Below are positions 1 to 64,000 of a DNA stretch of 64,000 bases, piece after piece. How positions within the stretch are numbered: position 1 is the stretch's first letter; each line of letters begins with the position of its first letter. Source of the DNA: Candidatus Bathyarchaeota archaeon (GTDB lineage: Archaea; Thermoproteota; Bathyarchaeia; JAPDIZ01). Both the position numbers and the translations under genes were made by a program. The notes under the pieces were generated by a model. It searched no databases. It had not been told where the DNA came from and worked only from the letters and a program-made list of their open reading frames with translations. The stretch is from assembly GCA_029259355.1 (NCBI GenBank), contig JAPDIZ010000002.1:558001-622000 (forward strand), given 5' to 3'.

Positions 1-610
1 AGGAGGGGTCTCTGGACTCTATGACGCCTCTGACCGCTCTGTGCACAGCGAAGATGGCCTCTAGCGCCTCCGACACCGAAGAAGCGCCTACCGGGATTAC
101 CAAAAACTCTTGGATGTCCGGAGCACCTCCCCCCGCGTGCTTCCCTCCCCCTAGGACGTTTCCTAAGGGGTACGGTAGCTCTGAGCACGCCACACCGCCA
201 AGATGCTGGTAGAGTGGAAGAGCTCTTGCCGACGCTGCCGCATTAGCTACTGCAAGCGAAACAGCATAGGCTGTGTTTCCGCCTATGTTGCTGAAGTTCT
301 CCGTCCCATCCACCTCCCTCAGCAAGTCGTCTATCACACTCTGCTGAGCAGCATCTAGCCCTATGATCTCGGGGGCAATCACTTCCTCAACTTTGGCTAC
401 CGCCGCATCAACTCCTCCCTCGGGGAATGGAACAGCTTCGTGAGCACCTCGACTTTTCCCAGAGGGAGCAGAAGCTCTTCCAAAGCCCTCAGCAGCGATC
501 ACATCCACCTCTATGGTGGGCTCTCCTCTGCTGTTGAAGATTTTTCTCGCGTAAACATCCTCTATGATAGTGGGGGAGGGCTCTCCTAAGTGAGAAAGCC
601 TTCTAGCCAA
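1..610 (-). CDS. eno: Enolase, N-terminal part (cut by window edge)
   Basis: Phosphopyruvate hydratase of glycolysis/gluconeogenesis, interconverting 2-phosphoglycerate and phosphoenolpyruvate. About 203 residues of a roughly 420-residue enzyme are visible; the C-terminal catalytic barrel lies beyond base 1. The translation begins near IEDVYARKIFNSRGEPTIEV and has the mobile loop APSGKSRGAHEA, as in enolases. The start chosen is TTG at 608-610, preceded by AGGTGG about six bases upstream. It is the last gene of the rps11-rpoN run, a placement of eno common in archaea, so it is probably co-transcribed with ribosomal genes. Confidence 0.93.
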   Translation of the reverse strand, partial: MARRLSHLGEPSPTIIEDVYARKIFNSRGEPTIEVDVIAAEGFGRASAPSGKSRGAHEAVPFPEGGVDAAVAKVEEVIAPEIIGLDAAQQSVIDDLLREVDGTENFSNIGGNTAYAVSLAVANAAASARALPLYQHLGGVACSELPYPLGNVLGGGKHAGGGAPDIQEFLVIPVGASSVSEALEAIFAVHRAVRGVIESRDPS

Positions 611-620
611 CAGAAACCAC

Positions 621-836
621 CTAGCGAGCTCTCTTCTCAAACAGCTCGTGGAACTTGATCACGTCCTCGATGACATCTGCGTGCGAAAGTAGCATTCTCC
701 TACAGCAATACCGCTTTACGCCCAAATCATCTAGCACTTTGCCAGGGTGTTCCCCGGCGCGTACTCTCCTCAGAAACTCCTCCCACTTGTCTCCTATCAC
801 CGCTCCACAGGTAAAACACCTAACTGGTATCATCAT
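621..836 (-). CDS. rpoN: DNA-directed RNA polymerase subunit N (Rpb10)
   Basis: Small zinc-binding subunit that helps assemble RNA polymerase beside subunits D and L. The 71 residues start [11 protein letters not shown] and end with a CCRR motif; the CxxC plus adjacent CC form the zinc site of the Rpb10 family. An in-frame extension upstream to 857 exists, but the family starts at M(I)IPVRCFTCG, so ATG 834-836 is chosen, with GGTG a few bases upstream. It sits between rps9 and eno, the usual archaeal order. Confidence 0.95.
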
Positions 837-872
837 GTTCCCTACACCGTCAACCAAGTGGTTAGTCTGGGG

Positions 873-1283
873 CTACCTATAGCTCTTCTGCCTCCTTCTC
901 CTCGCACCAGGTCCACCGAATTTCTTGGGCTCCACTTGCCTCGGATCTCCAGCCAGCATTGTTCTGTCGTATGCTAGGAAGCGCTTCCTTAGCTCAGCGC
1001 TCTTGGTCCAAGCAACCAGTGCTCTTGCAATAGCCATCCTGCACGCCTCTGCCTGCCCCATGAAGCCACCTCCCCTTACATTTATGTCTATGTCCACTTC
1101 GTTAGCGACATCTCCCGCCAATAGCAACGGCTCCATTATCTTCATCCTAGCAGCCTCTATGGGCAGTATCTCGAGGGGAAAGCCGTTGATTCTCACCCTA
1201 CCCTTTCCTGGCCTAGTGACCGCGCGAGCTATGGCGGTCTTTCGCTTACCACTCGTCAAGATAATCCTCTTCTTAGCTGACAG
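873..1283 (-). CDS. rps9: 30S ribosomal protein S9 (uS9), probable CTG start
   Basis: Small-subunit protein whose basic C-terminal tail (ending [11 protein letters not shown]) reaches the P-site tRNA. The conserved core [12 protein letters not shown] begins at a TTG (1257-1259), but the N-terminal strand found in other archaeal S9 proteins is encoded just upstream as SAKKRIIL. Between the preceding in-frame TGA (1290-1292, which is also the stop of rpl13) and that TTG there is no ATG, GTG or TTG; the only near-cognate codon is CTG at 1281-1283. GAGGTG lies seven bases before the CTG. An AAGAGG six bases before the TTG makes the shorter start possible. Confidence 0.93.
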
Positions 1284-1289
1284 ATGACC

Positions 1290-1736
1290 TCACCTCGGGT
1301 TCCATCCGATCTCCTTAGCCACATCTCCAAGGTATACGTATCCGTGCTTAAGCCTCTTAGACGAAGCTTGTGGAATAGTCTCCTTCTCCACATCCTTGTA
1401 CTCGGGGGGACAGCCAATGTAAACTCTAAGCCTCTTTAAGGCTTGTCTTCCCCTCCAATTGTCCTTAGGCAGCATACCCTCGACCACGCTCTTAACGATG
1501 ACATCAGGCCTCCTCGGTCTATAGGGGCTTTTTTCGAGCGAAGCTAGTGTCCTTATCTCTAGAGCTTTCTTATACTCCCCTACTACCATGTGCCTCTTGC
1601 CAGATACTACGGTCTTCTCAGCGTTCACTATGACTATTCTCTCCCCCATCAAAAGCCTCTTAGCAACCACGCTAGCCATTCTGCCTAAGATCAAATCAGT
1701 CGCGTCTATGACGGTTGGCTGCTGGCTTAAGCCCAT
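1290..1736 (-). CDS. rpl13: 50S ribosomal protein L13 (uL13)
   Basis: Large-subunit assembly protein of 148 residues. The N-terminus VIDATDLILGRMASVVAKRL and the central MLPKDNWRGRQALKRLRVY match the uL13 family (archaeal form). The ATG at 1734-1736 overlaps the TAA of rpl18e (TAATG), indicating translational coupling in the rps11-eno operon. Its stop TGA is in frame with the following rps9 reading frame. Confidence 0.96.
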   Translation of the reverse strand: MGLSQQPTVIDATDLILGRMASVVAKRLLMGERIVIVNAEKTVVSGKRHMVVGEYKKALEIRTLASLEKSPYRPRRPDVIVKSVVEGMLPKDNWRGRQALKRLRVYIGCPPEYKDVEKETIPQASSKRLKHGYVYLGDVAKEIGWNPR

Positions 1737-2104
1737 TACCCAATCACCCTGACGTTAGAGCCCTTTGGGTTTTCCTCCACCAGCTGCTCAAGCGAGACTG
1801 CCTTTCCACCAGCTTGAGCAATTTTCTCCAGAGCCGATTTTGAGAACCTGAAGGCAGCTACGGTTACGGGGTGATCGAGAAAACCAGCGCCAAGCACTTT
1901 TCCGGGAACAGCCACTACATCTCCGCTCTTGGTGTAGCGGTTTATCTTGCTGACGTTTACGGCAATCCTAGCCCTAGACCTCTTGGAAAGCCTTTCAGCC
2001 AAATCTTTCCAGATGCGAGCATTGTGCTCCCTAGACTTCTTCCTGAGAAATCTGATCAGCCTCCTGAGCTCCGGGTTCACCATGTACATAGAGTATGTAC
2101 CCAT
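1736..2104 (-). CDS. rpl18e: 50S ribosomal protein L18e (eL18)
   Basis: Archaeal/eukaryotic large-subunit protein, about 122 residues from the start chosen. [31 protein letters not shown] followed by [28 protein letters not shown] is diagnostic of the L18e/L15 family; it is split here only for reference. The start is taken as ATG 2102-2104 (MGTYSMYM), behind a GGGG-rich site inside the end of rpoD; the earlier in-frame start at 2125 gives an atypical leader. It overlaps rpoD by a few bases. Confidence 0.93.
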
Positions 2105-2108
2105 TCCC

Positions 2109-2921
2109 CTACCCCAGCTCCTCAAGCTTCTGCGAAAACTCGCTCAGCTTCTTCTCCAATATTTTAGCCGCTTCCTCAACTATCCTATCTACGGGTAGAG
2201 AACCAGTCGATTCGATATTGAATATAAACGCTTCGGGAACTGGCGAAACCCGTATTGCTGGGGGGTTCTTTGGACAAGCCCTAACACAATCCTCACAAAG
2301 CGTGCAGTTGAGCAAGTTCACAATCTTGAGAGAATCTTCTTCTACGGCCAAAACTCTCTTCGGGCAGATCTCGACGCATTTTCCGCAGAGGTCGCAGCGC
2401 TCGGAATAAACCTCAACAGAGGGATAGTACTTGTGGGTGCACACAGAAACAGGTTGCCACTTCGCGTGATCCTTTCCCTTACCTAGCCTAGCATACGCCT
2501 CTAGCTTAAGCGATTGCCCAGGAGCTAAGACGACTATGGGTATGTTGTCGTACACGGGCTTAACCTCGGGGTCATCGGGTGAGAGATCTCCTGAGTAAAC
2601 GGTTCGGCGCTCATCACCTGCCTCAACAGATAGGGTGAGGATCACGCGGCACCTGTTGCACCCCAACTCGCTTCCACACCCACATTCCTCGGGCAGTAGG
2701 TAGGAGTCTAGGTCGGTTTTTAGGGGTATGAGAGCTAGCCTGTGAGCGATGATCTCGTCGTGGAGGATCGAGCTGTTTTCGAAGAACACCACATCTTCTA
2801 TGGCCATCGTCGGCACCTCTGCTAGCATAGCTCTTCTAAGCGCGTTTACGAACTCGGTGTTTACCCCCTTAACAACGAACCTGACTCTAAGCTTGTCTCT
2901 CTCCAAAACCTCGATCTCCAA
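2109..2921 (-). CDS. rpoD: DNA-directed RNA polymerase subunit D with two [4Fe-4S] motifs
   Basis: Archaeal counterpart of bacterial alpha/eukaryotic Rpb3, which nucleates RNA polymerase assembly with subunit L. The 270 residues have the conserved N-terminal dimerisation segment ([17 protein letters not shown]) and an inserted ferredoxin-like domain with [13 protein letters not shown] and [13 protein letters not shown] at about residues 175-225. Both complete Cys4 sets imply two iron-sulfur clusters, a state found only in some archaeal lineages. Start is TTG 2919-2921 behind GGTG. The gene follows rps11 by 25 bases. Confidence 0.96.
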
Positions 2922-2945
2922 CCAGCAGCACCCTACCTAGCTAGC

Positions 2946-3378
2946 CTACACTCTCCTACCACGCCTTCCCCCAGGCCTCCTCGTCCCATCGTGAGGAATG
3001 GGCGTAACCTCCTCTATCCTCCCAATCCTGAGCCCGCTCCTCGCTATAGCCCTGATGGCAGCTTGCGCTCCGGGCCCCGGAGTCTCTACCCCGCCTCTAG
3101 GAGGCGATTGGGCCGTGGCCTCCGGGAGCCCTTACCTTGATGTGCACCGCTGTGATGCCCTTGTCTTTAGCCACTTGAGCTGCGTAGGTTGCTGCTTGCA
3201 TAGCTGCGTAAGGGCTTGACTCAAGCCTATCGGCTTTGACGAACATCCCTCCTGAGGCTCTGGCAATGGTCTCAGCGCCGCTCAAGTCGGTGATGTGGAC
3301 TATGGTGTTGTTGTAGCTGCTATAGATGTGGACCACTCCCCACTTCTCCTTCACAGCCTTCTTCTCTCCACTACTCAT
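2946..3378 (-). CDS. rps11: 30S ribosomal protein S11 (uS11), two exons
   Basis: Platform protein of the 30S subunit. Read straight through, the frame from ATG 3376-3378 gives a normal N-terminal two-thirds up to [13 protein letters not shown] and stops at TAG 3097-3099. The missing conserved tail, [18 protein letters not shown] through GGRRGRRV, is present downstream in another frame and ends at TAG 2946-2948. Removing 22 nt (3086-3107) restores one frame of 136 residues with APGGHGPKTPGPGAQ, matching the family spacing (APGG, four residues, TPGPG). I therefore annotate join of 3108-3378 and 2946-3085 on the minus strand. GGTGATCT precedes the ATG. Confidence 0.92.
3086..3107 (-). other. Putative 22-nt archaeal intron in rps11 mRNA
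   Basis: On the transcript the segment contains a 6-bp hairpin (CGCCTC, loop CTA, GAGGCG). It is preceded by a 3-nt bulge AAT and followed by GGGT, which can pair with GCCC of exon 1 as the 4-bp central helix, then a 3-nt bulge AGA. Cutting after the second base of each bulge, the archaeal splicing endonuclease rule, joins A to AG and creates a Lys codon in the right place. The helix on the exon side is displaced by a small internal loop (CCCGGAG with CTCCGGG), so the motif is of the relaxed type. The in-frame TAG lies inside the intron. Confidence 0.8.
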
Positions 3379-3426
3379 GTCTAGATCACCTTGCCCGAGG
3401 GGTGCTAAGAAGCAATAAAGGAGGCT

Positions 3427-3436
3427 TCTTTAAAGG
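3427..3436 (-). promoter_or_regulatory. Probable TATA box for the rps11 operon
   Basis: An AT-rich CTTTAAAG core on the minus strand lies about 50 bases upstream of the rps11 ATG, in an otherwise mixed sequence. Position fits an archaeal TATA/BRE element with a short leader carrying GGTGATCT. Confidence 0.5.
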
Positions 3437-3464
3437 TTTTCTTTCAGCAAAGATGTCTGCGAAA

Positions 3465-3474
3465 CCTTTAAGCA
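3465..3474 (+). promoter_or_regulatory. Probable TATA box for tRNA-Ser
   Basis: CCTTTAAGCA lies about 26 bases before the first base of the tRNA, the expected spacing for an archaeal TATA box driving a transcript that starts near the mature 5' end. Confidence 0.5.
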
Positions 3475-3511
3475 AATCCCGGAAAAAGCAAGAGTTGCCG
3501 GGGTCGCCTAG

Positions 3512-3530
3512 AGCCGTAGGAGGCGGGGAA
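3512..3530 (+). other. Putative D-loop intron of tRNA-Ser
   Basis: About 19-20 bases between the GCCTAG of the D stem/loop and CCGGTAGGGC. Removal gives a 17-base D arm with A14, G15, GG18-19 and A21 in standard places. The insert can form GCC/GGC with flanking AGA and AAT triplets, bulge-like, but the outer exon helix is not perfect, so the exact cut sites may shift by a base or two. Confidence 0.65.
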
Positions 3531-3553
3531 TCCGGTAGGGCGCGGGCCTGGAG

Positions 3554-3565
3554 CCTTGGACAAAG
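3554..3565 (+). other. Putative anticodon-loop intron of tRNA-Ser
   Basis: Twelve extra bases at the canonical 37/38 position. Removal leaves the loop CTGGAGA with U33, anticodon GGA and purine 37. I do not see a clean bulge-helix-bulge here, so the boundaries are uncertain by a base or two. Confidence 0.55.
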
Positions 3566-3663
3566 AGCCCGTGGCGCATCCGCGCCGCGCGGGTTCAAAT
3601 CCCGCCCCCGGCGCCAACATAAAAGTCCAGTAACTCAGCTAGACATTTCGTGTGGGGAGGGCT

Positions 3664-4185
3664 CTACTCGCTTAGCTCGATGATTTCTTCGCAATAAGAT
3701 GCTTCAGGTCTTGTCTTTCCAATCCTCAGCGACAGCCTTGGGTTGAGCGTCCTCAATATAGCGTTGGCGTTTCTGGCTGGGAAGATTGGGCAAACCTCTC
3801 GCGTGGACAGGTTCAGCATCTTGCATGCCTCAAGCATGGGGCACCAGCCACTGTGTCTCACAACGACGCGCTCGGGCTTGTCCTCAACCACTATGTGCTC
3901 CTCAGGCCTCCAAGGACCAGGGGTCATCGCTCTCCAATACGCTTGGTCAAGCACCCATCCAGCTTTGGCGTCATCGCCCTTTATGTTTAGCTTAGAGATG
4001 TTTTCCTGAGCCCATCTTTGGCTGAACTTCTCGTCTACGCTGGCGAGGATGTTAAGCGCTTCCTCCCTCCCTATTTGGTTGCCTATCTCCATTACGTACG
4101 CAAGGAGCAAGACCGTTTTCCTGACTATGAGAGCCCTGTTGACAAGGGCCTCTAGGGGAACTTCCATAAGCTCCACCAGCGGCAT
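3664..4185 (-). CDS. Putative L-2-amino-thiazoline-4-carboxylate hydrolase-like protein
   Basis: Soluble protein of 173 residues, function not certain. The C-terminal half has HSGWCPMLEACKMLNLS, then CPIFPARNAN and a late Cys (EASYCEE). This cysteine arrangement resembles the ATC hydrolase/L-2-amino-thiazoline-4-carboxylic acid hydrolase-like family, which I recognise only by motif. An AT-rich TTAAATGA element about 35 bases upstream of the ATG (4216-4226) suggests its own promoter and a short leader. It stands between the tRNA-Ser and the ion transporter and has no obvious partner. Confidence 0.5.
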   Translation of the reverse strand: MPLVELMEVPLEALVNRALIVRKTVLLLAYVMEIGNQIGREEALNILASVDEKFSQRWAQENISKLNIKGDDAKAGWVLDQAYWRAMTPGPWRPEEHIVVEDKPERVVVRHSGWCPMLEACKMLNLSTREVCPIFPARNANAILRTLNPRLSLRIGKTRPEASYCEEIIELSE

Positions 4186-4242
4186 TAGACGCCTACGCCA
4201 TAGCTGTTTGTGTTTTCATTTAACAAAAGCTTTCTCTTCTCG

Positions 4243-5511
4243 CTACACCGACGCTCTCACAAATAGGAAGAGACTTGCAACTGCCGTAGTTATTAGCATG
4301 TTTAGGAGGCCTATTTTGACAAAAGTCTTGAAAGTTATGGCGTAGCCGCTCTTCTCAAACACGCCTATAGCCACTATATTAGCGGAGGAGCCGACGGGGG
4401 TTCCGTTTCCTCCGAAGCCAGCTCCTATGGACAACGCCCACCAAAGCTCTCTTATCTCCAACCCTCCAGTAGCTGCCAAGTCGATGAGCAGGGGTATGAA
4501 CGCCGCCACAAAGGGTATGTTGTCTATGAGCGCTGAGGCGAAGGCAGAAACCCACAGAACAGCTATCACTGCGAGCAGCTGATTTTCGCCGATAGCGGCA
4601 GCAAGCCATTGAGCAGCTATGCTGATAATTCCCGTCTTCTCCAACCCACCGACTACGACGAAGAGGCAGGCAAAGAACAGCAAAGTCCTCCACTCAACAT
4701 CCTCCAACACCTGAGGCATTTTTGAACCACCTATGGCGAGAAGGAGTAGAGCGCTTCCCAAAGCAATGGTGCTGGGGTCTATGTGGAGGAGGTCGTGGAG
4801 GAAGAAGAGCACAAGAGTAATGGCTAGAACGGCTATGCCTAGTCTAAACATTCGGTGGTCGGTGATGACTTCGGAGGGGTCTATAGGTATTCTGCTGTAC
4901 CTTGGCTCGATCTGTAACTGCGTCTTATAGAGAAGGAGAAGTACACCCAGTGAAAAGAACATAGCAACAATGGCTATTGGAGCGACATTCACTATGAAGT
5001 CCATGAACGATAAGCCAGCGGCAGAAGCTATCATTATATTTGGGGGGTCTCCGATTAGTGTAGCTGTACCGCCTATGTTGCAGGCCATGATCTCTCCAAA
5101 CACGAATGGCGTCGGGTCTATCTCCAATATCCTCATTATCTCTATTGTTACGGCGATCATAAAGAGAACTGTGGTAACGTTGTCTAGGATGGCGGACAGC
5201 AGCGCCGTAACCGTTGTGAAGAGTATGAACATCTTCTTAGGTTGACACCCACAGAAGTTAGCGAGAAGAATACCTACATAGCGGAAGAACTGAGCTTCTC
5301 GAAGAACTCCTACAATAATCATCATCCCGAAAAGCAGCCCAATAGCATGAACGTCTATGACCTCTAGGAGTTCCTCGGACGAAACTATCCCAGTGGCCAT
5401 CACCACTGCTGCGCCCAGCATAGCTGCGATAGTTCTGTCGATTTTCTCCGATGCTATGAGAAAGTAAGTAATGACGAATATCGCGATTGCTACCATCTGG
5501 TCAATAGCCAT
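4243..5511 (-). CDS. ArsB/NhaD-type ion transporter
   Basis: Integral membrane carrier of 422 residues with about 11-12 hydrophobic segments, belonging to the ion transporter superfamily that includes arsenite efflux ArsB, NhaD Na+/H+ antiporters and SLC13 carriers. Two inverted repeats carry the hallmark loops: DNVTTV with GGTATLIGDPPN in the first half, and DNIPFVAAF with GGNGTPVGSSANI in the second. The substrate cannot be read from sequence; Na+/H+ exchange, arsenite or an anion are all possible. ATG 5509-5511 has a TATA-like GAATATAGC about 40 bases upstream. Confidence 0.82.
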   Translation of the reverse strand: MAIDQMVAIAIFVITYFLIASEKIDRTIAAMLGAAVVMATGIVSSEELLEVIDVHAIGLLFGMMIIVGVLREAQFFRYVGILLANFCGCQPKKMFILFTTVTALLSAILDNVTTVLFMIAVTIEIMRILEIDPTPFVFGEIMACNIGGTATLIGDPPNIMIASAAGLSFMDFIVNVAPIAIVAMFFSLGVLLLLYKTQLQIEPRYSRIPIDPSEVITDHRMFRLGIAVLAITLVLFFLHDLLHIDPSTIALGSALLLLAIGGSKMPQVLEDVEWRTLLFFACLFVVVGGLEKTGIISIAAQWLAAAIGENQLLAVIAVLWVSAFASALIDNIPFVAAFIPLLIDLAATGGLEIRELWWALSIGAGFGGNGTPVGSSANIVAIGVFEKSGYAITFKTFVKIGLLNMLITTAVASLFLFVRASV

Positions 5512-5653
5512 TACACATCACATCAGACCACGCAAAGGAGTCGATAAGCTATATTCTGGTCTCGATTTGTTGCGTTGAGGAATTTCCGCCGCATATTTTA
5601 GCTTTTTCATGGATAGAGCTGGCTTTTCGTAGAGGAGTTTAACACATATGCTG

Positions 5654-6451
5654 CTAAAACCCCTCGCTGAGCTCCCAGCGCGTCGAAAAGGCGTCGAGGA
5701 AGACGCGTATCAGCCCTTGGTTGGTGGTGTAGTGGGGGCGGAAGTAGACGGGCCTCTCTTTTCCCGGGCTCGCCCATATCAGGAAAACCAGTTCACTTTC
5801 GTCTCCTAAGGTCCCCCTAACAGGGTATAGTACACCTCTGCAGTGTCTGACCTGAGCGCCGAGCTCAAGCAGCTCCTTAGCCCTCCTTTCCGAGTCTTCG
5901 TTTTTCACCATTAGGAGAACTCGTACCTCAACTCCTCTATCGAGCGCTCTAAACAGTTCCTCCCTAACCTTGTCGTACCATCCAAAGGTCTCAGCTAATA
6001 TGAACACTGAGTGCTGTGCGTTGGAGATTATTTGGACAGTTCTAACCTCCATATCCCTCAAGCTTTCGAGGGGCTCGAGAATATCCTCCGGGCGTATGCT
6101 CAGCCTCTTCTCCACGTACTTAGGCTCAAGTTCTTTGGTGAGCGAGGAGATGGTCTTCCTAATCGCCTCCATCCTTCGCTCAAGCTCTTCCTCCAGCTTC
6201 CTCTGAAGCTTTGCGAAAGCTTCTCTCGGACTAACAGCTCTCACGCGATTAACATCTAGGGAGATGAAGCCCTTCTCCGAGAGCCCGAGGAGAGCGGACC
6301 TTGCGTCTTCAGGAGAAATCCCAACCTTAGCCCCGACCTCTTCGACCAAAAAGCCCTCGGGCTCCTCCAATAGCGCTAGGTAAACCCTAGCCTCTGGTTC
6401 GGTGAAGCCCAGCTGCTTCATAGCCTCAGCGTACTCAAGCTTCTCCAACAC
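5654..6451 (-). CDS. TrmB-family transcriptional regulator
   Basis: Predicted DNA-binding regulator of 265 residues. Residues 8-75 form a winged helix (LGFTEPEARVYLALLEEPEGF and following), then a coiled coil of about 45 residues rich in E/R/K (KLQRKLEEELERR...), then an effector domain with QIISNAQHSVFILAETFGWY and DRGVEVRVLLMVKN, as in the TrmB/PLD-like C-terminal fold. The family binds sugars or other small ligands. It is divergent from rps13 across about 80 bases and could regulate the neighbouring transporter or itself. Start TTG 6449-6451 with GGAGGAGTAGGTG upstream. Confidence 0.75.
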   Translation of the reverse strand: MLEKLEYAEAMKQLGFTEPEARVYLALLEEPEGFLVEEVGAKVGISPEDARSALLGLSEKGFISLDVNRVRAVSPREAFAKLQRKLEEELERRMEAIRKTISSLTKELEPKYVEKRLSIRPEDILEPLESLRDMEVRTVQIISNAQHSVFILAETFGWYDKVREELFRALDRGVEVRVLLMVKNEDSERRAKELLELGAQVRHCRGVLYPVRGTLGDESELVFLIWASPGKERPVYFRPHYTTNQGLIRVFLDAFSTRWELSEGF

Positions 6452-6483
6452 CTACTCCTCCGCTGCCAACAGAGGTGAAAGAA

Positions 6484-6493
6484 AGCTTAAATA
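6484..6493 (+). promoter_or_regulatory. Probable TATA box for rps13-rps4
   Basis: GCTTAAATA lies about 45 bases before the chosen rps13 start and about 35 bases from the divergent regulator start. The core is nearly symmetric, so it could serve either direction. Confidence 0.5.
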
Positions 6494-6532
6494 GTGTTCG
6501 GGAAGTTCGGAATATGCGCTGGTGGTAGACGC

Positions 6533-6991
6533 TTGACACAGCCTCCAGAAAGCTTCAAGCACATAGTGCGCATCGCTGGAACCGACTGCGATGGTTCGAA
6601 GAAGGTAGTGTATGGGCTGGTACAAGTGAAGGGCGTTGGCGTAAACTTAGCTAGAGCAATAGTCAACATGCTTGGGATAGACCCCGAGATGAGGTTGGGC
6701 TACCTAAGCGACGACCAAGTTAAGAAGATAGAGGAGATTCTGAGCAACCCCGTAGAGCACGGCATCCCGCCTTGGATGGTTAACAGGCAGAAAGATCTAG
6801 AAACCGGGAAGTACCTCCACCTCATCGGAGCAGATCTAGTGCTGACCCAGAGAGCTGACATAGAGCGCATGATAAAGATGAAGTGCTGGAAAGGCGTTAG
6901 GCACTCGCTTGGGCTGAAGGTTAGGGGGCAGAGGACTAGGACGACCGGCAGAAAGGGCATCACCGTCGGCGTCAAGCGCAGGAGGAGGTAA
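6533..6991 (+). CDS. rps13: 30S ribosomal protein S13 (uS13)
   Basis: Head protein of the 30S subunit contacting P-site tRNA and L5. The 152 residues contain FKHIVRIAGTDCDGSKKVVYGL, a helix-two-turn-helix and the basic tail GQRTRTTGRKGITVGVKRRRR. Start is TTG 6533-6535, preceded by GGTGGT seven bases upstream; the earlier in-frame start at 6494 gives a non-family leader. In most archaea rps13-rps4 run directly into rps11-rpoD; here they point the opposite way and are separated from rps11 by more than 3 kb. Confidence 0.95.
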   Translation: MTQPPESFKHIVRIAGTDCDGSKKVVYGLVQVKGVGVNLARAIVNMLGIDPEMRLGYLSDDQVKKIEEILSNPVEHGIPPWMVNRQKDLETGKYLHLIGADLVLTQRADIERMIKMKCWKGVRHSLGLKVRGQRTRTTGRKGITVGVKRRRR

Positions 6992-6994
6992 GCG

Positions 6995-7558
6995 TTGGGC
7001 GACCCAAAGAAGCCTAGGAAGAAGTATAGGACGCCGAGGTTTCCTTGGAGAAAAGATGTGCTTGAGGCTGAGCTTAGGATAATCGGTCAGTACGGTCTTA
7101 GGAACAAGAGAGAGCTCTGGCGATACCAAACCATGGTCTCCAGATTTAGAAGGATTGCGAGAGGCCTTCTGGGCAAGTCTCCTGAGCAGAGAGCGGCTTT
7201 GGAGAAGGAGCTTCTGGGCAAGCTGCACAGGCTTGGGTTAGTGTCTGAGGACGCAACAATAGACGACGTTCTAGACCTGAAGGTTGAGGATATCTTGGAG
7301 AGAAGGCTTCAGACCATAGTCTACAAGCTGGGGTTGGCCAAAACCCTTCATCAAGCTAGGCAGCTCATAGTCCACGGCCACATAGCCGTGGGCGATAGAA
7401 GGGTGAAAGTCCCGAGCTATCTCGTCAAGAGGGGAGAGGAGCAGCTCATAGGCTATAGCTTCTCAAGCCCTCTGAGAGACCCTAATCACTCGCTTAGGAA
7501 GGAGCTAGCCACGCCTCCACCAGTAGAGGAAGGGGTTGGTGAAGAAGCTACCGCTTAG
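6995..7558 (+). CDS. rps4: 30S ribosomal protein S4 (uS4)
   Basis: Primary 16S rRNA-binding protein, 187 residues. [35 protein letters not shown] is the archaeal N-terminal signature; the S4 RNA-binding fold ([36 protein letters not shown]) is at about residues 105-145. Start TTG 6995-6997 follows GGAGGAGGT. The 3' end overlaps the convergent cbf5 gene by 11 bases, so the two messages share a short complementary tail. Confidence 0.96.
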
Positions 7559-8560
7559 ACTTCCACATCCTAGGGTAGGTCCCCGGCTCCATAACCACTC
7601 TTCTCGTCAAAACAGCTATTCCGTGGTCAGCGTCTAAGATCTCCTCAGTAGACATCACCGCCTCGCCCAGCGCTACAGCTTCTCCCTTCAAGGTGGTTAT
7701 CGCTACCAAGTCTCCCTTAGAGACTCCGCTGCTGACAGCCACTATCCCTGGGACAGCGAGGTGTGCTCCGTGGCATATGGCGTCAACCGCGGAGTCCCTT
7801 ACCACAGCTTTTGGCAAAAGATCCAAGGCTTCTTCGAGCGGCCTAACTACCTTCCTAACACCGCTCTCATCACCCTCCTCCCTCCACTTGGTAAAAGCGT
7901 CCACTAGCTCATACAAGTCTACAGCAGAGTCTTCGACGAAGGGGCCAGTGCGTGTCCTCCTGAGCTCTTCCATGTGCGCACCCGTCCCCAACACCTCACC
8001 TATGTCGTAGCATAGCTTACGGATGTAGGTACCTGCTTCGCACCCGATCCTCATCAAAACGTAGGGTGGAGAGACCTCAAGCACCTTTATGAAGTATATT
8101 CTGCGAGTTCTCAACTTGCGCTTAACCGAAGACCTAAGCGGGGGTCTCTGGTAAATCTCCCCCACGAACTCCTGGATAACCTCCTCTACACGCTTGAGGT
8201 CTGGAGCTCCGTGAAGCCTAAGCACGCAAACGTACTCCTTGCCCGCGGTCAGGAAGACTTGGAGGATGCGTGTCGCTTTCCCAAGCGCCACCGGGAGCAC
8301 GCCAGTTACGAGGGGATGTCCCCAGCAGCTGCTCCTAGGGTCCCCCCGTGGCCAACCCGGTCCACGCCCACGATCTTCCTAACCGTCGCAGCTACTTCGT
8401 GGCTTGTTGGGCCAGGGGGCTTGTCGAGATTTATTATGCCGTAGGTGATGTAGCTCTCGATGGGGCGGTTCTGGGGCTCACACCCATAGTCTGGGCTCGT
8501 CTCCTCCTCCGCCCGGTAGATGAGCTCCCTCTTTACCTCCCATGGAGGAGTAGTCGCCAC
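7548..8560 (-). CDS. cbf5: rRNA/H/ACA pseudouridine synthase Cbf5 (TruB family), two exons
   Basis: Catalytic subunit of box H/ACA RNPs, which isomerises uridine in rRNA. Exon 1 (8335-8560) encodes ...[16 protein letters not shown]...GHGGTL; exon 2 (7548-8317) encodes [16 protein letters not shown] onward, including the PUA domain near the C-terminus. Read through, exon 1 stops 9 codons later. Excising 17 nt (8318-8334) gives [16 protein letters not shown], restoring the catalytic Asp motif and a 331-residue protein of normal length. Start GTG 8558-8560. It closes the spc-type cluster after rpl14e. Confidence 0.95.
8318..8334 (-). other. 17-nt archaeal intron in cbf5 mRNA with canonical bulge-helix-bulge
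   Basis: On the transcript: exon helix GGGGA/TCCCC, 3-nt bulge ACA on the 3' side, central 4-bp helix CCCT/GGGG (one G-U pair), 3-nt bulge AGG on the 5' side, and an intron hairpin AGC-AGCT-GCT. Cutting after the second base of each bulge joins G to AT and makes GAT, the catalytic Asp. Introns in cbf5 are established for several Crenarchaeota; this is a very short one with all elements of the splicing motif. Confidence 0.92.
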
Positions 8561-8570
8561 GGCTTTACCC

Positions 8571-8879
8571 CTACCTAGTCATCAGTTGTAGCAGCAACGC
8601 TCTGTCTATCTTAACTCTTTGCTTCTGCTCCTCCAACAACCCAGCCTTTTCCAAGGCCTCAACAACCTCCTCGTCCGACGCCCCCTTGGGTATGTCTATC
8701 TTCTTGTCAGTTATCTCGAGGTGGTTTACGTTTGCTCGCCTACGCTTTACGCCGCTGACCTCCTTCGGCCCCGTAACGAGCACGTAGTTCTTGTCTATAA
8801 TCTCAACGATCACGCACCTTCTGCCAGCTTCTCTACCACGGGTCTTGACGCATATCCTCCCAACCTCTAAAGCGGGCAA
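8571..8879 (-). CDS. rpl14e: 50S ribosomal protein L14e (eL14)
   Basis: KOW-type archaeal/eukaryotic protein, 102 residues from the chosen start. [24 protein letters not shown] followed by [23 protein letters not shown] is the L14e signature; quoted as two fragments. TTG 8877-8879 is chosen because GGAGGTGAT lies seven bases upstream, just after the cmk stop; a GTG directly adjacent is too close to that site. It lies between cmk and cbf5 as in many archaea. Confidence 0.94.
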
Positions 8880-8883
8880 CACA

Positions 8884-9426
8884 TCACCTCCTAGCGCTGC
8901 GGTACTCCTCCACCAGCCTGACCAACACCCTCGCGTTGCCATCTATAGGCATTTTGGCTGTGTTGAGAACGACGTCATAAATGGAGAGGTCATCTACGTC
9001 TATTCCATAGTACTTGAGGTATCTCTCCCTCTCAAGCCTCTCTCTATTTAGGGTTTGCCTACGAGCTTCTTCGTAGGAGAGACCGTCCCTCTCAGCCACT
9101 CTCCTAAACCTTACCTCGTCTGGAGCGCTGAGGTATATGTTTAAATCAGCGTATTCCCTCGCCATCCAACCTACCAGCCTTCCCTCAAGCACCACGCAAC
9201 CCTTAGACGCTTCCTCCTTGGTCCTCTCATCTATCCTTCGATCGATCTCAAAGTCCTCTGCCGCTATCCTGCTCAACTCAACCAGCGACACACCCATCTC
9301 CTTAGCAATCTCCCTGAAGAGCACTCCAGCAGAGACGTGTCTAAGCCCAAGCTTCTTCGAGAGGATAGAGGCATAAGTGGACTTGCCTACGCCATGCTTA
9401 CCGCTGAGCGCAATGACCAAGCTCAT
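8884..9426 (-). CDS. cmk: Cytidylate kinase (archaeal type)
   Basis: Phosphorylates CMP/dCMP with ATP. The 180-residue protein starts [20 protein letters not shown], whose GKHGVGKST is the P-loop, followed by [15 protein letters not shown] and a lid rich in arginine ([13 protein letters not shown]-like segment). The ATG at 9424-9426 overlaps the TGA of rpl34e (ATGA), indicating coupled translation, so the longer in-frame start at 9474 is rejected. Confidence 0.93.
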
Positions 9427-9704
9427 GGAGCGGCACCGCCTCTCACCGCGCGGACGATGGCTCTGCGAAGACACTCTGGACAGAGGACTCCACCGAAGGG
9501 GCGTTCAGGCCTCTTCTCGGTTTTGGAGAGATTCCTAAACTTAGCGTATGGGAGGGTGGGTACGCCGTGAAGCTCTGCTCCGCACACAGCGCACCTAGCT
9601 TTGCCAACTTTCTTCTTCATGACGTGTAGCGAGAGCCTTCCACCTGGGGTCTTAATCAGCTTCTTCGCTCTAAGCCTCGTTCTAAGAGCAGGTCTAGGCA
9701 TCAT
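9423..9704 (-). CDS. rpl34e: 50S ribosomal protein L34e (eL34)
   Basis: Zinc-ribbon large-subunit protein, 93 residues. MPRPALRTRLRAKKLIKTPGG is followed by a CxxC...CxxC pair (CAVCGAEL and CPECLRRA) that binds zinc. Two adjacent ATG codons at 9699-9704 follow GGAGGAGT, so the protein may start one residue later. The first ATG directly abuts the stop of the EMC3/DUF106-like gene. Confidence 0.94.
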   Translation of the reverse strand: MMPRPALRTRLRAKKLIKTPGGRLSLHVMKKKVGKARCAVCGAELHGVPTLPYAKFRNLSKTEKRPERPFGGVLCPECLRRAIVRAVRGGAAP

Positions 9705-10229
9705 TTACTCCTCCAGCGTAGGCGTTAAGCCAAGCATCCTCAGGAGAGGCATGCCAGCGCCTATGGCGCAGAGCAGGTACCAGCCTATAAAGCCTATTGC
9801 GTAGAGCTTCTTGGCCTCATCCCACCAAGCGATGAGGGGAAGCCAGAGAGGGATGTATGCGACAGCGTGTCCCTGTGGGTAGAACCCCCTAAGCAGCCAA
9901 AACACTATCAAGATGGGGATAAGGAAAATGGTCATCGCCTTAAGCTGCTGCCTCATTATCTGAGCTTGCATCTTCATGATCTTCGACTGCTTTCGCTTCA
10001 GCTTCTCCAGCTTCTGGGCATCACCGCTTCTCTGAGCTTCATTAAACTCCCTTTTCCACTCCCTAAACTCTCGCTGCATTCTTTTCATCTGCTCAACGTC
10101 TATGAACTTCCTGTTTAAGAGAGCGTTTACCACCGAGATCGCTACGGCTAAGCAGAGTATAAAGATAGTAGCCTGCGGAGGATCATGCACAGGCTGGAGC
10201 CACGCGTATATCTGCTGAATCAGGTCCAT
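9705..10229 (-). CDS. DUF106 membrane protein, EMC3/YidC-like insertase
   Basis: Archaeal member of the Oxa1 superfamily, thought to insert proteins into the membrane beside SecY. The 174 residues show an N-terminal transmembrane helix (FILCLAVAISVVNALLN), a highly charged cytoplasmic coiled coil at about 45-95 (QMKRMQREFREWKREF, KLEKLKRKQSKIMKMQ), then two more hydrophobic segments. This is the DUF106/Ylp layout. The position directly downstream of secY and adkA agrees with a role in membrane protein biogenesis. Confidence 0.88.
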   Translation of the reverse strand: MDLIQQIYAWLQPVHDPPQATIFILCLAVAISVVNALLNRKFIDVEQMKRMQREFREWKREFNEAQRSGDAQKLEKLKRKQSKIMKMQAQIMRQQLKAMTIFLIPILIVFWLLRGFYPQGHAVAYIPLWLPLIAWWDEAKKLYAIGFIGWYLLCAIGAGMPLLRMLGLTPTLEE

Positions 10230-10240
10230 GCTCTCACCAC

Positions 10241-10822
10241 CTACAGTATGTCCCTCAACAGGTTAATGAGCTCCTCAGCCGCTTCTCTAGCCCCACCAGC
10301 TGGGTTTTGGACTATCTTGACAGGTGCTCCCGTCAACACTGAGCATGCAGTGGCAAAGGAGCGAGAAGCTTGTAGCTCTAGCTTAACCTCTTCTTCGAGA
10401 ACCATGTCCCTCGACCTAGTTTTATCTTGAGCACGCCTCTCCGCCACCTCCTTCACCGATGCTTCGACCAAGACGAGCGCTGAGGGAGACAGCTTTTCCA
10501 AGACACCTGCTGGTAGCCCCGGCCAAAAGCCATTTCGTGTGCGTATGAACATGTGGGTATCCACAATGAGCACGTCTACGCCCTCAGCCTCTCCAGCTAT
10601 CTTATCAGCAGCTTTTCGCTGAAGCTTTCTCTGAAAGTCCAAGGGCATCTTCCTTATCTGATCTCTATCAGGCACAGCCCCCTTAGCGAGCTCCATCATA
10701 ACGGTTCCGAAGTTAACGACTTTTACGCGCATCCCCCTCTCACTAGCCAACTTTTCCAGCTCGGACAAGACCGTGGTCTTCCCAACACCCGGGATACCCG
10801 TGACCACAACAACCTTGCCCAA
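10241..10822 (-). CDS. adkA: Adenylate kinase, archaeal type
   Basis: Converts AMP plus ATP to two ADP. The 193-residue protein carries the P-loop VVTGIPGVGKTTVLSELE at its N-terminus and DVLIVDTHMFIRTRNGFWPGLP, both typical of the archaeal AdkA group rather than the bacterial enzyme. Start TTG 10820-10822. It lies between secY and the DUF106 gene, the common archaeal order. Confidence 0.94.
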   Translation of the reverse strand: MGKVVVVTGIPGVGKTTVLSELEKLASERGMRVKVVNFGTVMMELAKGAVPDRDQIRKMPLDFQRKLQRKAADKIAGEAEGVDVLIVDTHMFIRTRNGFWPGLPAGVLEKLSPSALVLVEASVKEVAERRAQDKTRSRDMVLEEEVKLELQASRSFATACSVLTGAPVKIVQNPAGGAREAAEELINLLRDIL

Positions 10823-10887
10823 GCCTCAACACCGCCGCTGGGAACAGCCTATTGGAGCGTAGAGCTTTCTCTTTTATCTTTTCCCAG

Positions 10888-12324
10888 CTACCTCTTGCCT
10901 AGGAAGCGCCTCACAGCTGGATACATCTCAAGCAGCTGCTCGCGGAGAAGCTGCTGATAGGTCTGGTAAAGTATGCCCACAGTCAGCAACACGCCCATTC
11001 CAGTGCCGAACACACCCAGCCAATCAGCTAAGCCCGCTATGAGCCCCACGATGAACCCGCCAATCACGGTTACGGCGGGGATGTACCTACCAAGTATCTC
11101 ACCAACTGGTCGCTCAGACCTTCTAAAGCCTGGAACCTGCATACCTGCGTCGATAAGCTGCTTAGCTACGTCTCTTGCGCTAAGCCCAGCTATCTCAACC
11201 CAAGTTATGGAGAAGATGATGCACACAGCTACGAGGAGAGCGAGGTAGACAACTGCCCTTACCGGCTCCTCCATAACAGTTCCAATGCTCCTAGGAGGCG
11301 TCACGTAGTAGACCAAGCAACCAGGCAGGGGCTTCTCCGTTCCGCCAGAGACATCATACATGGCGATCATGTTGAGGAGCCAGTCTGAGTTGTCTCGGTT
11401 GTACCGCTCCCAAAGTATTCTGCCTATGAAGTATATGTCGGCGAAGAGAGCTGAAGCGAGAATGACGGGTATATTCGAGACGTAGAGCAGCTTTACGGGG
11501 TACCTCCCTCTAAAGCCCCTAAACTGGGCGTGAGAGAGGGGGAGCTCTACCCTAATGCCCTCGAGGTAGATAACTATGAGGAAGACAGCTACGGTGGTAA
11601 AGAAGCCTATAAGGTCTGGTAGCCTACCTCCTCTGTAGAAAAGCCACGTCCAGTTCACGTTCTCAAGCCCAGAAAGCAGCGATGCAAAGAAAGCCACTAT
11701 CGCGCCCGTCGGCTCCCCCGTCGCTGGGTCTGGGTAGGGGGAGAAGCTCATCCACCAAATCCTCTGAGCAACTCCAGCAGCTATGAACAAGCTTATCCCG
11801 CTTCCAATTCCCCAACCCTTCTGAACTAGCTCGTCGAGGAGAATGATTATGACGCCAGCAGCCATAAGCTGTGCGAAAATGATCACCGCGGTTTCTGTTG
11901 GCAGCGCTCCGAAAGCTCCGCTGAGCAAGTAGGCAGACGCTTCGAAAGCAGTCATAACTATTGCGAGGAACTTGTTGGCTGCCGTGAACATTGCTCTGTC
12001 CTCAGGCTTAGTGAAGTCTACGTCGATTATCTTTGAGCCAGCAAGCAGCTGCATAATCAGCCCAGCGGTTACAATAGGCCCTATCCCCAGCTCCATTAGG
12101 GTGCCGCGCCTAGCAGCCAATATTATCCTCATGTAGCGAAGGGGGTCGAATCCTTGAGCTGGGCTATAAAGCCCGTAGAGCGGGACCTCGCACATGAAGA
12201 GGTAGATGATGAGCACTATAGCGCTCCAAAACAACTTCTCGGTTAGGCTAACCCTCCTTATGGGAGGCTTTACCTCGGGTAGGAATCGGGTGATGGGGCT
12301 GACGACTTCAATAAACCTCGCCAA
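10888..12324 (-). CDS. secY: Preprotein translocase subunit SecY
   Basis: Central pore of the Sec translocon, 478 residues with about ten membrane helices. N-terminal TEKLFWSAIVLIIYLFMCEVPLYG and the loop GSGISLFIAAGVAQRI, plus GGRLPDLIGFF and the late ARDVAKQLIDAGMQVPGFRR, follow the archaeal SecY/Sec61-alpha pattern. It starts 12 bases after rpl15, suggesting co-transcription, and is followed by a 65-base gap before adkA. Confidence 0.96.
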   Translation of the reverse strand: MARFIEVVSPITRFLPEVKPPIRRVSLTEKLFWSAIVLIIYLFMCEVPLYGLYSPAQGFDPLRYMRIILAARRGTLMELGIGPIVTAGLIMQLLAGSKIIDVDFTKPEDRAMFTAANKFLAIVMTAFEASAYLLSGAFGALPTETAVIIFAQLMAAGVIIILLDELVQKGWGIGSGISLFIAAGVAQRIWWMSFSPYPDPATGEPTGAIVAFFASLLSGLENVNWTWLFYRGGRLPDLIGFFTTVAVFLIVIYLEGIRVELPLSHAQFRGFRGRYPVKLLYVSNIPVILASALFADIYFIGRILWERYNRDNSDWLLNMIAMYDVSGGTEKPLPGCLVYYVTPPRSIGTVMEEPVRAVVYLALLVAVCIIFSITWVEIAGLSARDVAKQLIDAGMQVPGFRRSERPVGEILGRYIPAVTVIGGFIVGLIAGLADWLGVFGTGMGVLLTVGILYQTYQQLLREQLLEMYPAVRRFLGKR

Positions 12325-12336
12325 AGCCTACACCGC

Positions 12337-12753
12337 TTAGCCAGCTAGTAGCAGAACCTCGCCACCCGCCTCCCTAACTTTTTCCTCAGCAAGCTTCGAG
12401 CAGCTCCCTACCTTGACGCGCACAGGCGTCGTTATCTTCCCCGAGCCGAGGAGCTTGTCAAACCCCATAGACTCCAGATCTATTTCGAGGACACCGCCCT
12501 CCCCAGCTGAAAGCCTCTTCGCCATCTCATCCAGCTCACCTACGTTTATGGTGTTTAGCTCGCCCACACTCGTCGGACACCTGAAGCCGTGCTTGCCCAC
12601 GTACCTAGGCTGTCCCTGAACCCACTTATGCTTGTGAATACCTGCTCTACCCTTTCCTCCGCTCATTCCCGACTTTCGGTGCTGCCCTATTCTACCGAAG
12701 CCGCAGGTCCTCGACCCACGCATTTTGCGGTGTTTTCTGAGGCGGGTAGGCAA
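12337..12753 (-). CDS. rpl15: 50S ribosomal protein L15 (uL15)
   Basis: Late-assembly 50S protein, 138 residues. The glycine- and arginine-rich N-terminus TRLRKHRKMRGSRTCGFGRI and GGKGRAGIHKHKW are the archaeal uL15 signature; the C-terminal globular domain ends GGEVLLLAG. Start TTG 12751-12753. It is separated from rpl30, its usual upstream partner, by the inserted hsp20 gene. Confidence 0.94.
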   Translation of the reverse strand: MPTRLRKHRKMRGSRTCGFGRIGQHRKSGMSGGKGRAGIHKHKWVQGQPRYVGKHGFRCPTSVGELNTINVGELDEMAKRLSAGEGGVLEIDLESMGFDKLLGSGKITTPVRVKVGSCSKLAEEKVREAGGEVLLLAG

Positions 12754-12771
12754 GGTTGAGCAACCCCAAAC

Positions 12772-13308
12772 CTACTCTATCTTGATTGGCTCTCCCTTTT
12801 CCTCCCTAGAAACCTCTTTCTTCGCTAGCTTAACCTCAAGTACTCCGTTCTTGTAGGTAGCTTTTGCCGACTTGGGGTCGATTTTTGCCGGGAGTGTTAC
12901 CTCCTTATAGTACTTCCTCTGCGGAGTGTCTACCGATATGGTGAGCGCATCCTCCGTAGCGTTTAGCTTAATATCCTCCTTTTCTACTCCGGGGAGCTCA
13001 GCAACCACTTTGATCGAAGCTTTCTCCTCTATGACGTCTACTAAGGGCTCTCGCTCCTCCCTTATCTCTGGGCCAAACCGACCTGGAGCAACATTTCCGA
13101 ACTGGCGGACCACCGGCTTCCCATCGGGGCCTATGGTTACGCTGAAGCCATATACGTAACTCCTAGGCTCGCTAGTCTCTCTGAAGGGCATCTGAAAAGC
13201 TCTCCTCATCATCTCCTCCATAATTTCCTCTATCCGCTCAAATTCTTCGAAGATGTCTGACCAGAACGTTCTCCTCCTACGACGCCTCTCCTCCCACCAA
13301 TCTGACAT
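12772..13308 (-). CDS. hsp20: Hsp20/alpha-crystallin small heat-shock protein
   Basis: ATP-independent chaperone that holds unfolding proteins. The 178 residues begin with an aromatic/Arg-rich arm (SDWWEERRRRRRTFWSDIFEEFERIEEIMEEMM), here noted in parts, and carry an alpha-crystallin domain at about 85-170 with VVAELPGVEKEDIKLN and the GVLEVKLAKK strand; a PIKIE-type C-terminal I-x-I tail ends it. It sits inside the ribosomal run between rpl30 and rpl15 but has its own TATA-like element, so heat control within the operon is plausible. Confidence 0.92.
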   Translation of the reverse strand: MSDWWEERRRRRRTFWSDIFEEFERIEEIMEEMMRRAFQMPFRETSEPRSYVYGFSVTIGPDGKPVVRQFGNVAPGRFGPEIREEREPLVDVIEEKASIKVVAELPGVEKEDIKLNATEDALTISVDTPQRKYYKEVTLPAKIDPKSAKATYKNGVLEVKLAKKEVSREEKGEPIKIE

Positions 13309-13344
13309 GTTCGTTCACCAAGGGATACTTGCGTCTATGCAAGC

Positions 13345-13354
13345 GATTTAAACC
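13345..13354 (-). promoter_or_regulatory. Probable TATA box for hsp20
   Basis: GGTTTAAATC on the minus strand lies about 40 bases before the hsp20 ATG and just after the rpl30 stop. Genes in this ribosomal run otherwise have almost no spacers, which makes the element stand out. Confidence 0.55.
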
Positions 13355-13359
13355 TTGGC

Positions 13360-13842
13360 TTAGATAATCCTCTTCATCAAGTCGTTTATGGCTTCTCCCC
13401 TGTAGCCCAGCTCTCCCCCATCTCTGTAGCTACGCTTGGTTGAGCGCTTGAAGCCTCCGCTTGGGGGGTGTAGCCTAAACACAGGCTTTACGCTAGGAAG
13501 CTTCCAGAACTCCACTTCACACTGGTGTATTGCTCGCGCAAGCTTCTCTATGGACTCATATCCCAGCTTCTCCTTCACGTATTCGTCAGTGAGCTTCTCG
13601 TTGCCAACAGTTCTCCCCCACCTCCTCAGCAGCGCTGCAATAGTCTCTTCAGTGGGCTCACCCCACGTCACGTAGTCCTTTACGACTTGCAGCATGCCGA
13701 GATAGGAGGGTCTGTTGTCTATGAGGGTGGCGTGGTTTGGCTTGTGAAGCCTCAGCATCGCTAGCGTATCCTTAACCTTCCTCCTAACGTCAACCGTACC
13801 CCTTATCCTGTAGACCAGCAAGCACTTCCTCTCGTCCGACAT
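13360..13842 (-). CDS. rpl30: 50S ribosomal protein L30 (uL30)
   Basis: Large-subunit protein of the L30/L7e family in its longer archaeal form (160 residues). LLVYRIRGTVDVRRKVKDTLAMLRLHKPNHATLID is the conserved ferredoxin-like start, cited here in one stretch split by the reader at RKVKDTL; the C-terminal HPPSGGFKRSTKRSYRDGGELGYRG is archaeal. It starts three bases after rps5 ends. The expected next gene rpl15 is displaced by hsp20. Confidence 0.95.
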   Translation of the reverse strand: MSDERKCLLVYRIRGTVDVRRKVKDTLAMLRLHKPNHATLIDNRPSYLGMLQVVKDYVTWGEPTEETIAALLRRWGRTVGNEKLTDEYVKEKLGYESIEKLARAIHQCEVEFWKLPSVKPVFRLHPPSGGFKRSTKRSYRDGGELGYRGEAINDLMKRII

Positions 13843-13844
13843 AG

Positions 13845-14480
13845 CTACCTCGCCCAGTCAGCTGGCGTAACCATTCTGTAAGTGTTCTTCAACGCGTTAT
13901 AGATAGCTGTGGAGAACGAAGATAGAGTTGAGGTGGAGCCATAGGTCCTCGTCCAGCAGTCTGAGATTCCAGCCAACCTCAGGACGACCTTAGCCGCCTC
14001 CCCTGCCACCAGCCCTAGACCGCGTGGTCCAGGGATCAAGACGACGCGTACACTTCCACACTTACCCGTGACCTTGAACGGAAGCGAGTGAAGTTTGTCG
14101 CAACCACACTCCCAGCTACCACACCCCCTGCGCACAGGGATTATATTCAGCTTAGCGTCCAAAACCGCCTTCTCTATGGCTGCCCTCACCTGCCTCGCCT
14201 TTCCAGAGCCTATGCCAATGTGTCCCTCTCCATCTCCCACAGCCACGATCGCCTTAAACCTCGACCGCTCACCCGCATCTGTTTGGCGCTGAACAAGGTT
14301 TATACCCAAAACCTCTTGCTGAAGATTGGGGAGCAGCATATCAACTATCTCTGGCTCCCTGATCTTGAGACCCTGCCTAAATATCTCATCTATAGATGTT
14401 ATCTTGCGCTCGAGGACAAGCCGACCCACTAGGGTCCTAGGCTTCCAAACCTCTTCCAGCTCAGTAGCTTGCTCAACCAC
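13845..14480 (-). CDS. rps5: 30S ribosomal protein S5 (uS5)
   Basis: Decoding-fidelity protein, 211 residues. The double-stranded RNA-binding domain ([22 protein letters not shown]) is followed by the archaeal insert [19 protein letters not shown], which holds several cysteines, and by the S5 C-terminal domain ([19 protein letters not shown]). Start GTG 14478-14480 overlaps the rpl18 end by eight bases. Confidence 0.95.
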
Positions 14481-15081
14481 TCACATCACCACCCAGCGAC
14501 GAGACGATCTTCTTCCTAACTTCGTCAAAATGTGTGGGGAGGTCCTCTGGCCTAAACCCCCTCCTTATGTAACCAGAAAACTGCCGCTCGTACTTCTCGG
14601 GATTGGTTTCGAGAAGCGTCTTAGAGTATTCAGCGACGTGCTCACCACGTATCCTGCTCATGTCTGGGAGAATCTCCTCTCCGTGGGGGATCGACATGCC
14701 AGCGTCCACCGCCCCCTTCAGGGCAGCGAAAACCCTAGATCCCTTGCTAGGCTTGTGCAGACCGATGTCGAGTACTGCCTCCTTTATTCCCTTCGAGAGC
14801 GCTCTGTACCCAGCTAACAGCCCAGTTAGGTAGGCAGCGGGTACGTTCCCACAATCACCTCTCCAGCCGAACTTGGTAACAAGCTCTTTTGAGGAGGCTG
14901 AGGCCAAGACGTGATCTCCCTCCAACCGAGCCTCTACTACCTGAACCAGCATGTGGCGAAGAGAACCCCTAGTAACGAGCCTAGGCTTGCCCGAGAGAAT
15001 TAGCGCTTTTCGCTTTCTGTAGTTGGTCTTCCCCTCCCGGCGCCGCCTAAACTTTACGCTGTACCTCGGCCCCCTAGCCAT
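14473..15081 (-). CDS. rpl18: 50S ribosomal protein L18 (uL18)
   Basis: 5S rRNA-binding protein, 202 residues. [23 protein letters not shown] is the archaeal N-terminus, and [15 protein letters not shown] with [15 protein letters not shown] follow. ATG 15079-15081 is chosen because GGAGGTAGT precedes it; the upstream in-frame start at 15117 lies within rpl19e and adds a non-family leader. Confidence 0.94.
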
Positions 15082-15085
15082 AGCA

Positions 15086-15538
15086 CTACCTCCTCCTATA
15101 GAGCTTGTTTGCCTCAATGTATTGCTCGAGGTGAGCTACGCTCCTAAACGCACCTCCCTTAGCCAAGAGGTATAGCTTTCGGTAGACAGAGGCCGTAATC
15201 ATTCTCCTAGCCCTAAGCTCTCTCAGGCGCTTCCTCAAAGCCCTTATCCTAGACATCCATAGCTCTTTTCTGGGAGCTCTAGCACCCTTAGCCCCCTTTC
15301 GGCTTCCAAGACCCCTTCGCCTACCCTTCTTCTTCTTTTCGCGAAGCACCCGCTTTCTTCCTCTGCTTATCCCCTTCTCAGGCTTAGTCCTTATAGCCCC
15401 ATCCTTGATCAGCTTCCTCACGTCCTCTCTAGTCATAGCGACCTCTACATCCTCTAACCTCTCAGGATCTATCCAGATCCGGCCCTCCCCCACACCCAGT
15501 ATTTCAGCAGCTAACCGCCTCTGAGTAGTTAGCTTCAC
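15086..15538 (-). CDS. rpl19e: 50S ribosomal protein L19e (eL19)
   Basis: Archaeal/eukaryotic large-subunit protein, about 150 residues. [24 protein letters not shown] and the long basic helix [21 protein letters not shown] are characteristic. GTG 15536-15538 with AGGTGG five bases before it is the chosen start; a GTG immediately after the rpl32e stop (15545-15547) is the alternative. Confidence 0.94.
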
Positions 15539-15547
15539 CCCAACCAC

Positions 15548-15937
15548 CTACGCCTTCGGAGGGTTTAGCACCTTAAGCCCCAGCTCCTGAGCTCTCTCAA
15601 ATATCTGCATACGCTTAAGCTTCCCAACCTTAGAGGATATCCTGACAGCATGCTCCTCTGGGTTTAGAGGCTCAAGCTCCTCAACTCGGAAAACCAGAAC
15701 CTCTCGAAGTCCTGAGGGGTGGAGCCCCCTCGCAAGCTTAGGGCCTCGATAACCTACGCGAGGAGATTCTGGCCATCCCTTCACACGCTTCCTCATCTTG
15801 CTATCTATTCCACGAGGGCGCCTCCAGTTCTCCTTAACCCTCACATACCTCCAGCTCTCTTGACGAACGAAGTCTGGCTTCTTGCGCTTAAGCCTCTTGC
15901 GAATCGCTAGCGCTCTCTTAACCTCTTCGCTAGGCAA
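15548..15937 (-). CDS. rpl32e: 50S ribosomal protein L32e (eL32)
   Basis: Archaeal/eukaryotic large-subunit protein, about 129 residues. KPDFVRQESWRYVRVKENWRRPRGIDSKMR and GYRGPKLARGLHPSGL are the family signature, each longer than needed but cited as the key blocks. TTG 15935-15937 (LPSEEVKRAL) overlaps the end of rpl6; an earlier in-frame start at 15979 would lie fully inside rpl6. Confidence 0.93.
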   Translation of the reverse strand: MPSEEVKRALAIRKRLKRKKPDFVRQESWRYVRVKENWRRPRGIDSKMRKRVKGWPESPRVGYRGPKLARGLHPSGLREVLVFRVEELEPLNPEEHAVRISSKVGKLKRMQIFERAQELGLKVLNPPKA

Positions 15938-16481
15938 CCTCCATCCCCACCCTCTTCTCCTCAACGTATATTCCGTCAAGAAACACCCTGGGATCCTTGT
16001 CCTTCACCCTCGTAGCGAGCTGTATGTTGGCTGCTGTCTGGCCCACAGCCTCCTTGTCTATCCCCATTACGTAGACATCCTCTCCCTTAACCACCACCTT
16101 TACTCCGGGCATAACTTTCGCTACCCTAGGAGCTCTCTCACCGCCGAAGTTCTCTATCAAGACCCTATCTCCCTCAACCCTAACCGACATCGGGAAGTGA
16201 GCGTAAATCATCTTCATCTTGTAGGTGTAGCCCTGAGTAACCCCCATGATCATGTTCTTGATGTGTGAGGCGACCGTGCCGAGCATAGCTGCCTCTCGCT
16301 TGCGTGGCCACCAGACCACAACCTCGACAGACCCATCCCTCTTCTCTATGTGGACTGGAGCGTCTGAGAAGTCACGGGATAGAGTGCCAAGAGGCCCGCT
16401 TACGGTGACCCTTTTGTCCACTATCTCCACGCTAACGCCCTCAGGGATTGGGACGACTTTCCTCATCTCGACAGCTTTCAA
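15930..16481 (-). CDS. rpl6: 50S ribosomal protein L6 (uL6)
   Basis: Protein near the factor-binding stalk base, about 183 residues. VVPIPEGVSVEIVDKRVTVSGPLG opens the first of two homologous domains; YKMKMIYAHFPMSV and IENFGGERAPRVAKVMPGV mark the archaeal version. TTG 16479-16481 with GGTGG five bases upstream is preferred to the GTG at 16488-16490. It overlaps rpl32e. Confidence 0.94.
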   Translation of the reverse strand: MKAVEMRKVVPIPEGVSVEIVDKRVTVSGPLGTLSRDFSDAPVHIEKRDGSVEVVVWWPRKREAAMLGTVASHIKNMIMGVTQGYTYKMKMIYAHFPMSVRVEGDRVLIENFGGERAPRVAKVMPGVKVVVKGEDVYVMGIDKEAVGQTAANIQLATRVKDKDPRVFLDGIYVEEKRVGMEVA

Positions 16482-16491
16482 CGTAACCACC

Positions 16492-16884
16492 CTAGTACAC
16501 GTAGGCTATCAGCCTACCGCCTATGCCTCTCTCTTTGGCTTCTCTATGTGACATAACGCCTTGTGAAGTGCTCACGATCAAGACGCCCAAATCTCTAGCG
16601 GGAAGGTATTTCTTCTCCCATTCCTCAAACCCCTTTAGCTTAACAGGATATCGCGGCTTGATCACACCGCACCTGTTTATCCTACCCAAGAGCTGAACTT
16701 TGAACTTTCCAGCCCTTCCATCGTCTATGAACTCAAACTCGCCTACGTAGCCGTGCTGTTGCATGATCCTGAGGACATGCCCGATTAGCTTGGAGGCTGG
16801 CCAGATGACGCACTCCCTCTTTCTCCTAACCTCATTGTTCATGATGGTGGATAGCGCATTAGCCAAGGGATCCATCAGCGTCAT
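16492..16884 (-). CDS. rps8: 30S ribosomal protein S8 (uS8)
   Basis: Central-domain 16S rRNA binder, 130 residues. [22 protein letters not shown] at the start and the C-terminal [30 protein letters not shown] block are diagnostic of archaeal S8. It lies between rps14 and rpl6 in standard order. Confidence 0.96.
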
Positions 16885-16911
16885 GGCTGCACACCTCGTA
16901 GAGGAGTTGCG

Positions 16912-17076
16912 CTAGTTATACTTTTTGAAGCCCAGCTTTGGCGCTACCTCGCGGAAGCATTGCCTGCACAAACAGAGCCCATACTTTCTGATTATTGGCC
17001 CATAGGATCCGCACCTCCTGCAGGGACGCGCGCCTTTGCCAAACTTTCTCTCCTTCTTAGGCTTCTGCTTAACCAC
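16912..17076 (-). CDS. rps14: 30S ribosomal protein S14 (uS14, zinc form)
   Basis: Short zinc-binding head protein, 54 residues. The zinc knuckle is CRRCGSYG and CLCRQCFRE (CxxC, then CxxC). The start is GTG 17074-17076, preceded by GGTGGTG at the rpl5 end. The two genes are only a base apart, so translation is probably coupled. Confidence 0.94.
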
Positions 17077-17077
17077 T

Positions 17078-17626
17078 CTACACCACCTCAACCCCAAACT
17101 CTCTTTTTACGAACTCGATAGCCTCCTCCTTCGTAACCCTCTGAGCTTTGCCCACGGAGGAGCGCCTCCTACGCCTCCTCATAACGCGGTAACCAGGTTT
17201 TTCGAGGCTTACGCAAACATCCATTCCGATTATCCCGAGGTTTGGGTCGTACCTCGTGCCGGGGATGTCTATATGCTCCTTGATGCCGAAGGAAAAGTTT
17301 CCGAAGGGATCAAAAGACCTAGAGGGTATCTTGTTCCCCACAGCAGCAAACGCCTTGCGCAAAAACTCCACAGCGTCGGAGCCTCTGAGCGTGGCTAAGC
17401 ACGCGATGGGCTCTCCCTTCCTGATTCCGAAGCCCCTTATGGTCTTCTTAGCCTTTCTATAGCAGGGCTTGTGCCCCGTAAGCTGCTCAACAATCTTCAT
17501 AGCTTTTTCGAGAGGTTCTCCAGACTTTCCAACAGATACATTAACCACTACCTTTCCTATCCTCACCGCTGTCATGGGGTTTGGCTTCTCCTCTACGCTC
17601 ACCTGCTCAAGCTGTTGTTCGCTCAA
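17078..17626 (-). CDS. rpl5: 50S ribosomal protein L5 (uL5)
   Basis: 5S rRNA-binding protein contacting the 30S head, 182 residues. [27 protein letters not shown] and [19 protein letters not shown] are conserved; [27 protein letters not shown] is the archaeal core. The basic patch RRRRRRSS precedes the C-terminus. It is followed within a base by rps14. Confidence 0.96.
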
Positions 17627-17630
17627 CCCA

Positions 17631-18380
17631 TCACCCCGGTAGCGAAACCCACGGCGAATCGGTGCCTATGGGAAACACATACTCCTTTATCGTCTGGAAG
17701 CGATCGCCGTTGGCGTCCTCAAGGGTCACCATGGCGGGGTAGGGACCTTCTTGAACCTCTATCTCCACTATTCGCCCCCACCTACCCGCGTTTATCCCGC
17801 CGATTACGAGGCCGAGAACCCCCTTTTCGAAGCGGATTATGTCGAGAACCTCTTGCTTAGGTATAGCCATCTTTAGCACGTTCATGGTCTTGTAGTTGCC
17901 GTTTGGAGGGTTTGAGGGATCCTCCACTCTTATCAAAACGTTTCTGCCATCGTGCAGTCCGAGCTGAATGTGGCCACCGCGAACTGTCACCTTTCGCTCC
18001 ACTCTACATAGCTTGAAGCCCTTTTCATCCTCGCCTATTCTGTGGAGCACTAACCCTCTCCTTGGCACAGGGAGTACTCTGAAGCACTCGTTGGTGGGAA
18101 CTATCTCCACCACGTCCATGAGGCCTACAGGAAACTTCTCGTCTCTTCTAACTCTGCCGTCTACGCGTACATAGCCCTTAGCGAGTATCCGTTTCGCCTC
18201 TTTCCTAGTCTTCGCATACCCTAAGATGTCTCTGAGCACTAGGAGGAGGGGGAGGCACCTGTCTATAGGGTGTGGGCCTGGCCTAGGCTTAGCTACCCAG
18301 ACATACTCCTTTCTGTGTATCGGCCAAAACGCTGGTGAGGGAAGCCTCTTTAAGTGCCTTGAGCCACCCATCCTCGCCAC
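17631..18380 (-). CDS. rps4e: 30S ribosomal protein S4e (eS4)
   Basis: Archaeal/eukaryotic small-subunit protein, 249 residues, with an S4-type RNA-binding domain and a KOW-like C-terminal part. GGSRHLKRLPSPAFWPIHRK at the start and GHIQLGLHDGRNVLI plus IGGINAGRWGRIVEIE are the family blocks. It lies between rpl24 and rpl5, the archaeal order. Confidence 0.96.
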   Translation of the reverse strand: MARMGGSRHLKRLPSPAFWPIHRKEYVWVAKPRPGPHPIDRCLPLLLVLRDILGYAKTRKEAKRILAKGYVRVDGRVRRDEKFPVGLMDVVEIVPTNECFRVLPVPRRGLVLHRIGEDEKGFKLCRVERKVTVRGGHIQLGLHDGRNVLIRVEDPSNPPNGNYKTMNVLKMAIPKQEVLDIIRFEKGVLGLVIGGINAGRWGRIVEIEVQEGPYPAMVTLEDANGDRFQTIKEYVFPIGTDSPWVSLPG

Positions 18381-18382
18381 GG

Positions 18383-18775
18383 CTAACCACCAGACCTCTC
18401 AATTGACTGAGGAGTTCCTCGACGCTCCAGAATCTGCGAACGCCACTTATCGCTTAGGTCTAGCTTGACGATCATCAAGTTGGACGGGTGTATGGGAACG
18501 TGTACTGTAGTGCCGTCTACCTTCTCCCTAGTGACCTTGTCAATGTAAACCTTGTACTTCTTCGTATCCACTCGCGTAACCTTGCCCTCCACTCCGCTGA
18601 AGTCTCCCCTCATTATCCTAACTACGTCCCCAACCCTGACTGGGAGAGACCTAGTCCCGTACTTCTCCCTCAACTCAGGAGATAGGTGAGCGGACAGCAT
18701 CTTTCGCCTAAGGTGTTTTGGCGCTTGGTACAGGAGCTTTCTCTGCTTCTTAGGCTTAACAGACGCCAGCTTCAT
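18383..18775 (-). CDS. rpl24: 50S ribosomal protein L24 (uL24)
   Basis: Assembly initiator of the 50S subunit, 130 residues. [19 protein letters not shown] is the archaeal N-terminus and [23 protein letters not shown] is the KOW motif. ATG 18773-18775; ten bases follow the rpl14 stop. Confidence 0.95.
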
Positions 18776-18785
18776 TGCAAGAACC

Positions 18786-19220
18786 TCACACTATTATGCT
18801 TGCCGCTCCCGCTATCCGAGGCCACCTCTCAGCAGCCTCCCTGGCTACGGGCCCCCTAATCTCCGAACCCTTTAACTCACCCTCTGGGGTAGTGAGCACA
18901 GCTGCGTTGTCCTCGAAGAAGACCCAAGTCCCATCTCGACGCCTATACGCCTTCTTCTGCCTGATGATGACAGCTGGCATAACCTGCTTCCTAAGGTTTG
19001 GAGCACCCTTTTTCACCGAGACTATTACCATGTCGCCAACAGCAGCTGAGGGAAGCCTCCTCAGCCTACCCTTATACCCAGCTACTTGGATGATCTTCAG
19101 CACCTTAGCCCCCGTGTTATCCGCGCAATTAACCACAGCTCCCACGGGGAGCCCACGAGTGATGCGAGGCCTATACTCAGCTACTCCCTTAGCTGCGAGC
19201 AACCGAGCTCTTCTCGTCAA
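18786..19220 (-). CDS. rpl14: 50S ribosomal protein L14 (uL14)
   Basis: Intersubunit bridge protein, 144 residues. [22 protein letters not shown] is near-invariant in the family, and [38 protein letters not shown] is the C-terminal half, shown as the key stretch. TTG 19218-19220 overlaps the TGA of rps17 (TTGA). Confidence 0.96.
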
Positions 19221-19558
19221 CTTCTCCTACCTCCCTCAGACTTCTCAATCACTACGAAAGAAACTGTCTTGCTGATTGGTCTACATTCAGCGATCTTCAC
19301 CCAATCCCCCTCCTTAGCGTCTATGCACGGGGGGTTGTGGGCTGGTATGTGGCTGCGCCTCCTCTCATACCTCATGTACTTGGGCACGTAGTGCAAGTAA
19401 TCCCTCCTGACAACGACCGTTCTCGTCATCTTAGCGCTTACGACAACTCCCTCCAACACCCTCCCCCTAACTGAGAGGGTGCCGTGGAATGGGCAGAGGG
19501 GGTCGTCGCACGTCCCCTTCGGAGGCTTTACGGGTATTCCTATGTTTCTAGCTACCAC
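19217..19558 (-). CDS. rps17: 30S ribosomal protein S17 (uS17)
   Basis: 16S rRNA-binding protein, 113 residues. The archaeal form begins [21 protein letters not shown], with two cysteines, then [16 protein letters not shown] and [20 protein letters not shown]. It overlaps both rnp1 and rpl14 by a few bases, indicating coupled translation. Confidence 0.96.
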
Positions 19559-19839
19559 TTCCTAAGCGCCCTCCTAGTAAGGCGATCCTCTGGCCTCCCA
19601 ACCAACACCCTACCCTCTACAGCGACTATACAGCCCGTTGGGAGGCGAAAGTGAAACGTACAACCCTTCTTCATCACCCTTCTGCGCTTTCCATCCAACC
19701 CTTCTACGACGAGCGTGTTTCTGGTTTCATCCACCACAACGCCAGAGAAGCCTTTGTAGCTCCTACACCTAGCCTTAGCTACCCTAACCCTCAACCCGAT
19801 GAGCTCGTGGTGAGCGAGGTTCTGAGGCGTTATCGGCAT
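19552..19839 (-). CDS. rnp1: Ribonuclease P protein component 1 (Rpp29/Pop4)
   Basis: Protein subunit of archaeal RNase P, which trims tRNA 5' leaders. The 95 residues form an Sm-like barrel: [28 protein letters not shown] followed by [21 protein letters not shown]. It lies between rpl29 and rps17 as in most archaea, though the SUI1/eIF1 gene often found here is absent. Confidence 0.95.
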
Positions 19840-19842
19840 ACG

Positions 19843-20025
19843 CTACCTCCTCTCAGCCCTAAGCTCCTCCTCTCGTTCGATGGTGAGTATGCGAGCGATC
19901 GCTCTCCTTATCTCCCTAATCCTCGATGGGTTCTCTATGGAACCACCTGCTTCAACCATAGACCTAAGCTTGGCGAGCTCTGCTCTCAGCTCAGAGAGCT
20001 TAGCCCTTCTCTCCTCAGGAGACAT
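19843..20025 (-). CDS. rpl29: 50S ribosomal protein L29 (uL29)
   Basis: Small two-helix protein near the exit tunnel. From ATG 20023-20025 it has 60 residues ([20 protein letters not shown]). The codons just upstream spell LRVREIRE, which matches the usual family start (K-x-x-EIREMS), and the only near-cognate start there is CTG at 20047-20049, inside the end of rps3. If that CTG is used the protein has 68 residues. The upstream SD-like GGAGG is about ten bases from it, so I keep the ATG as the recorded start. Confidence 0.9.
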
Positions 20026-20038
20026 CTCGCGAATCTCC

Positions 20039-20686
20039 CTAACCCTCAGCAGTGGCGTACTCCTCCACCTCCTCTGAAGGAGGCTTCTCTTCCTTGACTG
20101 TGACTGTAACTGTGTCGGGAAACTCCTTCACAGGCGGCATTATCCTGACCTTGACCCCGTGAATCCCTTGTTTGAGCTTGGCGTGAGCAACCGCTTCGCG
20201 AAGGTATTTCTGAGCAGGCTCCCCCGCCTTTGGCAGATACCCCGTCTTGTACTTCTCATAGCGTGCTCGCTCAGTGGTCAGCTTTCCGCTGATTATTATC
20301 TCAGCGCCAAATGCTCCAGCGCTCATTATGCGGTTGAGCGCCCAGAAACCGACTCGCCTAAAGTGGACGCCTCGCTCTAGAGCAGCTGCGATTCTGTGAG
20401 CCATTATGTTCGGATCAAGCTCAGGAACCTCAACCTCGGCTACAGCTATCTGAGGATTCTCCAGCCCAAACTTCTCCTCCAAAGTCTTGGTGAGCTCCCT
20501 TATGCTTTGGCCCCTCCTCCCTATCACCAGACCAGGCCTCATCGCGTAGACGGTTATGCGTGTGCCTAGTGGGGTTCGAGTGATGTCGACCCCAGCGTAT
20601 CCAGCTCTCTCAAGCTCTTTAGCTAAGAACTCATCAACCTCCGCGCGCTTGACCGCATCTCTCACAATCTTCTTTATGATGGTCAG
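20039..20686 (-). CDS. rps3: 30S ribosomal protein S3 (uS3), probable CTG start
   Basis: Head protein at the mRNA entry with a KH type 2 domain ([20 protein letters not shown]) and the C-terminal domain ending AEG. The family normally begins a few residues before the first GTG of this frame (20663-20665); the codons upstream give [23 protein letters not shown] at 20684-20686 is the only near-cognate start and lies eight bases after a perfect GGAGGT (20695-20700), while the GTG has no good SD. I annotate the CTG; total 215 residues. Confidence 0.92.
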
Positions 20687-20690
20687 CTTG

Positions 20691-21152
20691 CTAAACCTCC
20701 TTTGCCACGAGCTCTATGTGGGTGAGGGTTTCGAACTTAGGCGAGGAGCGTCCAAAAGCTCTGGGCATGTACCTCTTTAGCTTCATGCCGCCGTAGGCGG
20801 CTGCGTGGATTATCCTAAGCCTCTCCAAGTCGAGCCCCTTTTGCTCAGCGTTTGCTTCCAAGCTATCGAGGAGCTTGAGCATAGCCCTAGCTACCTTAAC
20901 GGGGTATCGGCCAGCGTACCAGCCCTGAAGTCCTCTCTTGTGAGCCACCTTCTTCTTATACCTCCTAAACGGAATAGGTCTCTCCTTAGCTATTACGTCT
21001 TCGAGGAGGCGCCTAGCCTCCTCAATCGTAAGTCCCTTTACCGCTCGGCAAACCTCTACAGACGCCTTGGGCGATACCCTAATCTCTCTAACACTTGCCC
21101 TAGCCATGGTGGCTGGATCGTATTCCTTGAACGAGTATCCCCAATGTGGCAC
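20691..21152 (-). CDS. rpl22: 50S ribosomal protein L22 (uL22)
   Basis: Exit-tunnel protein of 153 residues. GYSFKEYDPATMARASVREIRVSPKASVEVCRAVKGL and the late GGMKLKRYMPRAFGRSSPKFETLTHIEL are archaeal uL22 blocks, given as the recognisable regions. It is first in the rpl22-to-cbf5 run: upstream, an AGCTTAATAAAC element at about 21196-21207 suggests a promoter, because its normal neighbour rps19 is displaced beyond the fumarase genes. Confidence 0.95.
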   Translation of the reverse strand: MPHWGYSFKEYDPATMARASVREIRVSPKASVEVCRAVKGLTIEEARRLLEDVIAKERPIPFRRYKKKVAHKRGLQGWYAGRYPVKVARAMLKLLDSLEANAEQKGLDLERLRIIHAAAYGGMKLKRYMPRAFGRSSPKFETLTHIELVAKEV

Positions 21153-21195
21153 AGTGTGTCACCGTTCTTGGGTGCAAGAAGGAAGAAAGCCCTTG

Positions 21196-21207
21196 TTTAT
21201 TAAGCTT
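21196..21207 (-). promoter_or_regulatory. Probable TATA box for the rpl22 operon
   Basis: CTTAATAAAC lies about 45 bases before the GTG start of rpl22, in the 62-base spacer after the fumarase beta gene. Confidence 0.45.
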
Positions 21208-21214
21208 TTTTGGC

Positions 21215-21811
21215 TTAGACCTCGCTGGATAGAAGCTCTTTGAGCGCTTTCGCCGCTTTCTCCTCTACCCTCCTCCTAAGGGAGTTTCCCCTCACATCAA
21301 CGCTCACGATGCACGGTCCAAGGTCTCTCACCCTAAGCAACCAGATGGCTTCAGCCATCCCTAAGTCAAGCCAGTGCACCTCCACAACCTCCTCAACACT
21401 TTTCGCCAAGTAGGCTGCTGCTCCACCGGGAAGCTCACAGTACGCCACCCCAAGGCTGCTCAGCATCTGCTCAGCCTCACGGCTTACGCCACCCTTTCCG
21501 ATGACGAGCGAAGCACTCGTCGCATCCACAACCTCAGGGATGAGAGAGCTTATGCGGTAGCTTGTGGTAGGCCCTATAGCCACCACCTCCCACCTACTTC
21601 CTCGGCGAACAGCGATGGGGCCAGCGTGGAAGAGGGCTAAGCCCTTTGTTTTGATGGGCAAAGGTTCTCCTCTTTTGCAAAGCTCTAAAATCCTCCTATG
21701 AGCTTGGTCTCTGGCGGTGAAAACCAAGCCAGTAAGGTAGAACATATCTCCCGCTCTCAGCTGCTCAACCTCTGGCTTGCTGATAGGGCATTTCAGCCGT
21801 CTAAAAACCAC
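21215..21811 (-). CDS. fumB: Class I fumarate hydratase, beta (C-terminal) subunit
   Basis: With the alpha subunit it hydrates fumarate to malate. The 198 residues contain LRAGDMFYLTGLVFTARDQAHRR, GLALFHAGPIAV and GPTTSYRISSLIPEVVDA, with VIGKGGVS, which are the swivelling-domain motifs of two-subunit class I fumarases (a paralogous tartrate dehydratase subunit looks similar). It follows the alpha gene by one base. Between rps19 and rpl22 this is a metabolic insertion into the ribosomal cluster. Confidence 0.9.
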   Translation of the reverse strand: MVFRRLKCPISKPEVEQLRAGDMFYLTGLVFTARDQAHRRILELCKRGEPLPIKTKGLALFHAGPIAVRRGSRWEVVAIGPTTSYRISSLIPEVVDATSASLVIGKGGVSREAEQMLSSLGVAYCELPGGAAAYLAKSVEEVVEVHWLDLGMAEAIWLLRVRDLGPCIVSVDVRGNSLRRRVEEKAAKALKELLSSEV

Positions 21812-21812
21812 T

Positions 21813-22682
21813 TTACCATACCTCGAAAGAGCCGTTTGGCAGCAGGCGTCCCTCAGACCTCCTAAGCGCCCAGCAGCTTACGCAGACCGCTATGGGGAGG
21901 CTTGCGGTGTGGCAAGCAGCGTGCTCCACCCCAACCCAAAGCGCAGTAGTTCTTCCTCCCAAGCCCATAGGGCCGAGGCCTAGCTTGTTTACAGCTTCCA
22001 AAAGCTTGCGCTCAAGCGAAGCAATCTCAGCTTCTTGGTGGTGGGCACCGATCTCTCGGAGAAGCGCTTTCTTCGCTAAGGCAAGAGCGGTTTCGGAGAC
22101 TCCGCCAACCCCTACTCCGATAACTACGGGAGGACAGGGTTTCCCCCCTGCTTCGAACACAGCTTCGAGTACTACGCGGAAAATGCTTTGCCGAGGAGCT
22201 GTGGGGGGAGGCATCTCGAGGGAAGTGATGTTTTCGCATCCAGCTCCCCTGAGAGCCAGCTTTACCACAACCTCTTCTCCACGCGAGATCGTTGGGTAGA
22301 TTATTGGGTGGCCTATGCCTAAGTTGTTTCCAAAGTTTCTCCGAGAGAGGGGGTCTACAGTGTTTGGCCTCAGCAAACCTGCTTCAGTAGCTTCTGCGAT
22401 AGATTCGCGGATCGCTTGCTCAATCAGTTCCCAGCCCCACTTTCTGAGAAAATCCTCGCCCACCTCAACCCAGAAGACGGGTATTCCAGTATCTTGGCAA
22501 ATAGGCCTCTTCTCCTCTGCAGCAACCTCAGCGTTTTCGAGGAGAACAGATAGTAGATGCCTAGCTCTCTCCTCACGCTCTCGCTGACGTGCTTCGCGCA
22601 AAGCGCTTAAGACATCCTCTGGAAGCTGAGTCGCTGCCTTCTCGATAAGCGCGCGTACAAAGTCCTTTAGCTGCTTCCTCAG
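21813..22682 (-). CDS. fumA: Class I fumarate hydratase, alpha (N-terminal) subunit, probable CTG start
   Basis: Iron-sulfur subunit of class I fumarase, 289 residues from the chosen start. Cysteines for the [4Fe-4S] cluster appear in KRPICQDTGIPVFWVEVG, RGAGCENITSLEMPPP and near HAACHTASLP/CVSCW. The family helix LRKQLKDFVRALIEKAATQLPEDVLSAL is encoded upstream of the first usable TTG (22599-22601). No ATG, GTG or TTG occurs in that frame; CTG at 22680-22682 sits seven bases after GGAGG (GGAGGTAGGGGT) and is taken as the start. Confidence 0.9.
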   Translation of the reverse strand: MRKQLKDFVRALIEKAATQLPEDVLSALREARQREREERARHLLSVLLENAEVAAEEKRPICQDTGIPVFWVEVGEDFLRKWGWELIEQAIRESIAEATEAGLLRPNTVDPLSRRNFGNNLGIGHPIIYPTISRGEEVVVKLALRGAGCENITSLEMPPPTAPRQSIFRVVLEAVFEAGGKPCPPVVIGVGVGGVSETALALAKKALLREIGAHHQEAEIASLERKLLEAVNKLGLGPMGLGGRTTALWVGVEHAACHTASLPIAVCVSCWALRRSEGRLLPNGSFEVW

Positions 22683-22738
22683 ACCCCTACCTCCACAGCT
22701 TTCGACTTTCGAGAAAACTAGCTGAAGAATCGGTTTTG

Positions 22739-23134
22739 CTACTTCAGGGGCACATACATCGATGAGCGGCTTGCGCCTATGCCAGGAGCTCCGTGCTCAA
22801 CCTTCTTGTTGGTGATGGCAAACTCGCCTAGGTAGTGGCCGATCATCTCCGGAGTTATGTCGACGGGTACGAAGTCTTTTCCGTTGTGTACGTATATTCT
22901 TACCCCAACCATTTCGGGGAGAATAATCATGTCTCTTACGTGGGTTCTTATGGGCTTAGTCCACTCACCTCTCAGAGCCTTCCTCACCTTTTCCAAAAGC
23001 TTCCTCTGCTGGGGGGTAAGCCCTCTCTTGCTCAAGCTCCTCCTCTGCCTAGATGGGAGGAGCTCGATGAACTCATCCATCGACATAGACTTCAGCTGCT
23101 CAAGCATGTAGCCTCTGTACGTGAACTGGCGCAT
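22739..23134 (-). CDS. rps19: 30S ribosomal protein S19 (uS19)
   Basis: Head protein binding 16S rRNA with S13, 131 residues. [31 protein letters not shown] is the archaeal N-terminus; [24 protein letters not shown] and [11 protein letters not shown] follow. It is parted from rpl2 by the divergent surface-protein gene and from rpl22 by the fumarase pair, so it heads a small rps19-fumA-fumB unit. Confidence 0.95.
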
Positions 23135-23165
23135 AGCTCATCGACTGGAACGTAGCTGCGCTTGG

Positions 23166-23174
23166 TTACATAAG
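23166..23174 (+). promoter_or_regulatory. Probable TATA element between rps19 and the surface-protein gene
   Basis: TTACATAAG lies about 30-60 bases from both divergent starts. The complement TTATGTAA also resembles a TATA box, so one region may serve both directions. Confidence 0.4.
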
Positions 23175-23226
23175 CATTTCGTTGGTGGTTAAATGGCCTA
23201 GCCCCGCCACCTCGTTGGTGATGCGA

Positions 23227-25563
23227 ATGCGTAGACTCGAAAGCAGACGAGACGAGGGAGCCGTAGGCCTCCTCATAGCGCTCTTGGCGATATCAATTGC
23301 CATCTCAGCAGGTAGAGGAGTCGTGGTTTTTAGCCAAGACATGCCCGAGGAAAGGGGATACGACATGGATCCCCTAACCCTCGAAGACTGCGTCACCACA
23401 AGCAGTTGCTATACTGTGAGCCAAGGCACCTTACTAAGCCTCAACGACCTCATCCCAAGCGGCTACTCAAAACCATCAACCGTCGTGCTAAAAGGCTCGG
23501 ACTTCGAGACGGCAGAGCTTGAGGTAGTTTGCGATCCGTGCACAGAGGGTTGGGTGCTGGGAGATGGTTGGTGCTCGTACGAAGACTGCCTGAGGTTCTA
23601 CGTACCCGAGGGGAGCTCTGCTGATATTGAGAGCATAGCGTATAAGGATTTTGAGATACCCTCGATCGATGCCCACGCTATCGATGGAATTTGGATAGAG
23701 TTTGAGGAGCTACGCGCAAAAGCGTCTGGTAAAGCAAGCCAAGAATTTTCCTCGAATGGTTGGGTTACGCTCGCTTCCGACCACTGGGGCAGGATAGTGC
23801 CGTTCAAAAACGGGACCTACGGGTTGTTCGCTGGCGCTGAAGGAGAAGTAATGCCAGAACCTAGTCCACCAAACGGTAGTTGTAAGCTAATATCAATGTC
23901 CGGTACCTTTTACGTGAAGATTTACGCAGACGCCTACAACCCCCACCCTGATCCATCTAGGTGGTATTTCGAATGGTTTCTGTACGACGAGGAGGGGCGA
24001 TGTGTATGGTCTAAGCGTACAGAAAACGTCGATGGAAAAATCTACCAGCTTGAGATCGACAAACGCATCGCTTCTAGCAAATTCGAGGTTTGGGCTACTG
24101 CGTGGGGCTTTGGGCAATGCTGCGGCACAGCGAGAATGGAAGGGAAGTGGGATTGCGAAGCTCTTTGGGAAGGTAGCTCTGGCTACGAGGCTATCTCCAT
24201 ATCCTCCGGGGACGGAGGGGAAATTGTCCACTACGTCATACGCAGCGATGGAGAGCCAGAATCAGGGGAATGGAGCAAGGTTGTGGTAGAGATCCCCAAA
24301 GAGAGATGGGGAGATGTCCTCGGAAAACCTATTCGCATAGAATTCAAGTGTCTCCACCGCTGGCCTGCAGAGACTGACTTCAGGTTCAGAAATCTGAAAG
24401 TCGTAGTTAAGCTCTTCGGGCTTTGCGTTCGATGCGGTGGACAGCAAGAGACGTTTTCTCCAACCCAACCAAGCGCGTCCTTCCAATACTCTGGGGAGGA
24501 CGTGATCGAGGTTCTACAAGGAAGAGGAGTCCTCAGCATAGAGCTTCAGAGACTCTCCAAGACTCTCTCATCAACAGACCACAAAGTCTTTGTCAGCGAT
24601 TCCCCCACGCTTGTCCACGAAGTTACCATAAGCCTTCCCATCATAGATGGGGTAGAGGAGCGAGTAGTCTCGGTCAGTTTGCCGAACAGCTACACCCTAA
24701 CCTCGATATCGCCAGAGATGGACTACCGATGCGAAGAGGGGTGTATTGAGTTCACAGCAACCGAGCCGTACCAATACAAGCTTACTCTGACGAGCCCCAA
24801 CAGAATATCCGCAGAGACCCATTTGATCGGGGCTAGGGGGAGTACCCTATACAAAGGGGAGATGCTCGCTATTCGCCTAATTCTGGATGAAGCCTCGGGA
24901 GGTGAGTGGGTGTTTGAGGTGGTAGATCCCGATGGAAAAAAGGTGTTTGCATCTTCTGGGCATCTTGCAGGAGCTGTTGGTACTACAGACTTTTGGAAAG
25001 TTCCAAAATCAGCTAGCACAGGGACATACATAGTGTCGATATTTTGGTGCGATGGGGTTGAAGCTGGGTATAAGCGCTTCTTCGTCGATGTTATCGATCA
25101 GCCATCGTCGGAAAGCTCCTCCAAAAGCTCGAGCAACTCAAACACCACCAGCTCCTCGGGCAAAAGCTCCTCAAACAAGAACTCAGACCAGAAATCGTCA
25201 AAGCTATACACCGTAAGCATCTTGGCAAAGGATTCCAGCGGACAACTCCTCAGCGGAGCGGTGGTTAGGATCTATCGAGCCGACAGCGCTGAGAAGGTTG
25301 CCGAGTACCCAGTAGAGAGCTTGAGGATAGCCACCATTAAGCTGCCAAGAGGAGACTACGTGGCTGAGCTTTGGAAAGGCGATGAAAAGCTCTGTGAGAA
25401 GCCATTTTCGGTTCCGCAGGTGGGCGCCGTATCGCTGGAGGCTCAGCAAAAGCCTTCCAATAAGCAAAACGAAGTCGAAAAGGGGAACATCCTGCTAAAC
25501 GCTGCAGTTCTCACGGGAGTTACGACAACACTTCTGATATTCGCTCTTAAGAGGAGAAGCTAG
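23227..25563 (+). CDS. Predicted secreted/cell-surface protein anchored by a C-terminal helix
   Basis: Large protein (778 residues from ATG 23227, GGTG six bases upstream). It has a basic N-terminus and signal-like helix (VGLLIALLAISIAISAG), many Cys pairs in the first third (CDPCTEGW, CGQCC-like, CVRCGG), an Ig/MG-like domain around 520-620, a Ser/Asn/Thr/Lys linker at about 623-660, a carboxypeptidase-regulatory-like domain (VSILAKDSSGQLLSGAVVRIYRAD) and a C-terminal hydrophobic helix followed by KRRS. This is the layout of archaeal S-layer or envelope stalk proteins. I do not recognise a specific family. It lies opposite in direction between rpl2 and rps19, overlapping rpl2 by three bases. 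Confidence 0.75.
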   Translation: MRRLESRRDEGAVGLLIALLAISIAISAGRGVVVFSQDMPEERGYDMDPLTLEDCVTTSSCYTVSQGTLLSLNDLIPSGYSKPSTVVLKGSDFETAELEVVCDPCTEGWVLGDGWCSYEDCLRFYVPEGSSADIESIAYKDFEIPSIDAHAIDGIWIEFEELRAKASGKASQEFSSNGWVTLASDHWGRIVPFKNGTYGLFAGAEGEVMPEPSPPNGSCKLISMSGTFYVKIYADAYNPHPDPSRWYFEWFLYDEEGRCVWSKRTENVDGKIYQLEIDKRIASSKFEVWATAWGFGQCCGTARMEGKWDCEALWEGSSGYEAISISSGDGGEIVHYVIRSDGEPESGEWSKVVVEIPKERWGDVLGKPIRIEFKCLHRWPAETDFRFRNLKVVVKLFGLCVRCGGQQETFSPTQPSASFQYSGEDVIEVLQGRGVLSIELQRLSKTLSSTDHKVFVSDSPTLVHEVTISLPIIDGVEERVVSVSLPNSYTLTSISPEMDYRCEEGCIEFTATEPYQYKLTLTSPNRISAETHLIGARGSTLYKGEMLAIRLILDEASGGEWVFEVVDPDGKKVFASSGHLAGAVGTTDFWKVPKSASTGTYIVSIFWCDGVEAGYKRFFVDVIDQPSSESSSKSSSNSNTTSSSGKSSSNKNSDQKSSKLYTVSILAKDSSGQLLSGAVVRIYRADSAEKVAEYPVESLRIATIKLPRGDYVAELWKGDEKLCEKPFSVPQVGAVSLEAQQKPSNKQNEVEKGNILLNAAVLTGVTTTLLIFALKRRS

Positions 25564-26306
25564 AGTTTCTTCTTCCTCCTTTTTCTACCCCTTCCCGTGC
25601 TTCTAGCTGCTATGTGCCCTACCTTCTTACCTGGAGGAGCGTGCCTCGAAACCGTTGTGGGCTTTCCTGGGTGCTGGTGCCTCCCCCCTCCAAAGGGATG
25701 GTAGGCAGCGATCATGGCAACGCCCCTAACCCTTGGGTACTTATGGCCCTTCGCCTTCATCCACCAGAACTTCTTCCCCGCTTTGAGAAACGGCTTCTCT
25801 ATGCGTCCCACAGAGGAGGCGACGCCAACCATCGCTCTACACCTACCCTTCACCACCTTCGCTTTGCCAGAGGGGAGCCTAAGCAGCACGCCATCGGGGA
25901 GGTGAGCCTCAACAACCGCGTAAGAACCCGATGCTCTAGCTAGCTTTCCTCCATCTCCTTCGTGCAGCTCTACGTTGCACACCATAGTACCTTCGGGGAT
26001 CTCGCTTAGGGGGAGAACGTTTCCGATGTCTAAAGCTGCGCCAGCCCCCATCTCGACTACTTGACCTACGTACATCCCCTCTGGAGCAACGACGTAGCAC
26101 TCGCTGGAGTCTTCGAAAACGATCTTGGCGAGCGGAGTGCCCCTACCTGGGTCGTGCAGCAGCTCGCGAACGACTCCTCTAATCGTTGACGCAACTCCAG
26201 CTTTTTCAGGAGGCGGTAAAGACGCCGGCGCTGCCCTCTTGTGAGTAGACGCTCTGAAGGTAGGGGAGCCCCTTCCCCTCCTCTGAACCAAGACCCGCTT
26301 ACCCAT
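25560..26306 (-). CDS. rpl2: 50S ribosomal protein L2 (uL2)
   Basis: Core peptidyl-transferase-region protein, 248 residues. MGKRVLVQRRGRGSPTFRAS, the middle GAGAALDIGNVLPLSEIPEG and the C-terminal HPFGGGRHQHPGKPTTVSRHAPPG (with the functionally critical His) are clear. ATG 26304-26306 follows GGTGG. It overlaps the convergent surface-protein gene at CTAG, both stops sharing bases. Confidence 0.97.
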   Translation of the reverse strand: MGKRVLVQRRGRGSPTFRASTHKRAAPASLPPPEKAGVASTIRGVVRELLHDPGRGTPLAKIVFEDSSECYVVAPEGMYVGQVVEMGAGAALDIGNVLPLSEIPEGTMVCNVELHEGDGGKLARASGSYAVVEAHLPDGVLLRLPSGKAKVVKGRCRAMVGVASSVGRIEKPFLKAGKKFWWMKAKGHKYPRVRGVAMIAAYHPFGGGRHQHPGKPTTVSRHAPPGKKVGHIAARSTGRGRKRRKKKL

Positions 26307-26317
26307 CAAACCACCGC

Positions 26318-26599
26318 CTACAGTATGCCAAGCCTAATGGCTACATCCGACGCCTTGTACTCAGGAGCCAGCTTTACGAAGGCCTTCTTCCGACCATCTG
26401 GCGTGATGAGGGTGTTGATCTTTTCTACCTTAACGCCGTAGAGCTGCTCCACAGCTCTCTTGATCTGGTGCTTCCTCGCCCTAATATTTACTATAAAGGT
26501 TAGCTTATTCTCCGCTTCGATCAAGCTGACCGCATCCTCGGTGATGACGGGGTATAGGATTATCTCATGAGGTTCCTTCACGCTATACCACCTAGCCAA
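26318..26599 (-). CDS. rpl23: 50S ribosomal protein L23 (uL23)
   Basis: Tunnel-exit protein that docks SRP and nascent-chain factors, 93 residues. [24 protein letters not shown] and [28 protein letters not shown] are the family blocks. It overlaps rpl4 by eight bases. Confidence 0.96.
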
Positions 26600-27380
26600 A
26601 CCTCTGAGAAAGCCTATCTATGGCTGAGACAGACCAAAGGGCTAGCCTCCCCGGATGAGCCCCTGGAGCCAGCATTTCTGCCCCCAAGTTGTCCACCGAC
26701 ACTACGTCAACGCCGGGGAAGTTTTTCACAGCCTTTATGACGCTGGCGTCGGGAGACGAGACGACGACGAGAGGCCCCTTTGCCTTCTTCAACCTCCTAC
26801 CCCTCATCTTCCCCTTCCCAGCCCTAACCTTAACGCTGTTCCTAACCCTCTCGACATCGTCCCACAACCCTAGCGCCTTAAACACTTCCCTCGCCTCAGC
26901 CGTTTTCGAAATAGACTCAAACTCATCGGTTACGACCAGCGGGATAGAGGGGACATCGTCTATTCGATGACCTCTCTTCCTAACGAGCTCTGGATCCGCT
27001 GTAGCCGCGATCGCGGACATGACTGCGAGGGCTTTTTCCTTCTTGTTCACCTTCTTCTTGATGTACTTCTCCGCCCTCGGGGGGTGAGCCTGCCTACCTC
27101 CAACAGTTCCCGCTACCAGTGCCCCTCTTCCAGCAGCAGGGTGCCTAGCCCCCTTTATCCTAGGAATCCTCGCAATGCCATAGCCCACTCCCCATGACTC
27201 AGCCGTCGTACGCTTACCAGCTAAGGGGTCTCTGCCCTGAGGCTGCTTACTCCTAGACCAAGAGATAGCGATTACTCGCCTAATCACATCCAGCCTAAGA
27301 GGAGTGTCGAAGACTGGTGGAAGCTCGATTTTCTTAACAGCCTTCCCATCTAGCCCGTAGACTGGGACCTTCTTAGCCAT
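26592..27380 (-). CDS. rpl4: 50S ribosomal protein L4 (uL4, archaeal L1e type)
   Basis: Protein lining the exit tunnel, 262 residues. [20 protein letters not shown], then RQPQGRDP-like [22 protein letters not shown] and the extended loop [19 protein letters not shown] typical of archaea; the C-terminal half has [36 protein letters not shown]. Standard position after rpl3. Confidence 0.96.
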
Positions 27381-27382
27381 CC

Positions 27383-28393
27383 CTACACACCTTGCTGCGA
27401 CTCAGTACTTATGTACAAAAGCTGAGGCTTACCAAGCTCGACTGCAGGAGGCCTAGCTGGATATCTAAGTCTAACCAACCTCTTAGCTGGACCGGGTACG
27501 CTGCCCTGTATCAAGATGTAGTTGCTTCTCACAATACCATATCTGAGGAAGCCTCCCTTCGGAGTAACCTCCTCCCCATCTGACCCTATCTTGAGTATCC
27601 TCTTGTTGTACTCGGTTCGCTGGAAGAAGCCTAGCTGCCCAGGTCTGGGAACGGTGTACATCACGTGCGGAGGCTTCCACGGACCTATGGCACCAACTCC
27701 TCGCTTAGTCTTTCTAGACTTGTGCTGAAGCCTGTGAACACCCCACCTCTTTATCGGCCCAGCAAAGCCCTTTCCCTTAGTCACCGCAACGACATCTACG
27801 AATTGGCCCTCCTCAAAAACCTCCGAAGGCTCTACATCGCTTCCAAGAATCTTCTCAGCATACTCCAACCTATCCTCTACAGAGCCTCCCCCAACTTTTA
27901 CCTCAAACAGCTCTGGCTTCTTCTTGGGCATATTAGATAGCCAAGGCTGTGTGCATACGAGAACCCTGATCTCAGCTAAGCGGTTGAGCCGACTCTTTAG
28001 CTCCTCCAAAGCCTTTTGGTGGTCAAATTTCTCGGGTAGAGTAACCCTCCTCTCAAGATGCTTTGGCGGACTCTCCTCCCAAGCCTCGCCCACACACTTA
28101 AGCGCACCATTTACCTTCTCATATCCTCTAACCGCGCATACGTGGATGGGGGGCGCTTCGAGGACTGTGGCTGCAACCGCGAACTCCCTTCCATAAGTAG
28201 GTGAATGAGGCCTGTCATCAACTAGGTAGATGTGGGTCATGCCAGCTTTGTACCCAGCAAACCCGAGGAGCTTGGGCTGCTCCAGCGGGGGGTCTGGCCA
28301 ATATCTTATCCTACCGACTATGCTCCTCGCTCTACCCTTTGGCAGAAAGGCCAGCGAACCTCTCCGCGGAGCTCTCTTCTTCCTTCTACCCAA
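27383..28393 (-). CDS. rpl3: 50S ribosomal protein L3 (uL3)
   Basis: Large-subunit protein with an arm reaching the peptidyl-transferase centre, 336 residues. RRGSLAFLPKGRARSIVGRIR at the start and GKGFAGPIKRWGVHRLQHKSRKTKRGVGAIGPWKPP in the centre are archaeal uL3 hallmarks. It starts four bases after the SPOUT protein gene. Confidence 0.97.
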   Translation of the reverse strand: MGRRKKRAPRRGSLAFLPKGRARSIVGRIRYWPDPPLEQPKLLGFAGYKAGMTHIYLVDDRPHSPTYGREFAVAATVLEAPPIHVCAVRGYEKVNGALKCVGEAWEESPPKHLERRVTLPEKFDHQKALEELKSRLNRLAEIRVLVCTQPWLSNMPKKKPELFEVKVGGGSVEDRLEYAEKILGSDVEPSEVFEEGQFVDVVAVTKGKGFAGPIKRWGVHRLQHKSRKTKRGVGAIGPWKPPHVMYTVPRPGQLGFFQRTEYNKRILKIGSDGEEVTPKGGFLRYGIVRSNYILIQGSVPGPAKRLVRLRYPARPPAVELGKPQLLYISTESQQGV

Positions 28394-28397
28394 GCGC

Positions 28398-29258
28398 CTA
28401 ATCCTCCATCAACACGTTGAGCAAGCCCAAGGAGATAAGGAGCGCTTCCTCAACCCTCACCGTCTCTGTTCCTTGCCTAGGTATAGTGTTGACCGTGAAG
28501 TGGAATACATCGCTTACTTTAAGGTTTTCGTAGGCCATGAGCTCGAAGACGCCTCTCGCGGGAGTCCCAAAGGCTACCAAGACCTCCCTAGACCTGTTCA
28601 AGCCCTCCCTCAAGGGAAGCCAAGCATCGACTATGGAGACCCCGTATCTGGAGGTAGCGATAGCAAGCTCTGGCTTGCTGCGCAAAACGTACTCCCCAAG
28701 AAGCATACGCGTAACCTCGACTTCATAACCCCAGTACTGCTGTGGGCAACCTCTATCAACTATGCGAGCTAGCAAGCGCTGTCCACTACGAACCAGCTCC
28801 ACCGTAACTCTAGCTCCCTCCTCTGCGCTCCCTTCACAAGGAATCGGCTTCTCCACTCCAATATCTACGAGCAGCAGCCCTCCCCTCCTCCCCACAACTA
28901 CTCCCTCGCGAAAGCACCTATCAGCGAGCTCGCTAGACTTCTTAGCAAGCGGGTGGTGAGGTGTTCTAAGAGGGGGGATGATGCCCACGTAGCGAAGATC
29001 CCTACTGATTGGGTAGAGGGCTTTGCGTAAGTACTGAGGGGTTTCGGCGTAGCTTAAGACGCTTTGTATGAAGCGCTGCTTACGAGCATACGCTCGGTCA
29101 AACGGGTCCCGATAGATGACGATTCTATCTACCCGAAAAACGGCGGAAGCTCTCGCTATCAAGCCGAGAACTAGCGTTTTATCCCTTTGATGCAGCCACT
29201 CATCTACGACTGAGGAGGGGATAGCTATCGAAAGCTTCTTGGAGCGCCTCTGAGCCAT
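28398..29258 (-). CDS. Putative SPOUT RNA methyltransferase (DUF171, C9orf114-like)
   Basis: Predicted nucleic-acid methyltransferase of 286 residues, found next to rpl3 in many archaea. SIAIPSSVVDEWLHQRDKTLVLGLIARASAVFRVDRIVIY opens the knotted domain, an OB-like insert (GGLLLVDIGVEKPIPC) lies in the middle, and the C-terminus has LVAFGTPARGVFEL with VNTIPRQGTETVRVEEALLISL, the cofactor-binding knot. Substrate RNA is not known to me. Start ATG 29256-29258. Confidence 0.85.
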   Translation of the reverse strand: MAQRRSKKLSIAIPSSVVDEWLHQRDKTLVLGLIARASAVFRVDRIVIYRDPFDRAYARKQRFIQSVLSYAETPQYLRKALYPISRDLRYVGIIPPLRTPHHPLAKKSSELADRCFREGVVVGRRGGLLLVDIGVEKPIPCEGSAEEGARVTVELVRSGQRLLARIVDRGCPQQYWGYEVEVTRMLLGEYVLRSKPELAIATSRYGVSIVDAWLPLREGLNRSREVLVAFGTPARGVFELMAYENLKVSDVFHFTVNTIPRQGTETVRVEEALLISLGLLNVLMED

Positions 29259-29318
29259 CGCTTAGACCCAAACAAGCCTTATCACTCCTGCTTGGTAAAG
29301 TTATGTGCGGGGAGGGGC

Positions 29319-30464
29319 TTGTCTAAAGTCCTAGACAGCTTAGAGGCTATAAAGAGCGTTGACAGAAGCGGGATGCTCGAGATACAGGCAAAGCACCCAG
29401 ACTTCTACGAGGAAGCGGGTAGAATAGCTGAGGATACACCGATCCCCACAACAATTAGGATAGGGCTTCGCACAATATCCTATGGCACTCCAGAGAAGGT
29501 GCTTGTTCTCGGAGTAGGCGGCTCAGCTATCGGAGGAGAGGTTCTGAGGGAGTGGCTGCTCGAAATATCCGATGCCCCCGTCATCGTCCACAGAGACTAC
29601 GGCATACCCGCTTTCGCTGACGAAAACACCATGGTCTTTGCAGTAAGCTATTCCGGCAACACCGAAGAAACCCTTAGCGGGTTTGTTCAAGCCATCAGAA
29701 GAGGCTGCATGGTCGTAGCTGTATCATCAGGAGGTGCGCTAAGTAGGTGGTGCACCCGCTTGAGAATACCATGGGTCAGGGTTCCCGAGGGCATCCCACC
29801 TCGCTCAGCGCTTCCCTACCTCTTCACACCGTTAATGGCGATCTTGGCTAGACAAGGTCTCGGCATAACTTGGAGAACAGAGCTGAGGAAAGTCGTCGAA
29901 GCGCTTAAGAGGCTAAGAAGCGAGCTGTCTCCCGAAAAACCCTTGGAGAAAAACCCAGCGAAAGCGATTGCGCAGAGGCTCTTTGGAAGGATACCCATAG
30001 CTTATGCAGCGCACCCCTACTTCTGCGCTGCTCAAAGGCTGAAGGCTCAGCTGAACGAAAACGCCAAAGTCTTCGCCAAAGCAGAGGCTTTTCCCGAGCT
30101 AAACCACAACGAGATCGTGGGGTGGGAGAAACCTTTCGAGGAGCTCTCCAACGCTGCAGTCGTAGTCTATAGAGACGGGTATGAAAAGCCTTGGATAGCT
30201 GCTCGCATAGAGGCTACGCTGGAGCAAGTAGCTGGCATAGCTGCAGACATCATCGAGATAAGGCCTGTCGGCGAAGAAGTTTTGGCGAGAATGCTCTCAG
30301 CGATCTACCTAGGCGACTACGCATCGCTCTACCTAGCGGTCTTGAGAAACATAGACCCCTACCCCGTTGAGTCCATAGCCAAGCTAAAGCAACGGCTCGC
30401 AGAAAAAGTTAGGCTAGTTGAGAGCCTAGAAAAACAGGTCGGGGAGCTGGCTAGCTCGAGCTGA
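29319..30464 (+). CDS. Bifunctional phosphoglucose/phosphomannose isomerase
   Basis: Interconverts glucose-6-P or mannose-6-P with fructose-6-P. The 381 residues have two SIS domains: VLVLGVGGSAIGGEVLREWL and AVSYSGNTEETLSGF in the first, and the later LNHNEIVGWEKP that distinguishes the crenarchaeal bifunctional enzyme; the Glu-Arg and His catalytic set appears in PEGIPPRSALPYL and ELNHNE. Start TTG 29319-29321 behind GGGGAGGGG. It is divergent from the rpl3 operon with a short shared spacer. Confidence 0.92.
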   Translation: MSKVLDSLEAIKSVDRSGMLEIQAKHPDFYEEAGRIAEDTPIPTTIRIGLRTISYGTPEKVLVLGVGGSAIGGEVLREWLLEISDAPVIVHRDYGIPAFADENTMVFAVSYSGNTEETLSGFVQAIRRGCMVVAVSSGGALSRWCTRLRIPWVRVPEGIPPRSALPYLFTPLMAILARQGLGITWRTELRKVVEALKRLRSELSPEKPLEKNPAKAIAQRLFGRIPIAYAAHPYFCAAQRLKAQLNENAKVFAKAEAFPELNHNEIVGWEKPFEELSNAAVVVYRDGYEKPWIAARIEATLEQVAGIAADIIEIRPVGEEVLARMLSAIYLGDYASLYLAVLRNIDPYPVESIAKLKQRLAEKVRLVESLEKQVGELASSS

Positions 30465-30542
30465 TTAGGCGGAGGAGTACGCTCCCTACTTCTCAAAAGA
30501 CCGCTTCTCATCCAGCTTGGTCCCCTGAAGCAACCACTCCTC

Positions 30543-31223
30543 TCACTTAGCTACATTAGACGATGCCTTAGCCTCTGTACTTGGAGATGAGCTGGCTTCA
30601 GAGGGAAGCTTCGGTAAGTCCGGCAGCTTCTCCCTAAGTTTTACCTCAGCCATAGCTGCGGCTTCCTTCAGAATTGACTCAGCGTCTTGGTCCATGTAGT
30701 CTAGGTTTACGGGAATCCCGGTAGCATAGCTCGCCTCCATAACCGTCTCGCTCAGCATATCGCCGATTGTCGAAAGCTCTAAGCCAGCTTCTGGCAATAT
30801 CGAAGATATTCCAGATTTGACGCTCTTGATCACAGCGACAACTGGGCCAAGCTTAGCGGTTACATCGCCCATCTCCTTGACGGTCTCCAGCCTAAGAGCG
30901 GCTTGTTCTAGAGCAAGCTTCGAGTACAACACAGTTTTCTCAAGCTTTCTAAGCTCAGCTAGCTCAGAGGCATAGACCTTAGCCTCCTCCAAGCGGTGCT
31001 CTTGATACGAGTTTACCACGCGATTGAAGAGGTCCTTGTCTCTAGAGATTAGCCGGTGGTTTAGCTGATCTAGGGAGCGTACGAGCATCTGAAGCCTACC
31101 GATCGCCATCTCGATCCTCGGCCTAAGAGGCGGCTGAGGACGTACCATGCCCTTTATCTTTTCTCCCCAAGTAGTCTCTGGTCCAACCCACTTTTTGGCA
31201 AACTTCTCCGACAAATACCCCAC
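30543..31223 (-). CDS. cdvB: CdvB/ESCRT-III-like cell division protein
   Basis: Snf7-family filament protein of the archaeal Cdv division system; 226 residues. FAKKWVGPETTWGEKIKGMVRPQPPLRPRIEMAIGRL leads into long helices (about residues 35-130) rich in L/K/E, then IPVNLDYMDQDAESILKEAAAMAEVKLREKLPDLP and a Ser/Ala-rich tail. No CdvA or CdvC/Vps4 gene is adjacent, so this could be one of several paralogues. No C-terminal winged helix is visible. Confidence 0.85.
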   Translation of the reverse strand: MGYLSEKFAKKWVGPETTWGEKIKGMVRPQPPLRPRIEMAIGRLQMLVRSLDQLNHRLISRDKDLFNRVVNSYQEHRLEEAKVYASELAELRKLEKTVLYSKLALEQAALRLETVKEMGDVTAKLGPVVAVIKSVKSGISSILPEAGLELSTIGDMLSETVMEASYATGIPVNLDYMDQDAESILKEAAAMAEVKLREKLPDLPKLPSEASSSPSTEAKASSNVAK

Positions 31224-31260
31224 CTCGGGGCTTCAAACTCCACGAAGCCACTGGCTGACT

Positions 31261-31392
31261 ATGCGTATTGAAGGTTATTGGATACCCTCGTCTATAGCGC
31301 GGTATTACCCGAAGAGGGTTTTAGAGAACACGGTGGACAAGCTTCGTTACAAAAACGTGCTGCGGAACGCGGATATGCAAACAGTATTGTAA
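31261..31392 (+). CDS. Possible 43-residue ORF in the cdvB-ilvE spacer
   Basis: ATG 31261 to TAA 31390-31392 encodes MRIEGYWIPSSIARYYPKRV and 23 more residues, a plausible soluble composition (aromatics, K/R, no low complexity). There is no SD before the ATG. It fills most of the 174-base spacer between two minus-strand genes, the longest spacer in this part of the window. Nothing similar is known to me; it may be chance. Confidence 0.25.
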   Translation: MRIEGYWIPSSIARYYPKRVLENTVDKLRYKNVLRNADMQTVL

Positions 31393-31397
31393 AAGGC

Positions 31398-32318
31398 TTA
31401 CACGAAGTCGAGCCAGTGGTAGTAGGCTTCTTCTCTGCCGTGTACAATGTCGAAGAACTTCTTCTGAATAGCTTCGGTGATCGGGCCCCTCCTCCCCTCA
31501 CCAATAACCCTACCGTCTATTTCGCGAACTGGCGTAACTTCAGCAGCTGTTCCCGTGAGAAACACCTCGTCAGCTATGTAGAGCTCTTCTCTCAGGATAT
31601 TTCGCTCCACAACCGTGTACCCCATATTTCGCGCGAGCTTGATCACCGAATCCCTCGTTATCCCCATCAGCATACACGCCTCTGGAGGAGGCGTATAGAT
31701 CACGCCATCCTTAACCATGAAGATGTTCTCGCCAGAGCCCTCCGACACGTAGCCGTCTAGGTTTAGCAAGATGGCTTCCTCGTAGCCCATGCTGAGAGCC
31801 TCAAGCTTAGCCAACACCGCGTTGAGGTAGTTAGCTGAAGCCTTTGCCTGTGGAGGAACGAACTGGCTGTGCAGCTTGCGCCAAGAAGAAACCATGCACC
31901 TAATGCCCTTCACCAAGCCTTCCTCGCCTAGATACGCTCCCCATGGCCAAACCGCTATAGCGACGCCAACGGGGTTGCCGAGGGAATAGAGCCCCATCTC
32001 TCCATAGCCTACGTAGGCGAGAGGCCTTATGTAGCACTCCTCCAGCTTGTTCGCTCGAATAGTCTCCTTCACAGCCTCGACCAGCTCCTCGAGCGAGTAC
32101 GGTATCTTTATCGCGCAGATCTTGGCGCTGTCGAAGAACCTCTTCATGTGGTCGACAAGCCTAAAGACCGCAGGGCCTCTCTCGGTCTTGTAGCACCTGA
32201 TTCCTTCAAAGACTGCTGTGCCGTAATGAAGTGCGTGAGTCAGGACGTGCACCTTTGCCTCTTTCCATGGGACGAGCCTGCCATCCATCCATATCCACTC
32301 GACTTCCTGCATTTCCAC
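31398..32318 (-). CDS. ilvE: Branched-chain amino acid aminotransferase
   Basis: PLP enzyme making Val, Leu and Ile from their keto acids; 306 residues of class IV fold. WIWMDGRLVPWKEAKVHVLTHALHYG at the start, the lysine region PPQAKASANYLNAVLAK, and YVSEGSGENIFMVKDGVIYTPP followed by MGITRDSVIKLA and LTGTAAEVTPVREID are all classic. Start ATG 32316-32318. Confidence 0.94.
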   Translation of the reverse strand: MEMQEVEWIWMDGRLVPWKEAKVHVLTHALHYGTAVFEGIRCYKTERGPAVFRLVDHMKRFFDSAKICAIKIPYSLEELVEAVKETIRANKLEECYIRPLAYVGYGEMGLYSLGNPVGVAIAVWPWGAYLGEEGLVKGIRCMVSSWRKLHSQFVPPQAKASANYLNAVLAKLEALSMGYEEAILLNLDGYVSEGSGENIFMVKDGVIYTPPPEACMLMGITRDSVIKLARNMGYTVVERNILREELYIADEVFLTGTAAEVTPVREIDGRVIGEGRRGPITEAIQKKFFDIVHGREEAYYHWLDFV

Positions 32319-32368
32319 ACCTTCTTACCCAGTTTTTGAAGCGGAACTTAGTGATTTTCCGCCAATGA

Positions 32369-32378
32369 CATTAAAAGC
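32369..32378 (+). promoter_or_regulatory. Probable TATA box for the TatD-like gene
   Basis: CATTAAAAGC about 45 bases upstream of the chosen GTG start and within the 99-base divergent spacer shared with ilvE. Confidence 0.45.
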
Positions 32379-32417
32379 CTTTTCACAGCAGAAATATCGT
32401 GCCACGCGGTGGTCGAG

Positions 32418-33185
32418 GTGATCGTAGATTCACATGCTCACCTACAGATCAAGGAGTTTTGGGGAAGCGAGTATGAAGAAGTAGTTGAGCAGACAGCTGC
32501 AGCGGGATTAGTGGTTGTGAACTCCGGGGTCTCCGTCAAGACCAGCAGAGAAGCTATTGAGCTAGCTGAGAGGTACCCGAGCTTCTACGCAACAGTTGGG
32601 GTAGCTCACCGAGACGCACATGTCGTTTCCGAGGAGGTGGTGGAGAAGCTTAGGGTCATGTGCGAGCAACCACGCGTGGTTGCTCTGGGCGAAATAGGCT
32701 TAGATTACTACCACATGCACCACCCACCAAAGGTTCAGATGAGGGGTTTTGTACAGCAGCTCAAGCTAGCTGCGGAGATCGGCATGCCCGTAGTAATTCA
32801 CTCGAGAGAGGCTGACCGAGACGTTGAGGCGATTTTGGATAGGTATGCTGTGGGCAAGGTAGACATCGTATTACACTGCTTCGCAGGAGATGAGCGCATG
32901 CTTAGGTGGGCGGTGGAGAGGGGCGTATACCTCTCCATATCGGGCATGATCACCAGAAACCCAAGACTTGAGAAGGTGGTCTCGAGAGCTCCTCTAGAAA
33001 GCATCTTGATCGAGACGGACAGCCCATTCCTCACCCCAAAGGGCTTGCGCGGCAGAAACAAGCCAACAAACGTAGTCTACATCGCCAAATACCTAGCGAG
33101 GCTCCTCGACATACCCCAAGGCGATGTGTTAGAGACCTCCTCCAAGAACGCGGCTAAGGTGTTTAGAGCGCTGCAGCCACCTTAG
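32418..33185 (+). CDS. TatD-family metal-dependent hydrolase/DNase
   Basis: Amidohydrolase-fold nuclease, 255 residues. VDSHAHL provides the first metal ligands, VVALGEIGLDYYHM the Glu, PVVIHSREA and VLHCFAGD the histidines, and ESILIETDSPFLTPKGLRG the Asp and arginine-rich loop. GTG 32418-32420 has GGTGG just upstream; an earlier in-frame GTG is at 32409. Its 3' end overlaps the convergent membrane-protein gene by about 57 bases. Confidence 0.9.
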   Translation: MIVDSHAHLQIKEFWGSEYEEVVEQTAAAGLVVVNSGVSVKTSREAIELAERYPSFYATVGVAHRDAHVVSEEVVEKLRVMCEQPRVVALGEIGLDYYHMHHPPKVQMRGFVQQLKLAAEIGMPVVIHSREADRDVEAILDRYAVGKVDIVLHCFAGDERMLRWAVERGVYLSISGMITRNPRLEKVVSRAPLESILIETDSPFLTPKGLRGRNKPTNVVYIAKYLARLLDIPQGDVLETSSKNAAKVFRALQPP

Positions 33186-33513
33186 AAGTAGCCAAAGCCC
33201 CAATACGTAGATGCATATCCCCAGCAGAAGAGCTGCGGGAAACCCTATGCGCGGTGAGCCCAGCATAACGCACATGACGTAGAGTATCCAAGCAGGCGTA
33301 AGCAGCAACAGCCCCCTAGCGTAGGCGACCATCGCACTCACTCCAGCGTTTAGGTAGATCAGAGAGAAGGTTGGCACAGTAGCTGCGGGAAAAAGAGCTA
33401 TGAACGCGGTCAAGAGCCCCTGACCCTTAGAGCCTGCGTAGGTGGTTTAACGAGAACACCAGCCCACCTACGACGAAGTAGGGGAGTAGATGCTTAGCCG
33501 TTAAGGCCTCCAA
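33129..33513 (-). pseudogene. DUF3147/GlpM-like small membrane protein with a single-base frame break
   Basis: From TTG 33511-33513 (GGTGGAGGG upstream) the frame reads EALTAKHLLPYFVVGGLVFSL...RRL and stops at TAA 33427-33429. The continuation LLTAFIALFPAATVPTFSLI, through PAWILYVMCVMLGSPRIGF to a C-terminal helix, lies in the +1 frame and ends at 33129. Skipping one base at CTC-TAA-G gives a continuous four-helix protein of about 127 residues. A 9-bp inverted repeat (33437-33445 and 33464-33472) lies just 5' of the break. It overlaps the end of the FAU-1 gene. Sequencing error, recoding or a decayed gene are all possible. Confidence 0.6.
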
Positions 33514-34976
33514 ACCCTCCACCTCTCGTCTAGCACCAAGTCCGCCCAGTCGCTTCTATTAGGGTCTTTCGCAAACGCGTCGCGTATCTCCTTAGCCAGC
33601 TCAAGCGACTGCTCATAGAGCTTTTTGCCGAAGAAGCCCTTTGCACAAGCTTCCCTAAGCCCTTCCTCATCGATGATCTCAGCACCCCTGCTCGGCACCA
33701 CAACCACGTCAACCTCTAAGTCTACGTACCTTACCTGCCCCGGAAGAAGCTCGATTGGCGTGCTTATGTTCGCATAGCTCCCCTTGTACGCGCTGTCTTG
33801 TGAGAAGTAGCTGGTTACCAAGAAGGGAGTTCCTATGCGGAGGCAAGTTATAGCGTAGTCTCCGGAGAGCTTCTCAACGCCTAACCCATCGTATACCCCT
33901 GGCTTTTTGAACACTCTTTTTAGCTTCAGCCACCCCAGCTCTTCATCGCTCTCAACAACCTCAGCTACTCCAAGCGATAGGACTCTCCCACTCAGCTTTG
34001 CATGCGAAATGCTCACCGAGTCGCCCTCATCTGGGAAGCTGGAGAGCTCGAGCTCCCTCAAGTGAAACAAGACATCTTCGACGGGTTCTCCACGAGAAAG
34101 TAGCGCTTCAGCCATCTCGACGTAAGATGCGTGCTCACCACCCCACGACTTCAGCCTGTGATGGCCTCTCACGGTAGCGACGACCTCAGCCCTCACGTCG
34201 TCTAGCGCGGACTTGGAAAGCGGAGGGAACTCAGTCTTTACGTACCTGAGGCCGTCTCTCACGACGGAGGGAGCAGAGGCTTTTTCACACTCCTCCTCAA
34301 GCCTCTGAGCTTCCTCAGCCAGCTTCGCCACCTCTTCCCTAAGCACCTCCTCAGGTTGGTGTGCTGCAGCAGTTCTCCAGACAATACCCCATCCGTTGAG
34401 ACCTATGGAGAGCGACGTAGCTATTAGCCTAGCCTTTTCATCGAGGCTTCTGATCCTCCTGCTCACCCCTCCCCTCACACCCTTAACCAAAACAGCGTAC
34501 CTCCCAGGTACCGAAATTCTCTTGGTAAGCACGGGGCGCCCAAGCTTGTCGCTAGCTAGTTCGAGCTGTACGACGACCTCATTTCCCAAGGAGAGATCCG
34601 ACGCACCCTCTCTTAGCTTGCCCTTCGCAAAACCTAAGTCGATAATGGCTGAGCCATCGCTCTCGAGCTCGCAAACAACCCCTTTAGCTATGGCTCCAAC
34701 AGGTGCTTCACGCTTGATGACCACCACGTCGTCGAGTTTTCGAAGGAGCATTTGGCAAAACACATCAACAGCTCCTGGAGCGCCTACAGCTTCTATGCCC
34801 TGCCTATCCTCTCGATCCCAGATGTCGAGGTCGGGGGAATCTGCTACGTAGGATAGCCCAAACCTCTGCTCAATCTCCTTTGAGGGCTGGACTATGCGAA
34901 AACCTTCGTCGAGCAGCATCTTGGTCAAGGCAGTGGTGTAGATGCCGCGAACTCTCGCGCTGTACATCTCAACCAT
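33501..34976 (-). CDS. fau-1: FAU-1-like RNA-binding ribonuclease (S1-like plus DUF402)
   Basis: Homologue of archaeal FAU-1/AU-1, an RNase E/G-related protein binding AU-rich RNA; 491 residues. An S1-like inserted domain (residues about 85-150, GVVCELESDGSAIIDLGFAKGKL) is followed by GVSRRIRSLDEKARLIA, a coiled coil (EEVAKLAEEAQRLEEECEKA) and the C-terminal DUF402 domain (VEVVVVPSRGAEIIDEEGL-like). Start is GTG or ATG at 34974-34976. It overlaps the membrane-protein gene. Confidence 0.85.
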   Translation of the reverse strand: MVEMYSARVRGIYTTALTKMLLDEGFRIVQPSKEIEQRFGLSYVADSPDLDIWDREDRQGIEAVGAPGAVDVFCQMLLRKLDDVVVIKREAPVGAIAKGVVCELESDGSAIIDLGFAKGKLREGASDLSLGNEVVVQLELASDKLGRPVLTKRISVPGRYAVLVKGVRGGVSRRIRSLDEKARLIATSLSIGLNGWGIVWRTAAAHQPEEVLREEVAKLAEEAQRLEEECEKASAPSVVRDGLRYVKTEFPPLSKSALDDVRAEVVATVRGHHRLKSWGGEHASYVEMAEALLSRGEPVEDVLFHLRELELSSFPDEGDSVSISHAKLSGRVLSLGVAEVVESDEELGWLKLKRVFKKPGVYDGLGVEKLSGDYAITCLRIGTPFLVTSYFSQDSAYKGSYANISTPIELLPGQVRYVDLEVDVVVVPSRGAEIIDEEGLREACAKGFFGKKLYEQSLELAKEIRDAFAKDPNRSDWADLVLDERWRVWRP

Positions 34977-34991
34977 CGCTTCTCCTCTTCA

Positions 34992-36152
34992 CTAGGAGAC
35001 TTGGGCTTGCTCCTCCCTCCGATAAATCTTTCCGCTAGCGTATACGAGGGGTAGCGAGGAGAGGGCTGCAGCTACCGAGAACACAGCATAAGTGGTCTGG
35101 GCGCCAAGAACTTCAAGCATAGATCCTGCAACTACTGGGCTTATGGTCCACCCGAGGCCAAACATAGCTTCTCCGAAGCCCATCGCGACGCCGACGTCTC
35201 CCTTCCCCACCCTCTTCGACACTAGCGTAAGCGTCATGGGAGAAAGAACTCCAAAGGCTACTCCCAGCAAAACCGCTAGCAACACGAGTACGGAGAGCTG
35301 GGTAGCCGCCCCAAGTGCGGCTAAGGCCATCGACAGGATTAGCAAAGCCAGCACCACCATCTTCGCTTCCCCCATTCTCGAGAGCCTCCCAGCGCTCGCA
35401 AACATCCCAAGCCTCGTAACCCCTATAACAGCGAGAACCAGCCCGACAACGCCTGTGGATACCCCAGCCTCGTGGACCTGAGCTGGCCAAAGGACGAAAA
35501 CCAAGCCCATAGAAGCTCCGTAGACGGCTATGGCTACGTAAACATCGACAGCTTCTCGAATAGCGGGCAATGCTCTCCACTCGCTGCCCACTAGCTCCCA
35601 ACCCTTGCTCTCTCTAACACGGAGTAGCGTCAGCGCAAGAGCAAAAGCGATCACAGCCGATGAGATGGCGAACAAGGCCTTGAACCCGAGAAGCTGAGCA
35701 ACAAAGCCTCCGAGAGCAGGTCCTAGCGAGAAGGCTACTCCCCAAGAGAGCGAGAACATCCCCATAGCAGCTGCCCTAACATCCCAATCGGTCATCTCAG
35801 CGATCATCGCCTCAGCCATAGGCCACAGAAAAGCGTACGCAACACCCCCAACAACTCTCGTAGCGATCACGGATGGAATGGTGTCAGCCCAGAGAAGCGC
35901 TACAGCCGATAATCCGCAACCAGCTACTCCTATGGCGTAGGGCTTGAAGTGGCCGACTCTCTGAGAAAAGAAGCCGACGGCTATGGGGAGGAAAGCGTAT
36001 GGAGCAGCGAAAACCGCGCCAACAACCCCTACGTCAACATAGGATCCCCCGATGCCCTTTACGTAGATGGGGAGGATTGGCGTGTGCAACGCCATCCCCA
36101 AGGCCGTGAGGAATATCGACGCATACAGGTACTTTAGCGAGCTATGCCCCAT
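34992..36152 (-). CDS. MFS transporter
   Basis: Twelve-helix major facilitator, 387 residues from ATG 36150-36152. YASIFLTALGMALHTPILPIYVKGIGG and the motif between helices 2 and 3 (GFFSQRVGHFKPY) plus GGVAYAFLWPMAEAMIAEM are typical of drug/sugar efflux MFS proteins. The substrate cannot be deduced. It diverges from the MutY-like gene with only about 55 bases between starts. Confidence 0.82.
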   Translation of the reverse strand: MGHSSLKYLYASIFLTALGMALHTPILPIYVKGIGGSYVDVGVVGAVFAAPYAFLPIAVGFFSQRVGHFKPYAIGVAGCGLSAVALLWADTIPSVIATRVVGGVAYAFLWPMAEAMIAEMTDWDVRAAAMGMFSLSWGVAFSLGPALGGFVAQLLGFKALFAISSAVIAFALALTLLRVRESKGWELVGSEWRALPAIREAVDVYVAIAVYGASMGLVFVLWPAQVHEAGVSTGVVGLVLAVIGVTRLGMFASAGRLSRMGEAKMVVLALLILSMALAALGAATQLSVLVLLAVLLGVAFGVLSPMTLTLVSKRVGKGDVGVAMGFGEAMFGLGWTISPVVAGSMLEVLGAQTTYAVFSVAAALSSLPLVYASGKIYRREEQAQVS

Positions 36153-36208
36153 ATTTCTCGCCAAAGCCAAAAGAGGAGTTGCGTAGCGATAAAGGCGTGT
36201 TGGTTGGC

Positions 36209-36820
36209 ATGGAAGACAAAATGGGAGTATTCGTGGAGAAGCTGTTGAGTTGGCACAAGAAACGCAGCAGGAGCTTTAGCTGGAGAAAGGAGACCAACAC
36301 CTACTCCATCGCGGTTGCTGCTGTGTTGCTCAGGCGCACCCGTGCAGAGATGGTTGAGCCAATCTACGAAGAGATTATGCGCAGGTGGCCATCGCCTCAT
36401 CAGCTCGCTGAGGCAAGCGAAGAAGAACTTCAGCAACTACTCAAGCCCATAGGGCTTTTCCGCGGAAGAGCTAGAGAGCTGAGGGAAATAGGTGGGTTCC
36501 TAGCTGAAGGAGGTGATTGGGCCCATCCGCCCAAGGGAATAGGCCCATACGCTCTATCCATCATCAGGTGCTTTGCGCTGGGTCAGCCAGCTCTCGCAAT
36601 AGACTCCAACGTGAGGAGGGTCTTGTCTAGGGTGTTTGGAAGCGAGGAAGCGACCGCTTTGTTGGAGAAACTTGTTAGCGGAATGGGGGTTGAAGAAGCG
36701 CGTAGGCTCAACTTATCGCTGATTGACTTCGGCGCGCTTGTCTGTAAACCTAGGTTACCTAGGTGTGGAGAATGCCCGTTGAGGCGTTTGTGTAGCTGGT
36801 TCGAGAAAAACCTAGGGTAG
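36209..36820 (+). CDS. HhH-GPD DNA glycosylase with [4Fe-4S] loop, MutY/MIG-like
   Basis: Base-excision repair enzyme, about 203 residues. WHKKRSRSFSWRKETNTYSIAVAAVLLRRTRAEMVEPIY is the MutY/mismatch-glycosylase start; the hairpin GIGPYALSII and catalytic Asp in AIDSNVRRVLSRVFG follow; the cluster ligands are CKPRLPRCGECPLRRLC (C-x6-C-x2-C-x5-C). The hairpin lacks the catalytic lysine of endonuclease III, favouring an A/G or T/G mismatch glycosylase. ATG 36209 is chosen over 36179. The MutY C-terminal domain is absent. Confidence 0.85.
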   Translation: MEDKMGVFVEKLLSWHKKRSRSFSWRKETNTYSIAVAAVLLRRTRAEMVEPIYEEIMRRWPSPHQLAEASEEELQQLLKPIGLFRGRARELREIGGFLAEGGDWAHPPKGIGPYALSIIRCFALGQPALAIDSNVRRVLSRVFGSEEATALLEKLVSGMGVEEARRLNLSLIDFGALVCKPRLPRCGECPLRRLCSWFEKNLG

Positions 36821-36822
36821 CT

Positions 36823-36957
36823 CTACTCCTCAAACCACTCCTCTTCCTCTTCTTCCCAAAACTCCTCCTCTTCTCCCTCTTCCTCCCAAAACTCCTCTTC
36901 TCCCCACTCCTCTTCCTCTTCTTCCCACTCTTCCTCCCATTCCTCTTCCTTTATCAT
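36823..36957 (-). CDS. Hyperacidic Glu/Trp microprotein, 44 residues
   Basis: ATG 36955-36957 to TAG 36823-36825. The product is 30 Glu, 6 Trp, 3 Phe, 2 Gly and an N-terminal MIK; Trp or Phe-Trp recur every 4-11 residues between runs of Glu, with two copies of a GEEEEFW-like unit. Predicted net charge is near -29. It has an SD-like GGGGGGAG six bases before the ATG and a perfect-looking TATA box about 45 bases upstream, so I regard it as expressed. No family is known to me; DNA-mimic, histone/ribosome chaperone or metal binding are speculation. Confidence 0.7.
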   Translation of the reverse strand: MIKEEEWEEEWEEEEEEWGEEEFWEEEGEEEEFWEEEEEEWFEE

Positions 36958-37000
36958 CGGCTAACTCCCCCCAGAGCCGATTGGTGCAGAGAAAGCTGAA

Positions 37001-37010
37001 GTATATATCG
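37001..37010 (-). promoter_or_regulatory. TATA box for the Glu/Trp microprotein gene
   Basis: CGATATATAC on the minus strand, about 45-50 bases upstream of the ATG, which predicts a leader of about 20 bases containing the SD. Confidence 0.6.
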
Positions 37011-37084
37011 TTTACGTGCATTCAGCTAAGTGGTTGGGATTGGTTTACAAGAAGCTGTTAATTGAGGAGCAGCGCTCGTACATC

Positions 37085-37094
37085 CTTATATAAG
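37085..37094 (+). promoter_or_regulatory. TATA box for the PIN-domain ATPase gene
   Basis: CTTATATAAG, centred about 33 bases before ATG 37123. With normal archaeal spacing the transcript would start within a few bases of the start codon, so the mRNA is probably leaderless or nearly so; no SD is present. Confidence 0.65.
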
Positions 37095-37122
37095 AGTGTT
37101 GGCATCTCCTCGGTAAGGCTTG

Positions 37123-38907
37123 ATGGAGTTGGCTGAGAAGAAGTACGTCCCCGACACCAGCGCAGTAATCGAGAAGGTGGTTTCGAAGCTGATTAAGGAG
37201 GGGAGGGTATCGGGAAAGCTGCTCATACACCGAGCGGTAGTTTCGGAGCTCGAGATGCAAGCCAACAGAGGTAGAGAGGTCGGCTTCATAGGGCTGGATG
37301 AGCTCAAGAAGGTACAGCAGCTGGCTGAGGAGAGCGATGGAGCAATTTCGGTCGAGGTTTTTGGCGAGAGACCCACCGAGTCGCAGATTAGGCTGGCGAG
37401 AGCAGGGGAGATAGACGCCCTTATACGCGATGACGCGTGGAGGATTGGCGCTACCCTTATCACCTGCGACCGCGTGCAAGCAGAGACTGCGCTGGCTATG
37501 GGAGTTGACACCATCTACATAAAGCCTAGGCGGAGGAAGAAGGGGCTTTTCCTCGACAAGTTCTTCGACTCTAACACCATGTCAGTGCACCTAAAGGAGG
37601 GAACAATCCCCTACGCCAAGAAGGGCGTTCCCGGCAGATGGGAGATGGCCCCCCTCTCAAACCGAGTGCTGACGAAAGCTGATATGGAGCGGTATGTGAG
37701 GCAGATCATCAGCGCAGCAAAAGCTGGGGGAAACGGCTTTGTCGAAAGCGAGAGACGGTGGTCAACCATCGTCCAGCTTGGGGAGTATAGAGTAGTTGTG
37801 GTTAAGCCGCCTCTCTCCGATGGGCTCGAGATAACGGTTACTCGCCCCTTAACCCACCTCGAGCTCGAAGACTACAAGCTACACCCCAAGCTCATCAAGA
37901 GGCTCGAGACGCAGGCTGAGGGAATCTTGATAGCGGGAGCTCCCGGAATGGGCAAAACAACCTTTGCCGAAGCCTTAGCCAGATTCTACGAGAGGAAAGG
38001 GAAAACCGTCAAGACAGTGGAGTCTCCTAGAGACCTACACCTCCCAGACGACGTAACTCAGTACTCCAAGAGCCACGCCGCCCCTGGCGAAATCCACGAC
38101 ATCTTGCTTCTCTCTAGGCCAGACTATACCGTGTTCGACGAAATGAGAACCTCTGAAGACTTCGCGCTGTTTGCAGACATGAGGCTTGCTGGAGTTGGGA
38201 TGATCGGCGTCGTCCACGCAACAACGCCCATAGACGCCATCCAGAGGATGATAGGAAGGATAGAGCTGGGGGTAATTCCCTCAATCATAGACACTGTGAT
38301 CTTCATAGAGAACGGCGAGGTTTCGAAGGTCTACGAGCTTACGAGAGCAGTTAAGGTCCCAACCGGCATGACTGAGCGCGACCTAGCTAGGCCAGTGGTG
38401 GAGGTAAGAGACTTCATAACAGGCGAGCTCGAGTACGAGATATACACCTTTGGCGAGCAAACTCACGTCATTCCAGTCAGGAGCTGGGAGCAGTCAGCGA
38501 GCGAGTTTGCGGAGAAGGTTTCGGAAGTTGTTCCGGGAGCAAGAGTTGAAGTGTTTGGAAAAAGAGCGAAGGTCTACATCCCAGAGGAGATGGCCACCAG
38601 AGGCGTTTTCAGAAGGCTTAAGAGGCTCGGCAGAGCTCATGGCGTACGCGTCGACGTAGCTACGTCTGAGGGAGAAGAGGTTACGCTTCCCTACGAGCTT
38701 AGAGATGAGGGCGATGCGGTAATCATAGACCTAGGCAAGGGTTTCGCTGGAGCAAGGGTGGCGCTTTATGGAGGAGGCAGGAAGCTAACTTCCGCCAAAG
38801 CAGATCAGAGTGGAAAGATCAGGTTGTCGAAGAAGAGGGGAGCTGGTAAGAAGGTGTTGAGGCTAGTGGATATGGGTGAAAACATCGAGGTGAGGCTAAG
38901 GAGCTAA
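37123..38907 (+). CDS. PINc/VapC-type ATPase (PIN, PilT-like ATPase and KH domains)
   Basis: Conserved archaeal multidomain protein, 594 residues. An N-terminal PIN nuclease-like domain (VPDTSAVIEKVVSKL, later EIDALIRDDAWRIGATLITCDR with acidic residues) is followed by a PilT/GspE-like ATPase with Walker A GAPGMGKTTFAEALA at about residue 272 and Walker B-like YTVFDEMRTSEDF, then a KH-type RNA-binding segment near 460-530 (VYIPEEMATRGVFRRLKRLG) and a small C-terminal beta domain. Role is probably RNA processing or ribosome-linked quality control; not established. Confidence 0.88.
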   Translation: MELAEKKYVPDTSAVIEKVVSKLIKEGRVSGKLLIHRAVVSELEMQANRGREVGFIGLDELKKVQQLAEESDGAISVEVFGERPTESQIRLARAGEIDALIRDDAWRIGATLITCDRVQAETALAMGVDTIYIKPRRRKKGLFLDKFFDSNTMSVHLKEGTIPYAKKGVPGRWEMAPLSNRVLTKADMERYVRQIISAAKAGGNGFVESERRWSTIVQLGEYRVVVVKPPLSDGLEITVTRPLTHLELEDYKLHPKLIKRLETQAEGILIAGAPGMGKTTFAEALARFYERKGKTVKTVESPRDLHLPDDVTQYSKSHAAPGEIHDILLLSRPDYTVFDEMRTSEDFALFADMRLAGVGMIGVVHATTPIDAIQRMIGRIELGVIPSIIDTVIFIENGEVSKVYELTRAVKVPTGMTERDLARPVVEVRDFITGELEYEIYTFGEQTHVIPVRSWEQSASEFAEKVSEVVPGARVEVFGKRAKVYIPEEMATRGVFRRLKRLGRAHGVRVDVATSEGEEVTLPYELRDEGDAVIIDLGKGFAGARVALYGGGRKLTSAKADQSGKIRLSKKRGAGKKVLRLVDMGENIEVRLRS

Positions 38908-39603
38908 GAAGCCATGCTGCCTAAGCAAGTCTCGCAGATAACGCAGCCCCTCTTCGCGCGAAAAAACGCCGTAGTGTCCTTCAGCCAAAACAGTGAAGCT
39001 TTCTTTCAGCAACTTCCGAATCGAGTCAGCCCACTGGCTTAGGTTAGAACCCCACTCCTCGCTAAAAGGTCCGTGAGCATCTTGCGCAAACAATACTCTT
39101 TCGCCGTTGGTAGAGAGCAGTATCGAAATGCTTCCTGGCGTGTGCCCAGGCGTATGAACCCACTCAAACACCTTGTTACCAACTCTAATTTCCCCACCGC
39201 TACCCCTCAGCTTAACGTCTACGACACAGGGCTTTAGCGAAACCCCATACGCGTAGGCAGCTGACTTGACTCTGTCGCCTTGCTCAAGAACTGGGGCGTC
39301 GAGCTCGTGCATGTAGACCTTCACCCCATATCTCTCTCTGAAGTAGGCAGCGCCTCCTACGTGGTCTATGTGCAAGTGGGTGATGAGCAAAGCTTCTAAG
39401 GCTTCGGGATCGAGCTCAGCAGATTTCATGTTCTCCTCTATCTGCTTGACGCTTCTGCCAGCTCCGCAGTCTATAAGAGCAACCGCTTTACCGCAGTTGA
39501 CAGCATACACTAAGCAGTCCTCAAAATCCGTATATCCAGGACCACCTACCAAGTAGACATCTTTCGCAATTTCCCCAGCTTTGCGTCTCCTCCAGACTGG
39601 CAC
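38896..39603 (-). CDS. Metallo-beta-lactamase-fold hydrolase (glyoxalase II-like)
   Basis: Binuclear-zinc hydrolase of 235 residues. HLHIDHVGG supplies the HxHxDH motif, then HTPGHTPGSISI (third His), FAQDAHGP (bridging Asp) and AEGHYG (last His). The family includes hydroxyacylglutathione hydrolases and lactonases; the substrate is unknown. It is convergent with the PIN-domain ATPase, overlapping by 12 bases. Confidence 0.85.
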   Translation of the reverse strand: MPVWRRRKAGEIAKDVYLVGGPGYTDFEDCLVYAVNCGKAVALIDCGAGRSVKQIEENMKSAELDPEALEALLITHLHIDHVGGAAYFRERYGVKVYMHELDAPVLEQGDRVKSAAYAYGVSLKPCVVDVKLRGSGGEIRVGNKVFEWVHTPGHTPGSISILLSTNGERVLFAQDAHGPFSEEWGSNLSQWADSIRKLLKESFTVLAEGHYGVFSREEGLRYLRDLLRQHGFLAP

Positions 39604-39685
39604 AGCGCCAACACCTCACCTACAAGATTTGCAAGGAATCTGTTGAACACCCCTTATTACGCGCCTTAGCTATTTTTGTGTGGGG

Positions 39686-40390
39686 ATGCGTGTGGAGAAG
39701 GGCCTAAACCCCGTGTTCATAAGGGGATTCGACCTACCGGATGTGTGGTTTAAGGCGGTGGACAAGCTCCTCGATGTGGGATATGAGTACGTCGTTCAGC
39801 GAGGCTCTTTCGTAGGACACAAGCGCAAGGAGTTCGACTTCGTCGTCCTCCACGTCACCAACCCTGGAAACAGACCCCTGATTCCTGAGGTGCCCAAGGA
39901 CTTGGAGGGTGTTGTTCCCGCACCAACCTCCATGGACTACGTCTACGAATACTTCCTTGGCTACATCGCTACCGGCGAGAAGAAGCCTGAAGAAGCATAT
40001 ACCTATGGCCAGAGGCTCACATCCTACGAGGGGGTAAATCAGCTTAGAGAAGCAATCGAGATCCTAAAGAACACGCCCGAGACGAATCAAGCGATCATGG
40101 AGATAGGTACCCCCACGGACATACTCCTTGAAGACCCGCCTTGCCTTAGGCTCATCGACTTAAGAGTTCGATACGGGAAGCTACACTTCGTCGTCTACTT
40201 CAGGAGCTGGGACCTTTGGGGAGGGTTCCCCGCAAACCTAGCCGCTATACAGCTGCTGAAGGAGCATATGGCTAAAGAGGTCGGAGTAGGTGATGGAGAG
40301 CTTGTGTGCGTATCGAAGGGGCTTCACCTCTACGACTACCAGTTCGAGTGGGCTATGCTTATCACGAGGAGAAAGAAGCCTGAAGGCTAG
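39686..40390 (+). CDS. thyA: Thymidylate synthase (archaeal ThyA-type)
   Basis: Methylates dUMP to dTMP. The 234 residues are shorter than bacterial ThyA but keep the nucleophile region DPPCLRLIDLRVRYGKLHF, the RSWDLWGGFPANLAAIQLL block that binds dUMP, and SKGLHLYDYQFEWA. ATG 39686 is chosen; a GTG two codons earlier is possible. It overlaps the convergent rps25e by four bases. Confidence 0.9.
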   Translation: MRVEKGLNPVFIRGFDLPDVWFKAVDKLLDVGYEYVVQRGSFVGHKRKEFDFVVLHVTNPGNRPLIPEVPKDLEGVVPAPTSMDYVYEYFLGYIATGEKKPEEAYTYGQRLTSYEGVNQLREAIEILKNTPETNQAIMEIGTPTDILLEDPPCLRLIDLRVRYGKLHFVVYFRSWDLWGGFPANLAAIQLLKEHMAKEVGVGDGELVCVSKGLHLYDYQFEWAMLITRRKKPEG

Positions 40391-40716
40391 GCTGCCGCGG
40401 GAGCGTACACCCTGAGGTGAGCGTTTCCGCTTACCTGCTTGATCAGCTTTCTCTGCTCCAGCACTCGGAGCAGCTGCTTGGCCACGCCTATCCTAAGGTT
40501 ATACTTTGACGCAACCACATAGGGCGTTATAGCCTTAAGCGAGAGAATTTCTTGAACCATAGACTCATCGTCGATGTTGGGCAAGGAGATGCTTCCCAGC
40601 CTAGGAGCGTAGGCTTTCTGAGCCTCCTTCTTCCCTCGCTCACCCTTTTCCTTCTCCTCTCTCAGCCTCTGCTGCCTCTCGAGCTGGCTCAAAGTGGGCT
40701 TCTTCTTTCCACCCAC
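40387..40716 (-). CDS. rps25e: 30S ribosomal protein S25e (eS25)
   Basis: Small-subunit protein found in eukaryotes and the TACK archaea, absent from Euryarchaeota, 109 residues. Lys-rich N-terminus GGKKKPTLSQLERQQRLREEKEKG, then a winged helix: VQEILSLKAITPYVVASKYNLRIGVAKQLLRVLEQRKLIK. Helps place the organism. Confidence 0.94.
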   Translation of the reverse strand: MGGKKKPTLSQLERQQRLREEKEKGERGKKEAQKAYAPRLGSISLPNIDDESMVQEILSLKAITPYVVASKYNLRIGVAKQLLRVLEQRKLIKQVSGNAHLRVYAPAAA

Positions 40717-40771
40717 TTAAGCCACCCCCGAGGGCTTCAGGAATTTTATTTAGAGCAGGGGTAGATAGGCG

Positions 40772-42880
40772 TTACTCAGGGCTTAGCCTCATCCTCGCGT
40801 CGACGGCGACGCAGCCCCTTCCCTCAGGCAATACTATAAGGGGGTTTATGTCTATCTCCAGAATCTCAGCGAACCTCGTCGAGAGTGTAGAGAGCCTAAG
40901 CAGAACGTCTACGATTGATGATATGTCGGATGGGGGCTCTCCCCTGAAGCCTCTGAGGATCTTGTACATCTTAATCTCCCTCACCATCTCCTCCGCATCT
41001 TCTCGCGTAAGCGGAGCTACTCTGAAGGAGACATCCCTCACTGCCTCTATGTAGATGCCTCCTAAGCCAAACATGATCACTGGACCGAAGCACGGGTCTC
41101 GATACATCCCCGCAACAACTTCTTTGCCACCCATCACCATCTCTTGAACCAAAACCCCTATCACCTCAGCGAATGGAGCATAAGCTTCTGTTCTCCACTT
41201 GAGTATGGCGAAGGCGTCTTCAACCTCTCGTGGAGACTCGATCCCCACCCTTACAGCGCCTATGTCGGATTTGTGCACTATCTGAGGCGATACGAGCTTC
41301 ATGACGAGGGGATACCTTATCTCCTCTGCGATCTTCATGGCCTCGTCTAGGTCGTGGGCGAGCCCGCCCCTAGGCGTGGGGATGCCGCAAGCTCTCAGTA
41401 TCTCGATGGCTTCGGTTTCGAGAAGGTTTTGCCTGCCAACGGACCTAACCAACTGGATGATCTTTCTGATGCTTTCCTCATCTATTTCGATTTCTGGTGG
41501 CTTCCTCGTCTTTCCCACCGCTTTTTGCCTAAGCCTTGCGTAGAGGTAAAGCCCGTATAGCGAGTAAGCGGCTCTCTCAGGAGTGGCATAGTTAGGAATC
41601 CCATGCTTCTTAAGGATCTCAATGCCTTCCCTAACCATCTTGCCGCCCATCCAGCAAGCCACGACGGGCTTACCGCCTCTCTTCGCGACCTCGGCTAGGT
41701 AGGTAGCTGTCTTCTCTGGCTCAGTAACGTCTTGGGGAGTTAGAATCACTAGAAGTCCACCCACGCTTTCGTCTTCTATCAGCTCCTCAAAGGCGCTTCT
41801 GTACCTCTCGGCTTCAGCGTCTCCGATGAGGTCTAGGGGATTGCGCACCTGCACCTTCTTGGGCAAGCGCTGCCTAAGCCTATCGACGGTGGCGCTGGAG
41901 AAGCTAGCTAGCTCAAGCCCAAGCTTAGAGCAAGCATCGGTTGCGGCTATCCCTGGACCGCCTGCGTTAGTCACTATCGCAACGCCCTTTTCGAGCGAGG
42001 GAAGAGGCTGGGTAGCGAAGGCCATAGCTAGGTCGAACAGCTCCTCTACGCTGCCTACGCGGATGACGTTAGACTGCTTGAAAGCGGAGGAGTAGGCCGC
42101 CTCCGAGCCAGCCAGCGAGCCCGTGTGAGACGATACCGCTCTAGCTCCTGCCTCGCTAGTGCCCAGCCTGAGGACAATTATTGGCTTGGTCTTAGAGACC
42201 TCGTAGGCGGTTTCGATGAACTCTGGACCCCTCGTTATGGACTCGATATAGAGGAGTATGACGCCTGTGTCTGGGTCATCCTTCAGCTCCTTGAGCAAAT
42301 CGACCTCGTCTACGTCGGCTTTGTTGCCTATGCTGATAAACTTGCTGAAACCCACCCCCTGCTCAACCGACCAGTCCAGTATGGAGGTTGCGAGAGCTCC
42401 GCTCTGCGATATGAAGGCTATCTTGCCGGGAAGAGGAGGCTCGGGAGCGAAGCTAGCGTTTATGCCAGCCACCGCGTTGATTACGCCTAAGCAGTTGGGC
42501 CCTATGAAGCGTATGCCATACCTCTTCGCTACCTCAACGACTTCTTCCTCCAGCCAAGCCCCCTTTTCTCCGATCTCCTTGAAACCCGCAGTGATGATTA
42601 CGGCGTACTTTATGCCCTTCTTCCCGCAATCCTCCATCACTTGAGGAACCGAGAGCCTAGGAACCACTATGACCGCTAGGTCTGGCACCTCAGGGAGGTT
42701 TAGCACACTGGGGTAGCACTTCACCCCCAGCACTTCTTCAGCTTGAGAGTTAACCGGGTACACCCGCACCTTCGACTCTAACAAGTTCTTGAATATGGAG
42801 TGGCCGACCTTACCCGGCTTACGCGAAGCTCCTACGACAACAACCGAAGATGGGTTGAGCAGTTTATGTAGCTCGTCCAC
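40772..42880 (-). CDS. acd: Acetate-CoA ligase (ADP-forming), fused alpha-beta
   Basis: Makes ATP from acetyl-CoA or other acyl-CoA, an archaeal substrate-level phosphorylation step; 702 residues. The N-terminal CoA-binding half has VVVVGASRKPGKVGHSIFKNL, FIGPNCLGV, FISQSGALATSILDW and the phosphohistidine region SSHTGSLAGSEAAY; the C-terminal ATP-grasp half starts near residue 480 with AIEILRACGIPTPRG, KLVSPQIVHKSDIGAV and MFGLGGIYIEA. GTG 42878-42880 follows GGTGGAAG; the longer frame to 43009 would overlap the divergent stress-protein gene. Confidence 0.92.
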   Translation of the reverse strand: MDELHKLLNPSSVVVVGASRKPGKVGHSIFKNLLESKVRVYPVNSQAEEVLGVKCYPSVLNLPEVPDLAVIVVPRLSVPQVMEDCGKKGIKYAVIITAGFKEIGEKGAWLEEEVVEVAKRYGIRFIGPNCLGVINAVAGINASFAPEPPLPGKIAFISQSGALATSILDWSVEQGVGFSKFISIGNKADVDEVDLLKELKDDPDTGVILLYIESITRGPEFIETAYEVSKTKPIIVLRLGTSEAGARAVSSHTGSLAGSEAAYSSAFKQSNVIRVGSVEELFDLAMAFATQPLPSLEKGVAIVTNAGGPGIAATDACSKLGLELASFSSATVDRLRQRLPKKVQVRNPLDLIGDAEAERYRSAFEELIEDESVGGLLVILTPQDVTEPEKTATYLAEVAKRGGKPVVACWMGGKMVREGIEILKKHGIPNYATPERAAYSLYGLYLYARLRQKAVGKTRKPPEIEIDEESIRKIIQLVRSVGRQNLLETEAIEILRACGIPTPRGGLAHDLDEAMKIAEEIRYPLVMKLVSPQIVHKSDIGAVRVGIESPREVEDAFAILKWRTEAYAPFAEVIGVLVQEMVMGGKEVVAGMYRDPCFGPVIMFGLGGIYIEAVRDVSFRVAPLTREDAEEMVREIKMYKILRGFRGEPPSDISSIVDVLLRLSTLSTRFAEILEIDINPLIVLPEGRGCVAVDARMRLSPE

Positions 42881-42950
42881 CTTCCACCCCAACCACAGCT
42901 CTAATGTACCATGCTTCCCCGTTATGTATTTGGCGAAGGGGGGACGCTGC

Positions 42951-43399
42951 TTGGAACAAAGTTTTTGCAGAAAAATATTGCTTCCCATAGACAGCTCAGA
43001 CTGCTCCAAGGTGGCTGCAAGCTACGCGCTGAAGGTTGCTGAGCTGAACAACGCTGAGCTCCACGTAATACACATCGTAGACGAGACAACGGCGTCGGCC
43101 TACGCAGAGCAGAAGAAGATTTCCAGAGACCAAGCGTTTCGACAGCTCGTCAAAGAAGGAAAGAAGATGGTGGAGGAGGTGGTGCGAGAGGCTGCGAAGA
43201 AGGGGCTGGCAACCAAGAGCTATGTGAGGACGGGGGTGGTGGTTGAACAGATAGTTCAAGCTGCTGAGGAGTTCGGCGCAGACCTAATCGTCATGGGCAC
43301 ACACGGCAGAACCGGCTCCAGCAGGATGATCGTAGGAAGCATTGCTGAAAAGTCATTAGACACGCCCCCTGCCCAGTGCTGGTGATCAGATGCCACTAG
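42951..43399 (+). CDS. Universal stress protein (UspA) with a single-base frame break near its end
   Basis: Nucleotide-binding UspA fold of about 148 residues. RKILLPIDSSDCSKVAASYAL, then VIHIVDETTA and the ATP-site DLIVMGTHGRTGSSRMIVGSIAEK. In the raw frame the end becomes SLDTPPAQCW and stops at 43382; the conserved last strand RHAPCPVLVIRCH lies in the -1 frame and ends at TAG 43397-43399. Restoring one A at about 43356-43358 (TTA-GA to TTA-AGA) gives the normal C-terminus. Start TTG 42951-42953. I record the restored span. Confidence 0.8.
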
Positions 43400-43411
43400 G
43401 AGGTTGAGGCG

Positions 43412-44257
43412 TTATCAAACGTAAAGCAGATCTCTACGAGAGTTGAGAGCGTCGAGTCGTTTGTCAGTGCTTTGCTTTCAACGCCCGGCGCTAGCGCTCA
43501 AGAGCTGAGGTCCCGGTACGAGCATACTCGCATAGCGATCGATCACCACACCATAGTCGTTTTCCGCAGCGGAGCAGTGGTTTTTCCCGAAGAGCAGAGC
43601 ATCATCTCCGTCGTTGAGGAAGCACTTAAGCGCTCAGAACCCTCGTGGAAAGGTGTGTTGGTTGGAAGCGACGAAGCTGGTAAAGGAGAGCGCGTAGGCC
43701 CTCTCGTAGTGGCGTCGGTGGCTTTGGAGTGGGAAAGCGCTATCGCGCTAAAGGCGAGGGGGCTTGTTGAGAGCAAGCACGTCTCCGCCAAAAGGCTCTA
43801 CAGGCTCGCTGAGCTAATTCGCTGCAAAGCGCTTGCTCACCACGTAGCCGTACTTGAGCCCAAGAAGCTCAATCAGCTCATGGCAGAATACAGGCGAAGA
43901 GAGCTTACGCTAAACGACCTCCTCGCTGAGCTCCACGCGGTCGCGAACATGGAGGTTTTGAAAATGCTTCCAAAAGCTAAGGAGGTGCGAGTAGTCGTTG
44001 ACTTGTTCGATGGGGAGAAAGTGGCTGCGGCTATGAAGCCGCTTGCGGAGGAGTGGAAGTTTGAGCTGGTGCAAGAGACTAGTGCAGAGAGGTATGCACC
44101 CGTAGCTGCTGCAAGCATTTTGGCGAGAGAAGCTAGGGAGCGCTGGCTAGAGAGAGCGTCGGAGAAGCTGGGGATAGACTTGAGGAAAGCGAGCGTTGAC
44201 GAAATCGCTCAGGCGGGAAGCCTCGAGGAGTACGTCAAGACGTTCTTCTCGGCGTAG
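43412..44257 (+). CDS. RNase HIII-like ribonuclease H, start uncertain
   Basis: Degrades RNA in RNA/DNA hybrids. The catalytic domain has GSDEAGKGERVGPLVVASV (DE motif), VVVDLFDGEKV (Asp) and the C-terminal AERYAPVAAASILARE, closer to HIII than to the usual archaeal HII. An N-terminal domain (VKQISTRVESVESFVSALL, HHTIVVFRSGAVVFP) resembles the HIII substrate-binding domain. The first canonical start is TTG 43472, which would cut this domain. GGAGGT at 43399-43404 lies seven bases before TTA 43412, so the true start may be a non-canonical codon there. The gene follows the stress-protein stop at once. Confidence 0.78.
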   Translation, partial: LSNVKQISTRVESVESFVSALLSTPGASAQELRSRYEHTRIAIDHHTIVVFRSGAVVFPEEQSIISVVEEALKRSEPSWKGVLVGSDEAGKGERVGPLVVASVALEWESAIALKARGLVESKHVSAKRLYRLAELIRCKALAHHVAVLEPKKLNQLMAEYRRRELTLNDLLAELHAVANMEVLKMLPKAKEVRVVVDLFDGEKVAAAMKPLAEEWKFELVQETSAERYAPVAAASILAREARERWLERASEKLGIDLRKASVDEIAQAGSLEEYVKTFFSA

Positions 44258-44265
44258 GTAATTCC

Positions 44266-45153
44266 CTATCGCTTACCCACTTCAGAGGCTATCTCTTGGA
44301 GATACTCGAAAACGCTGCACACTCTCGCATCGGGGATGTCCTCAACTCCTCCATCGCCTATTCTAAACCTTGCGCAGCGGTTGGTGGGCTGCTCAAGAGA
44401 TTTTTCGAGGATTGCGAGCTTGTCGCCAGAAGCGTTTTCGAGGGTGTATAGCCGGATCAGGTTTTTGGAGTAGTAGACTAGGTGCTGACCACCGATTAGG
44501 GGAAACTTCCACGCTCCAAGCCCAGCTTCTACATCAATAGCGCTCTCGCCAGATAGGATAGCCTTCACCGCTTCAGCTCTTCTGTGCTCAGCGAACGCAT
44601 CAGCAGCTGCGCTCCTCGTCCAAGTAACGATTATCGACGGAGCCTCGTAGGCTGAGGCTATGTGGAGAAGCGAGTTGATCTCGGTGCTGAGCTTTCCCTG
44701 AAGCTCCCTAGCCCTAGACGCTAGAACGTTGATGGGGGTGTTCAGCAGCTGGCCGTGGTAGATACTGGCTATGGAGTCTATGGCGAGTAGCAGGGGAGGT
44801 TTTTTGGAGGACTTCACCTCATCTCTTATCCTCTTCATCGCAACTTCGTGCTGCTCCCTCAGCTCAGTAACCTTGTAGAGCCTGAGATGCTCCAAAGCCT
44901 TGTTTGGGTCTAGCCCCCTCGCTTTAGCCATAGAGGCGAAGCGGGTGAGGCTCCACCCACCCTCGGTGTCGATGACGTAGGCGCACCTACCCTCTGCTTC
45001 GCCCGACCGAATGGCGTGGAGAATTGCCGACATTATTATGGTTGTTTTCCCCGTTCCGGGGTCGCCGTAGATGGTGTTGGTTACGCCAGCCAAAAACCCT
45101 CCACCCAGCAACTCGTCGAGCAATCGAGACCCGGTAGACAACCTGCTACTCAC
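44266..45153 (-). CDS. RadB-like RecA-family ATPase
   Basis: Recombinase paralogue of 295 residues, longer than typical RadB (about 220-230). Walker A is YGDPGTGKTTIIMSAI, Walker B LLLAIDSIASIYHG, with LLDELLGGGFLAGVTNTIYG at the start as in KaiC/RadA/RadB proteins; there is no N-terminal HhH domain. The last 70 residues (about 225-295) are not recognised. GTG 45151-45153 overlaps the TGA of the upstream gene (GTGA), so the three genes from 48345 down to here are one translational unit. Confidence 0.82.
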   Translation of the reverse strand: MSSRLSTGSRLLDELLGGGFLAGVTNTIYGDPGTGKTTIIMSAILHAIRSGEAEGRCAYVIDTEGGWSLTRFASMAKARGLDPNKALEHLRLYKVTELREQHEVAMKRIRDEVKSSKKPPLLLAIDSIASIYHGQLLNTPINVLASRARELQGKLSTEINSLLHIASAYEAPSIIVTWTRSAAADAFAEHRRAEAVKAILSGESAIDVEAGLGAWKFPLIGGQHLVYYSKNLIRLYTLENASGDKLAILEKSLEQPTNRCARFRIGDGGVEDIPDARVCSVFEYLQEIASEVGKR

Positions 45154-46547
45154 TCCAAACCCCCCTCCTCAAAGCTTGAGAAAGCTCTTCTCCCAAGCTC
45201 TGTGAGCGACAGCACTACGCTTCCATCTACTGGAGATATGTGGGTGGTGACTAGCCTCCTTCTCTCAAGCTCTCTCAAAACCCAGAGAACATCCTCAGCA
45301 TCGTGCTGTGGAAGAGCCCTTAGCAGAGAGAGCTTGGAGACCTGCCCACGCTCGGCTAGCTCAGCCAAGACATCCCTAGCAACCCTCGCCAAGCTCCCAA
45401 AATCCTCCCAAACACGCAGAGGCTCTTCAGGCGGCTTGGGGATGAGCCCCTGCTTTGACATGCGCTCCCTCAGCTCCTCGTAGCTCGGGGGCTCTGTCAG
45501 CAGCCACCAACCCCAGTCGATCGATACCAGAATAGGCGCCTTCTCCACCGGCGACTTGAGCACAGCACATTTGCTTGGAGCGCTTCGGTAGAAGGACCTA
45601 GCCTCGTAGGATAGGCCAAACCACTGGGAAAAAAGCGACCACTCCCTCGAATCGCTCGGCACATGCACCACCTTCGTCTCAGCGTAGGCTGCTGCGAGAG
45701 GATCTAGCTCGCAGATGGAGAAGCCACACAAAGCTATGGAGAGGCCGTAGACCTGCGCTTCCTCTAGTAGGAGGAGCTTTCGCAGATCCCTCCTATCCGT
45801 GGGAAGCATAGACCTATTCGCAAACAACGCCTCCGCACAGTCGAGCACAAATAGCTTGTTCTCCAAGCCACCGCTGCTCCTAGCCCACGCCAGCGCCTTT
45901 GCCAGCAAAACCGCTTGGACAAACGTTCTAGCGCGTAGGTCAACCACGTCTTCAGCAGAAACCACCGTCAAGCCCTTTGCCAGCTCAGACAACGGAACGC
46001 CTGCTCCCTCCACGAACGCTGTAAGCGCTCTCCTGAACAGGGGAGCGAAGGCTTCGGCCAGCGCAGAGCACTGAGCTACGCTTAGGGGGACGTGGACCTC
46101 TTCCTCCAAGTGCGCCTTCAGCGTTTCCAGAGTCGGCGTCGCACTTGGCTGAGACTCGTAGAGGCTGATCAGAGAAGCCTTGAGAGATGATTCGAGCCTG
46201 TCGGAAAGCCTGTAGGACTGGGCAAACGCCCAGGTCAGAAGCTCAGCGTAGTCGCACCCATCCAGGCCCTCCGGATACATGGGGTTGATCGCAACGGTGT
46301 CTCCGAGCTTGAGAAGCCTCGCACCCTCCACAGCTGCTAAGCCCCTAAACCTCCCGAAGAGATCTATCACCAACACATCGTAGCCAAGCTCCCAAGCAGA
46401 CATCGCCAAAGCCTGTGAGGTGAGGTAGCTCCTCGGACCATAGACGAGTACGTTGGATTCGAGCTCCTCTGGATACAGGTACTTTTCCCCAACCACGGCA
46501 CCGCTCTCAGGGTCGATTACCGCTCCGAGAAAAACAGCCTCAACCAC
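45150..46547 (-). CDS. HerA/VirB4-like protein with a degenerate P-loop and winged-helix C-terminus
   Basis: Protein of 465 residues. The N-terminus ESNVLVYGPRSYLTSQALAM resembles the HerA/DUF87 start, but the Walker A Lys-Ser/Thr is replaced (GPRSYLTS at 37-44); DVLVIDLFGRFRGL matches the HerA strand (DxxGxy-like), and KLFVLDCAEALF looks like a remnant Walker B. Residues about 390-460 form a winged helix (LSLLRALPQHDAEDVLWVLRELERRRLVTTH). It is probably a non-catalytic or altered-nucleotide ATPase partner. It overlaps both neighbours by several bases. Confidence 0.65.
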   Translation of the reverse strand: MVEAVFLGAVIDPESGAVVGEKYLYPEELESNVLVYGPRSYLTSQALAMSAWELGYDVLVIDLFGRFRGLAAVEGARLLKLGDTVAINPMYPEGLDGCDYAELLTWAFAQSYRLSDRLESSLKASLISLYESQPSATPTLETLKAHLEEEVHVPLSVAQCSALAEAFAPLFRRALTAFVEGAGVPLSELAKGLTVVSAEDVVDLRARTFVQAVLLAKALAWARSSGGLENKLFVLDCAEALFANRSMLPTDRRDLRKLLLLEEAQVYGLSIALCGFSICELDPLAAAYAETKVVHVPSDSREWSLFSQWFGLSYEARSFYRSAPSKCAVLKSPVEKAPILVSIDWGWWLLTEPPSYEELRERMSKQGLIPKPPEEPLRVWEDFGSLARVARDVLAELAERGQVSKLSLLRALPQHDAEDVLWVLRELERRRLVTTHISPVDGSVVLSLTELGRRAFSSFEEGGLE

Positions 46548-48345
46548 CTCTCGAACCCCCAGCTAGCCATTTAAGAACCAGCTCCAGCGGAGGTTTCTCG
46601 ACGTAGAGCGTGGGCTGAAGCCTATTGGTGATGAGCTCGCTAACCTCGACATCTGCTACGAAGGGCTGTGGATGTCCCCTGAAGTACGCCACGCATTTAG
46701 AGCCCCCTATTTGATTCAGCATCTCACAAATTCCTCTGCGCTCGCCTGCTTTGGGATGAACCCCTATAGCTGCGAGGAACTTTTCTAGCTCGCCCTCTCC
46801 CGGCATCCGGCAAAATACCACTGCCCAAACCCTTCTCCTCTCGGTAAGCACCTCATCTACGCTAGCCAAAGCGACAAAGGGCGCCTCACCTATTTCCGAA
46901 ACAACGCACCACCTCCCCAAAACCACCAACCCGCTTTCCTGCGCAAAGCCTCTGAGCACCTCCTTGAGCTCCTCCAAGCCTCCTCTCGCTCGCAAGATGA
47001 TACAGCGGTGTTTAGCCAACTCTTCACGCCTCAGCCCACCTAGTTCAGCTACCAAAACCCTCTCAACACACCTCTGAGCACCTTCCAGCAGCTCACCTCC
47101 CGTGTCCAAGCCCACTACGCGCACCCCTTGGCGCCTGCAAAGCTCTGCGAAAACCTGCTGAAGCATGTGCTTAGCCAAGCCCACCTCCCCCACGATGGCT
47201 ACCGACTTCCCGCAAAGGACGAGGGAAACCAGCTCATCCACTACATCCATAGGTTGAGCGGGACACACCTCCACAGCTTTGAGAAAGCTTTCGATGGCGC
47301 TGACTGCTTCATCGTAGCGGAGGTTTTGCCCACTCACAAAGCCTCTTTCACAGGTCCTGAACCCCCACAGCGTCAGCAGCGCTCTAAACTCGTCGATGCA
47401 TTCCTCGCTTCGCCAAGAGCTTGGAGAAGCCTCCTCCGCCAGCGAAACTAGAGCCGCGGAGAACCGCAGGCCCTTATTCGCCTTCTTTAACAACAGAGCA
47501 ACGCCCCCAGACTCGGCAAGCGCACCCCAACGCTCTTGTGGGGTTTTGAGGCGAGAGAGCGTCAGCACGGAGCCGTTTCCAAACTCAAGCAACCCCCTCC
47601 TCACCCTTCGAGGAGTTTTTGCGAACAAGACTAGGGCGAATGAGTCAAAGTCCTCAGGCTGCCTCAGCGGCCGAGCCACAATACCCTCTATCCTCGAAAA
47701 CTCTTGTGCGCAGGCTTTTGCTTGCTCAACCACTCTCTCATAGCCAGCTAACCCCATACGGTGGCAGTAAACCGCAACCAAGAATCGGCTTGGTCGCCTC
47801 GGGTTTTGGAAAACCCCGATCTCGACTCCTCTATCAACTAGCGAAGCAAGTGACTTGGCTAGGTCGCTAGCCCACCGCTCACCACCCACAACCTCAACCC
47901 TTACGAAGGACACTAAGCAGCGGCTGAGCAACCCAGTCTCTAACACCACAAGGACTCCGTCGACAACCGCTGGAAGGGCTTCGCCTAGTAGATGCCAGAG
48001 GGCTGTGGGAGGCAGCGAAGCTACGCAGCTGTTGAGTAAGCGCCTACGTAGCGATGAGGAGAACAGGGGCAAGCAAACAAGCGTAGGAGCTAGTAAGCAG
48101 TACACCCCCGATAGCCCAAGCTTCCTAATTAACGCAACAAGCAGCATCCAAACAAAAACTCCTATCACCTTGTCTGCATATCTCCTCCACTCAAACCGTT
48201 TCTCTTCCCTCGGCTCGCTACTACCTCTTCTCTTCCGACGCCTAAGTGGTCTGGAAAGAGCCTTCACCAATAGGTACGCGACGTAGAGAAAGACGAGAAG
48301 CACTAAGATCCTCAGCAACGAAGCAACTGGAGTCACCTCTTTCAC
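46540..48345 (-). CDS. Membrane-anchored VirB4/TraC-like protein with a degenerate P-loop
   Basis: Protein of 601 residues, not assignable to a family with confidence. Two to three membrane helices lie in the first 100 residues (LLRILVLLVFLYVAYLLV; VFVWMLLVALI; YCLLAPTLVCLPLF). A large soluble part follows, containing near residue 385 SVAIVGEVGLAKHMLQQVF, a P-loop-like turn lacking the G-K-S/T ending, then VVGLDTGGELLEGA. The plan, N-terminal helices plus an ATPase-like cytoplasmic domain, recalls VirB4/CedB-type conjugation proteins. Start GTG at 48343-48345 or 48334-48336 (GGTGAAAGAG upstream). Confidence 0.6.
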   Translation of the reverse strand: MKEVTPVASLLRILVLLVFLYVAYLLVKALSRPLRRRKRRGSSEPREEKRFEWRRYADKVIGVFVWMLLVALIRKLGLSGVYCLLAPTLVCLPLFSSSLRRRLLNSCVASLPPTALWHLLGEALPAVVDGVLVVLETGLLSRCLVSFVRVEVVGGERWASDLAKSLASLVDRGVEIGVFQNPRRPSRFLVAVYCHRMGLAGYERVVEQAKACAQEFSRIEGIVARPLRQPEDFDSFALVLFAKTPRRVRRGLLEFGNGSVLTLSRLKTPQERWGALAESGGVALLLKKANKGLRFSAALVSLAEEASPSSWRSEECIDEFRALLTLWGFRTCERGFVSGQNLRYDEAVSAIESFLKAVEVCPAQPMDVVDELVSLVLCGKSVAIVGEVGLAKHMLQQVFAELCRRQGVRVVGLDTGGELLEGAQRCVERVLVAELGGLRREELAKHRCIILRARGGLEELKEVLRGFAQESGLVVLGRWCVVSEIGEAPFVALASVDEVLTERRRVWAVVFCRMPGEGELEKFLAAIGVHPKAGERRGICEMLNQIGGSKCVAYFRGHPQPFVADVEVSELITNRLQPTLYVEKPPLELVLKWLAGGSRGG

Positions 48346-48402
48346 CGAGTAGATTTAGACAAGTCAGGAGAGAGTTGGCGTTTGCTGAAGGGTTTTGCCG
48401 GG

Positions 48403-48429
48403 ATATGTCCGAGATATGTAGTGATATGC
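48403..48429 (-). promoter_or_regulatory. Three phased CATATC (GATATG) repeats, likely operator
   Basis: GATATG occurs at 48403-48408, 48413-48418 and 48424-48429, spaced 10 and 11 bases, i.e. on one DNA face. It lies about 60-95 bases upstream of the membrane-protein gene start and just downstream of the winged-helix gene, so it is a candidate binding site for that regulator. Confidence 0.5.
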
Positions 48430-48487
48430 GGGTAGCTTTCCCGAGAAAAGCACCGGGTATTTCGTAAGGCTGTAGATGTTGGAAAAA

Positions 48488-48913
48488 CTACTCGGTTCTA
48501 GCCCATAGGTGCTCGGGAAGCTCGTCGAAATCCTCTGCGTACTTTGCCACGTACCTCCCCCTAGCCGTTAATCGGGGGCGGTTTCCAGACCTACCGGGGT
48601 TTGCCCTAGGCGAGGACTTTGAGTAGCGGACCAACCCCATCTTGGCTAAGAGCTCCAAGTCACATCTGAGGGTTTTCTCGCTAACCCCAACAGCCTTAGC
48701 TAAGTCAGCTATGCAGAGATCTTCGTTGTGCACGAGGAGCTGCCTTAGCACGCGAAGCCTCCTGTTTTTTATGAGAGAGCACTCTCTTCTCAACGACTCC
48801 CTCAGAAGCAGCGGGCTCAACGCCTTTGCGATCTCCTCGAGGAGAGCTGCCTGCTTTGCCAGTAGGTGCTTGATCTCCTCTAGCTCGTAGCGTATGGAAA
48901 GGTCATCAGCCAA
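48488..48913 (-). CDS. Winged-helix transcriptional regulator
   Basis: DNA-binding protein of 141 residues from TTG 48911-48913 (GGTGG five bases upstream). Residues about 5-40 form an amphipathic coiled coil (SIRYELEEIKHLLAKQAALLEEIAKAL), residues 50-110 a winged helix (RVLRQLLVHNEDLCIADLAKAVGVSEKTLRCDLELLAKMGLVRY). It lies directly upstream of, and in the same direction as, the three-gene ATPase cluster and may control it through the GATATG repeats. Confidence 0.75.
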   Translation of the reverse strand: MADDLSIRYELEEIKHLLAKQAALLEEIAKALSPLLLRESLRRECSLIKNRRLRVLRQLLVHNEDLCIADLAKAVGVSEKTLRCDLELLAKMGLVRYSKSSPRANPGRSGNRPRLTARGRYVAKYAEDFDELPEHLWARTE

Positions 48914-49054
48914 CCTAACCACCGCGGGATTCTTGGAAAAAGGGGTATTTTGGGGTTTTTTAGGAGAAAAACTGAAGAAAAATCCCTGATTCTTTAGGGA
49001 AGCCCCTAATCTTCGCTTGGCGTCTCCATCAGCCAGAAGACTGATGCTTTAGCC

Positions 49055-49963
49055 CTAGGCCTCAAGCGTTATCACCGATCCCACCGAGCTGAGAACAAAG
49101 GATTCAGGGATGCGGTGGGCAAACTCTGAGATGACGTGGAAGCCCGTGCAGTGCATAGGCATCACTAGCTTGGGCTTGAGCGAAGCTATCTCCGCTATGG
49201 TAGCGCCCACCACGTCCTTGGGAGCTGTTGCTAGGTGGAAGCCACCAAGCACAGCGAATACCTTGTCCACACCCGATATCTTCTGAGCGTGTCTGATGGT
49301 GTTGACTATGCCTGAGTGCGCGCAGCCCGCGATCACTACAAGCCCTTCATCTCCAAGCCTCGCCACAAGGGCTTGGTCGTCGAGGATCTGGTCGTGCTGC
49401 CAAACACCGTCTTTCACAGTGAAGAATATCGGCGGAACCTTTTCGAATGCCGTAGTTCGCTCTATCTCACCTGTCGTCGAAAGCCCAGATGCTATGGTTA
49501 CTGGGGTCTTTGCTTCAAAGACGCGCACACCAGCCTCTTCAAGCGCTTTCTTATTTAGGAGCCAAGGCCCAACCTGCTCTCCTTGAGGCAAAACTACGTG
49601 CTTTGGGAGGAAAGCGTCTGGGTGTGCGAAGAGTGGAGTCCCGCTTTTGACGCGCCCGAGCACACCCATGAGCGCTGCGTAGTGGTCTAGGTGGCCATGG
49701 CTTAGGAAAATTGCGTCTACCTCGCCCAGGTCCACGCCCAGCGCCTCAGCGTTCCACAAAACCCCTTGCTCTGTGAACCCAGCGTCCATGAGGATGTTCC
49801 TCTTCTGTCCTCTAGAGTATACCGTTATCAGCATCGAGAGACCATGCTCCGCTACCAGCTGCTTCCTCAAGAAAAGCCCTCTCCTCTCGACCATGTCGGT
49901 GCTGGGGAGTAGTATGTCGGCGTAGTTGTCCATCAAAATGGTGATTTCTATCCTGTCAGCCAC
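49055..49963 (-). CDS. Metallo-beta-lactamase-fold protein, pterin/methanopterin-synthase-like
   Basis: Hydrolase-fold protein of 302 residues. IEITILMDNYADILLPST at the start, LSHGHLDHYAALMGVL (HxHxDH), GCAHSGIVNTIRH and PMHCTGFHV are the arrangement of the archaeal 7,8-dihydropterin-6-methyl-4-(beta-D-ribofuranosyl)-aminobenzene phosphate synthase-like group. The actual reaction is not proven for this subfamily. GTG 49961-49963 is chosen; the longer frame gives a non-family leader of 27 residues. Confidence 0.75.
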   Translation of the reverse strand: MADRIEITILMDNYADILLPSTDMVERRGLFLRKQLVAEHGLSMLITVYSRGQKRNILMDAGFTEQGVLWNAEALGVDLGEVDAIFLSHGHLDHYAALMGVLGRVKSGTPLFAHPDAFLPKHVVLPQGEQVGPWLLNKKALEEAGVRVFEAKTPVTIASGLSTTGEIERTTAFEKVPPIFFTVKDGVWQHDQILDDQALVARLGDEGLVVIAGCAHSGIVNTIRHAQKISGVDKVFAVLGGFHLATAPKDVVGATIAEIASLKPKLVMPMHCTGFHVISEFAHRIPESFVLSSVGSVITLEA

Positions 49964-50021
49964 TCCGATTAACAAAAACAGCTCCTCCAACGCAAAGTTT
50001 TGGAAGACCTTGTTATAAGCC

Positions 50022-50030
50022 CTTATATAG
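50022..50030 (+). promoter_or_regulatory. TATA box for the small membrane protein operon
   Basis: CTTATATAG lies about 40 bases before TTG 50068. A neighbouring TTATAA at 50012-50018 read on the other strand can serve the divergent metallo-beta-lactamase gene. Confidence 0.55.
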
Positions 50031-50067
50031 CGGTTTTGGAGCAAGGTGTAGCTTTGGTGAATAAAGA

Positions 50068-50418
50068 TTGTCGTATGCGCCGAGGGGCTTTGTGCTCTGT
50101 CTAACTGCTGCTGTATTCATGCTGATAGACGCCATAGTGCTAGCAGGCATCGCTTACTACGCCACAGACATCATTGCGATGTACCCCTGGCTTGAGCCCT
50201 ACTCGTGGGCAGATGTGTGGATCGCTCTGCTCGCGGGTTTCGAGGCTATGTGCAGCGTCATCCTGTTTGTGTGCGCATGGCTTATTCACACAGGAAGGGT
50301 GGTCGCTGGAGGCGTGCTCGCTGTGATATTCTCCATCCTCTCCTTAGCGGGAGGGGGAGGATTTATCGCGGGTTTCGTTATGGGCGTTGTTGGAGGAGCG
50401 TTTGCGCTAGCAAGTTAG
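50068..50418 (+). CDS. Small four-helix membrane protein (DUF4064-like)
   Basis: Integral membrane protein of 116 residues with four hydrophobic segments: FVLCLTAAVFMLIDAIVLAGIAYYA, a middle VWIALLAGFEAMCSVILFVCAW, VVAGGVLAVIFSILSLAGG and GFIAGFVMGVVGGAFAL. The Gly-rich last two helices resemble DUF4064/DUF973-type archaeal proteins. Start TTG 50068-50070 with GGTGA seven bases upstream. Followed by the phosphoesterase gene after 34 bases, so probably co-transcribed. Function unknown. Confidence 0.7.
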   Translation: MSYAPRGFVLCLTAAVFMLIDAIVLAGIAYYATDIIAMYPWLEPYSWADVWIALLAGFEAMCSVILFVCAWLIHTGRVVAGGVLAVIFSILSLAGGGGFIAGFVMGVVGGAFALAS

Positions 50419-50452
50419 CTGGTGACGCCGCAGATATAGCAGGTGCCGTAGC

Positions 50453-51211
50453 TTGAGCAGATCGATAAGGATTGCCCAGATATCGGATACGCACATCTCT
50501 CCCTACGGCGGCTTTGAAAAGAGGCTTTTTGAGGCTGCGTTGGAAAAGTTGCGCAGGCTCAAGCCTGACGTAGTGATTCACTGCGGCGACTTAACCGATA
50601 ACGGCCTCCTCCCAGAGTATGAGATGGCTTCTGAATTCCTCGACTCCATCAAGCCCTCTCCCCTAGTTGTGCCGGGAAACCACGACGAGCGCAACTATGG
50701 AAGCACGTTGTTCAGGGAGTTCGTCGGACCCATGGACACGCAGGTTAGGGTTGGGAGGCTAGCCATCTTCTTGATGAACAGCCCAGAGCCCGATAGAGAT
50801 GAGGGTAGGCTGGGGAGGCGTAGGCTTTTGATGCTGGAAAATAGCTTCCAAGACCTGGTCGGGGAGGATGTCGTCAAGATTGTGGTGTTTCACCACCACT
50901 TAGTCCCCGTACCCTACTCAGGGAGGGAGATGAACGTGCTTGAGGATGCAGGTGACGTCCTCGAGATGGTGCTTCGCCACCGCGTCGATCTGGTGCTCAT
51001 GGGGCATCGCCACGTTAGGAGGGCGCTGAGGATTGAGGACACGGTGCTAGTAAACGCAGGAACAGTCTCAAGCATCAGGACTAGGGGTAGGCTAGGCAAC
51101 TCCTTCAACCTCATCGAGATAGAGCCAGGCAAGCTGATGAGAGTCTTCGAGGCGAATCTCACAGAGGGTGTTGAGAGGTTGCTAGCGGAGTATCCGCTGC
51201 GGAAGCAATAA
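50453..51211 (+). CDS. Calcineurin-like metallophosphoesterase
   Basis: Two-metal phosphoesterase of 252 residues with the full motif set: ISDTHIS, CGDLTDNG, VPGNHDE, VVFHHHLVP and LMGHRHVRRA. It is close to the CpdA/Icc-type 3',5'-cyclic nucleotide phosphodiesterase group, but the substrate is not certain. Start TTG 50453-50455. Confidence 0.88.
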   Translation: MSRSIRIAQISDTHISPYGGFEKRLFEAALEKLRRLKPDVVIHCGDLTDNGLLPEYEMASEFLDSIKPSPLVVPGNHDERNYGSTLFREFVGPMDTQVRVGRLAIFLMNSPEPDRDEGRLGRRRLLMLENSFQDLVGEDVVKIVVFHHHLVPVPYSGREMNVLEDAGDVLEMVLRHRVDLVLMGHRHVRRALRIEDTVLVNAGTVSSIRTRGRLGNSFNLIEIEPGKLMRVFEANLTEGVERLLAEYPLRKQ

Positions 51212-51239
51212 GAGGAAGTCCCACCCTTCCTGCTCAGCG

Positions 51240-53123
51240 ATGGCGTCTGGCGTCTTTTGGTGCACGTCGTGCAACGTACCACTCCTTAGCGAGCTTTGTG
51301 AGAAGTGTGGCGGAAGAGGAGTTTTCGTCAAGCTGGGTAAGCACGTAGACCCTCGCCCCGCCTTTGATTGGGACATATTGCACACCAAGAAAGTGCTCGA
51401 CGAAGAGTTCGGCTTAGGAGCTGGGGAAGCTGTCATCGGCGAAGGAGTGGTCTTGCTCAACAAGCTACCCTACCTAGACAAGGCCTATGAAGTCGTCTGC
51501 GATGGAGTAATCGTTGGCCATGTATTCTTTGATCTGTTCGCGCTTAGGTGGAGGTTCAAGCCGTATCAAGAGGGGTGGCTGAGGCTCCTAGAGCATGAGC
51601 TGGGCAGCTGGGCGGTGGTCGCTAAGAAGAGGGTTGAAAAGGGAGATGTTCTGAGCTGCATCGACTTTGTAGAAGCTTCGCTTCTCAGAGGCGAAGGGCA
51701 ATACTTAGCCATACTGTCGCAGAAAAGAGAGGTCATTGGGGTTGGGGAGCTTCGCAAAGGCTCTGTACGGGTTTTGAAGGCTTGGGAGCCGCGCGGAGAA
51801 GCGATACGCTTGCGCGAATCGAGCTGGAGCGATGTCGTTGAGGCGAACAAGGCGTTTATAGCGAGAAGCGCTTCTCGATCCTCCGCTCTTCTGCACAAAG
51901 CCTCTAAGAGGCTTGGCCCAAACCTCGTAGTCTCCTACTCTGGTGGAAAGGATAGCCTAGCTGCTCTACTGCTCACTACTGAATCTGGAGCAGAGCCTAG
52001 GGTGTTGTTCAACGACACAGGCGTTGAGATGCCAGAAACCCTGGAAAACGTCGAGCGCGTGTCTCGCGCCCTTGGAGTGGAAGTGATTTATACCGAGGCT
52101 GGAGAAGCCTATTGGAGGGGTTTCGAGCTATTTGGCCCACCCACTCGCGACAACCGCTGGTGCTCCAAGCTCTGCAAGCTTGCGCCAGCCACCAAAGCGC
52201 TGCGCTCGTTAAAGGATGTCAGCGCAACAGTGGTTGGTCAGAGGAGACACGAGTCGTTTGCGAGAGCTCACACGAAGGAGGTGGCGAGGAGCCGATGGCT
52301 TCCTCACATAGTCTCCATAGCCCCCATATCGGGGTGGAGCATGCTGCTGGTTTGGCTATACTTGATGTGGGCGAACAAGATGGACATGGTCAATCAGCTC
52401 TACCTCAGCGGCTTCGATAGAGTAGGATGCTTTGCCTGCCCCGCTGGGAGAGTCGCAGACTTTCTGCTCGTAAAGGAGAGGCACCCAAGCCTTTGGCAAA
52501 GCTTTGAGGAAGAGCTTAGGAAGTGGGGTAGCCGGAGGGGGCTGCCCGAGGAGTGGGTGGATTACGGGCTATGGAGGTGGAGGAAAAGGTTTCCCAAGGG
52601 ACAGTTGAAAGTAGCTGAAAAGCTTGGCATAAGCGTGGCCGACGTTAGGAGAAAAACCGCCACAAAGTACGTAAGCGATTTCTCCCTGTGGGCTGAGGGA
52701 GAAGGTTGGTGTGCTAGCTGCTGGGTAAGCGCAAGGATTGAGCTGGTGAGAGCTGCTAAGGCTCTGCCTTCGTTGGGTGAAGTGTTTCTCTCCAACGACT
52801 CGGCTTGGGTCGAGGTTAGAGGTGTGGGGAGGGTTTTGCTCGAGCAAAGCGGGAGGTTGGTCGCTTTCACGAAAAACGGAGAAGATGCCCTCAGCATCCT
52901 CGAAAAAGCTGCTCGAGCGGTTTTGGGGTCTATGCTCTGCGTAGGCTGTGGGTTGTGCGAGGAGTGGTGTCCAGTAGAAGCGATCAAAGTCAGAGGCTTC
53001 AGCCCGGAGGTTGATGAAAGAAGGTGCGTACGCTGTGGTCTATGCTTTGAGAAGTGCCCGGTATCCACTCACGCGCTCAGAGGCTTTCCTAAATCACTTC
53101 AGCTACCGCGAAGGTCCCCCTAA
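51240..53123 (+). CDS. PAPS-reductase-like PP-loop protein with zinc ribbon, PUA-like and ferredoxin domains
   Basis: Archaeal multidomain protein of 627 residues. An N-terminal zinc ribbon (CTSCNVPLLSELCEKCGG), a PUA-like region at about 110-200, then the PP-loop SYSGGKDSLAALLL at about 234 with NDTGVEMPETLENV and RWCSKLCKL, as in PAPS/APS reductases. Further Cys (VGCFACPAGRV, WCASCW) may bind metal, and the C-terminus has CVGCGLCEEWCPVE and CVRCGLCFEKCPV, two [4Fe-4S] motifs. It may be a sulfur-transfer or RNA-modifying enzyme rather than assimilatory reductase. Start ATG 51240. Confidence 0.85.
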   Translation: MASGVFWCTSCNVPLLSELCEKCGGRGVFVKLGKHVDPRPAFDWDILHTKKVLDEEFGLGAGEAVIGEGVVLLNKLPYLDKAYEVVCDGVIVGHVFFDLFALRWRFKPYQEGWLRLLEHELGSWAVVAKKRVEKGDVLSCIDFVEASLLRGEGQYLAILSQKREVIGVGELRKGSVRVLKAWEPRGEAIRLRESSWSDVVEANKAFIARSASRSSALLHKASKRLGPNLVVSYSGGKDSLAALLLTTESGAEPRVLFNDTGVEMPETLENVERVSRALGVEVIYTEAGEAYWRGFELFGPPTRDNRWCSKLCKLAPATKALRSLKDVSATVVGQRRHESFARAHTKEVARSRWLPHIVSIAPISGWSMLLVWLYLMWANKMDMVNQLYLSGFDRVGCFACPAGRVADFLLVKERHPSLWQSFEEELRKWGSRRGLPEEWVDYGLWRWRKRFPKGQLKVAEKLGISVADVRRKTATKYVSDFSLWAEGEGWCASCWVSARIELVRAAKALPSLGEVFLSNDSAWVEVRGVGRVLLEQSGRLVAFTKNGEDALSILEKAARAVLGSMLCVGCGLCEEWCPVEAIKVRGFSPEVDERRCVRCGLCFEKCPVSTHALRGFPKSLQLPRRSP

Positions 53124-53367
53124 CTTCCTTGATCCTAACCTTGACACGGTCGCCTATCTTGGTGTGCGGTATGAACAGCACGTAGCTCCCCACTCTAGCC
53201 ATGCCGTCTCCACGACGACCCATCTCGTCAATAGTGACCTCGAGCTCTTCGCCCACAGCAACTGGAGCAGCCCTAGGCTGTCTTAGCGAGTAGGTGTAGG
53301 GGGATTGGGAAAACCTCTTGCGCTTAGGCGGCATTTCTCGACGATTTTTTGGAAGCCTTCTCGGCAT
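53089..53367 (-). CDS. TRAM-domain protein
   Basis: Small RNA-binding protein of 92 residues. A basic N-terminus (PPKRKRFSQSPYTYSLRQP) precedes one TRAM barrel: VGEELEVTIDEMGRRGDGMARVGSYVLFIPHTKIGDRVKVRI. Stand-alone TRAM proteins in archaea are proposed cold-response RNA chaperones. It overlaps the end of the PAPS-reductase-like gene by 35 bases in the convergent direction. Confidence 0.85.
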   Translation of the reverse strand: MPRRLPKNRREMPPKRKRFSQSPYTYSLRQPRAAPVAVGEELEVTIDEMGRRGDGMARVGSYVLFIPHTKIGDRVKVRIKEVRGTFAVAEVI

Positions 53368-53446
53368 CTCAAGACCTTCTGACGCGGAAAACGCTACCTG
53401 CGCGGGCAGCGCTTTTGTCGCGTATGCCGCCTAACTCGCGGCGGCA

Positions 53447-53457
53447 GCTATTAAGGG
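53447..53457 (+). promoter_or_regulatory. Possible TATA box for pyrF
   Basis: GCTATTAAGGG, about 60 bases upstream of the TTG start. A GC-rich perfect 6-bp inverted repeat (GCCGCC/GGCGGC, 53426-53445) lies just before it. Confidence 0.35.
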
Positions 53458-53512
53458 TTTTGGTGTCGATACGGGTATAAGGAGAGAAGCTCCTTGGCTA
53501 AAGGGGGTTGGA

Positions 53513-54187
53513 TTGGCTAAGCTATCTCCATCAAGTCGAGTGATACACGCGCTAGACGTGGACTCCTTGGAGAAGGGGCTTGAAATAGTTGAGAAGGTAT
53601 CTCCCTACGTAGATGGAATCAAGGTTTCCTACACCCTCCTCTACCAGCACGGCATCTCCTCCTTTGAAGCCATCTGCGAGAACACAAGCCTCCCCGTCAT
53701 AGCCGACTTAAAGCTTGCCGATATCCCCGCCATCGTCAAGAGGCTCTCAGAGAAGGTGCTGGAGGCTGGAGTAGACGGCGTAATAGTCCATGGGTTTTGT
53801 GGAAGAGATGTGGTGGAAGCGTGCATCGAAGAAGCCGAGAAGAGGGGGGCTATGGTGTTTGTGGTAGCTGAGCTGAGCAACCCTGGCGCTGTTGAGTACA
53901 TGAAGGGAATGGGCGAGAGAATCGCTAGGATGGCTCTGGAGGCTGGAGCCTATGGAGTGATTGCGCCAGCTACTAGGCCTGACAGCATAGCGAGGATAAG
54001 GCGTGTTGTCGGCGAGGAGATGGTCATCATATCGCCAGGTGTCGGCGTTCAAGGAGCCGAAGTAGGCGATGCGATACTAGCGGGAGCAGACTACGAGGTT
54101 GTTGGAAGGCTGATATACCAAGCCCCAGACCCAGCAGAAGCAGCTAAGAAAATTGCTGAAGCCATAAGGAAGAAAGCCTCGAGCTAA
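53513..54187 (+). CDS. pyrF: Orotidine 5'-phosphate decarboxylase
   Basis: Last step of UMP synthesis, 224 residues, TIM barrel. Catalytic block VIADLKLADIPAIV (D-x-K-x-x-D), HALDVDSLEKGLEIV at the start, VIAPATRPDSIARIRRV and SPGVGVQG for phosphate binding. Start TTG 53513-53515. It overlaps the convergent trmO by four bases. Confidence 0.93.
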   Translation: MAKLSPSSRVIHALDVDSLEKGLEIVEKVSPYVDGIKVSYTLLYQHGISSFEAICENTSLPVIADLKLADIPAIVKRLSEKVLEAGVDGVIVHGFCGRDVVEACIEEAEKRGAMVFVVAELSNPGAVEYMKGMGERIARMALEAGAYGVIAPATRPDSIARIRRVVGEEMVIISPGVGVQGAEVGDAILAGADYEVVGRLIYQAPDPAEAAKKIAEAIRKKASS

Positions 54188-54687
54188 AGTGGTCTCCTCC
54201 CAATTCTCTCCCAAAGGCTTCTGTACCAGCTGGGAAGCTCAATCTCTGCTACCGCTCTATCTGGCGTGTACGGCTTTATGTCTAGAACAGGCGTTCCATC
54301 ATAGGCGTCCATACCATCCACTCGAATGATTCTGCCAGATATAGACAAAACCCTCGCGATGGTTAGCCCAATGGGATTTGGCCTAAGTGGCGAGTCGAGG
54401 GCAAAAACACCTACCAAGGGAAGCTCGTCGAGGCTTATACCAAGCCTAGTTAGCCTACGGGGCTTAACCAAGAGAGTAGCTCTATCTTTCTCAGAGATCT
54501 TGTGCATGTAGAAAATAACTAATATATGAGAAAATCCATCGAGCCCCTTCATCGCATCCTCATACTGGGGCAAAACCTCTATCTCGGCCTCAACTCCCTT
54601 GGGCCAGCTTTTCCTAACCTCTTCATCAGAAAACCTCGTCCTAACATACCCTATTGGCTTAAGCGAGATCTCGCTCAACGAAACCAC
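54184..54687 (-). CDS. trmO: TsaA/TrmO-family tRNA methyltransferase
   Basis: Predicted N6-methylation of t6A37 in tRNA, 167 residues. SLKPIGYVRTRFSDEEVRKSWPKGVEAEIEVLP opens the beta-barrel; GFSHILVIFYMHK and the hallmark DSPLRPNPIGLTIARVL follow, with DGTPVLDIKPYTPDRA at the end. Start GTG or ATG at 54685-54687. Confidence 0.9.
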   Translation of the reverse strand: MVSLSEISLKPIGYVRTRFSDEEVRKSWPKGVEAEIEVLPQYEDAMKGLDGFSHILVIFYMHKISEKDRATLLVKPRRLTRLGISLDELPLVGVFALDSPLRPNPIGLTIARVLSISGRIIRVDGMDAYDGTPVLDIKPYTPDRAVAEIELPSWYRSLWERIGRRPL

Positions 54688-54786
54688 CTACGTATGCCGA
54701 TGGCGCACCTTAGGCTATGATCTACCGACCTAAGAAGCTTCTCTCGCATACGCGCTTGCGCCAAGCTAGGCGGTTTTGGGAAGAGG

Positions 54787-55797
54787 CTATAGCTTAGTTT
54801 TGAAGTATACCTCACCCGCGTGCCTAGTTGCTTCAACCAGCTCTTTCTTCAACAGCTCGTCAATCACCTTGTTGGCTTCGTCTATATTCGCTTGTAGGGC
54901 AAGAGCTACGTCAACAAGCCTACACGGTCTTCGCCTAAGGAGGTTAAGCACCTCCTCCTCTGAGGGCTTTTTGAGAAGTGGAGCTGCAGCTAGTGTTTGG
55001 GGAGAGTAGGTCTCGATAGCTACCTCCTCGGGTAGGGAGCTCCTGAGAACTTCTTTCGCTGCGATAAGCTCGCTTGGTTTGAGAGGCTCTATGTGTGGCT
55101 CGCGAGGAGGTCTCGTTGGCGTGTTTAGGTACACCACGTTCGGTAAGACCTCGCTCAGCACCTTAGAAAGCTCTTTGATGACGGATATCTCCGCGTTGTT
55201 TAATTTCTGGTCTTTGGAGGACTTTAGCAGCATCACCTGTATTGCGAGTTTTCTTCCGATGAGCTTGCGCAGCTCTTTCAAGCCATTGACGACTTGGTCG
55301 AGCTTTAGATCGCTAGAGGGTTGGTTGATAAGCTCGAACAGCTCCTGTGTTGGGGCATCGAGCTTAGCCACCACCAAGTCGAAGAAACGCAGAGCATCTC
55401 TTACATCGCTACGGTGTAGAAGCGAGGAGTTAGTGAGTATGGCTAGAGGAACTCTCAGCACCACGCTCTTGATAGCGAGAGCCAGCTCCTTGAGGAATGG
55501 GTATAGCGTTGGTTCTCCAAAGCCAGAAACCGTTACATAGTCTAGGGTTTTGGGCAGCGTTTTCCCAAACTTTTCGCGAAGCTCTTGCACAACTCCCCCA
55601 ACCTCAGGACATTCTCGAGGGCTTAGGGGTTCTGAGACCTTTCTGGCTGTTTTTCCCAGCTGGCAGTAGACGCAGTCGAAGGTGCAGGTTTTTGGCGGGT
55701 TTAGGGGGTCTATCCCCAGAGACCTTCCGAGCCGCCAAGAAGCTACGGGTCCATAGACGTAACTACGCCTCTTCGTTGAAGAAGCCTCCTTAACCAC
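54787..55797 (-). CDS. Radical SAM protein with winged-helix C-terminus
   Basis: Enzyme of 336 residues with the SAM [4Fe-4S] motif CTFDCVYCQLG at about residues 38-48, preceded by GPVASWRLGRSLGIDPL, and TVSGFGEPTLYPFLKEL. The C-terminal 60 residues (EEEVLNLLRRRPCRLVDVALAL and following) form a winged helix. It belongs to a broad archaeal family of unknown substrate. It overlaps the ECF component by eight bases. Confidence 0.8.
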   Translation of the reverse strand: MVKEASSTKRRSYVYGPVASWRLGRSLGIDPLNPPKTCTFDCVYCQLGKTARKVSEPLSPRECPEVGGVVQELREKFGKTLPKTLDYVTVSGFGEPTLYPFLKELALAIKSVVLRVPLAILTNSSLLHRSDVRDALRFFDLVVAKLDAPTQELFELINQPSSDLKLDQVVNGLKELRKLIGRKLAIQVMLLKSSKDQKLNNAEISVIKELSKVLSEVLPNVVYLNTPTRPPREPHIEPLKPSELIAAKEVLRSSLPEEVAIETYSPQTLAAAPLLKKPSEEEVLNLLRRRPCRLVDVALALQANIDEANKVIDELLKKELVEATRHAGEVYFKTKL

Positions 55798-56482
55798 CTG
55801 TGCGCCAAACAGTTCTGAGGCTCTTGTAGACTGGTATGGCTACGAGCATACCCACTAGCACTTGGCAAACATTCACGGGGATTTCGGCTAGAGCGCCCCA
55901 CCTGTAGAGCCAGAACTCGTAGAGGAGGTATCCGCAGATCATCTCAGCTCCTCCTAAGAGAGTTGCCGCAGCCGCGGGCGTGAGTGAGGGATCTATCTTT
56001 AACAACGTAATCGCTAGCGCTATCGCGGTAATCGCTCCGAGAACCAGCCAAAAAGTAAGCGATACCTCCTGCATCTGGCCGAGTTTTGCTAGAACTATTT
56101 GAGACGCGGCACCGATCGCAGCTACAGCAACCCCTGCTCCAACAGCGAGTGTGGGTGCGAACCACTTGGTTTTTTCGATTTTGAGGTCGTATAGCCTAGC
56201 CGCCACCACTCCTACGATAAAGCCCTCACATCCCTTGATTACGAGGGTAGCTGGAGCGTAGTGGAGGTATCCCAGCAAGATATCGGCAAGCGCTGAGCCA
56301 ACGCCTCCAGCAAAAGCTCCGATGTATGGGCCTAGCAGCAGCGCTACGGTGTAGACCATCGCCTCTCCCAAGTTAAAGTAACCTCTCGTCGCGGGAACAT
56401 AGACTGTGAAGACTATCGTTGCAACGCACACCAGCGCAGTCGAGATAGCGGCTAAGCTGATGGTTCTTGCCTCAAACGCCAT
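55790..56482 (-). CDS. ECF transporter S-component
   Basis: Substrate-binding membrane subunit of energy-coupling-factor importers, 230 residues with five to six helices. AAISTALVCVATIVFTVYVPATRGYFNLGEAMVYTVALLLGPYIGAFAGGVGSALADILLGY is the S-component N-terminal region; GYFNLGEA and GVGSALADI are the key parts. Vitamin type is not evident. No EcfA/EcfT genes are in the window, so it would share a general module. The radical SAM gene is translationally linked. Confidence 0.82.
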   Translation of the reverse strand: MAFEARTISLAAISTALVCVATIVFTVYVPATRGYFNLGEAMVYTVALLLGPYIGAFAGGVGSALADILLGYLHYAPATLVIKGCEGFIVGVVAARLYDLKIEKTKWFAPTLAVGAGVAVAAIGAASQIVLAKLGQMQEVSLTFWLVLGAITAIALAITLLKIDPSLTPAAAATLLGGAEMICGYLLYEFWLYRWGALAEIPVNVCQVLVGMLVAIPVYKSLRTVWRTGG

Positions 56483-56537
56483 CTTTCCACACCACAGTGC
56501 AGCGAAGGAGGTGAGGTATAAAAGCCGTAGCCTATAC

Positions 56538-57551
56538 TTAGCCTAGCTTCCCCGCCTCCCTCTCGCTCCACAGTCTCATCAGCTCATCCCCGACGTATTC
56601 GCCGACGACCTCAACCCCACCGCTTACGCGGTTGAGCAACAATCCCCTGCCCTCCTTGACCACGCCTATCACAGACGCCTCAACGCCAATAGCTCGCAGC
56701 GCGTTGACCGCATCCGCTGCCTTCCTGTGGGGGAGGGTGGCGATCAAGACTCCAGAGCTTATGAGCTTCAGCGGGTCGATGTCTAGGGCTTTGCAGAAAA
56801 TCTTGGTTTCCTCAGCAATCGGTATCTTCTCCTCCCATACTTCGATGAGCTTGTTGGATGCGTAGGCTATCTCTGCTAGACCACCCAAGACGCCTCCTTC
56901 AGTTGGGTCGTGCATTGAGTTCGCTCCCATTTTGGCAAGGAGGAGAGCTTCTCTCACCACGCTTATTCGCTTAATGAACTCTGCCCCCCTCTTCAGCAGC
57001 TCCTCTTTAACACCCCTCTTCAACAAATCTTCGCTGAAGTCTTCTGCAAGAATCGAAGTGCCCTCCGTCCCAGCGGTCTTGGTCATCAAAACCGCGTCCC
57101 CAACTTCTGCGCCTGACGTCAAGACGTAGCGCCTATCCTCAGTGAGCCCCATAGCTGCCATGGAGATAAAGGGCCTATCTATTCCGGGGGTGAACTCGGT
57201 GTGCCCCCCGACGACCATAGCACCTACTTCTCTAGCGGCTTGGTCGATCTGCTTGGTGATGGCGTCTACCTCCTGCTCTCCGTAGCTCTCTGGCAAGAGT
57301 ATTGTGGGCATCAGCCACCGAGGCTCTGCTCCCCGCACAGCTACGTCGTTGCAGGCTATGTGGACGGCGAGCCACCCGATGTTCTCAACAGCTCCAGTTA
57401 TGGGGTCTATGTGCGCCACCAAGTACTGCGGACCTACGTCGATTATGGCGCTGTCCTCGCCGTAGGCTGGGCCAACCACCACCGACGGATCTCGATGCCC
57501 CACTCTAGAGAAGACGTATTTCCTCAGAAGATCTGGGTGTAGCTTGACCAT
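56538..57551 (-). CDS. AIR synthase-related protein (HypE/ThiL-like)
   Basis: PurM/HypE-superfamily protein of 337 residues. VVGPAYGEDSAIIDVG, HIDPITGAVENIGWLAVHIACNDVAVRGAEPRW, VVGGHTEFTPGID and SMHDPTEGGVLGGLAEIA followed by LISSGVLIATL are the superfamily signature. The HypE C-terminal PRIC cysteine tail is absent, so it is not a hydrogenase HypE; the role is unknown. ATG 57549-57551 with AGGTG upstream is chosen. Confidence 0.82.
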   Translation of the reverse strand: MVKLHPDLLRKYVFSRVGHRDPSVVVGPAYGEDSAIIDVGPQYLVAHIDPITGAVENIGWLAVHIACNDVAVRGAEPRWLMPTILLPESYGEQEVDAITKQIDQAAREVGAMVVGGHTEFTPGIDRPFISMAAMGLTEDRRYVLTSGAEVGDAVLMTKTAGTEGTSILAEDFSEDLLKRGVKEELLKRGAEFIKRISVVREALLLAKMGANSMHDPTEGGVLGGLAEIAYASNKLIEVWEEKIPIAEETKIFCKALDIDPLKLISSGVLIATLPHRKAADAVNALRAIGVEASVIGVVKEGRGLLLNRVSGGVEVVGEYVGDELMRLWSEREAGKLG

Positions 57552-57589
57552 TGGCAGCACCTTCTACGTCTTTGAGAAGGTTTGAGAGG

Positions 57590-58804
57590 CTAAAACGCTT
57601 GTTGCTTTGGCTTGACGAACGCAGCTGCGCACAAAGCGCCCACTAGCTGGAGAGCAGCTGCGACCCAAAAAGTGCTTTGAGGCGATAGCTGGTAGATGCA
57701 TCCCCCTATGGCTGAGCCTAAGCTGCCGCCTACGCTGTAGGAGAGTATCATCAGAGACTCAGCTCTAGCCCTAAGCTCCTTCTCGGTTTCGACAGCTACC
57801 AAGGCTCGCTCAACGGTGTAAGCACATGCTCCGAGAACCGTCAGCATCACCGACCCAGCGAGCATGGGGAAGAACCCGCCCAACGAAAACACTAGCATAG
57901 AGCATGCTTGTAGAGCGAGTAGGGCTGGGTAGGCTGCTCTCAAGCCAGCTCGCTCAAGCGTTGGTAGAAGCGGTATGGCGAGTAGGTGGGCTAGGGAGGA
58001 AAGCGCGCATATAGCTCCCCAGCTGCTTCCCAAGAGCCCCCAAACCTCCATAGCGTACAGCACGCCAAAGGTGTAGAACATCGAGACAGAGGATATGAGA
58101 AGCGCGGTTCGGATAGCTATAAGCCACTTAATCGAGGGGGTAAGCGACTTGAATGCGCTCAAGGTGTTGACGAAGGAGGTTGCCAGCTCTTTCTTAGAGG
58201 GGGTTTTGGTGCGTGGCAGAGTCTCCAAAAGCCTTCTCCTAGCTAGCGCAGCAAACGCTACAGCGGCTGAGGTAGCGAGAAAGGTTATCCTCACCGCGTC
58301 TTCAGCGTAGAGATCCCACAGGAAGCCTCCGATGAGAGGAGATACCGAGTAGGGCAGGTGTTCCGCCATCGCGTATAGCAAAAGAGCTCGCATGAGCTGA
58401 GCTTGAGGAACTGAGTCGGCTATCACAGCGTATAGAGCTGAGAAGTAGAAGCTCGAAGCTCCATAGAGGAGAGAAGCAACTAAGAAGTACTCCCAAGATA
58501 GGGAGAGGGCAAACCCTAGGCAAGAAAGCGCTAGCACCGAAGTCCCTACCACAACGACCTTTCTCCTACCCGCTGTATCCGCCAAAAATCCTCCAAAGAG
58601 GGTAGAGAGTGAGGAGACGAGAGAGGAGGCTGAGAAGATGAGGCCGATCAGCCAAGGCTCTGCTCCAAGGGAGGAGGCGTACTTTGGGAGAAAGGGGTAT
58701 CCCAAGCCGAAGAAGAACGAAATCATAGCGCACGTCCAGATGACCAGCCCTACGTTTGGGCTTTTGAAAAAGGAGAAGAACTCCCTCAGCCTCTTCAGTT
58801 CCAA
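57590..58804 (-). CDS. MFS transporter
   Basis: Major facilitator of 404 residues and twelve predicted helices. FFFGLGYPFLPKYASSLGAEPWLIGLIFSASSLVSSL and the loop 2-3 motif GGFLADTAGRRKVVVVG are clear; a long central loop (RLLETLPRTKTPSKKEL) separates the halves. It is seven bases after the next MFS gene, so the two paralogues form a pair, possibly exporters of related compounds. Confidence 0.85.
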   Translation of the reverse strand: MELKRLREFFSFFKSPNVGLVIWTCAMISFFFGLGYPFLPKYASSLGAEPWLIGLIFSASSLVSSLSTLFGGFLADTAGRRKVVVVGTSVLALSCLGFALSLSWEYFLVASLLYGASSFYFSALYAVIADSVPQAQLMRALLLYAMAEHLPYSVSPLIGGFLWDLYAEDAVRITFLATSAAVAFAALARRRLLETLPRTKTPSKKELATSFVNTLSAFKSLTPSIKWLIAIRTALLISSVSMFYTFGVLYAMEVWGLLGSSWGAICALSSLAHLLAIPLLPTLERAGLRAAYPALLALQACSMLVFSLGGFFPMLAGSVMLTVLGACAYTVERALVAVETEKELRARAESLMILSYSVGGSLGSAIGGCIYQLSPQSTFWVAAALQLVGALCAAAFVKPKQQAF

Positions 58805-58810
58805 CTCCTC

Positions 58811-60001
58811 CTAACTTGGCTTCGTCTCTCTGACGAACAGTGCTATTAAGACGCTAGCGACAAGAATTACTGAGCATAAAGCGAAGGCAGCTCTCAGACC
58901 AGCCCAATCAGCGAACGCGCCCACAGCTGCTGGGCCAAACGCCCAGCCCAAGCCCCTGATGAGGTTTAGCGTACCCATGGCTTCTCCCCTAACGACCGAA
59001 GGAGATACGTCTGCAACGATGGCAGCGGTTGAGAGTACGACCATACCTAATCCAACCCCCTGCACAGCGGCTAGTTCCCAAAGCTCTAGTACGGTGTGGG
59101 CCGAGAAGAGCTGGACAAACGAAATAGCGGTTAGCGCAAACCCCGCTACCAGCACAGGCTTTCTCCCAACGCTATCCACCACCCACCCCAGAGGTGGCTG
59201 GACGATGGTGGAGGCTATGGCTTGCGCAGTTAGTATAGCGCCTATGCCAAACACGTCTACGTAGAAGGGGGGTTGGGCTGCGTATATGGGGAACTGAGCG
59301 ATCATGACTCCTCGAGCCATCATCAAGACGCAGAGTGCTGCGCAAACCAGCACGAAGTCTCTGTTGCCGAGAAGAGCTGGTCGAGACAGCAACACATCCC
59401 CCAGCGAGGAGCTTCGAGATCTCTGAGAAAGCGTTTCCCTCACCCACAAAGCGGCTATGGCTAAGCCAGCTAGCGCAAGAGCTGTGCAGAAGTAGAATGG
59501 TGCGAAGAAGCCAAGCGCATGCGCTAAGTACCCGCCGACGACGGGCCCCATGGCTATCCCGCCTATGAACGAGAAGGAGTAAGCGCCGTATGCCCTCCCC
59601 CTCCGATCCTCGGGCGACAAGTCGGCGACGGCTGCTGTGGAAGCTGGCCAGATGGTGGCTGCGAACAAGCCGTGTAAAGCTCTAGCAGCGAGGAGAGACC
59701 GCATGCTCCAAGCCAATACGTACAGGTAGGAGGAGAGAGCATAGCCAAATAGCCCGATTAGGATGGGTGGTCTCCTACCGAAACGGTCGGAAAGCCTTCC
59801 AAAGGGAATTTGAAGGAGGGCGTAGGGAAGCGCCCAAGCAGTTACCACGAGGCCTATTTCGAAGGAGGATGCCCCAAGCTCTGAGGCGTATATGGGAAGC
59901 AGAGGAGATACCAAGCCTATTCCGAGCATAGCGACGAAGGTGGCGAAGCAGAGGGCTGCAAGCGTTTTGTCGCCTACGTCGTCCGCGAAAAGGCTTAGCA
60001 A
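58811..60001 (-). CDS. MFS transporter
   Basis: Major facilitator of 396 residues. FATFVAMLGIGLVSPLLPIYASELGASSFEIGLVVTAWALPYALLQIPFGRLSDRFGRRPPILIG contains the GRLSDRFGRRP motif between helices 2 and 3; the central loop RETLSQRSRSSSLGDV and second-half GWVVDSVGRKPVLVAG repeat follow. First gene of the MFS pair; divergent from the flavin reductase, whose start is 77 bases away. Confidence 0.86.
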   Translation of the reverse strand: MLSLFADDVGDKTLAALCFATFVAMLGIGLVSPLLPIYASELGASSFEIGLVVTAWALPYALLQIPFGRLSDRFGRRPPILIGLFGYALSSYLYVLAWSMRSLLAARALHGLFAATIWPASTAAVADLSPEDRRGRAYGAYSFSFIGGIAMGPVVGGYLAHALGFFAPFYFCTALALAGLAIAALWVRETLSQRSRSSSLGDVLLSRPALLGNRDFVLVCAALCVLMMARGVMIAQFPIYAAQPPFYVDVFGIGAILTAQAIASTIVQPPLGWVVDSVGRKPVLVAGFALTAISFVQLFSAHTVLELWELAAVQGVGLGMVVLSTAAIVADVSPSVVRGEAMGTLNLIRGLGWAFGPAAVGAFADWAGLRAAFALCSVILVASVLIALFVRETKPS

Positions 60002-60078
60002 GCAGAAAGCCCTCGCTTCTGCGGTGAAGCAACCTTATGTAACCCACAGCTCATAAAAAGGTAAGCGCTTCTGATGCG

Positions 60079-62010
60079 TTGAGCAAGAGGGGTTTTTGCT
60101 TGCCGTGGAAGCTGTTTGAGCCCATACGCATCAACGAGATTTGGATTAGGAATAGGATAGTGATGCCTCCCATGGCGACGAATCTAGCTTCGCACACGGG
60201 AGAAGCCACTGATGCGCTGATCAAGTACTACGCTGAGAGGGCTAGGGGAGGCGCTGGGCTTGTCATAGTGGAAGCCTCCTACGTCCACCGACTCGGCAGG
60301 GGGTTTTCCGCTCAGCTAGGCATATACGACGATCAGCTGGTTCCCAGGCTCTCAATGCTAGCAAACGCCATCAAGTCCTTTGGAGCTTGCGCAGCCATCC
60401 AGCTGTTTCACGCAGGGATCTATGCTTCGGAGAAGCTGATCGGCGAATCTCCTGTGGGGCCTTCGGAGCATCCGAAGAGAGGGGCGAGAGAGCTCTCCGT
60501 TCAGGAGATTGAGGAGCTTGTTAAGGCGTTTGGCGAAGCTGCTCATAGGGCTAAGAGAGCTGGGTTCGATGCCGTTGAGATACACGGAACCCACGGCTAC
60601 CTAATTCACCAGTTTCTCTCACCACGCACCAACAGGAGGACAGACTCCTATGGAGGAAGCTTCGAAAACCGCTGCAGATTTGCCTTGGAGGTCGTTGATG
60701 AGATTAGGAAGAGCGTGGGCTCAGGATACCCCATCCTGTTCAGGATCTGCGCAGAGGAGTATGTTAGTGGAGGGATAAGCGTAGAGGAGGGAGTGGAGTT
60801 CTCCAAAAAGCTGGATAAAGCTGGGGTAGACGCTATCCACGTATCAGCTGGCGCACACGAAAGCGCCTACATGTTTCTGCAGCCGATGTACCTTTCCAGG
60901 GGTTGCTTGCTCCGGCTGGCGAGAGCGGTTAGGGCGATGGTGAACGTCCCGGTAATCGCTGTTGGAAGGATAAACGATCCGCTGCTGGCTGAAGAAGCTC
61001 TTCACAAAGGCTGGGCTGACATGATCGCTATGGGACGAGCTCTCATCGCAGACCCAGAGCTTCCTAAGAAGGTAGCTGAGGGTAGGCTAGAGGATGTGAG
61101 GAAGTGCATCGCCTGCCTCGAGGGGTGCATAGGGAGGCTAGTGCGAGACCTACCCATTCGATGCGCTGTAAACCCCGTCGCTGGCTTAGAGCACTTGGTG
61201 ACTTTGGAGAAAGCTGAGAAAGCGAAGAAGGTGGTGGTTGTTGGAGCTGGTCCAGCTGGGCTTGAAGCAGCTCGGGTTGCTGCGCTCAGGGGACACGAGG
61301 TGGTTGTGGTGGAAAAGGAGGGAGTGATCGGTGGAGCGCTGAGAGCCGCCTCAGTCCCAGAGTTTAAGCTTGAGATAAGGGAGGTTGTTCGGTGGTACGC
61401 TTCTCAGCTAGCTAAGCTAGGCGTAAAGCTGGAGTTGGGTAAGGAAGCATCCGCTGATTACATCCTCTCGCTTCAGCCCGATGTGGTGGTTATCGCAACA
61501 GGTGCGGAAAGCGCTAAGCTAGAGATTCCGGGGGGAGAAAACGCAGCTTCCGCGGAAGACGTGCTCTTGGGTAGGAAGCAGCTAAGGGGATACAGAGTGG
61601 CTGTTGTTGGAGGCGGGCTGATCGGCTGCGAGGTTGCGGTACACCTTGCTGAAAAGGGTAAGAGAGTTACTGTTCTGTCAAGGTCTCCCGACATTGCGAA
61701 GGATACTGTGGGGGTTGTGAGAATGGCTGTTTGGAAGCTTCTGCGCCAGCGCGGAGTCGAGGTGTTGACCAACGTAGCTGCGGAGGAGATTCAGCGAAAC
61801 GGAGTCGTAGCCGTTGACCGATCAACTGGCGAAAAAGTCTTTGTAGAAGCGGATGACGTGGTCGCTGCTGTGGGTAGAGAGCCCAAGCCTAAGCTAGCTG
61901 ATGAGATTTGGGGAAGGGTGAGAGAGGTCTACGTAGTGGGAGACGCTCGCAAAGCGGGGCGCATACTCGATGCCGTGCATCAAGGCTTCGCGGTTGGCGC
62001 TCGCATCTAG
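60079..62010 (+). CDS. NADH:flavin oxidoreductase/2,4-dienoyl-CoA reductase-like (OYE + FeS + FAD/NAD)
   Basis: Three-cofactor flavoprotein of 643 residues. Residues 1-330 form an OYE-type FMN barrel (NRIVMPPMATNLASHTG, FDAVEIHGTHGYLIHQFLSPRTNRRTDSYGG). CIACLEGCIGRLVRDLPIRC at about 340-360 gives the [4Fe-4S] ligands (C-x2-C-x3-C-x11-C). The C-terminal half has FAD and NAD(P) Rossmann sites VVVVGAGPAGLEAARVAALRG and VAVVGGGLIGCEVAVHL. Likely enoate/dienoyl-CoA reduction. Start TTG 60079-60081. Confidence 0.9.
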   Translation: MSKRGFCLPWKLFEPIRINEIWIRNRIVMPPMATNLASHTGEATDALIKYYAERARGGAGLVIVEASYVHRLGRGFSAQLGIYDDQLVPRLSMLANAIKSFGACAAIQLFHAGIYASEKLIGESPVGPSEHPKRGARELSVQEIEELVKAFGEAAHRAKRAGFDAVEIHGTHGYLIHQFLSPRTNRRTDSYGGSFENRCRFALEVVDEIRKSVGSGYPILFRICAEEYVSGGISVEEGVEFSKKLDKAGVDAIHVSAGAHESAYMFLQPMYLSRGCLLRLARAVRAMVNVPVIAVGRINDPLLAEEALHKGWADMIAMGRALIADPELPKKVAEGRLEDVRKCIACLEGCIGRLVRDLPIRCAVNPVAGLEHLVTLEKAEKAKKVVVVGAGPAGLEAARVAALRGHEVVVVEKEGVIGGALRAASVPEFKLEIREVVRWYASQLAKLGVKLELGKEASADYILSLQPDVVVIATGAESAKLEIPGGENAASAEDVLLGRKQLRGYRVAVVGGGLIGCEVAVHLAEKGKRVTVLSRSPDIAKDTVGVVRMAVWKLLRQRGVEVLTNVAAEEIQRNGVVAVDRSTGEKVFVEADDVVAAVGREPKPKLADEIWGRVREVYVVGDARKAGRILDAVHQGFAVGARI

Positions 62011-62027
62011 GTTAGGTGGGTTTGGCT

Positions 62028-62459
62028 ATGAAGCCTAGGCACGTGTTAGAGATTAGGGTTAGGGCTTCAGACACCGACTTCATGGGCCACGTCTACAACG
62101 CTAGGTACGCAGACTGGTTTGGGGTTGGGAGAGCTGAGTATCTCAGGATGTGCGGCATAACCGTGAGCCGCAACGCTCGCTTCTTTCTAAGGGATAAGCC
62201 CCTCGACGTGGCTTTCGTAGTCTCAGAGTACTTCGTCAAGCTGTTGGCGCCCACCTACTTCGACGACGTTCTCGAGCTCCACACCTATGTGGAGGAGCTT
62301 AGCGACAAGTCAGTGATCTATCGACACGAGGTGTACCGCAGATCAGATGGCAAGCTCGTAGCGGAGGGATACTCCAAGCACGTCTGCGTAGACAGCGAGA
62401 GGAAGAGGGCTGTGGAGATTCCACACGAAGTAGCTGAAGCGCTTTTGGGGAAGAACTGA
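62028..62459 (+). CDS. Acyl-CoA thioesterase, 4HBT hot-dog fold
   Basis: Thioesterase of 143 residues. ASDTDFMGHVYNARYADWFGVGRAEYLRM holds the catalytic Asp of the 4-hydroxybenzoyl-CoA thioesterase group; YFVKLLAPTYFDDVLELHTYVEEL is the hot-dog helix-strand. ATG 62028-62030 with GGTGGG upstream is preferred to the start at 62016. It follows the enoate reductase-like gene closely, suggesting a shared acyl-CoA pathway. Confidence 0.86.
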   Translation: MKPRHVLEIRVRASDTDFMGHVYNARYADWFGVGRAEYLRMCGITVSRNARFFLRDKPLDVAFVVSEYFVKLLAPTYFDDVLELHTYVEELSDKSVIYRHEVYRRSDGKLVAEGYSKHVCVDSERKRAVEIPHEVAEALLGKN

Positions 62460-62468
62460 GCAAATCCT

Positions 62469-62771
62469 CTAGTCTAGTGCGAGCAATATTAAGGCGTTGA
62501 GGAGTAGGGAGAAGAGCACAGCTGACGCGAAGCCTGTTTTTCTGATCTTGTGCCTAAAGACGAGCATGCCCAGAGATACTCCAAACGCGCCTCCAAGCAG
62601 AGCTATTGTGAGCAGCGTAGCTTCGGGAACTCTCCAACCTCTCCATAGAGCCATGAGCTTGTCATAGCCCATAGCGAGAAATCCTAGCGAGCTCGCCGCT
62701 AAAGCGTAGGTGAGGACTAGGTCCACGAATCCCACCAATAGAGGCGTTGGTCGGCTGCTTTTAACCCCCAA
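62469..62771 (-). CDS. DUF1294 membrane protein
   Basis: Integral membrane protein of 100 residues with three to four helices. The family signature is spread as GYDKLMALWRGWRVPEATLL, ALLGGAFGVSLGMLVFRHKIRKTGFA. Function unknown. Start TTG or ATG at 62769-62771; it is convergent with the thioesterase gene. Confidence 0.85.
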   Translation of the reverse strand: MGVKSSRPTPLLVGFVDLVLTYALAASSLGFLAMGYDKLMALWRGWRVPEATLLTIALLGGAFGVSLGMLVFRHKIRKTGFASAVLFSLLLNALILLALD

Positions 62772-62788
62772 TGGGAGAAAAAGAGGGT

Positions 62789-63658
62789 TTATAGGTTCTC
62801 TTTGAAGAAGGAGATGACCTTGCCCCAGTACTGTGGCGAAGACTCGAGGTAGCCTGTGGTGTCGTGGTCTGCACCGGGAATTATCCAGAGCTCCTTGGGC
62901 TCCCCCGCTCTCTGGTATAGCTCGTAAGCATCCTCCACCGGAATGAGAGTGTCGGCGTCTCCGTGTATTATCAAGATCGGCCTAGGGCTTATCTTGCCCA
63001 CGTAGTCAGCTGGAACTATCTCCCAAGCTGAGGTACCAACCATTACTCCTCCAAAGAAAAACACCATTGGCGTGAGCACAGGAGCTAAGGGGATGGCAGG
63101 CTTCGCATCAGTGAGCTTGCTATACGCTCCATCGGTTACCACAGCCTTGATAGCGGGTGTTTGAGCAGCTGCGATGATGGCTGTCGCTCCGCCCATGGAG
63201 TGTCCGTAGATCCCTACGTCTCCTCCACTAAGCTCCTCTTTCGACAGCACATACTCGACGACTGCAAACACGTCATACTTTTCCTTGTAGCCGAAGGTGA
63301 TGGGGGAGTAGTCGCTTTCGCCTTGCCCCCTAAAGTCGAAGAGGACTACGTTATAGCCCGCTTCGTACAAAGCCTTAGCTCCCTCAAGCATGAAGGACTT
63401 GTTCTGCGCATAACCGTGGCAAACTATGATGACATCTCTGCTACTGGGGTTGGGGAGAAACCACCCCCTGATGACGATACCATCCTGGGTGGTAACCTCA
63501 AAAGACTGGTAGGGAAGCCCGTAGTCAGCTGGGGTCTTGGTGATGGGCTGTTTAGCTGAGTAAACCATTTGGTAAGCAACTACCACCGACAACAACACGA
63601 GCAAAGCCAGCACAGCGGCAATTGCTGCAGCAGCAATCTTCACTCTCTTAGAAGCCAA
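62789..63658 (-). CDS. Alpha/beta-hydrolase with N-terminal membrane anchor
   Basis: Serine hydrolase of 289 residues. A signal-anchor helix (AAAAIAAVLALLVLLSVVVAYQMVY) is followed by a cytosol- or outside-facing catalytic domain: nucleophile GIYGHSMGGATAI, acid HGDADTLIPVEDAYELY and His in IPGADHDTTGYL; ICHGYAQNKSFMLEG forms the oxyanion region. Start TTG 63656-63658 behind GGTGAGGTG. Substrate unknown. Confidence 0.87.
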   Translation of the reverse strand: MASKRVKIAAAAIAAVLALLVLLSVVVAYQMVYSAKQPITKTPADYGLPYQSFEVTTQDGIVIRGWFLPNPSSRDVIIVCHGYAQNKSFMLEGAKALYEAGYNVVLFDFRGQGESDYSPITFGYKEKYDVFAVVEYVLSKEELSGGDVGIYGHSMGGATAIIAAAQTPAIKAVVTDGAYSKLTDAKPAIPLAPVLTPMVFFFGGVMVGTSAWEIVPADYVGKISPRPILIIHGDADTLIPVEDAYELYQRAGEPKELWIIPGADHDTTGYLESSPQYWGKVISFFKENL

Positions 63659-63815
63659 AAAGCAAGCACCTCACCTAGGATTTAGCCACTGCCCCAATAA
63701 AAGAGTGCCTAGCATCCCGCCTACGCGGTGCAGCGGAAAGCAAGAAGCGCTTGCGAAAAACCTGAAAGCATTATGTGTTCGCCAAAGCCCTACTTGGTGT
63801 TGGGGGGTGTAGGCA

Positions 63816-64000
63816 TTGTGCTCGTGGATGACTGTGCTTAGAGATGTGCTCTTCGAGCAGTTTCTTCGAGAGCTTAGCTATGCCCTCGCGCACTACGAAG
63901 AAGTTGTTAAGAGGTTTCGCGAAGCTGGGGAAAGCGCGTTAGGCAGCGACGTTTTTCGAAGCTGCTTCGAAGGCTTTTTGGAGGAACCTCTGGAGAAGCT
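63816..64000 (+). CDS. Unrecognised protein, N-terminal part (cut by window edge)
   Basis: An open frame runs from TTG 63816 (GGGGGGTG about six bases upstream) or ATG 63828 to the window end. It reads LRDVLFEQFLRELSYALAHYEEVVKRFREAGESALG and on, helical and charged, with no motif I recognise. The 157-base spacer before it (63659-63815) is shared with the divergent hydrolase and shows no clear RNA gene. Confidence 0.6.
   Translation, partial: MCSWMTVLRDVLFEQFLRELSYALAHYEEVVKRFREAGESALGSDVFRSCFEGFLEEPLEK

Follow-up and report, generated by a model that had tools for sequence, protein, structure and literature searches.

The rps11 gene and its interruption

The window, by which we mean the whole stretch of 64,000 nt that was analysed and in whose numbering positions are given unless a contig is named, carries the gene for ribosomal protein S11 in two pieces on its minus strand:

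rps11 (ribosomal protein S11 gene): 3378→2946, minus strand
rps11 exon 1: 3108..3378, minus strand; ATG at 3378, ends ...GGHGP|A after the first base of a Lys codon, with a match to the NCBIfam archaeal S11 model
candidate 22-nt intron, TCGCCTCCTAGAGGCGGGGTAG: 3086..3107, minus strand; contains an in-frame TAG (3099-3097); called from the excision that restores GGHGPKTPGPGAQ, the BHB fold and its absence from the rps11 of relatives
rps11 exon 2: 2946..3085, minus strand; AG of the Lys codon, then TPGPGAQ... to the stop TAG at 2948-2946

Without splicing, the frame stops at the TAG to give 93 aa, and the missing tail TPGPGAQ... sits in the +1 frame. All excisions at the break with start offsets within ±40 nt and lengths of 4-119 nt were tried. 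Only one of them, removal of the 22 nt 3107→3086, regains GGHGPKTPGPGAQ, and it yields a complete S11 of 136 aa. Against the NCBI archaeal S11 model, which has a cut-off of 182 bits, the spliced protein reaches 230 bits and the 93-aa product of the unspliced frame falls short with 138.

The segment splits a Lys codon as A|AG. The S11 spacing at this point, APGG-3 residues-[K/R]-TPG-x-G, was present in 75 of the 75 related rps11 sequences read at the site, and since these relatives all keep it with a Lys or an Arg ahead of TPG, the protein sequence by itself sets the position of the junction. No second copy of rps11 was found in this genome. S11 is universally required, and rps11 is an essential gene. 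A first-pass annotation had described a frame broken by TAG with the conserved tail in another frame, and a 22-nt excision that restores the S11 spacing through a codon split A/AG; the sequence is as it described, and the excision proved to be unique among those tried and to give the full-length product.

Structure of the excised segment

The elements of the predicted fold are listed in transcript order:

outer exon helix, 5′ arm CCCGGAG: 3120..3126, minus strand; a 6x5 internal loop lies between this helix and the core
BHB central helix, exon arm GCCC: 3110..3113, minus strand; pairs with GGGT 3091-3088 in the MFE fold
5′ bulge AA|T: 3107..3109, minus strand; cut between 3108 and 3107
intron hairpin CGCCTC-CTA-GAGGCG: 3092..3106, minus strand; 6 bp with a 3-nt loop
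BHB central helix, intron arm GGGT: 3088..3091, minus strand; called from the MFE fold and pair probabilities
3′ bulge AG|A: 3085..3087, minus strand; cut between 3086 and 3085
outer exon helix, 3′ arm CTCCGGG: 3076..3082, minus strand; called from the MFE fold

Independently of the protein, the MFE fold of the rps11 RNA contains the BHB (z = -3.1; 0 of 200 shuffles were equally stable). MFE fold and pair probabilities both give a core of two opposing 3-nt bulges and a 4-bp helix, with pair probabilities in the central helix of 0.96-1.00 at 37 C and 0.84-0.93 at 70 C. The borders defined by the protein fall between bases 2 and 3 in both bulges, i.e. at the canonical scissile positions, so that folded core and protein agree on the cuts that had been proposed after the second base of bulges AAT and AGA around a 4-bp helix.

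The exon side of the motif consists of the bulge AGA plus GA opposite GCCACG, followed by the 7-bp CCCGGAG/CTCCGGG helix. This is not the strict hBHBh′ form: the inner helix has 6 bp and the outer helix appears only beyond the 6x5 loop. Because that internal loop separates the exon-side helix from the core, we place the rps11 motif in the relaxed class (HBh′), which bears out the earlier remark that the exon-side helix is imperfect. Relaxed HBh′ motifs are efficiently cleaved by EndA of the (alpha-beta)2 and epsilon2 types (PMC6379350). The relaxed motif of rps11 depends on a broad-specificity EndA, which is a point against the splicing reading.

The window contains no Rfam match at gathering score. 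Group I and group II self-splicing introns have a catalytic core that well exceeds 100 nt, and the rps11 segment, at only 22 nt, belongs to neither group.

rps11 in related genomes

Among the genomes compared from the class Bathyarchaeia, the window's genome is the sole representative of its family. Of 257 class genomes, it alone has an rps11 that is divided into two adjacent pieces. The insertion was not found in 236 other class genomes, each with a single match; beyond the matches listed, absence in this survey rests on that single match and its E-value. Nor was it found in the rps11 genes that a sample of 398 genomes from across the phylum yielded. A search of related genomes for an insertion at the same site had been suggested as a check, and in the searches made the insertion is private to the window's genome. 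The putative intron seems to have been gained recently and in this lineage only.

Several irregular matches were rejected as further cases. Truncated class matches were contig ends or masked stretches where inspected, the split matches in G291 and G557 were contig ends, that in G484 was an internal deletion, and the second match in G257 was a weak secondary hit. Four genomes (G004, G010, G032, G042) showed apparent stops within rps11, all of them outside the conserved frame, which reads through whole in the genes that were translated. The segment resembles the neighbouring tRNA-Arg gene in one 9-base match, which does not speak for an origin from that gene.

Other BHB introns in the genome

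Two further protein genes carry BHB introns, one of them in the window:

cbf5 gene: 7548..8560, minus strand; exon 1 8560-8335, exon 2 8317-7548
cbf5 17-nt canonical BHB intron: 8318..8334, minus strand; splits the catalytic Asp codon G|AT; called from scan rank 1 and its fold
amrS (AmmeMemoRadiSam radical-SAM) 32-nt BHB intron: C2:302576-302607, plus strand (locus L169)

The cbf5 intron, in the same window as rps11, serves as an internal control, and spliced Cbf5 scores 463 bits (cut-off 242). Introns of 18 nt at the Asp codon occur in two relatives (G002, locus L222, and G007) and in none of four others read, while many more Bathyarchaeia have cbf5 in two pieces at the Asp residue. The amrS intron, additional to those listed in the earlier annotation, interrupts the CxxxCxxC Fe-S cysteine motif; its excision restores CNFTCPWCQN and gives 285 bits (cut-off 220). 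A split of amrS at this site was not found in the relatives searched. Both introns, that of rps11 and that of amrS, thus seem to be confined to this genome. An uninterrupted amrS paralogue lies in the same genome at C1:451369-452358.

All three introns (rps11, cbf5 and amrS) fall after the first codon base (phase 1), and those of rps11 and amrS have the boundary words GCCCA[A/T]| and GGGTAG| in common.

Splicing machinery and tRNA introns

Two EndA genes were found, one on contig C2 and one on C6, together with a gene for RtcB ligase. For the C2 protein (alpha) the best alignment is with A. pernix subunit 3p1z_B; its Tyr, His and Lys positions (GPGIDHAP, VRKKF) are retained, and the alignment extends across the crenarchaeal-type loop region YGKPVGIPKPKTPDF. 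The C6 protein (beta) is without the His. The genes show the (alpha-beta)2 pattern, from which we infer the quaternary form. EndA of this form is reported to have a broad specificity that is given by the crenarchaea-specific loop (PMC6379350). The genome encodes an EndA of the type that cuts relaxed motifs as well as the ligase.

ARAGORN predicted introns in 17 of 39 tRNA genes. A tRNA-Arg(CCG) gene, divergent from rps11 at 3497-3616 on the plus strand of the window and apparently with at least one intron, was not in the default ARAGORN run and was detected with introns allowed. In a tRNA-Leu gene at C6:32750-32873 the scan of the genome found two or more strong BHB motifs, which ranked at its top, and the gene probably contains multiple introns.

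Genome-wide scan and chance expectation

BHB-like cores are common: 1216 at least as strong as that of rps11 occur at L<=70 on both genome strands. The loosest definition of a core is satisfied by 1.2e-3 of (start, length) combinations, and a core with at least 3 G-C in the 4-bp helix and at least 6 inner pairs by 7e-6. Since cores alone are common, the weight of the rps11 case rests on their coincidence with the protein repair.

A hexamer coding model was trained, and BHB cores were listed whose excision joins two otherwise broken coding frames; the scanned genome was rebuilt from stretches and comprised all but 288 bases of C6. The top two candidates were cbf5 (rank 1) and amrS, both real genes. 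The rps11 intron ranked 13th overall, and third if those candidates are left out that have a start codon a short way downstream; the two then above it overlap an apparent frameshift. Judged from their sequences, without Pfam, the remaining candidates were mostly ordinary gene-gene junctions, presumably of a benzoyl-CoA-reductase-like pair, VapB/VapC-like genes, Mg-chelatase/CobN-like genes, NAD-synthesis genes and MoaD/radical SAM.

A search that made no use of BHB motifs took ORFs from about half of the relative G007, 458 of which had good matches. What it gave was an insertion in rps11 of exactly 22 nt and one in amrS of exactly 32 nt, together with a small number of shifts by one base and some ragged cases of low identity. 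The cbf5 gene of G007 is no positive control here because it has an intron of its own.

A PAPS-reductase-like gene (locus L112) has an in-frame TGA within a 30-nt BHB-like segment at C1:22735-22764, plus strand, with an A/T-rich central helix and a 6-bp inner helix; no homologue was found in 40 relatives.

Interpretation and alternatives

Very probably the 22 nt in rps11 are an archaeal pre-mRNA BHB intron that is cut by EndA and joined by RtcB. This reading, also that of the first-pass annotation, is favoured by a unique repair at canonical scissile positions, by the lack of the insertion in relatives and of an intact second copy, and by the presence in the same genome of a splicing endonuclease of broad-specificity type, RtcB, and the cbf5 and amrS introns. 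Sequence, fold, exact protein repair, enzyme genes and the two parallel introns are features of the genome itself; cleavage, ligation and translation in the cell would follow from them as set out here. In the rps11 transcript, the exon GCCC would pair with GGGU at the 3′ end of the intron, while the intron would fold on itself into the 6-bp hairpin, leaving bulges AAU and AGA. An (αβ)-type EndA would cut both bulges between bases 2 and 3, and RtcB would join the exons across the Lys codon A|AG and probably circularise the 22-nt intron. The joined mRNA would then be translated into a normal 136-aa S11.

Programmed +1 ribosomal frameshifting near TCC-TAG could in principle read through the segment with no splicing, as a shift ahead of the TAG would meet no stop and would lead into the frame of the downstream exon, which is +1. 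The product would have eight residues (IASRGGVE) in place of the conserved Lys/Arg, an insertion seen in 0 of the 75 relatives read, and this would account neither for the BHB with its exact cuts nor for what is found in cbf5 and amrS; we consider this reading very unlikely.

An assembly or sequencing error behind the break has hardly any probability in our view. Even with a point indel, rps11 would still contain 21 foreign nt, single-base errors cannot create a 22-nt BHB insertion, and a chimera would not yield a BHB with S11-restoring scissile sites, nor do likewise in two other genes. It is true that the genome is a draft (9 contigs, 95% complete, 3.4% contamination) with apparent single-base frameshifts elsewhere, at C2:252058 in an Mtd-like gene (L166) and at C5:71640 (L194). 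These two, both in conserved genes, are probably assembly errors and possibly programmed shifts; the gene at C2:252058 we take to be an F420-dependent methylene-H4MPT dehydrogenase.

It is just as implausible that this rps11 is a dead gene whose function comes from a second copy, or that its two halves are translated separately. Exon 1 alone does form a 93-aa ORF, but the universal requirement for S11 demands another rps11 in the case of a pseudogene, and none was found in the genome; exon 2, intact to its stop, is without a start codon near its beginning. Translational bypassing was rejected, as no pre-stop codon matches the GAG before ACT and the product would have Glu in place of Lys.

Significance

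The splicing reading suggests that the mRNA of a universal ribosomal protein gene is processed by the tRNA-splicing machinery, which in archaea is known essentially only for cbf5; BHB introns in archaeal coding sequences have so far counted as a curiosity of a single gene. With those of rps11 and amrS it would be shown that protein genes can acquire such introns recently and that gene callers overlook them, with the consequence that in archaeal MAGs essential genes seem broken or missing. We see about even chances that Bathyarchaeia whose EndA has broad specificity are actively acquiring very small BHB introns in ordinary protein genes, perhaps via a common insertion route, which may be considered because all three introns are in phase 1 and those of rps11 and amrS share GCCCA[A/T]|...GGGTAG|. 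If such gain is ongoing, archaeal mRNA splicing would be a continuing process and not a lone cbf5 relic. According to an earlier proposal, a relaxed specificity of EndA allows introns to be gained in mRNA (PMC2738675), and the rps11 case makes that proposal directly testable.

Comparison with known systems

A paper of 2020 (PMC7714728) states that the cbf5 mRNA was the sole further case of an archaeal BHB intron reported by then, and no report of a BHB intron in rps11 or a further coding gene was found in the open literature to August 2026 (subscription papers and preprints lie outside this scope). The statement of the first-pass annotation that archaeal mRNA introns are known mainly for cbf5, with none in rps11, agrees with both.

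Pre-mRNA introns of cbf5 were described for Crenarchaeota (Watanabe 2002; Yokobori 2009, PMC2738675). The genome's own cbf5 intron interrupts the catalytic Asp codon, the same position as in Crenarchaeota (PMC2738675), although the cbf5 introns of Bathyarchaeia lie outside the Desulfurococcales and Sulfolobales, for which the cbf5 intron was described. The rps11 intron, in contrast, is not at that codon of cbf5; it has another host gene and site, and the searches found it in one genome only. With the BHB introns of archaeal tRNA and rRNA it shares the structural signal, the similar short length and presumably the enzymes (EndA and RtcB), but its host RNA is an mRNA, so that excision must restore a reading frame and the spliced RNA is to be translated. 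EndA likewise cuts a BHB in the mRNA of HVO_1309 of Haloferax volcanii (PMC7714728), where the site is in the 5′ UTR, whereas that of rps11 is inside the coding sequence. The BHB kind of intron is already known, and what is unusual here is rps11 as the host gene, the Bathyarchaeia lineage, and the company of the cbf5 and amrS introns.

Follow-up and report, generated by a model that had tools for sequence, protein, structure and literature searches.

An acidic, tryptophan-rich microprotein ORF of an archaeal genome and its probable family, most often encoded beside ABCE1

The microprotein ORF and its setting

Between the genes for a MutY/Nth-like glycosylase and a PINA-type PIN/ATPase, the window analysed here (the whole 64-kb stretch of the host genome, designated G000) carries a small ORF whose predicted product is rich in glutamate and tryptophan and which is referred to below as EW (Table 1). 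No co-directional gene follows this ORF, the adjacent gene on that side being convergent. The glycosylase possesses a C-terminal C-x6-C-x2-C-x5-C arrangement, read by eye as a [4Fe-4S]-type motif, and its match to the Pfam model EndIII_4Fe-2S reached an E-value of only 0.016, which is below the cut-off. The divergent neighbour was also found by the PINA model (E 3e-176), at a level below the cut-off of that model. Rfam gave no match in the 64-kb window and no tRNA was found in it.

Table 1. Positions of features in the window and of zinc-domain proteins with E/W-rich tails at other loci
Feature	Position	Strand	Remarks
HhH-GPD glycosylase, MutY/Nth-like	36209..36820	+	convergent neighbour; its stop and that of the EW ORF are 2 nt apart
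EW microprotein ORF	36823..36957	-	MIKEEEWEEEWEEEEEEWGEEEFWEEEGEEEEFWEEEEEEWFEE; 44 aa, stop TAG
In-frame TAG	36961..36963	-	two codons 5' of the ATG of the EW ORF; read from sequence
SD-like GGGGGGAG (GGGGAG)	36965..36972	-	GGAG core 36965-36968, 7 nt before ATG
Presumed TATA box (TATATAT) for the EW ORF	37002..37008	-	about 48 nt before ATG
Presumed TATA box (TTATATAAG) for the PINA gene	37086..37094	+	distinct from the box of the EW ORF
PINA-type PIN/ATPase	37123..38907	+	divergent neighbour; NF010335, E 2.7e-223
Zn domain with EW tail	L185, L186, L187, L188 (about 2420-2740)	-	also L210:2041-2316; CDICG..CSQCG..CDECGD..CYDCL, CPICD..CPSCG

The composition of the peptide is as described in the initial annotation: its 44 residues comprise 30 Glu (68%), six Trp and three Phe, together with two Gly and one each of Met, Ile and Lys, which gives a net charge of approx. 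-29 (30 Glu, 1 Lys). The description of the tryptophans as regularly placed was too strong, the steps from one Trp to the next being 4, 7, 6, 10 and 7 residues. The C-terminus reads EEWFEE and thus, unlike that of typical members of the family described below, has no aromatic terminal residue; a deca-GX3 motif is absent from the sequence. An N-terminal extension can be dismissed because of the in-frame stop two codons before the ATG, and transcription is predicted to begin near position 36978. The span originally assigned to the feature, 36823-37010, does contain the ORF, which itself ends at 36957, the remainder including the promoter. Sites of the type TATATA are rare in the window (three sites, or six counts on both strands, at a G+C content of 54%), and two of the three fall in the intergenic region between the EW ORF and the PINA gene, one for each gene.

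The ORF coincides with the sole 120-nt stretch of at least 83% purine or pyrimidine within the window. It contains imperfect tandem repeats of 30 and 48 bp. Its strand is 87% purine and it is located where the convergent glycosylase gene ends, both of which could suit non-coding polypurine/polypyrimidine DNA, such as a terminator or a triplex-forming tract, with an accidental ORF. The Glu codons are 18 GAG and 12 GAA. The all-purine codons depart from GAG by an A/G change 17 times, 14 of them at the third codon position (p = 5e-5), a bias that points to selection on Glu and against a drifting purine tract. Variation is locked to the codon phase, and the peptide persists in relatives where D, S, G or K residues have broken up the purine tract. 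We have rejected a pure R.Y-tract origin on both grounds and regard non-coding DNA as a very improbable explanation. The ORF is most likely a real microprotein gene; the earlier view of a genuine short coding sequence with plausible start, SD and promoter, and not a stray purine tract, is borne out by the start signals and the bias towards the third codon position.

The position divergent from a PIN/ATPase gene, to which attention had been drawn, is correct, and the neighbour is of the PINA type. That this position is meaningful finds no support: an E/W ORF was found near only one of 80 PINA loci (L074, approx. 2.8 kb off), most such ORFs lie at ABCE1, and a linkage to PINA was rejected. The ORF in question (L074:8310-8525), in a genome of the Desulfurococcales and approx. 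2.8 kb downstream of PINA, has 71 codons and no terminal Trp.

A family of EW microproteins

A protein search with the window peptide in 31 relatives returned only the peptide itself. Such a search is blind to relatives, since low-complexity sequence defeats homology search, and a search at the level of DNA succeeded. The pattern used was DNA encoding W-E-E-x(0-5)-W-E-E-E, with the same pattern reversed as control. It matched at one place in G000, where reversed controls gave zero, in 101 of 257 genomes of the host's class and in 173 of the 398 sampled genomes of the phylum, with reversed controls near zero in both samples; the background of the strict pattern derived from the controls is approx. 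1% of genomes. The genomes compared with G000 include none nearer than the same class. According to the match lists, most genomes have a single locus and a few have two. Outside the phylum, the pattern was found in two of 60 genomes of the phylum to which L077, a Thermoplasmata record, belongs, and there was no match in the DPANN or euryarchaeal records tried. At the sensitivity of the DNA pattern, the family thus looks restricted to the phylum.

We define the family as ORFs of approx. 20-60 aa with more than about 60% acidic residues and several Trp separated by acidic runs. The collection comprises 161 ORFs from 45 families of genomes, mostly of 20-60 aa (examples are MIFEEEDEWEEGEDEEWEEEEW, MSKRKTPPKEEEEEEEEWEEEWGEEDWEEEEEWEEEEEEW and MVVYLEEEWWEEEEEEWEEEEEWWEEEEEW), and has an overall composition of E 0.56, D 0.055 and W 0.13. 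The terminal residue is Trp in 141 and Phe in eight ORFs (149 of 161 aromatic); by majority it is Trp in 39 of the 45 families and Trp or Phe in 42, with Trp making up only approx. 13% of residues. Exceptions occur in f18, f37, f42, f44, f50 and others. In aromatic-ended ORFs the penultimate residue, as judged by eye, is acidic, and the residue at -2 is Glu. A perfect GGAGGTGA is found 6-9 nt 5' of the start in many EW ORFs, and the fraction having it is a lower bound given that automatic choice of starts is imperfect.

In the 24 ABCE1-linked loci of family f6, variation over the last 15 codons amounts to 0.000, 0.000 and 0.157 at codon positions 1, 2 and 3; in the 45 nt past the stop of the same loci it is 0.54, 0.60 and 0.56. 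Selection acts on the EW protein. Where the strict DNA pattern was lacking from a genome, the region anchored on ABCE1 often contained a diverged version with D, S, G or K (for example, MAEDWEEEWSDEEWGEEEGEEEGWEEEEW and MEEEWEEDLEEEEWEDELDEDWEEEEW), and versions with D, S or G end in EEEEW. As such versions exist, a DNA-tract origin of the family is ruled out. The family is almost certainly real. It has no match in Pfam, NCBIfam or PDB (0 families, 0 chains), in agreement with the initial statement that no family of this make-up had been described, and no description of it was found in the openly accessible literature. Judged against the open literature and these three libraries, the family is undescribed.

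A relaxed form of the pattern, in which the third Glu codon was omitted, also picked up proteins with WEENNKR heptad repeats, which were excluded as unrelated. These occur in Desulfurococcales as long repeats, in several copies per genome (L241, L243, L246 and L247; genomes G596, G609 and G613), and can be confused with EW. In f5, f9 and f46, an EW segment is fused to a Zn domain, forming small zinc-finger or zinc-ribbon proteins with an E/W-rich C-terminal tail (Table 1).

Linkage to ABCE1 and the place of the window ORF

ABCE1/Rli1, the ribosome-recycling ATPase with two [4Fe-4S] clusters, is among the most conserved archaeal and eukaryotic proteins. Its gene, identified by NF009945 (E 1.7e-207) and Fer4_RLI, adjoins the EW gene in approx. 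33 of 45 families; counts are given per family because sampling within families is not independent. This number derives from 34 scripted families by adding f3 (L266), which had been missed, and by removing f35 and f45, whose hits are other ABC ATPases, as judged from stricter searches that gave no ABCE1 or from a neighbour resembling a different ABC transporter. Regions anchored on ABCE1 bias the sample toward linkage, and for families found by the DNA pattern alone a hand count gave approx. 27 of 45 linked. The initial annotation had proposed that E/W-rich peptides be sought in related genomes at the same locus: they form a large, phylum-wide family, which it had missed, but the genes lie mostly beside ABCE1 rather than at the PINA locus and their products mostly end in Trp.

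The commonest arrangement is an EW ORF upstream of ABCE1 and co-directional with it (107 of 161, usually at 50-150 nt); over the linked families the upstream distance is usually 50-500 nt. Approximately six ORFs, all of family f28, are divergent from ABCE1 at 0.46-0.75 kb (the scripted count was seven), and at some loci whole genes, such as one for a TFS-like zinc ribbon, stand between the two. The EW gene lies away from ABCE1 in about 12 families, and in f10, f36, f60, f65 and f66 the unlinked gene retains the terminal Trp. Within 1.5 kb of ABCE1, no EW ORF was found in f29, f39 and f61, which are large families of the phylum (L335, L336, L338-L341, L347), and in f29 none of the sampled genomes matched the pattern. 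The idea that a Trp or Phe ending of ABCE1 itself substitutes for a missing EW gene was rejected, no such pattern having been found.

Several further observations concern these regions. The order THUMP-like, Sua5-like, EW, TFS-like zinc ribbon, ABCE1 (by eye) recurs in L212, L213, L216, L224 and L225 and, annotated by eye, is a conserved translation and tRNA-modification neighbourhood. In some f6 genomes (L119, L123, L136, L138-L141), two short ORFs of about 70 and 135 aa separate the EW gene from ABCE1. The ABCE1 open frame in f35 (L349 and L352; genomes G278 and G264) extends over approx. 925 aa, compared with approx. 600, and is possibly an N-terminal fusion. In L211 (2053-2220), from a genome whose EW is not at ABCE1, the EW ORF is convergent with the gene for another translation factor, EF-2 (by eye).

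The window ORF probably belongs to this family. Its size, Glu content and Trp number fall within the definition, no other ORF of G000 has the strict E/W pattern, and the likeness extends to an MI- start and to a promoter and SD of its own. The ABCE1 gene of G000 is on another contig (C2:355555-356970) with no E/W ORF beside it; it adjoins a Sua5-like gene, with no EW ORF in the gap (by eye), and several other genomes have a Sua5-like gene and ABCE1 with the EW gene between or close to them (by eye). A second, Trp-terminated EW ORF was not found in G000, the sole [DE][DE][DE]W-stop match falling within a different ORF, in a frame other than its own. The window ORF itself lacks the C-terminal Trp or Phe and ends in WFEE. 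As copies in f37, f44 and f50 are also both unlinked to ABCE1 and not Trp-ended, it is an outlier with counterparts in other families, and the natural reading of the gene arrangement is that it may have been relocated away from ABCE1. It could instead be a look-alike that grew in place from a purine-rich repeat and is unrelated to the ABCE1-linked family, as the tandem repeats, the WFEE end, the distance from ABCE1 and the absence of near relatives among the compared genomes would allow. With the strict-pattern background at only about 1% of genomes, Glu-synonymous variation, a TATA box and SD of its own and no other such ORF in G000, we find this fairly unlikely.

Possible functions of the EW peptides

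The favoured account, to which we assign a probability of about 0.5, is that the window ORF is an outlying, relocated member of the family and that EW peptides are trans-acting partners of ABCE1, with Fe-S targeting as the most specific mechanism. Taken separately, a function of the family tied to ABCE1 is somewhat the likelier case, whereas the Fe-S mechanism, drawn by analogy, is tentative and has the odds against it, and for the window copy it would be less likely still.

The analogy is with Lto1 (ORAOV1) of the Yae1-Lto1 adaptor, which is likewise small and tied to ABCE1 and uses its C-terminal Trp to recruit the CIA targeting complex on behalf of Rli1 (PMC4523923). This Trp is essential in Lto1 and replaced by Phe in some organisms and, under the tripeptide rule of PMC10623007, follows an acidic residue, as in the EW family. 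Lto1 differs in having a deca-GX3 domain and a Yae1 partner, EW peptides being 20-60 aa of nearly pure Glu and Trp. An Lto1-like free aromatic carboxylate would be present in most of the family, but not in the window copy, which ends in FEE. The general CIA signal is [LIM]-[DES]-[WF]-COOH, and it was found to be absent from archaeal homologues of CIA clients (PMC10623007). Binding of the tripeptide is dominated by the aromatic side chain and the free carboxylate, and an appended DSG tripeptide abolishes recognition by the eukaryotic system in vitro (PMC13082141). The EW family resembles this signal in its aromatic end and acidic penultimate residue (by eye), and differs from it at -2, with Glu in place of Leu, Ile or Met; the window ORF does not have the motif.

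In the proposed mechanism, the acidic body of an EW peptide would dock on apo-ABCE1 or on basic surfaces of ABCE1, and an Fe-S delivery machinery with a carrier of the MIP18/DUF59 type, for which G000 has one gene (PF01883), would read the exposed Trp or Phe carboxylate. The peptide would thereby direct both [4Fe-4S] clusters to ABCE1, in the manner of the Lto1 Trp for yeast Rli1. We infer the binding to ABCE1, the delivery of Fe-S and an identical job for the WFEE-ended window copy; the non-hydrophobic Glu at -2, the approx. 12 unlinked families and the missing aromatic end of the window copy count against the model. In its most far-reaching form, EW peptides would be archaeal Fe-S targeting adaptors for ABCE1, in which the Trp-carboxylate code sits on a separate peptide of 20-60 residues encoded beside the client gene; the eukaryotic CIA tripeptide would either descend from this code or have arisen convergently. 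The copy in the window would then represent a variant that has departed from ABCE1 and might act on a different Fe-S client, for example the adjacent glycosylase. We consider this version rather unlikely.

The prevalence of co-directional ORFs upstream of ABCE1 could also point to a cis-acting leader (uORF), in which translation of an acidic, Trp-ended peptide destabilises or stalls ribosomes and couples ABCE1 expression to recycling capacity, the peptide itself having no job. Bacterial ribosomes become unstable on acidic nascent chains, and mgtB is regulated by a small ORF encoding an acidic peptide (PMC8092293); EW ORFs share with translation-aborting leaders of this MgtQ type their shortness, acidity and frequent position 5' of a gene that would be regulated, and a Trp codon directly before the stop could affect termination. 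Unlike such leaders, EW genes also occur divergent from ABCE1 (f28), separated from it by whole genes or, as in f10, f36, f60, f65 and f66, unlinked with the Trp end kept, and the window ORF has no target, the gene downstream being convergent. As the terminal Trp is kept in co-directional, divergent and unlinked arrangements, a trans-acting peptide is favoured, and the leader is an unlikely explanation.

Equally doubtful is a role as a cofactor of ribosome recycling. The peptide would bind to the 30S subunit or to ABCE1 while ribosomes are split or translation is initiated, in rough analogy to eIF3j/Hcr1, which is longer than the EW peptides and has acidic-Trp segments at its N-terminus. The linkage to ABCE1 and to other translation and tRNA-modification genes (by eye) would fit, as would the direct binding of eIF3j/Hcr1 to its partner ABCE1/RLI1 (PMC5737393). 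No sequence match links eIF3j/Hcr1 to EW, including in the PDB sequence search, where homology to solved structures was nil, and such a cofactor would leave the near-constant terminal Trp unexplained. The original proposal of a generic polyanion, acting as a chaperone of histones, ribosomal tails or polycations or as a mimic of nucleic acid, suits a charge of about -29 over 44 residues, but predicts neither the linkage to ABCE1 nor the strict length and near-invariant terminal Trp, and appears improbable.

Of the genomes sampled from the phylum, nearly half carry the family, which is under very strong selection and sits beside ABCE1, yet is missing from the curated libraries searched, presumably due to its tiny size and low complexity. 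If EW peptides serve ABCE1 maturation or ribosome recycling, both the source of the Fe-S clusters of archaeal ABCE1 and the origin of the eukaryotic C-terminal Trp code would become testable.

Follow-up and report, generated by a model that had tools for sequence, protein, structure and literature searches.

The window, that is the whole stretch of 64,000 nucleotides analysed here (C1:558001-622000 of a 1.74-Mb assembly, for which the nearest sampled relatives are found only at class level), carries on its reverse strand an apparently co-transcribed unit of three genes. These encode a membrane protein (P1), a HerA-class protein without a working P-loop (P2) and an intact RadB-like ATPase (P3), as proposed in a preliminary description of this DNA. 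The coordinates given there match the ORF list, in which P1 and P2 overlap by 8 bases and P2 and P3 by 4 bases. The features are listed below; CedD, with which several of them are compared, is the ATPase (NF053655; SiRe_1715) that partners CedB in the Ced system (PMC11868833).

46540..48345, (-): P1, ORF of 601 aa with membrane segments, a middle domain and a C-terminal half that is weakly CedD-like and degenerate
47167..47190, (-): best Walker A match in P1, GEVGLAKH, residues 386-393, from a weak hhalign alignment (P 0.01-0.02)
45150..46547, (-): P2, ORF of 465 aa with a CedD-like ATPase core lacking a P-loop and a C-terminal winged-helix-like region
46419..46439, (-): residues 37-43 of P2, GPRSYLT, at the Walker A position in the alignment to CedD, with no GK[ST]
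45168..45410, (-): C-terminal winged-helix-like region of P2, approximately residues 380-460, recognised by family conservation and absent from CedD
44266..45153, (-): P3, ORF of 295 aa, a recombinase ATPase of RadB-like type that lacks the N-terminal HhH domain found in RadA
45043..45066, (-): Walker A of P3, GDPGTGKT, residues 30-37, intact
48488..48922, (-): winged-helix (ArsR-like) protein of 144 aa (Pfam HTH_5, 4.6e-6), upstream of the trio and on the same strand

Inspection of the list of ORFs around the trio and of their hydrophobic segments revealed no evident multi-span channel of the CedA/VirB6 type and no evident pilin gene of the CedA1/TedC type. A second copy of the operon was not seen among the sampled genomes of the window's own class, and it is therefore patchy there. 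Contamination was considered and is made less likely by the genome's own RadA (L080:7904-8896; 454 bits with TIGR02236), which lies on the same contig and groups in the tree with the RadAs of its class. This true RadA has no CedD-like neighbour.

Pfam and NCBIfam searches with P1 and P2 returned nothing informative, PDB sequence searches with the two proteins gave chance matches only, and direct queries produced no match in the genome contig collection (P1 and P2) or in the viral contig collection (P2). Single-sequence AlphaFold models of P1 and P2 were unusable (pLDDT 42 and 38, respectively). Distant relatives of P2 were recovered by a phylum-wide protein search, one of which (G175) is near full length at 28-29% identity. 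In hhalign comparisons P2 alone matched a profile of intact CedD-type ATPases (A2; 98.9%, E 1.3e-17), and so did a seven-member profile of the P2 family (A1; 99.9%, E 1.1e-35), the latter also matching HerA structures in the PDB (3.2e-9). For a further relative (L057) the best NCBIfam match is NF053655, 'DNA-translocating ATPase CedD' (2.8e-18, under the 600-bit cut-off of the model), which shows P2 to be nearer to CedD than to canonical HerA. The preliminary description had been reminded of the Ced/Ted systems and had suggested a profile search for an ATPase fold; the search found that fold in P2 and narrowed the resemblance to CedD in particular.

Where CedD has its Walker A, P2 reads VYGPRSYLT, and none of the aligned members of its family has GK[ST] at this column. 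In the same hhalign alignment, DC stands opposite the acidic EE pair of the CedD Walker B and QV opposite the invariant RK pair. Judged by its sequence, P2 is a P-loop-less relative of CedD with a HerA/VirB4-class core, and has presumably lost ATPase activity, although the loss of Walker A is still compatible with nucleotide binding. The winged-helix-like region of about 80 residues that follows the core gave a weak Pfam wHTH match in the G290 relative.

As for P3, matches were obtained to Pfam Rad51 (7.4e-17), to the RadB model TIGR02237 (9.6e-28; 97.5 bits, under the 172.4-bit equivalog cut-off) and to the RadB structure 2cvf in the PDB (1.5e-22). The profile match begins at residue 4-5, in keeping with a RecA-type core that has no N-terminal HhH domain, and the RadA model TIGR02236 gives 67 bits against a cut-off of 361, again with no N-terminal extension. 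P3 has an intact Walker A, GDPGTGKT, as had been described. With the recombinases of family f31 it has 37-41% identity and distinctive motifs in common. The possibility that P3 is simply a recombinase paralogue typical of its class was rejected, because no class match exceeds 63 bits and the class paralogues included in the tree branch outside the P3 clade.

Genes were called around profile matches in about 400 genomes of one phylum, and each ATPase was sorted by the presence of a P-loop in its ATPase domain. Our analysis revealed 42 P-loop-less (hereafter dead) CedD-like loci in 14 families. A recombinase gene lies immediately downstream in 40 of them, with at most one small gene between, and in the other two (G175 and G449) the visible downstream DNA ends at a contig edge. 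Among the intact-P-loop relatives examined, the same linkage was found in 0 of 71. Fisher's test for this difference (4e-31) ignores relatedness and uses loci picked from profile matches, and should be read as a strong association and not as a probability; the arrangement is far beyond chance. The linkage of the genes in distant relatives also answers the question of neighbourhood conservation raised in the preliminary description.

The downstream recombinase is a true RadA in 27 loci and a member of the window's RadB-like (P3) clade in 13. The tree groups the 13 P3-type proteins in a clade with a support of 0.98 and, in a separate clade, the 26 operon RadAs that could be used (support 0.92). 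When genomes were instead selected for a P3-type recombinase (E <= 1e-50), a dead CedD-like gene was directly upstream in 13 of 13. The dead ATPase and recombinase genes overlap or abut in the P3-type loci; in the RadA-type loci a gap of approximately 260-355 bases precedes RadA, usually with a small gene in it. This small gene (L057:7941-8318; L059:7289-7666; L063:1301-1702; L073:6594-6932) is conserved, encodes about 100-133 aa, matches no Pfam family above cut-off and is absent from the window's operon. In G284 the gap is 641 bases and the ORF is shortened, and in G214 the copy is divided between two frames. A tree of the ATPases sets the 71 intact sequences apart from the dead ones without exception (support 0.97), which fits a single ancient inactivation, though long branches could give the same split.

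Regarding P1, its hydrophobic segments (near residues 1, 55, 76 and 123) are N-terminal; in the window the membrane segments and the N-terminal domain are carried by P1 and not by the P2 chain, a single chain being found only in family f50. Comparison of P1 with the CedD profile gave weak hhalign values, with P 0.016 when all of P1 was used and 0.0096 for its C-terminal part on its own; among ten shuffled controls the best value was P 0.21. The weak alignment of the C-terminal half spans about 50 residues around the P-loop, with GEVGLAKHM followed by LDTGGEL against LDWHGEY of CedD, and within GEVGLAKH the Lys is kept and the preceding Gly and the following Ser/Thr are lost. A relationship of this half to CedD may therefore be regarded as a lead, not as proof. 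The preliminary description held that both proteins retain the HerA/VirB4 layout and lack the Walker A Lys. Both statements stand for P2; in P1 the layout is only weakly detectable and, as far as a weak alignment can tell, the Lys seems to be present.

No match to P1 was found among 60 relatives. The protein in the P1 position of G175 (L056:1390-3402) has an intact P-loop (GGKSSGKT), matches DUF87/HerA at 2.5e-6 and CedD in hhalign at 97.9%, and shows no direct similarity to P1; paired as it is with a dead P2 partner, it could possibly reflect an intermediate state. In the RadA-type operons the P1 slot is occupied by a membrane protein of about 184-252 aa, and a four-member profile of these proteins (A3) matches the N-terminal domain of CedD (E 1.4e-5). 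The protein in this slot measures 451-454 aa in f31 and 355-357 aa in f40. Family f50 has a single fused protein of 693-697 aa (L164:6195-8276; L165:7793-9886), which unites the membrane segments with the dead ATPase and the winged-helix-like region. The motifs GYRWVGKS and GYKWIGKS of the two f50 proteins were considered as P-loops and rejected, as they precede the equivalent column, and the proteins were counted as dead ATPases by judgement.

CedD is essential for DNA import, and CedB and CedD have been proposed to act jointly as the VirB4 equivalent, in a model that leads from import straight to homologous recombination (PMC11868833). Imported DNA serves recombinational repair, probably as single-stranded DNA (PMC9905601). 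On another contig of the window genome (C3; L077:3765-9460), an intact CedD-type gene ends a locus that resembles a type IV pilus cluster and encodes a T2SSE ATPase, a T2SSF-like platform and small membrane proteins; a P-loop kinase resembling adenylate kinase adjoins the CedD-type gene. A similar arrangement is seen in L060, L062, L064 and L147, and the position of CedD at the end of these loci indicates that it is paired there with a pilus machine. At E <= 1e-40, intact CedD-type genes were detected in 35 of the 42 operon genomes, as compared to 133 of 398 overall, and not in the remaining seven operon genomes, several of which are incomplete assemblies. The operon is absent from many genomes that have intact CedD, presumed Ced users among them, and is therefore not required for import in general.

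We propose that the operon encodes a membrane-anchored complex in which a dead CedD-like scaffold takes imported DNA and loads a recombinase, a reading to which we give a probability of roughly 0.4. P1 would be the membrane anchor and P2 a dead CedD-like subunit whose winged helix binds DNA; the ATP-using recombinase would be P3, replaced by RadA in most relatives. The complex would dock at or near an active import machine, which in the window genome may be the separate CedD-plus-pilus locus, would catch the incoming single-stranded DNA and would then load P3 or RadA onto it. In bacterial transformation ComFA and DprA pass imported single-stranded DNA to RecA, and the putative complex could be the archaeal counterpart of this hand-over, a comparison made by function and with no homology claimed. 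The proposal is based on the homology of P2 with CedD, the loss of the P-loop in all members and the difference in linkage (40/42 versus 0/71), which holds for two separate recombinase clades. It is also favoured by the fusion of membrane segments with the dead ATPase in f50, by HerA and NurA lying just beyond the operon in one f31 genome, by the essential role of CedD in import, and by intact CedD residing in a pilus-like locus and being found in 35/42 versus 133/398 genomes. The seven operon genomes without intact CedD and the weak relation of P1 to CedD weaken it.

Recombination at the membrane unrelated to import appears to us an unlikely alternative. The dead protein would in that case tether RadA or RadB near HerA-NurA, for the repair of internal breaks or the positioning of chromosomal DNA. 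It is favoured by the presence of RadA, the housekeeping recombinase, in 27 loci and by the seven operon genomes without intact CedD at the cut-off used. Moreover, on the far side of the operon's wHTH regulator the f31 locus L137 carries genes for HerA and NurA close by (L137:10030-12693), and four other f31 genomes (L131, L132, L134 and L136) carry an intact HerA-like gene there. However, the greater closeness of P2 to the import ATPase than to canonical HerA argues against it, and general repair is not known to need membrane anchoring.

Still less likely, in our opinion, is a membrane-tethered regulatory role, in which the dead protein and a wHTH protein would sense DNA or damage and control the amount or activity of the recombinase without handling DNA. 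In 33 of the 42 loci a gene for a wHTH protein lies within about 4.5 kb; this gene is commonly divergent, and its product mostly has 2-4 membrane segments. P2, too, has a winged-helix-like region at its C-terminal end. In the window, the protein at 48488-48922 matches the regulator profile (7.3e-6), has no predicted membrane segment and is probably the counterpart of the membrane-bound regulator near other operons. Nevertheless, the core of P2 retains the full CedD-like domain beyond any DNA-binding part, and regulation alone would not explain the dedicated recombinase that the P3-type genomes retain in addition to RadA.

According to the preliminary description, RadB would be the motor of a DNA-translocating complex and P1 and P2 its structural parts. 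P3 alone has an intact Walker A in the window, but its role as a motor for translocation finds no support. Proteins of the RecA/RadA family assemble into filaments on DNA, and the same slot is occupied in 27 relatives by RadA, a strand-exchange filament protein. We therefore prefer to read P3 as a recombinase to which DNA is delivered. A RadB motor, which we consider improbable, is also at odds with the intact CedD that the window genome has elsewhere beside pilus genes, and with the P-loop kept in the P1-position protein of G175. A defence module recognising incoming foreign DNA, to which the extra C-terminal helical region of the f50 fused proteins (HEPN-like by eye) might point, is very improbable given that the partner in most genomes is the housekeeping RadA.

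Compared with known systems, P2 and CedD have the HerA/VirB4-class core in common, and the RadA-type membrane proteins resemble the CedD N-terminal domain. The differences are that P2 lacks the P-loop and has a winged-helix-like C-terminal extension, that the CedD-like parts are split over two genes in most lineages and that a recombinase partner stands in place of import or pilus genes. Similarly, P3 has a RecA-type core with intact Walker A and RadB as its nearest family among RadB and RadA (TIGR02237, TIGR02236), and differs from RadB in scoring far under the equivalog cut-off and in forming its own clade with distinctive motifs. A HerA-superfamily protein encoded with recombination genes is also known from HerA-NurA and from the HerA-like genes at Ted loci, for which coordination of import and repair has been proposed (PMC9905601). 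However, the Ted-locus proteins are described as helicases encoded with rad50 (PMC9905601), whereas here the ATPase has no P-loop and its partner is RadA or RadB-like.

A description of this operon was not found in the open-licence PMC literature or in the Ced/Ted papers, most subscription papers and preprints being outside this scope, and we provisionally regard it as previously undescribed. The route by which Ced-imported DNA reaches a recombinase is likewise not described in the Ced/Ted papers (PMC11868833, PMC9905601). Our tentative view, held at somewhat less than even odds, is that of an archaeal complex, undescribed and widespread, whose membrane-anchored import-motor relative, itself inactivated, would load RadA or a dedicated RadB-like recombinase onto incoming DNA. 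If true, this would supply the step that is missing between DNA import of the Ced type and homologous recombination. The sharing of an operon by a recombinase gene and an inactivated import-motor relative, across many families and with two recombinases, makes it a concrete and genetically testable candidate for that step, and suggests that a motor has here been reused as a scaffold. In addition, archaeal RadA is given an operon partner that is conserved and open to direct testing.

Finally, an RNase H gene on the opposite strand (window 43472-44257, (+)), which scores best as RNase HIII (86 bits, against 68 bits for RNase HII, both under cut-off), lies tail to tail with P3, the two ends being 8 bases apart.
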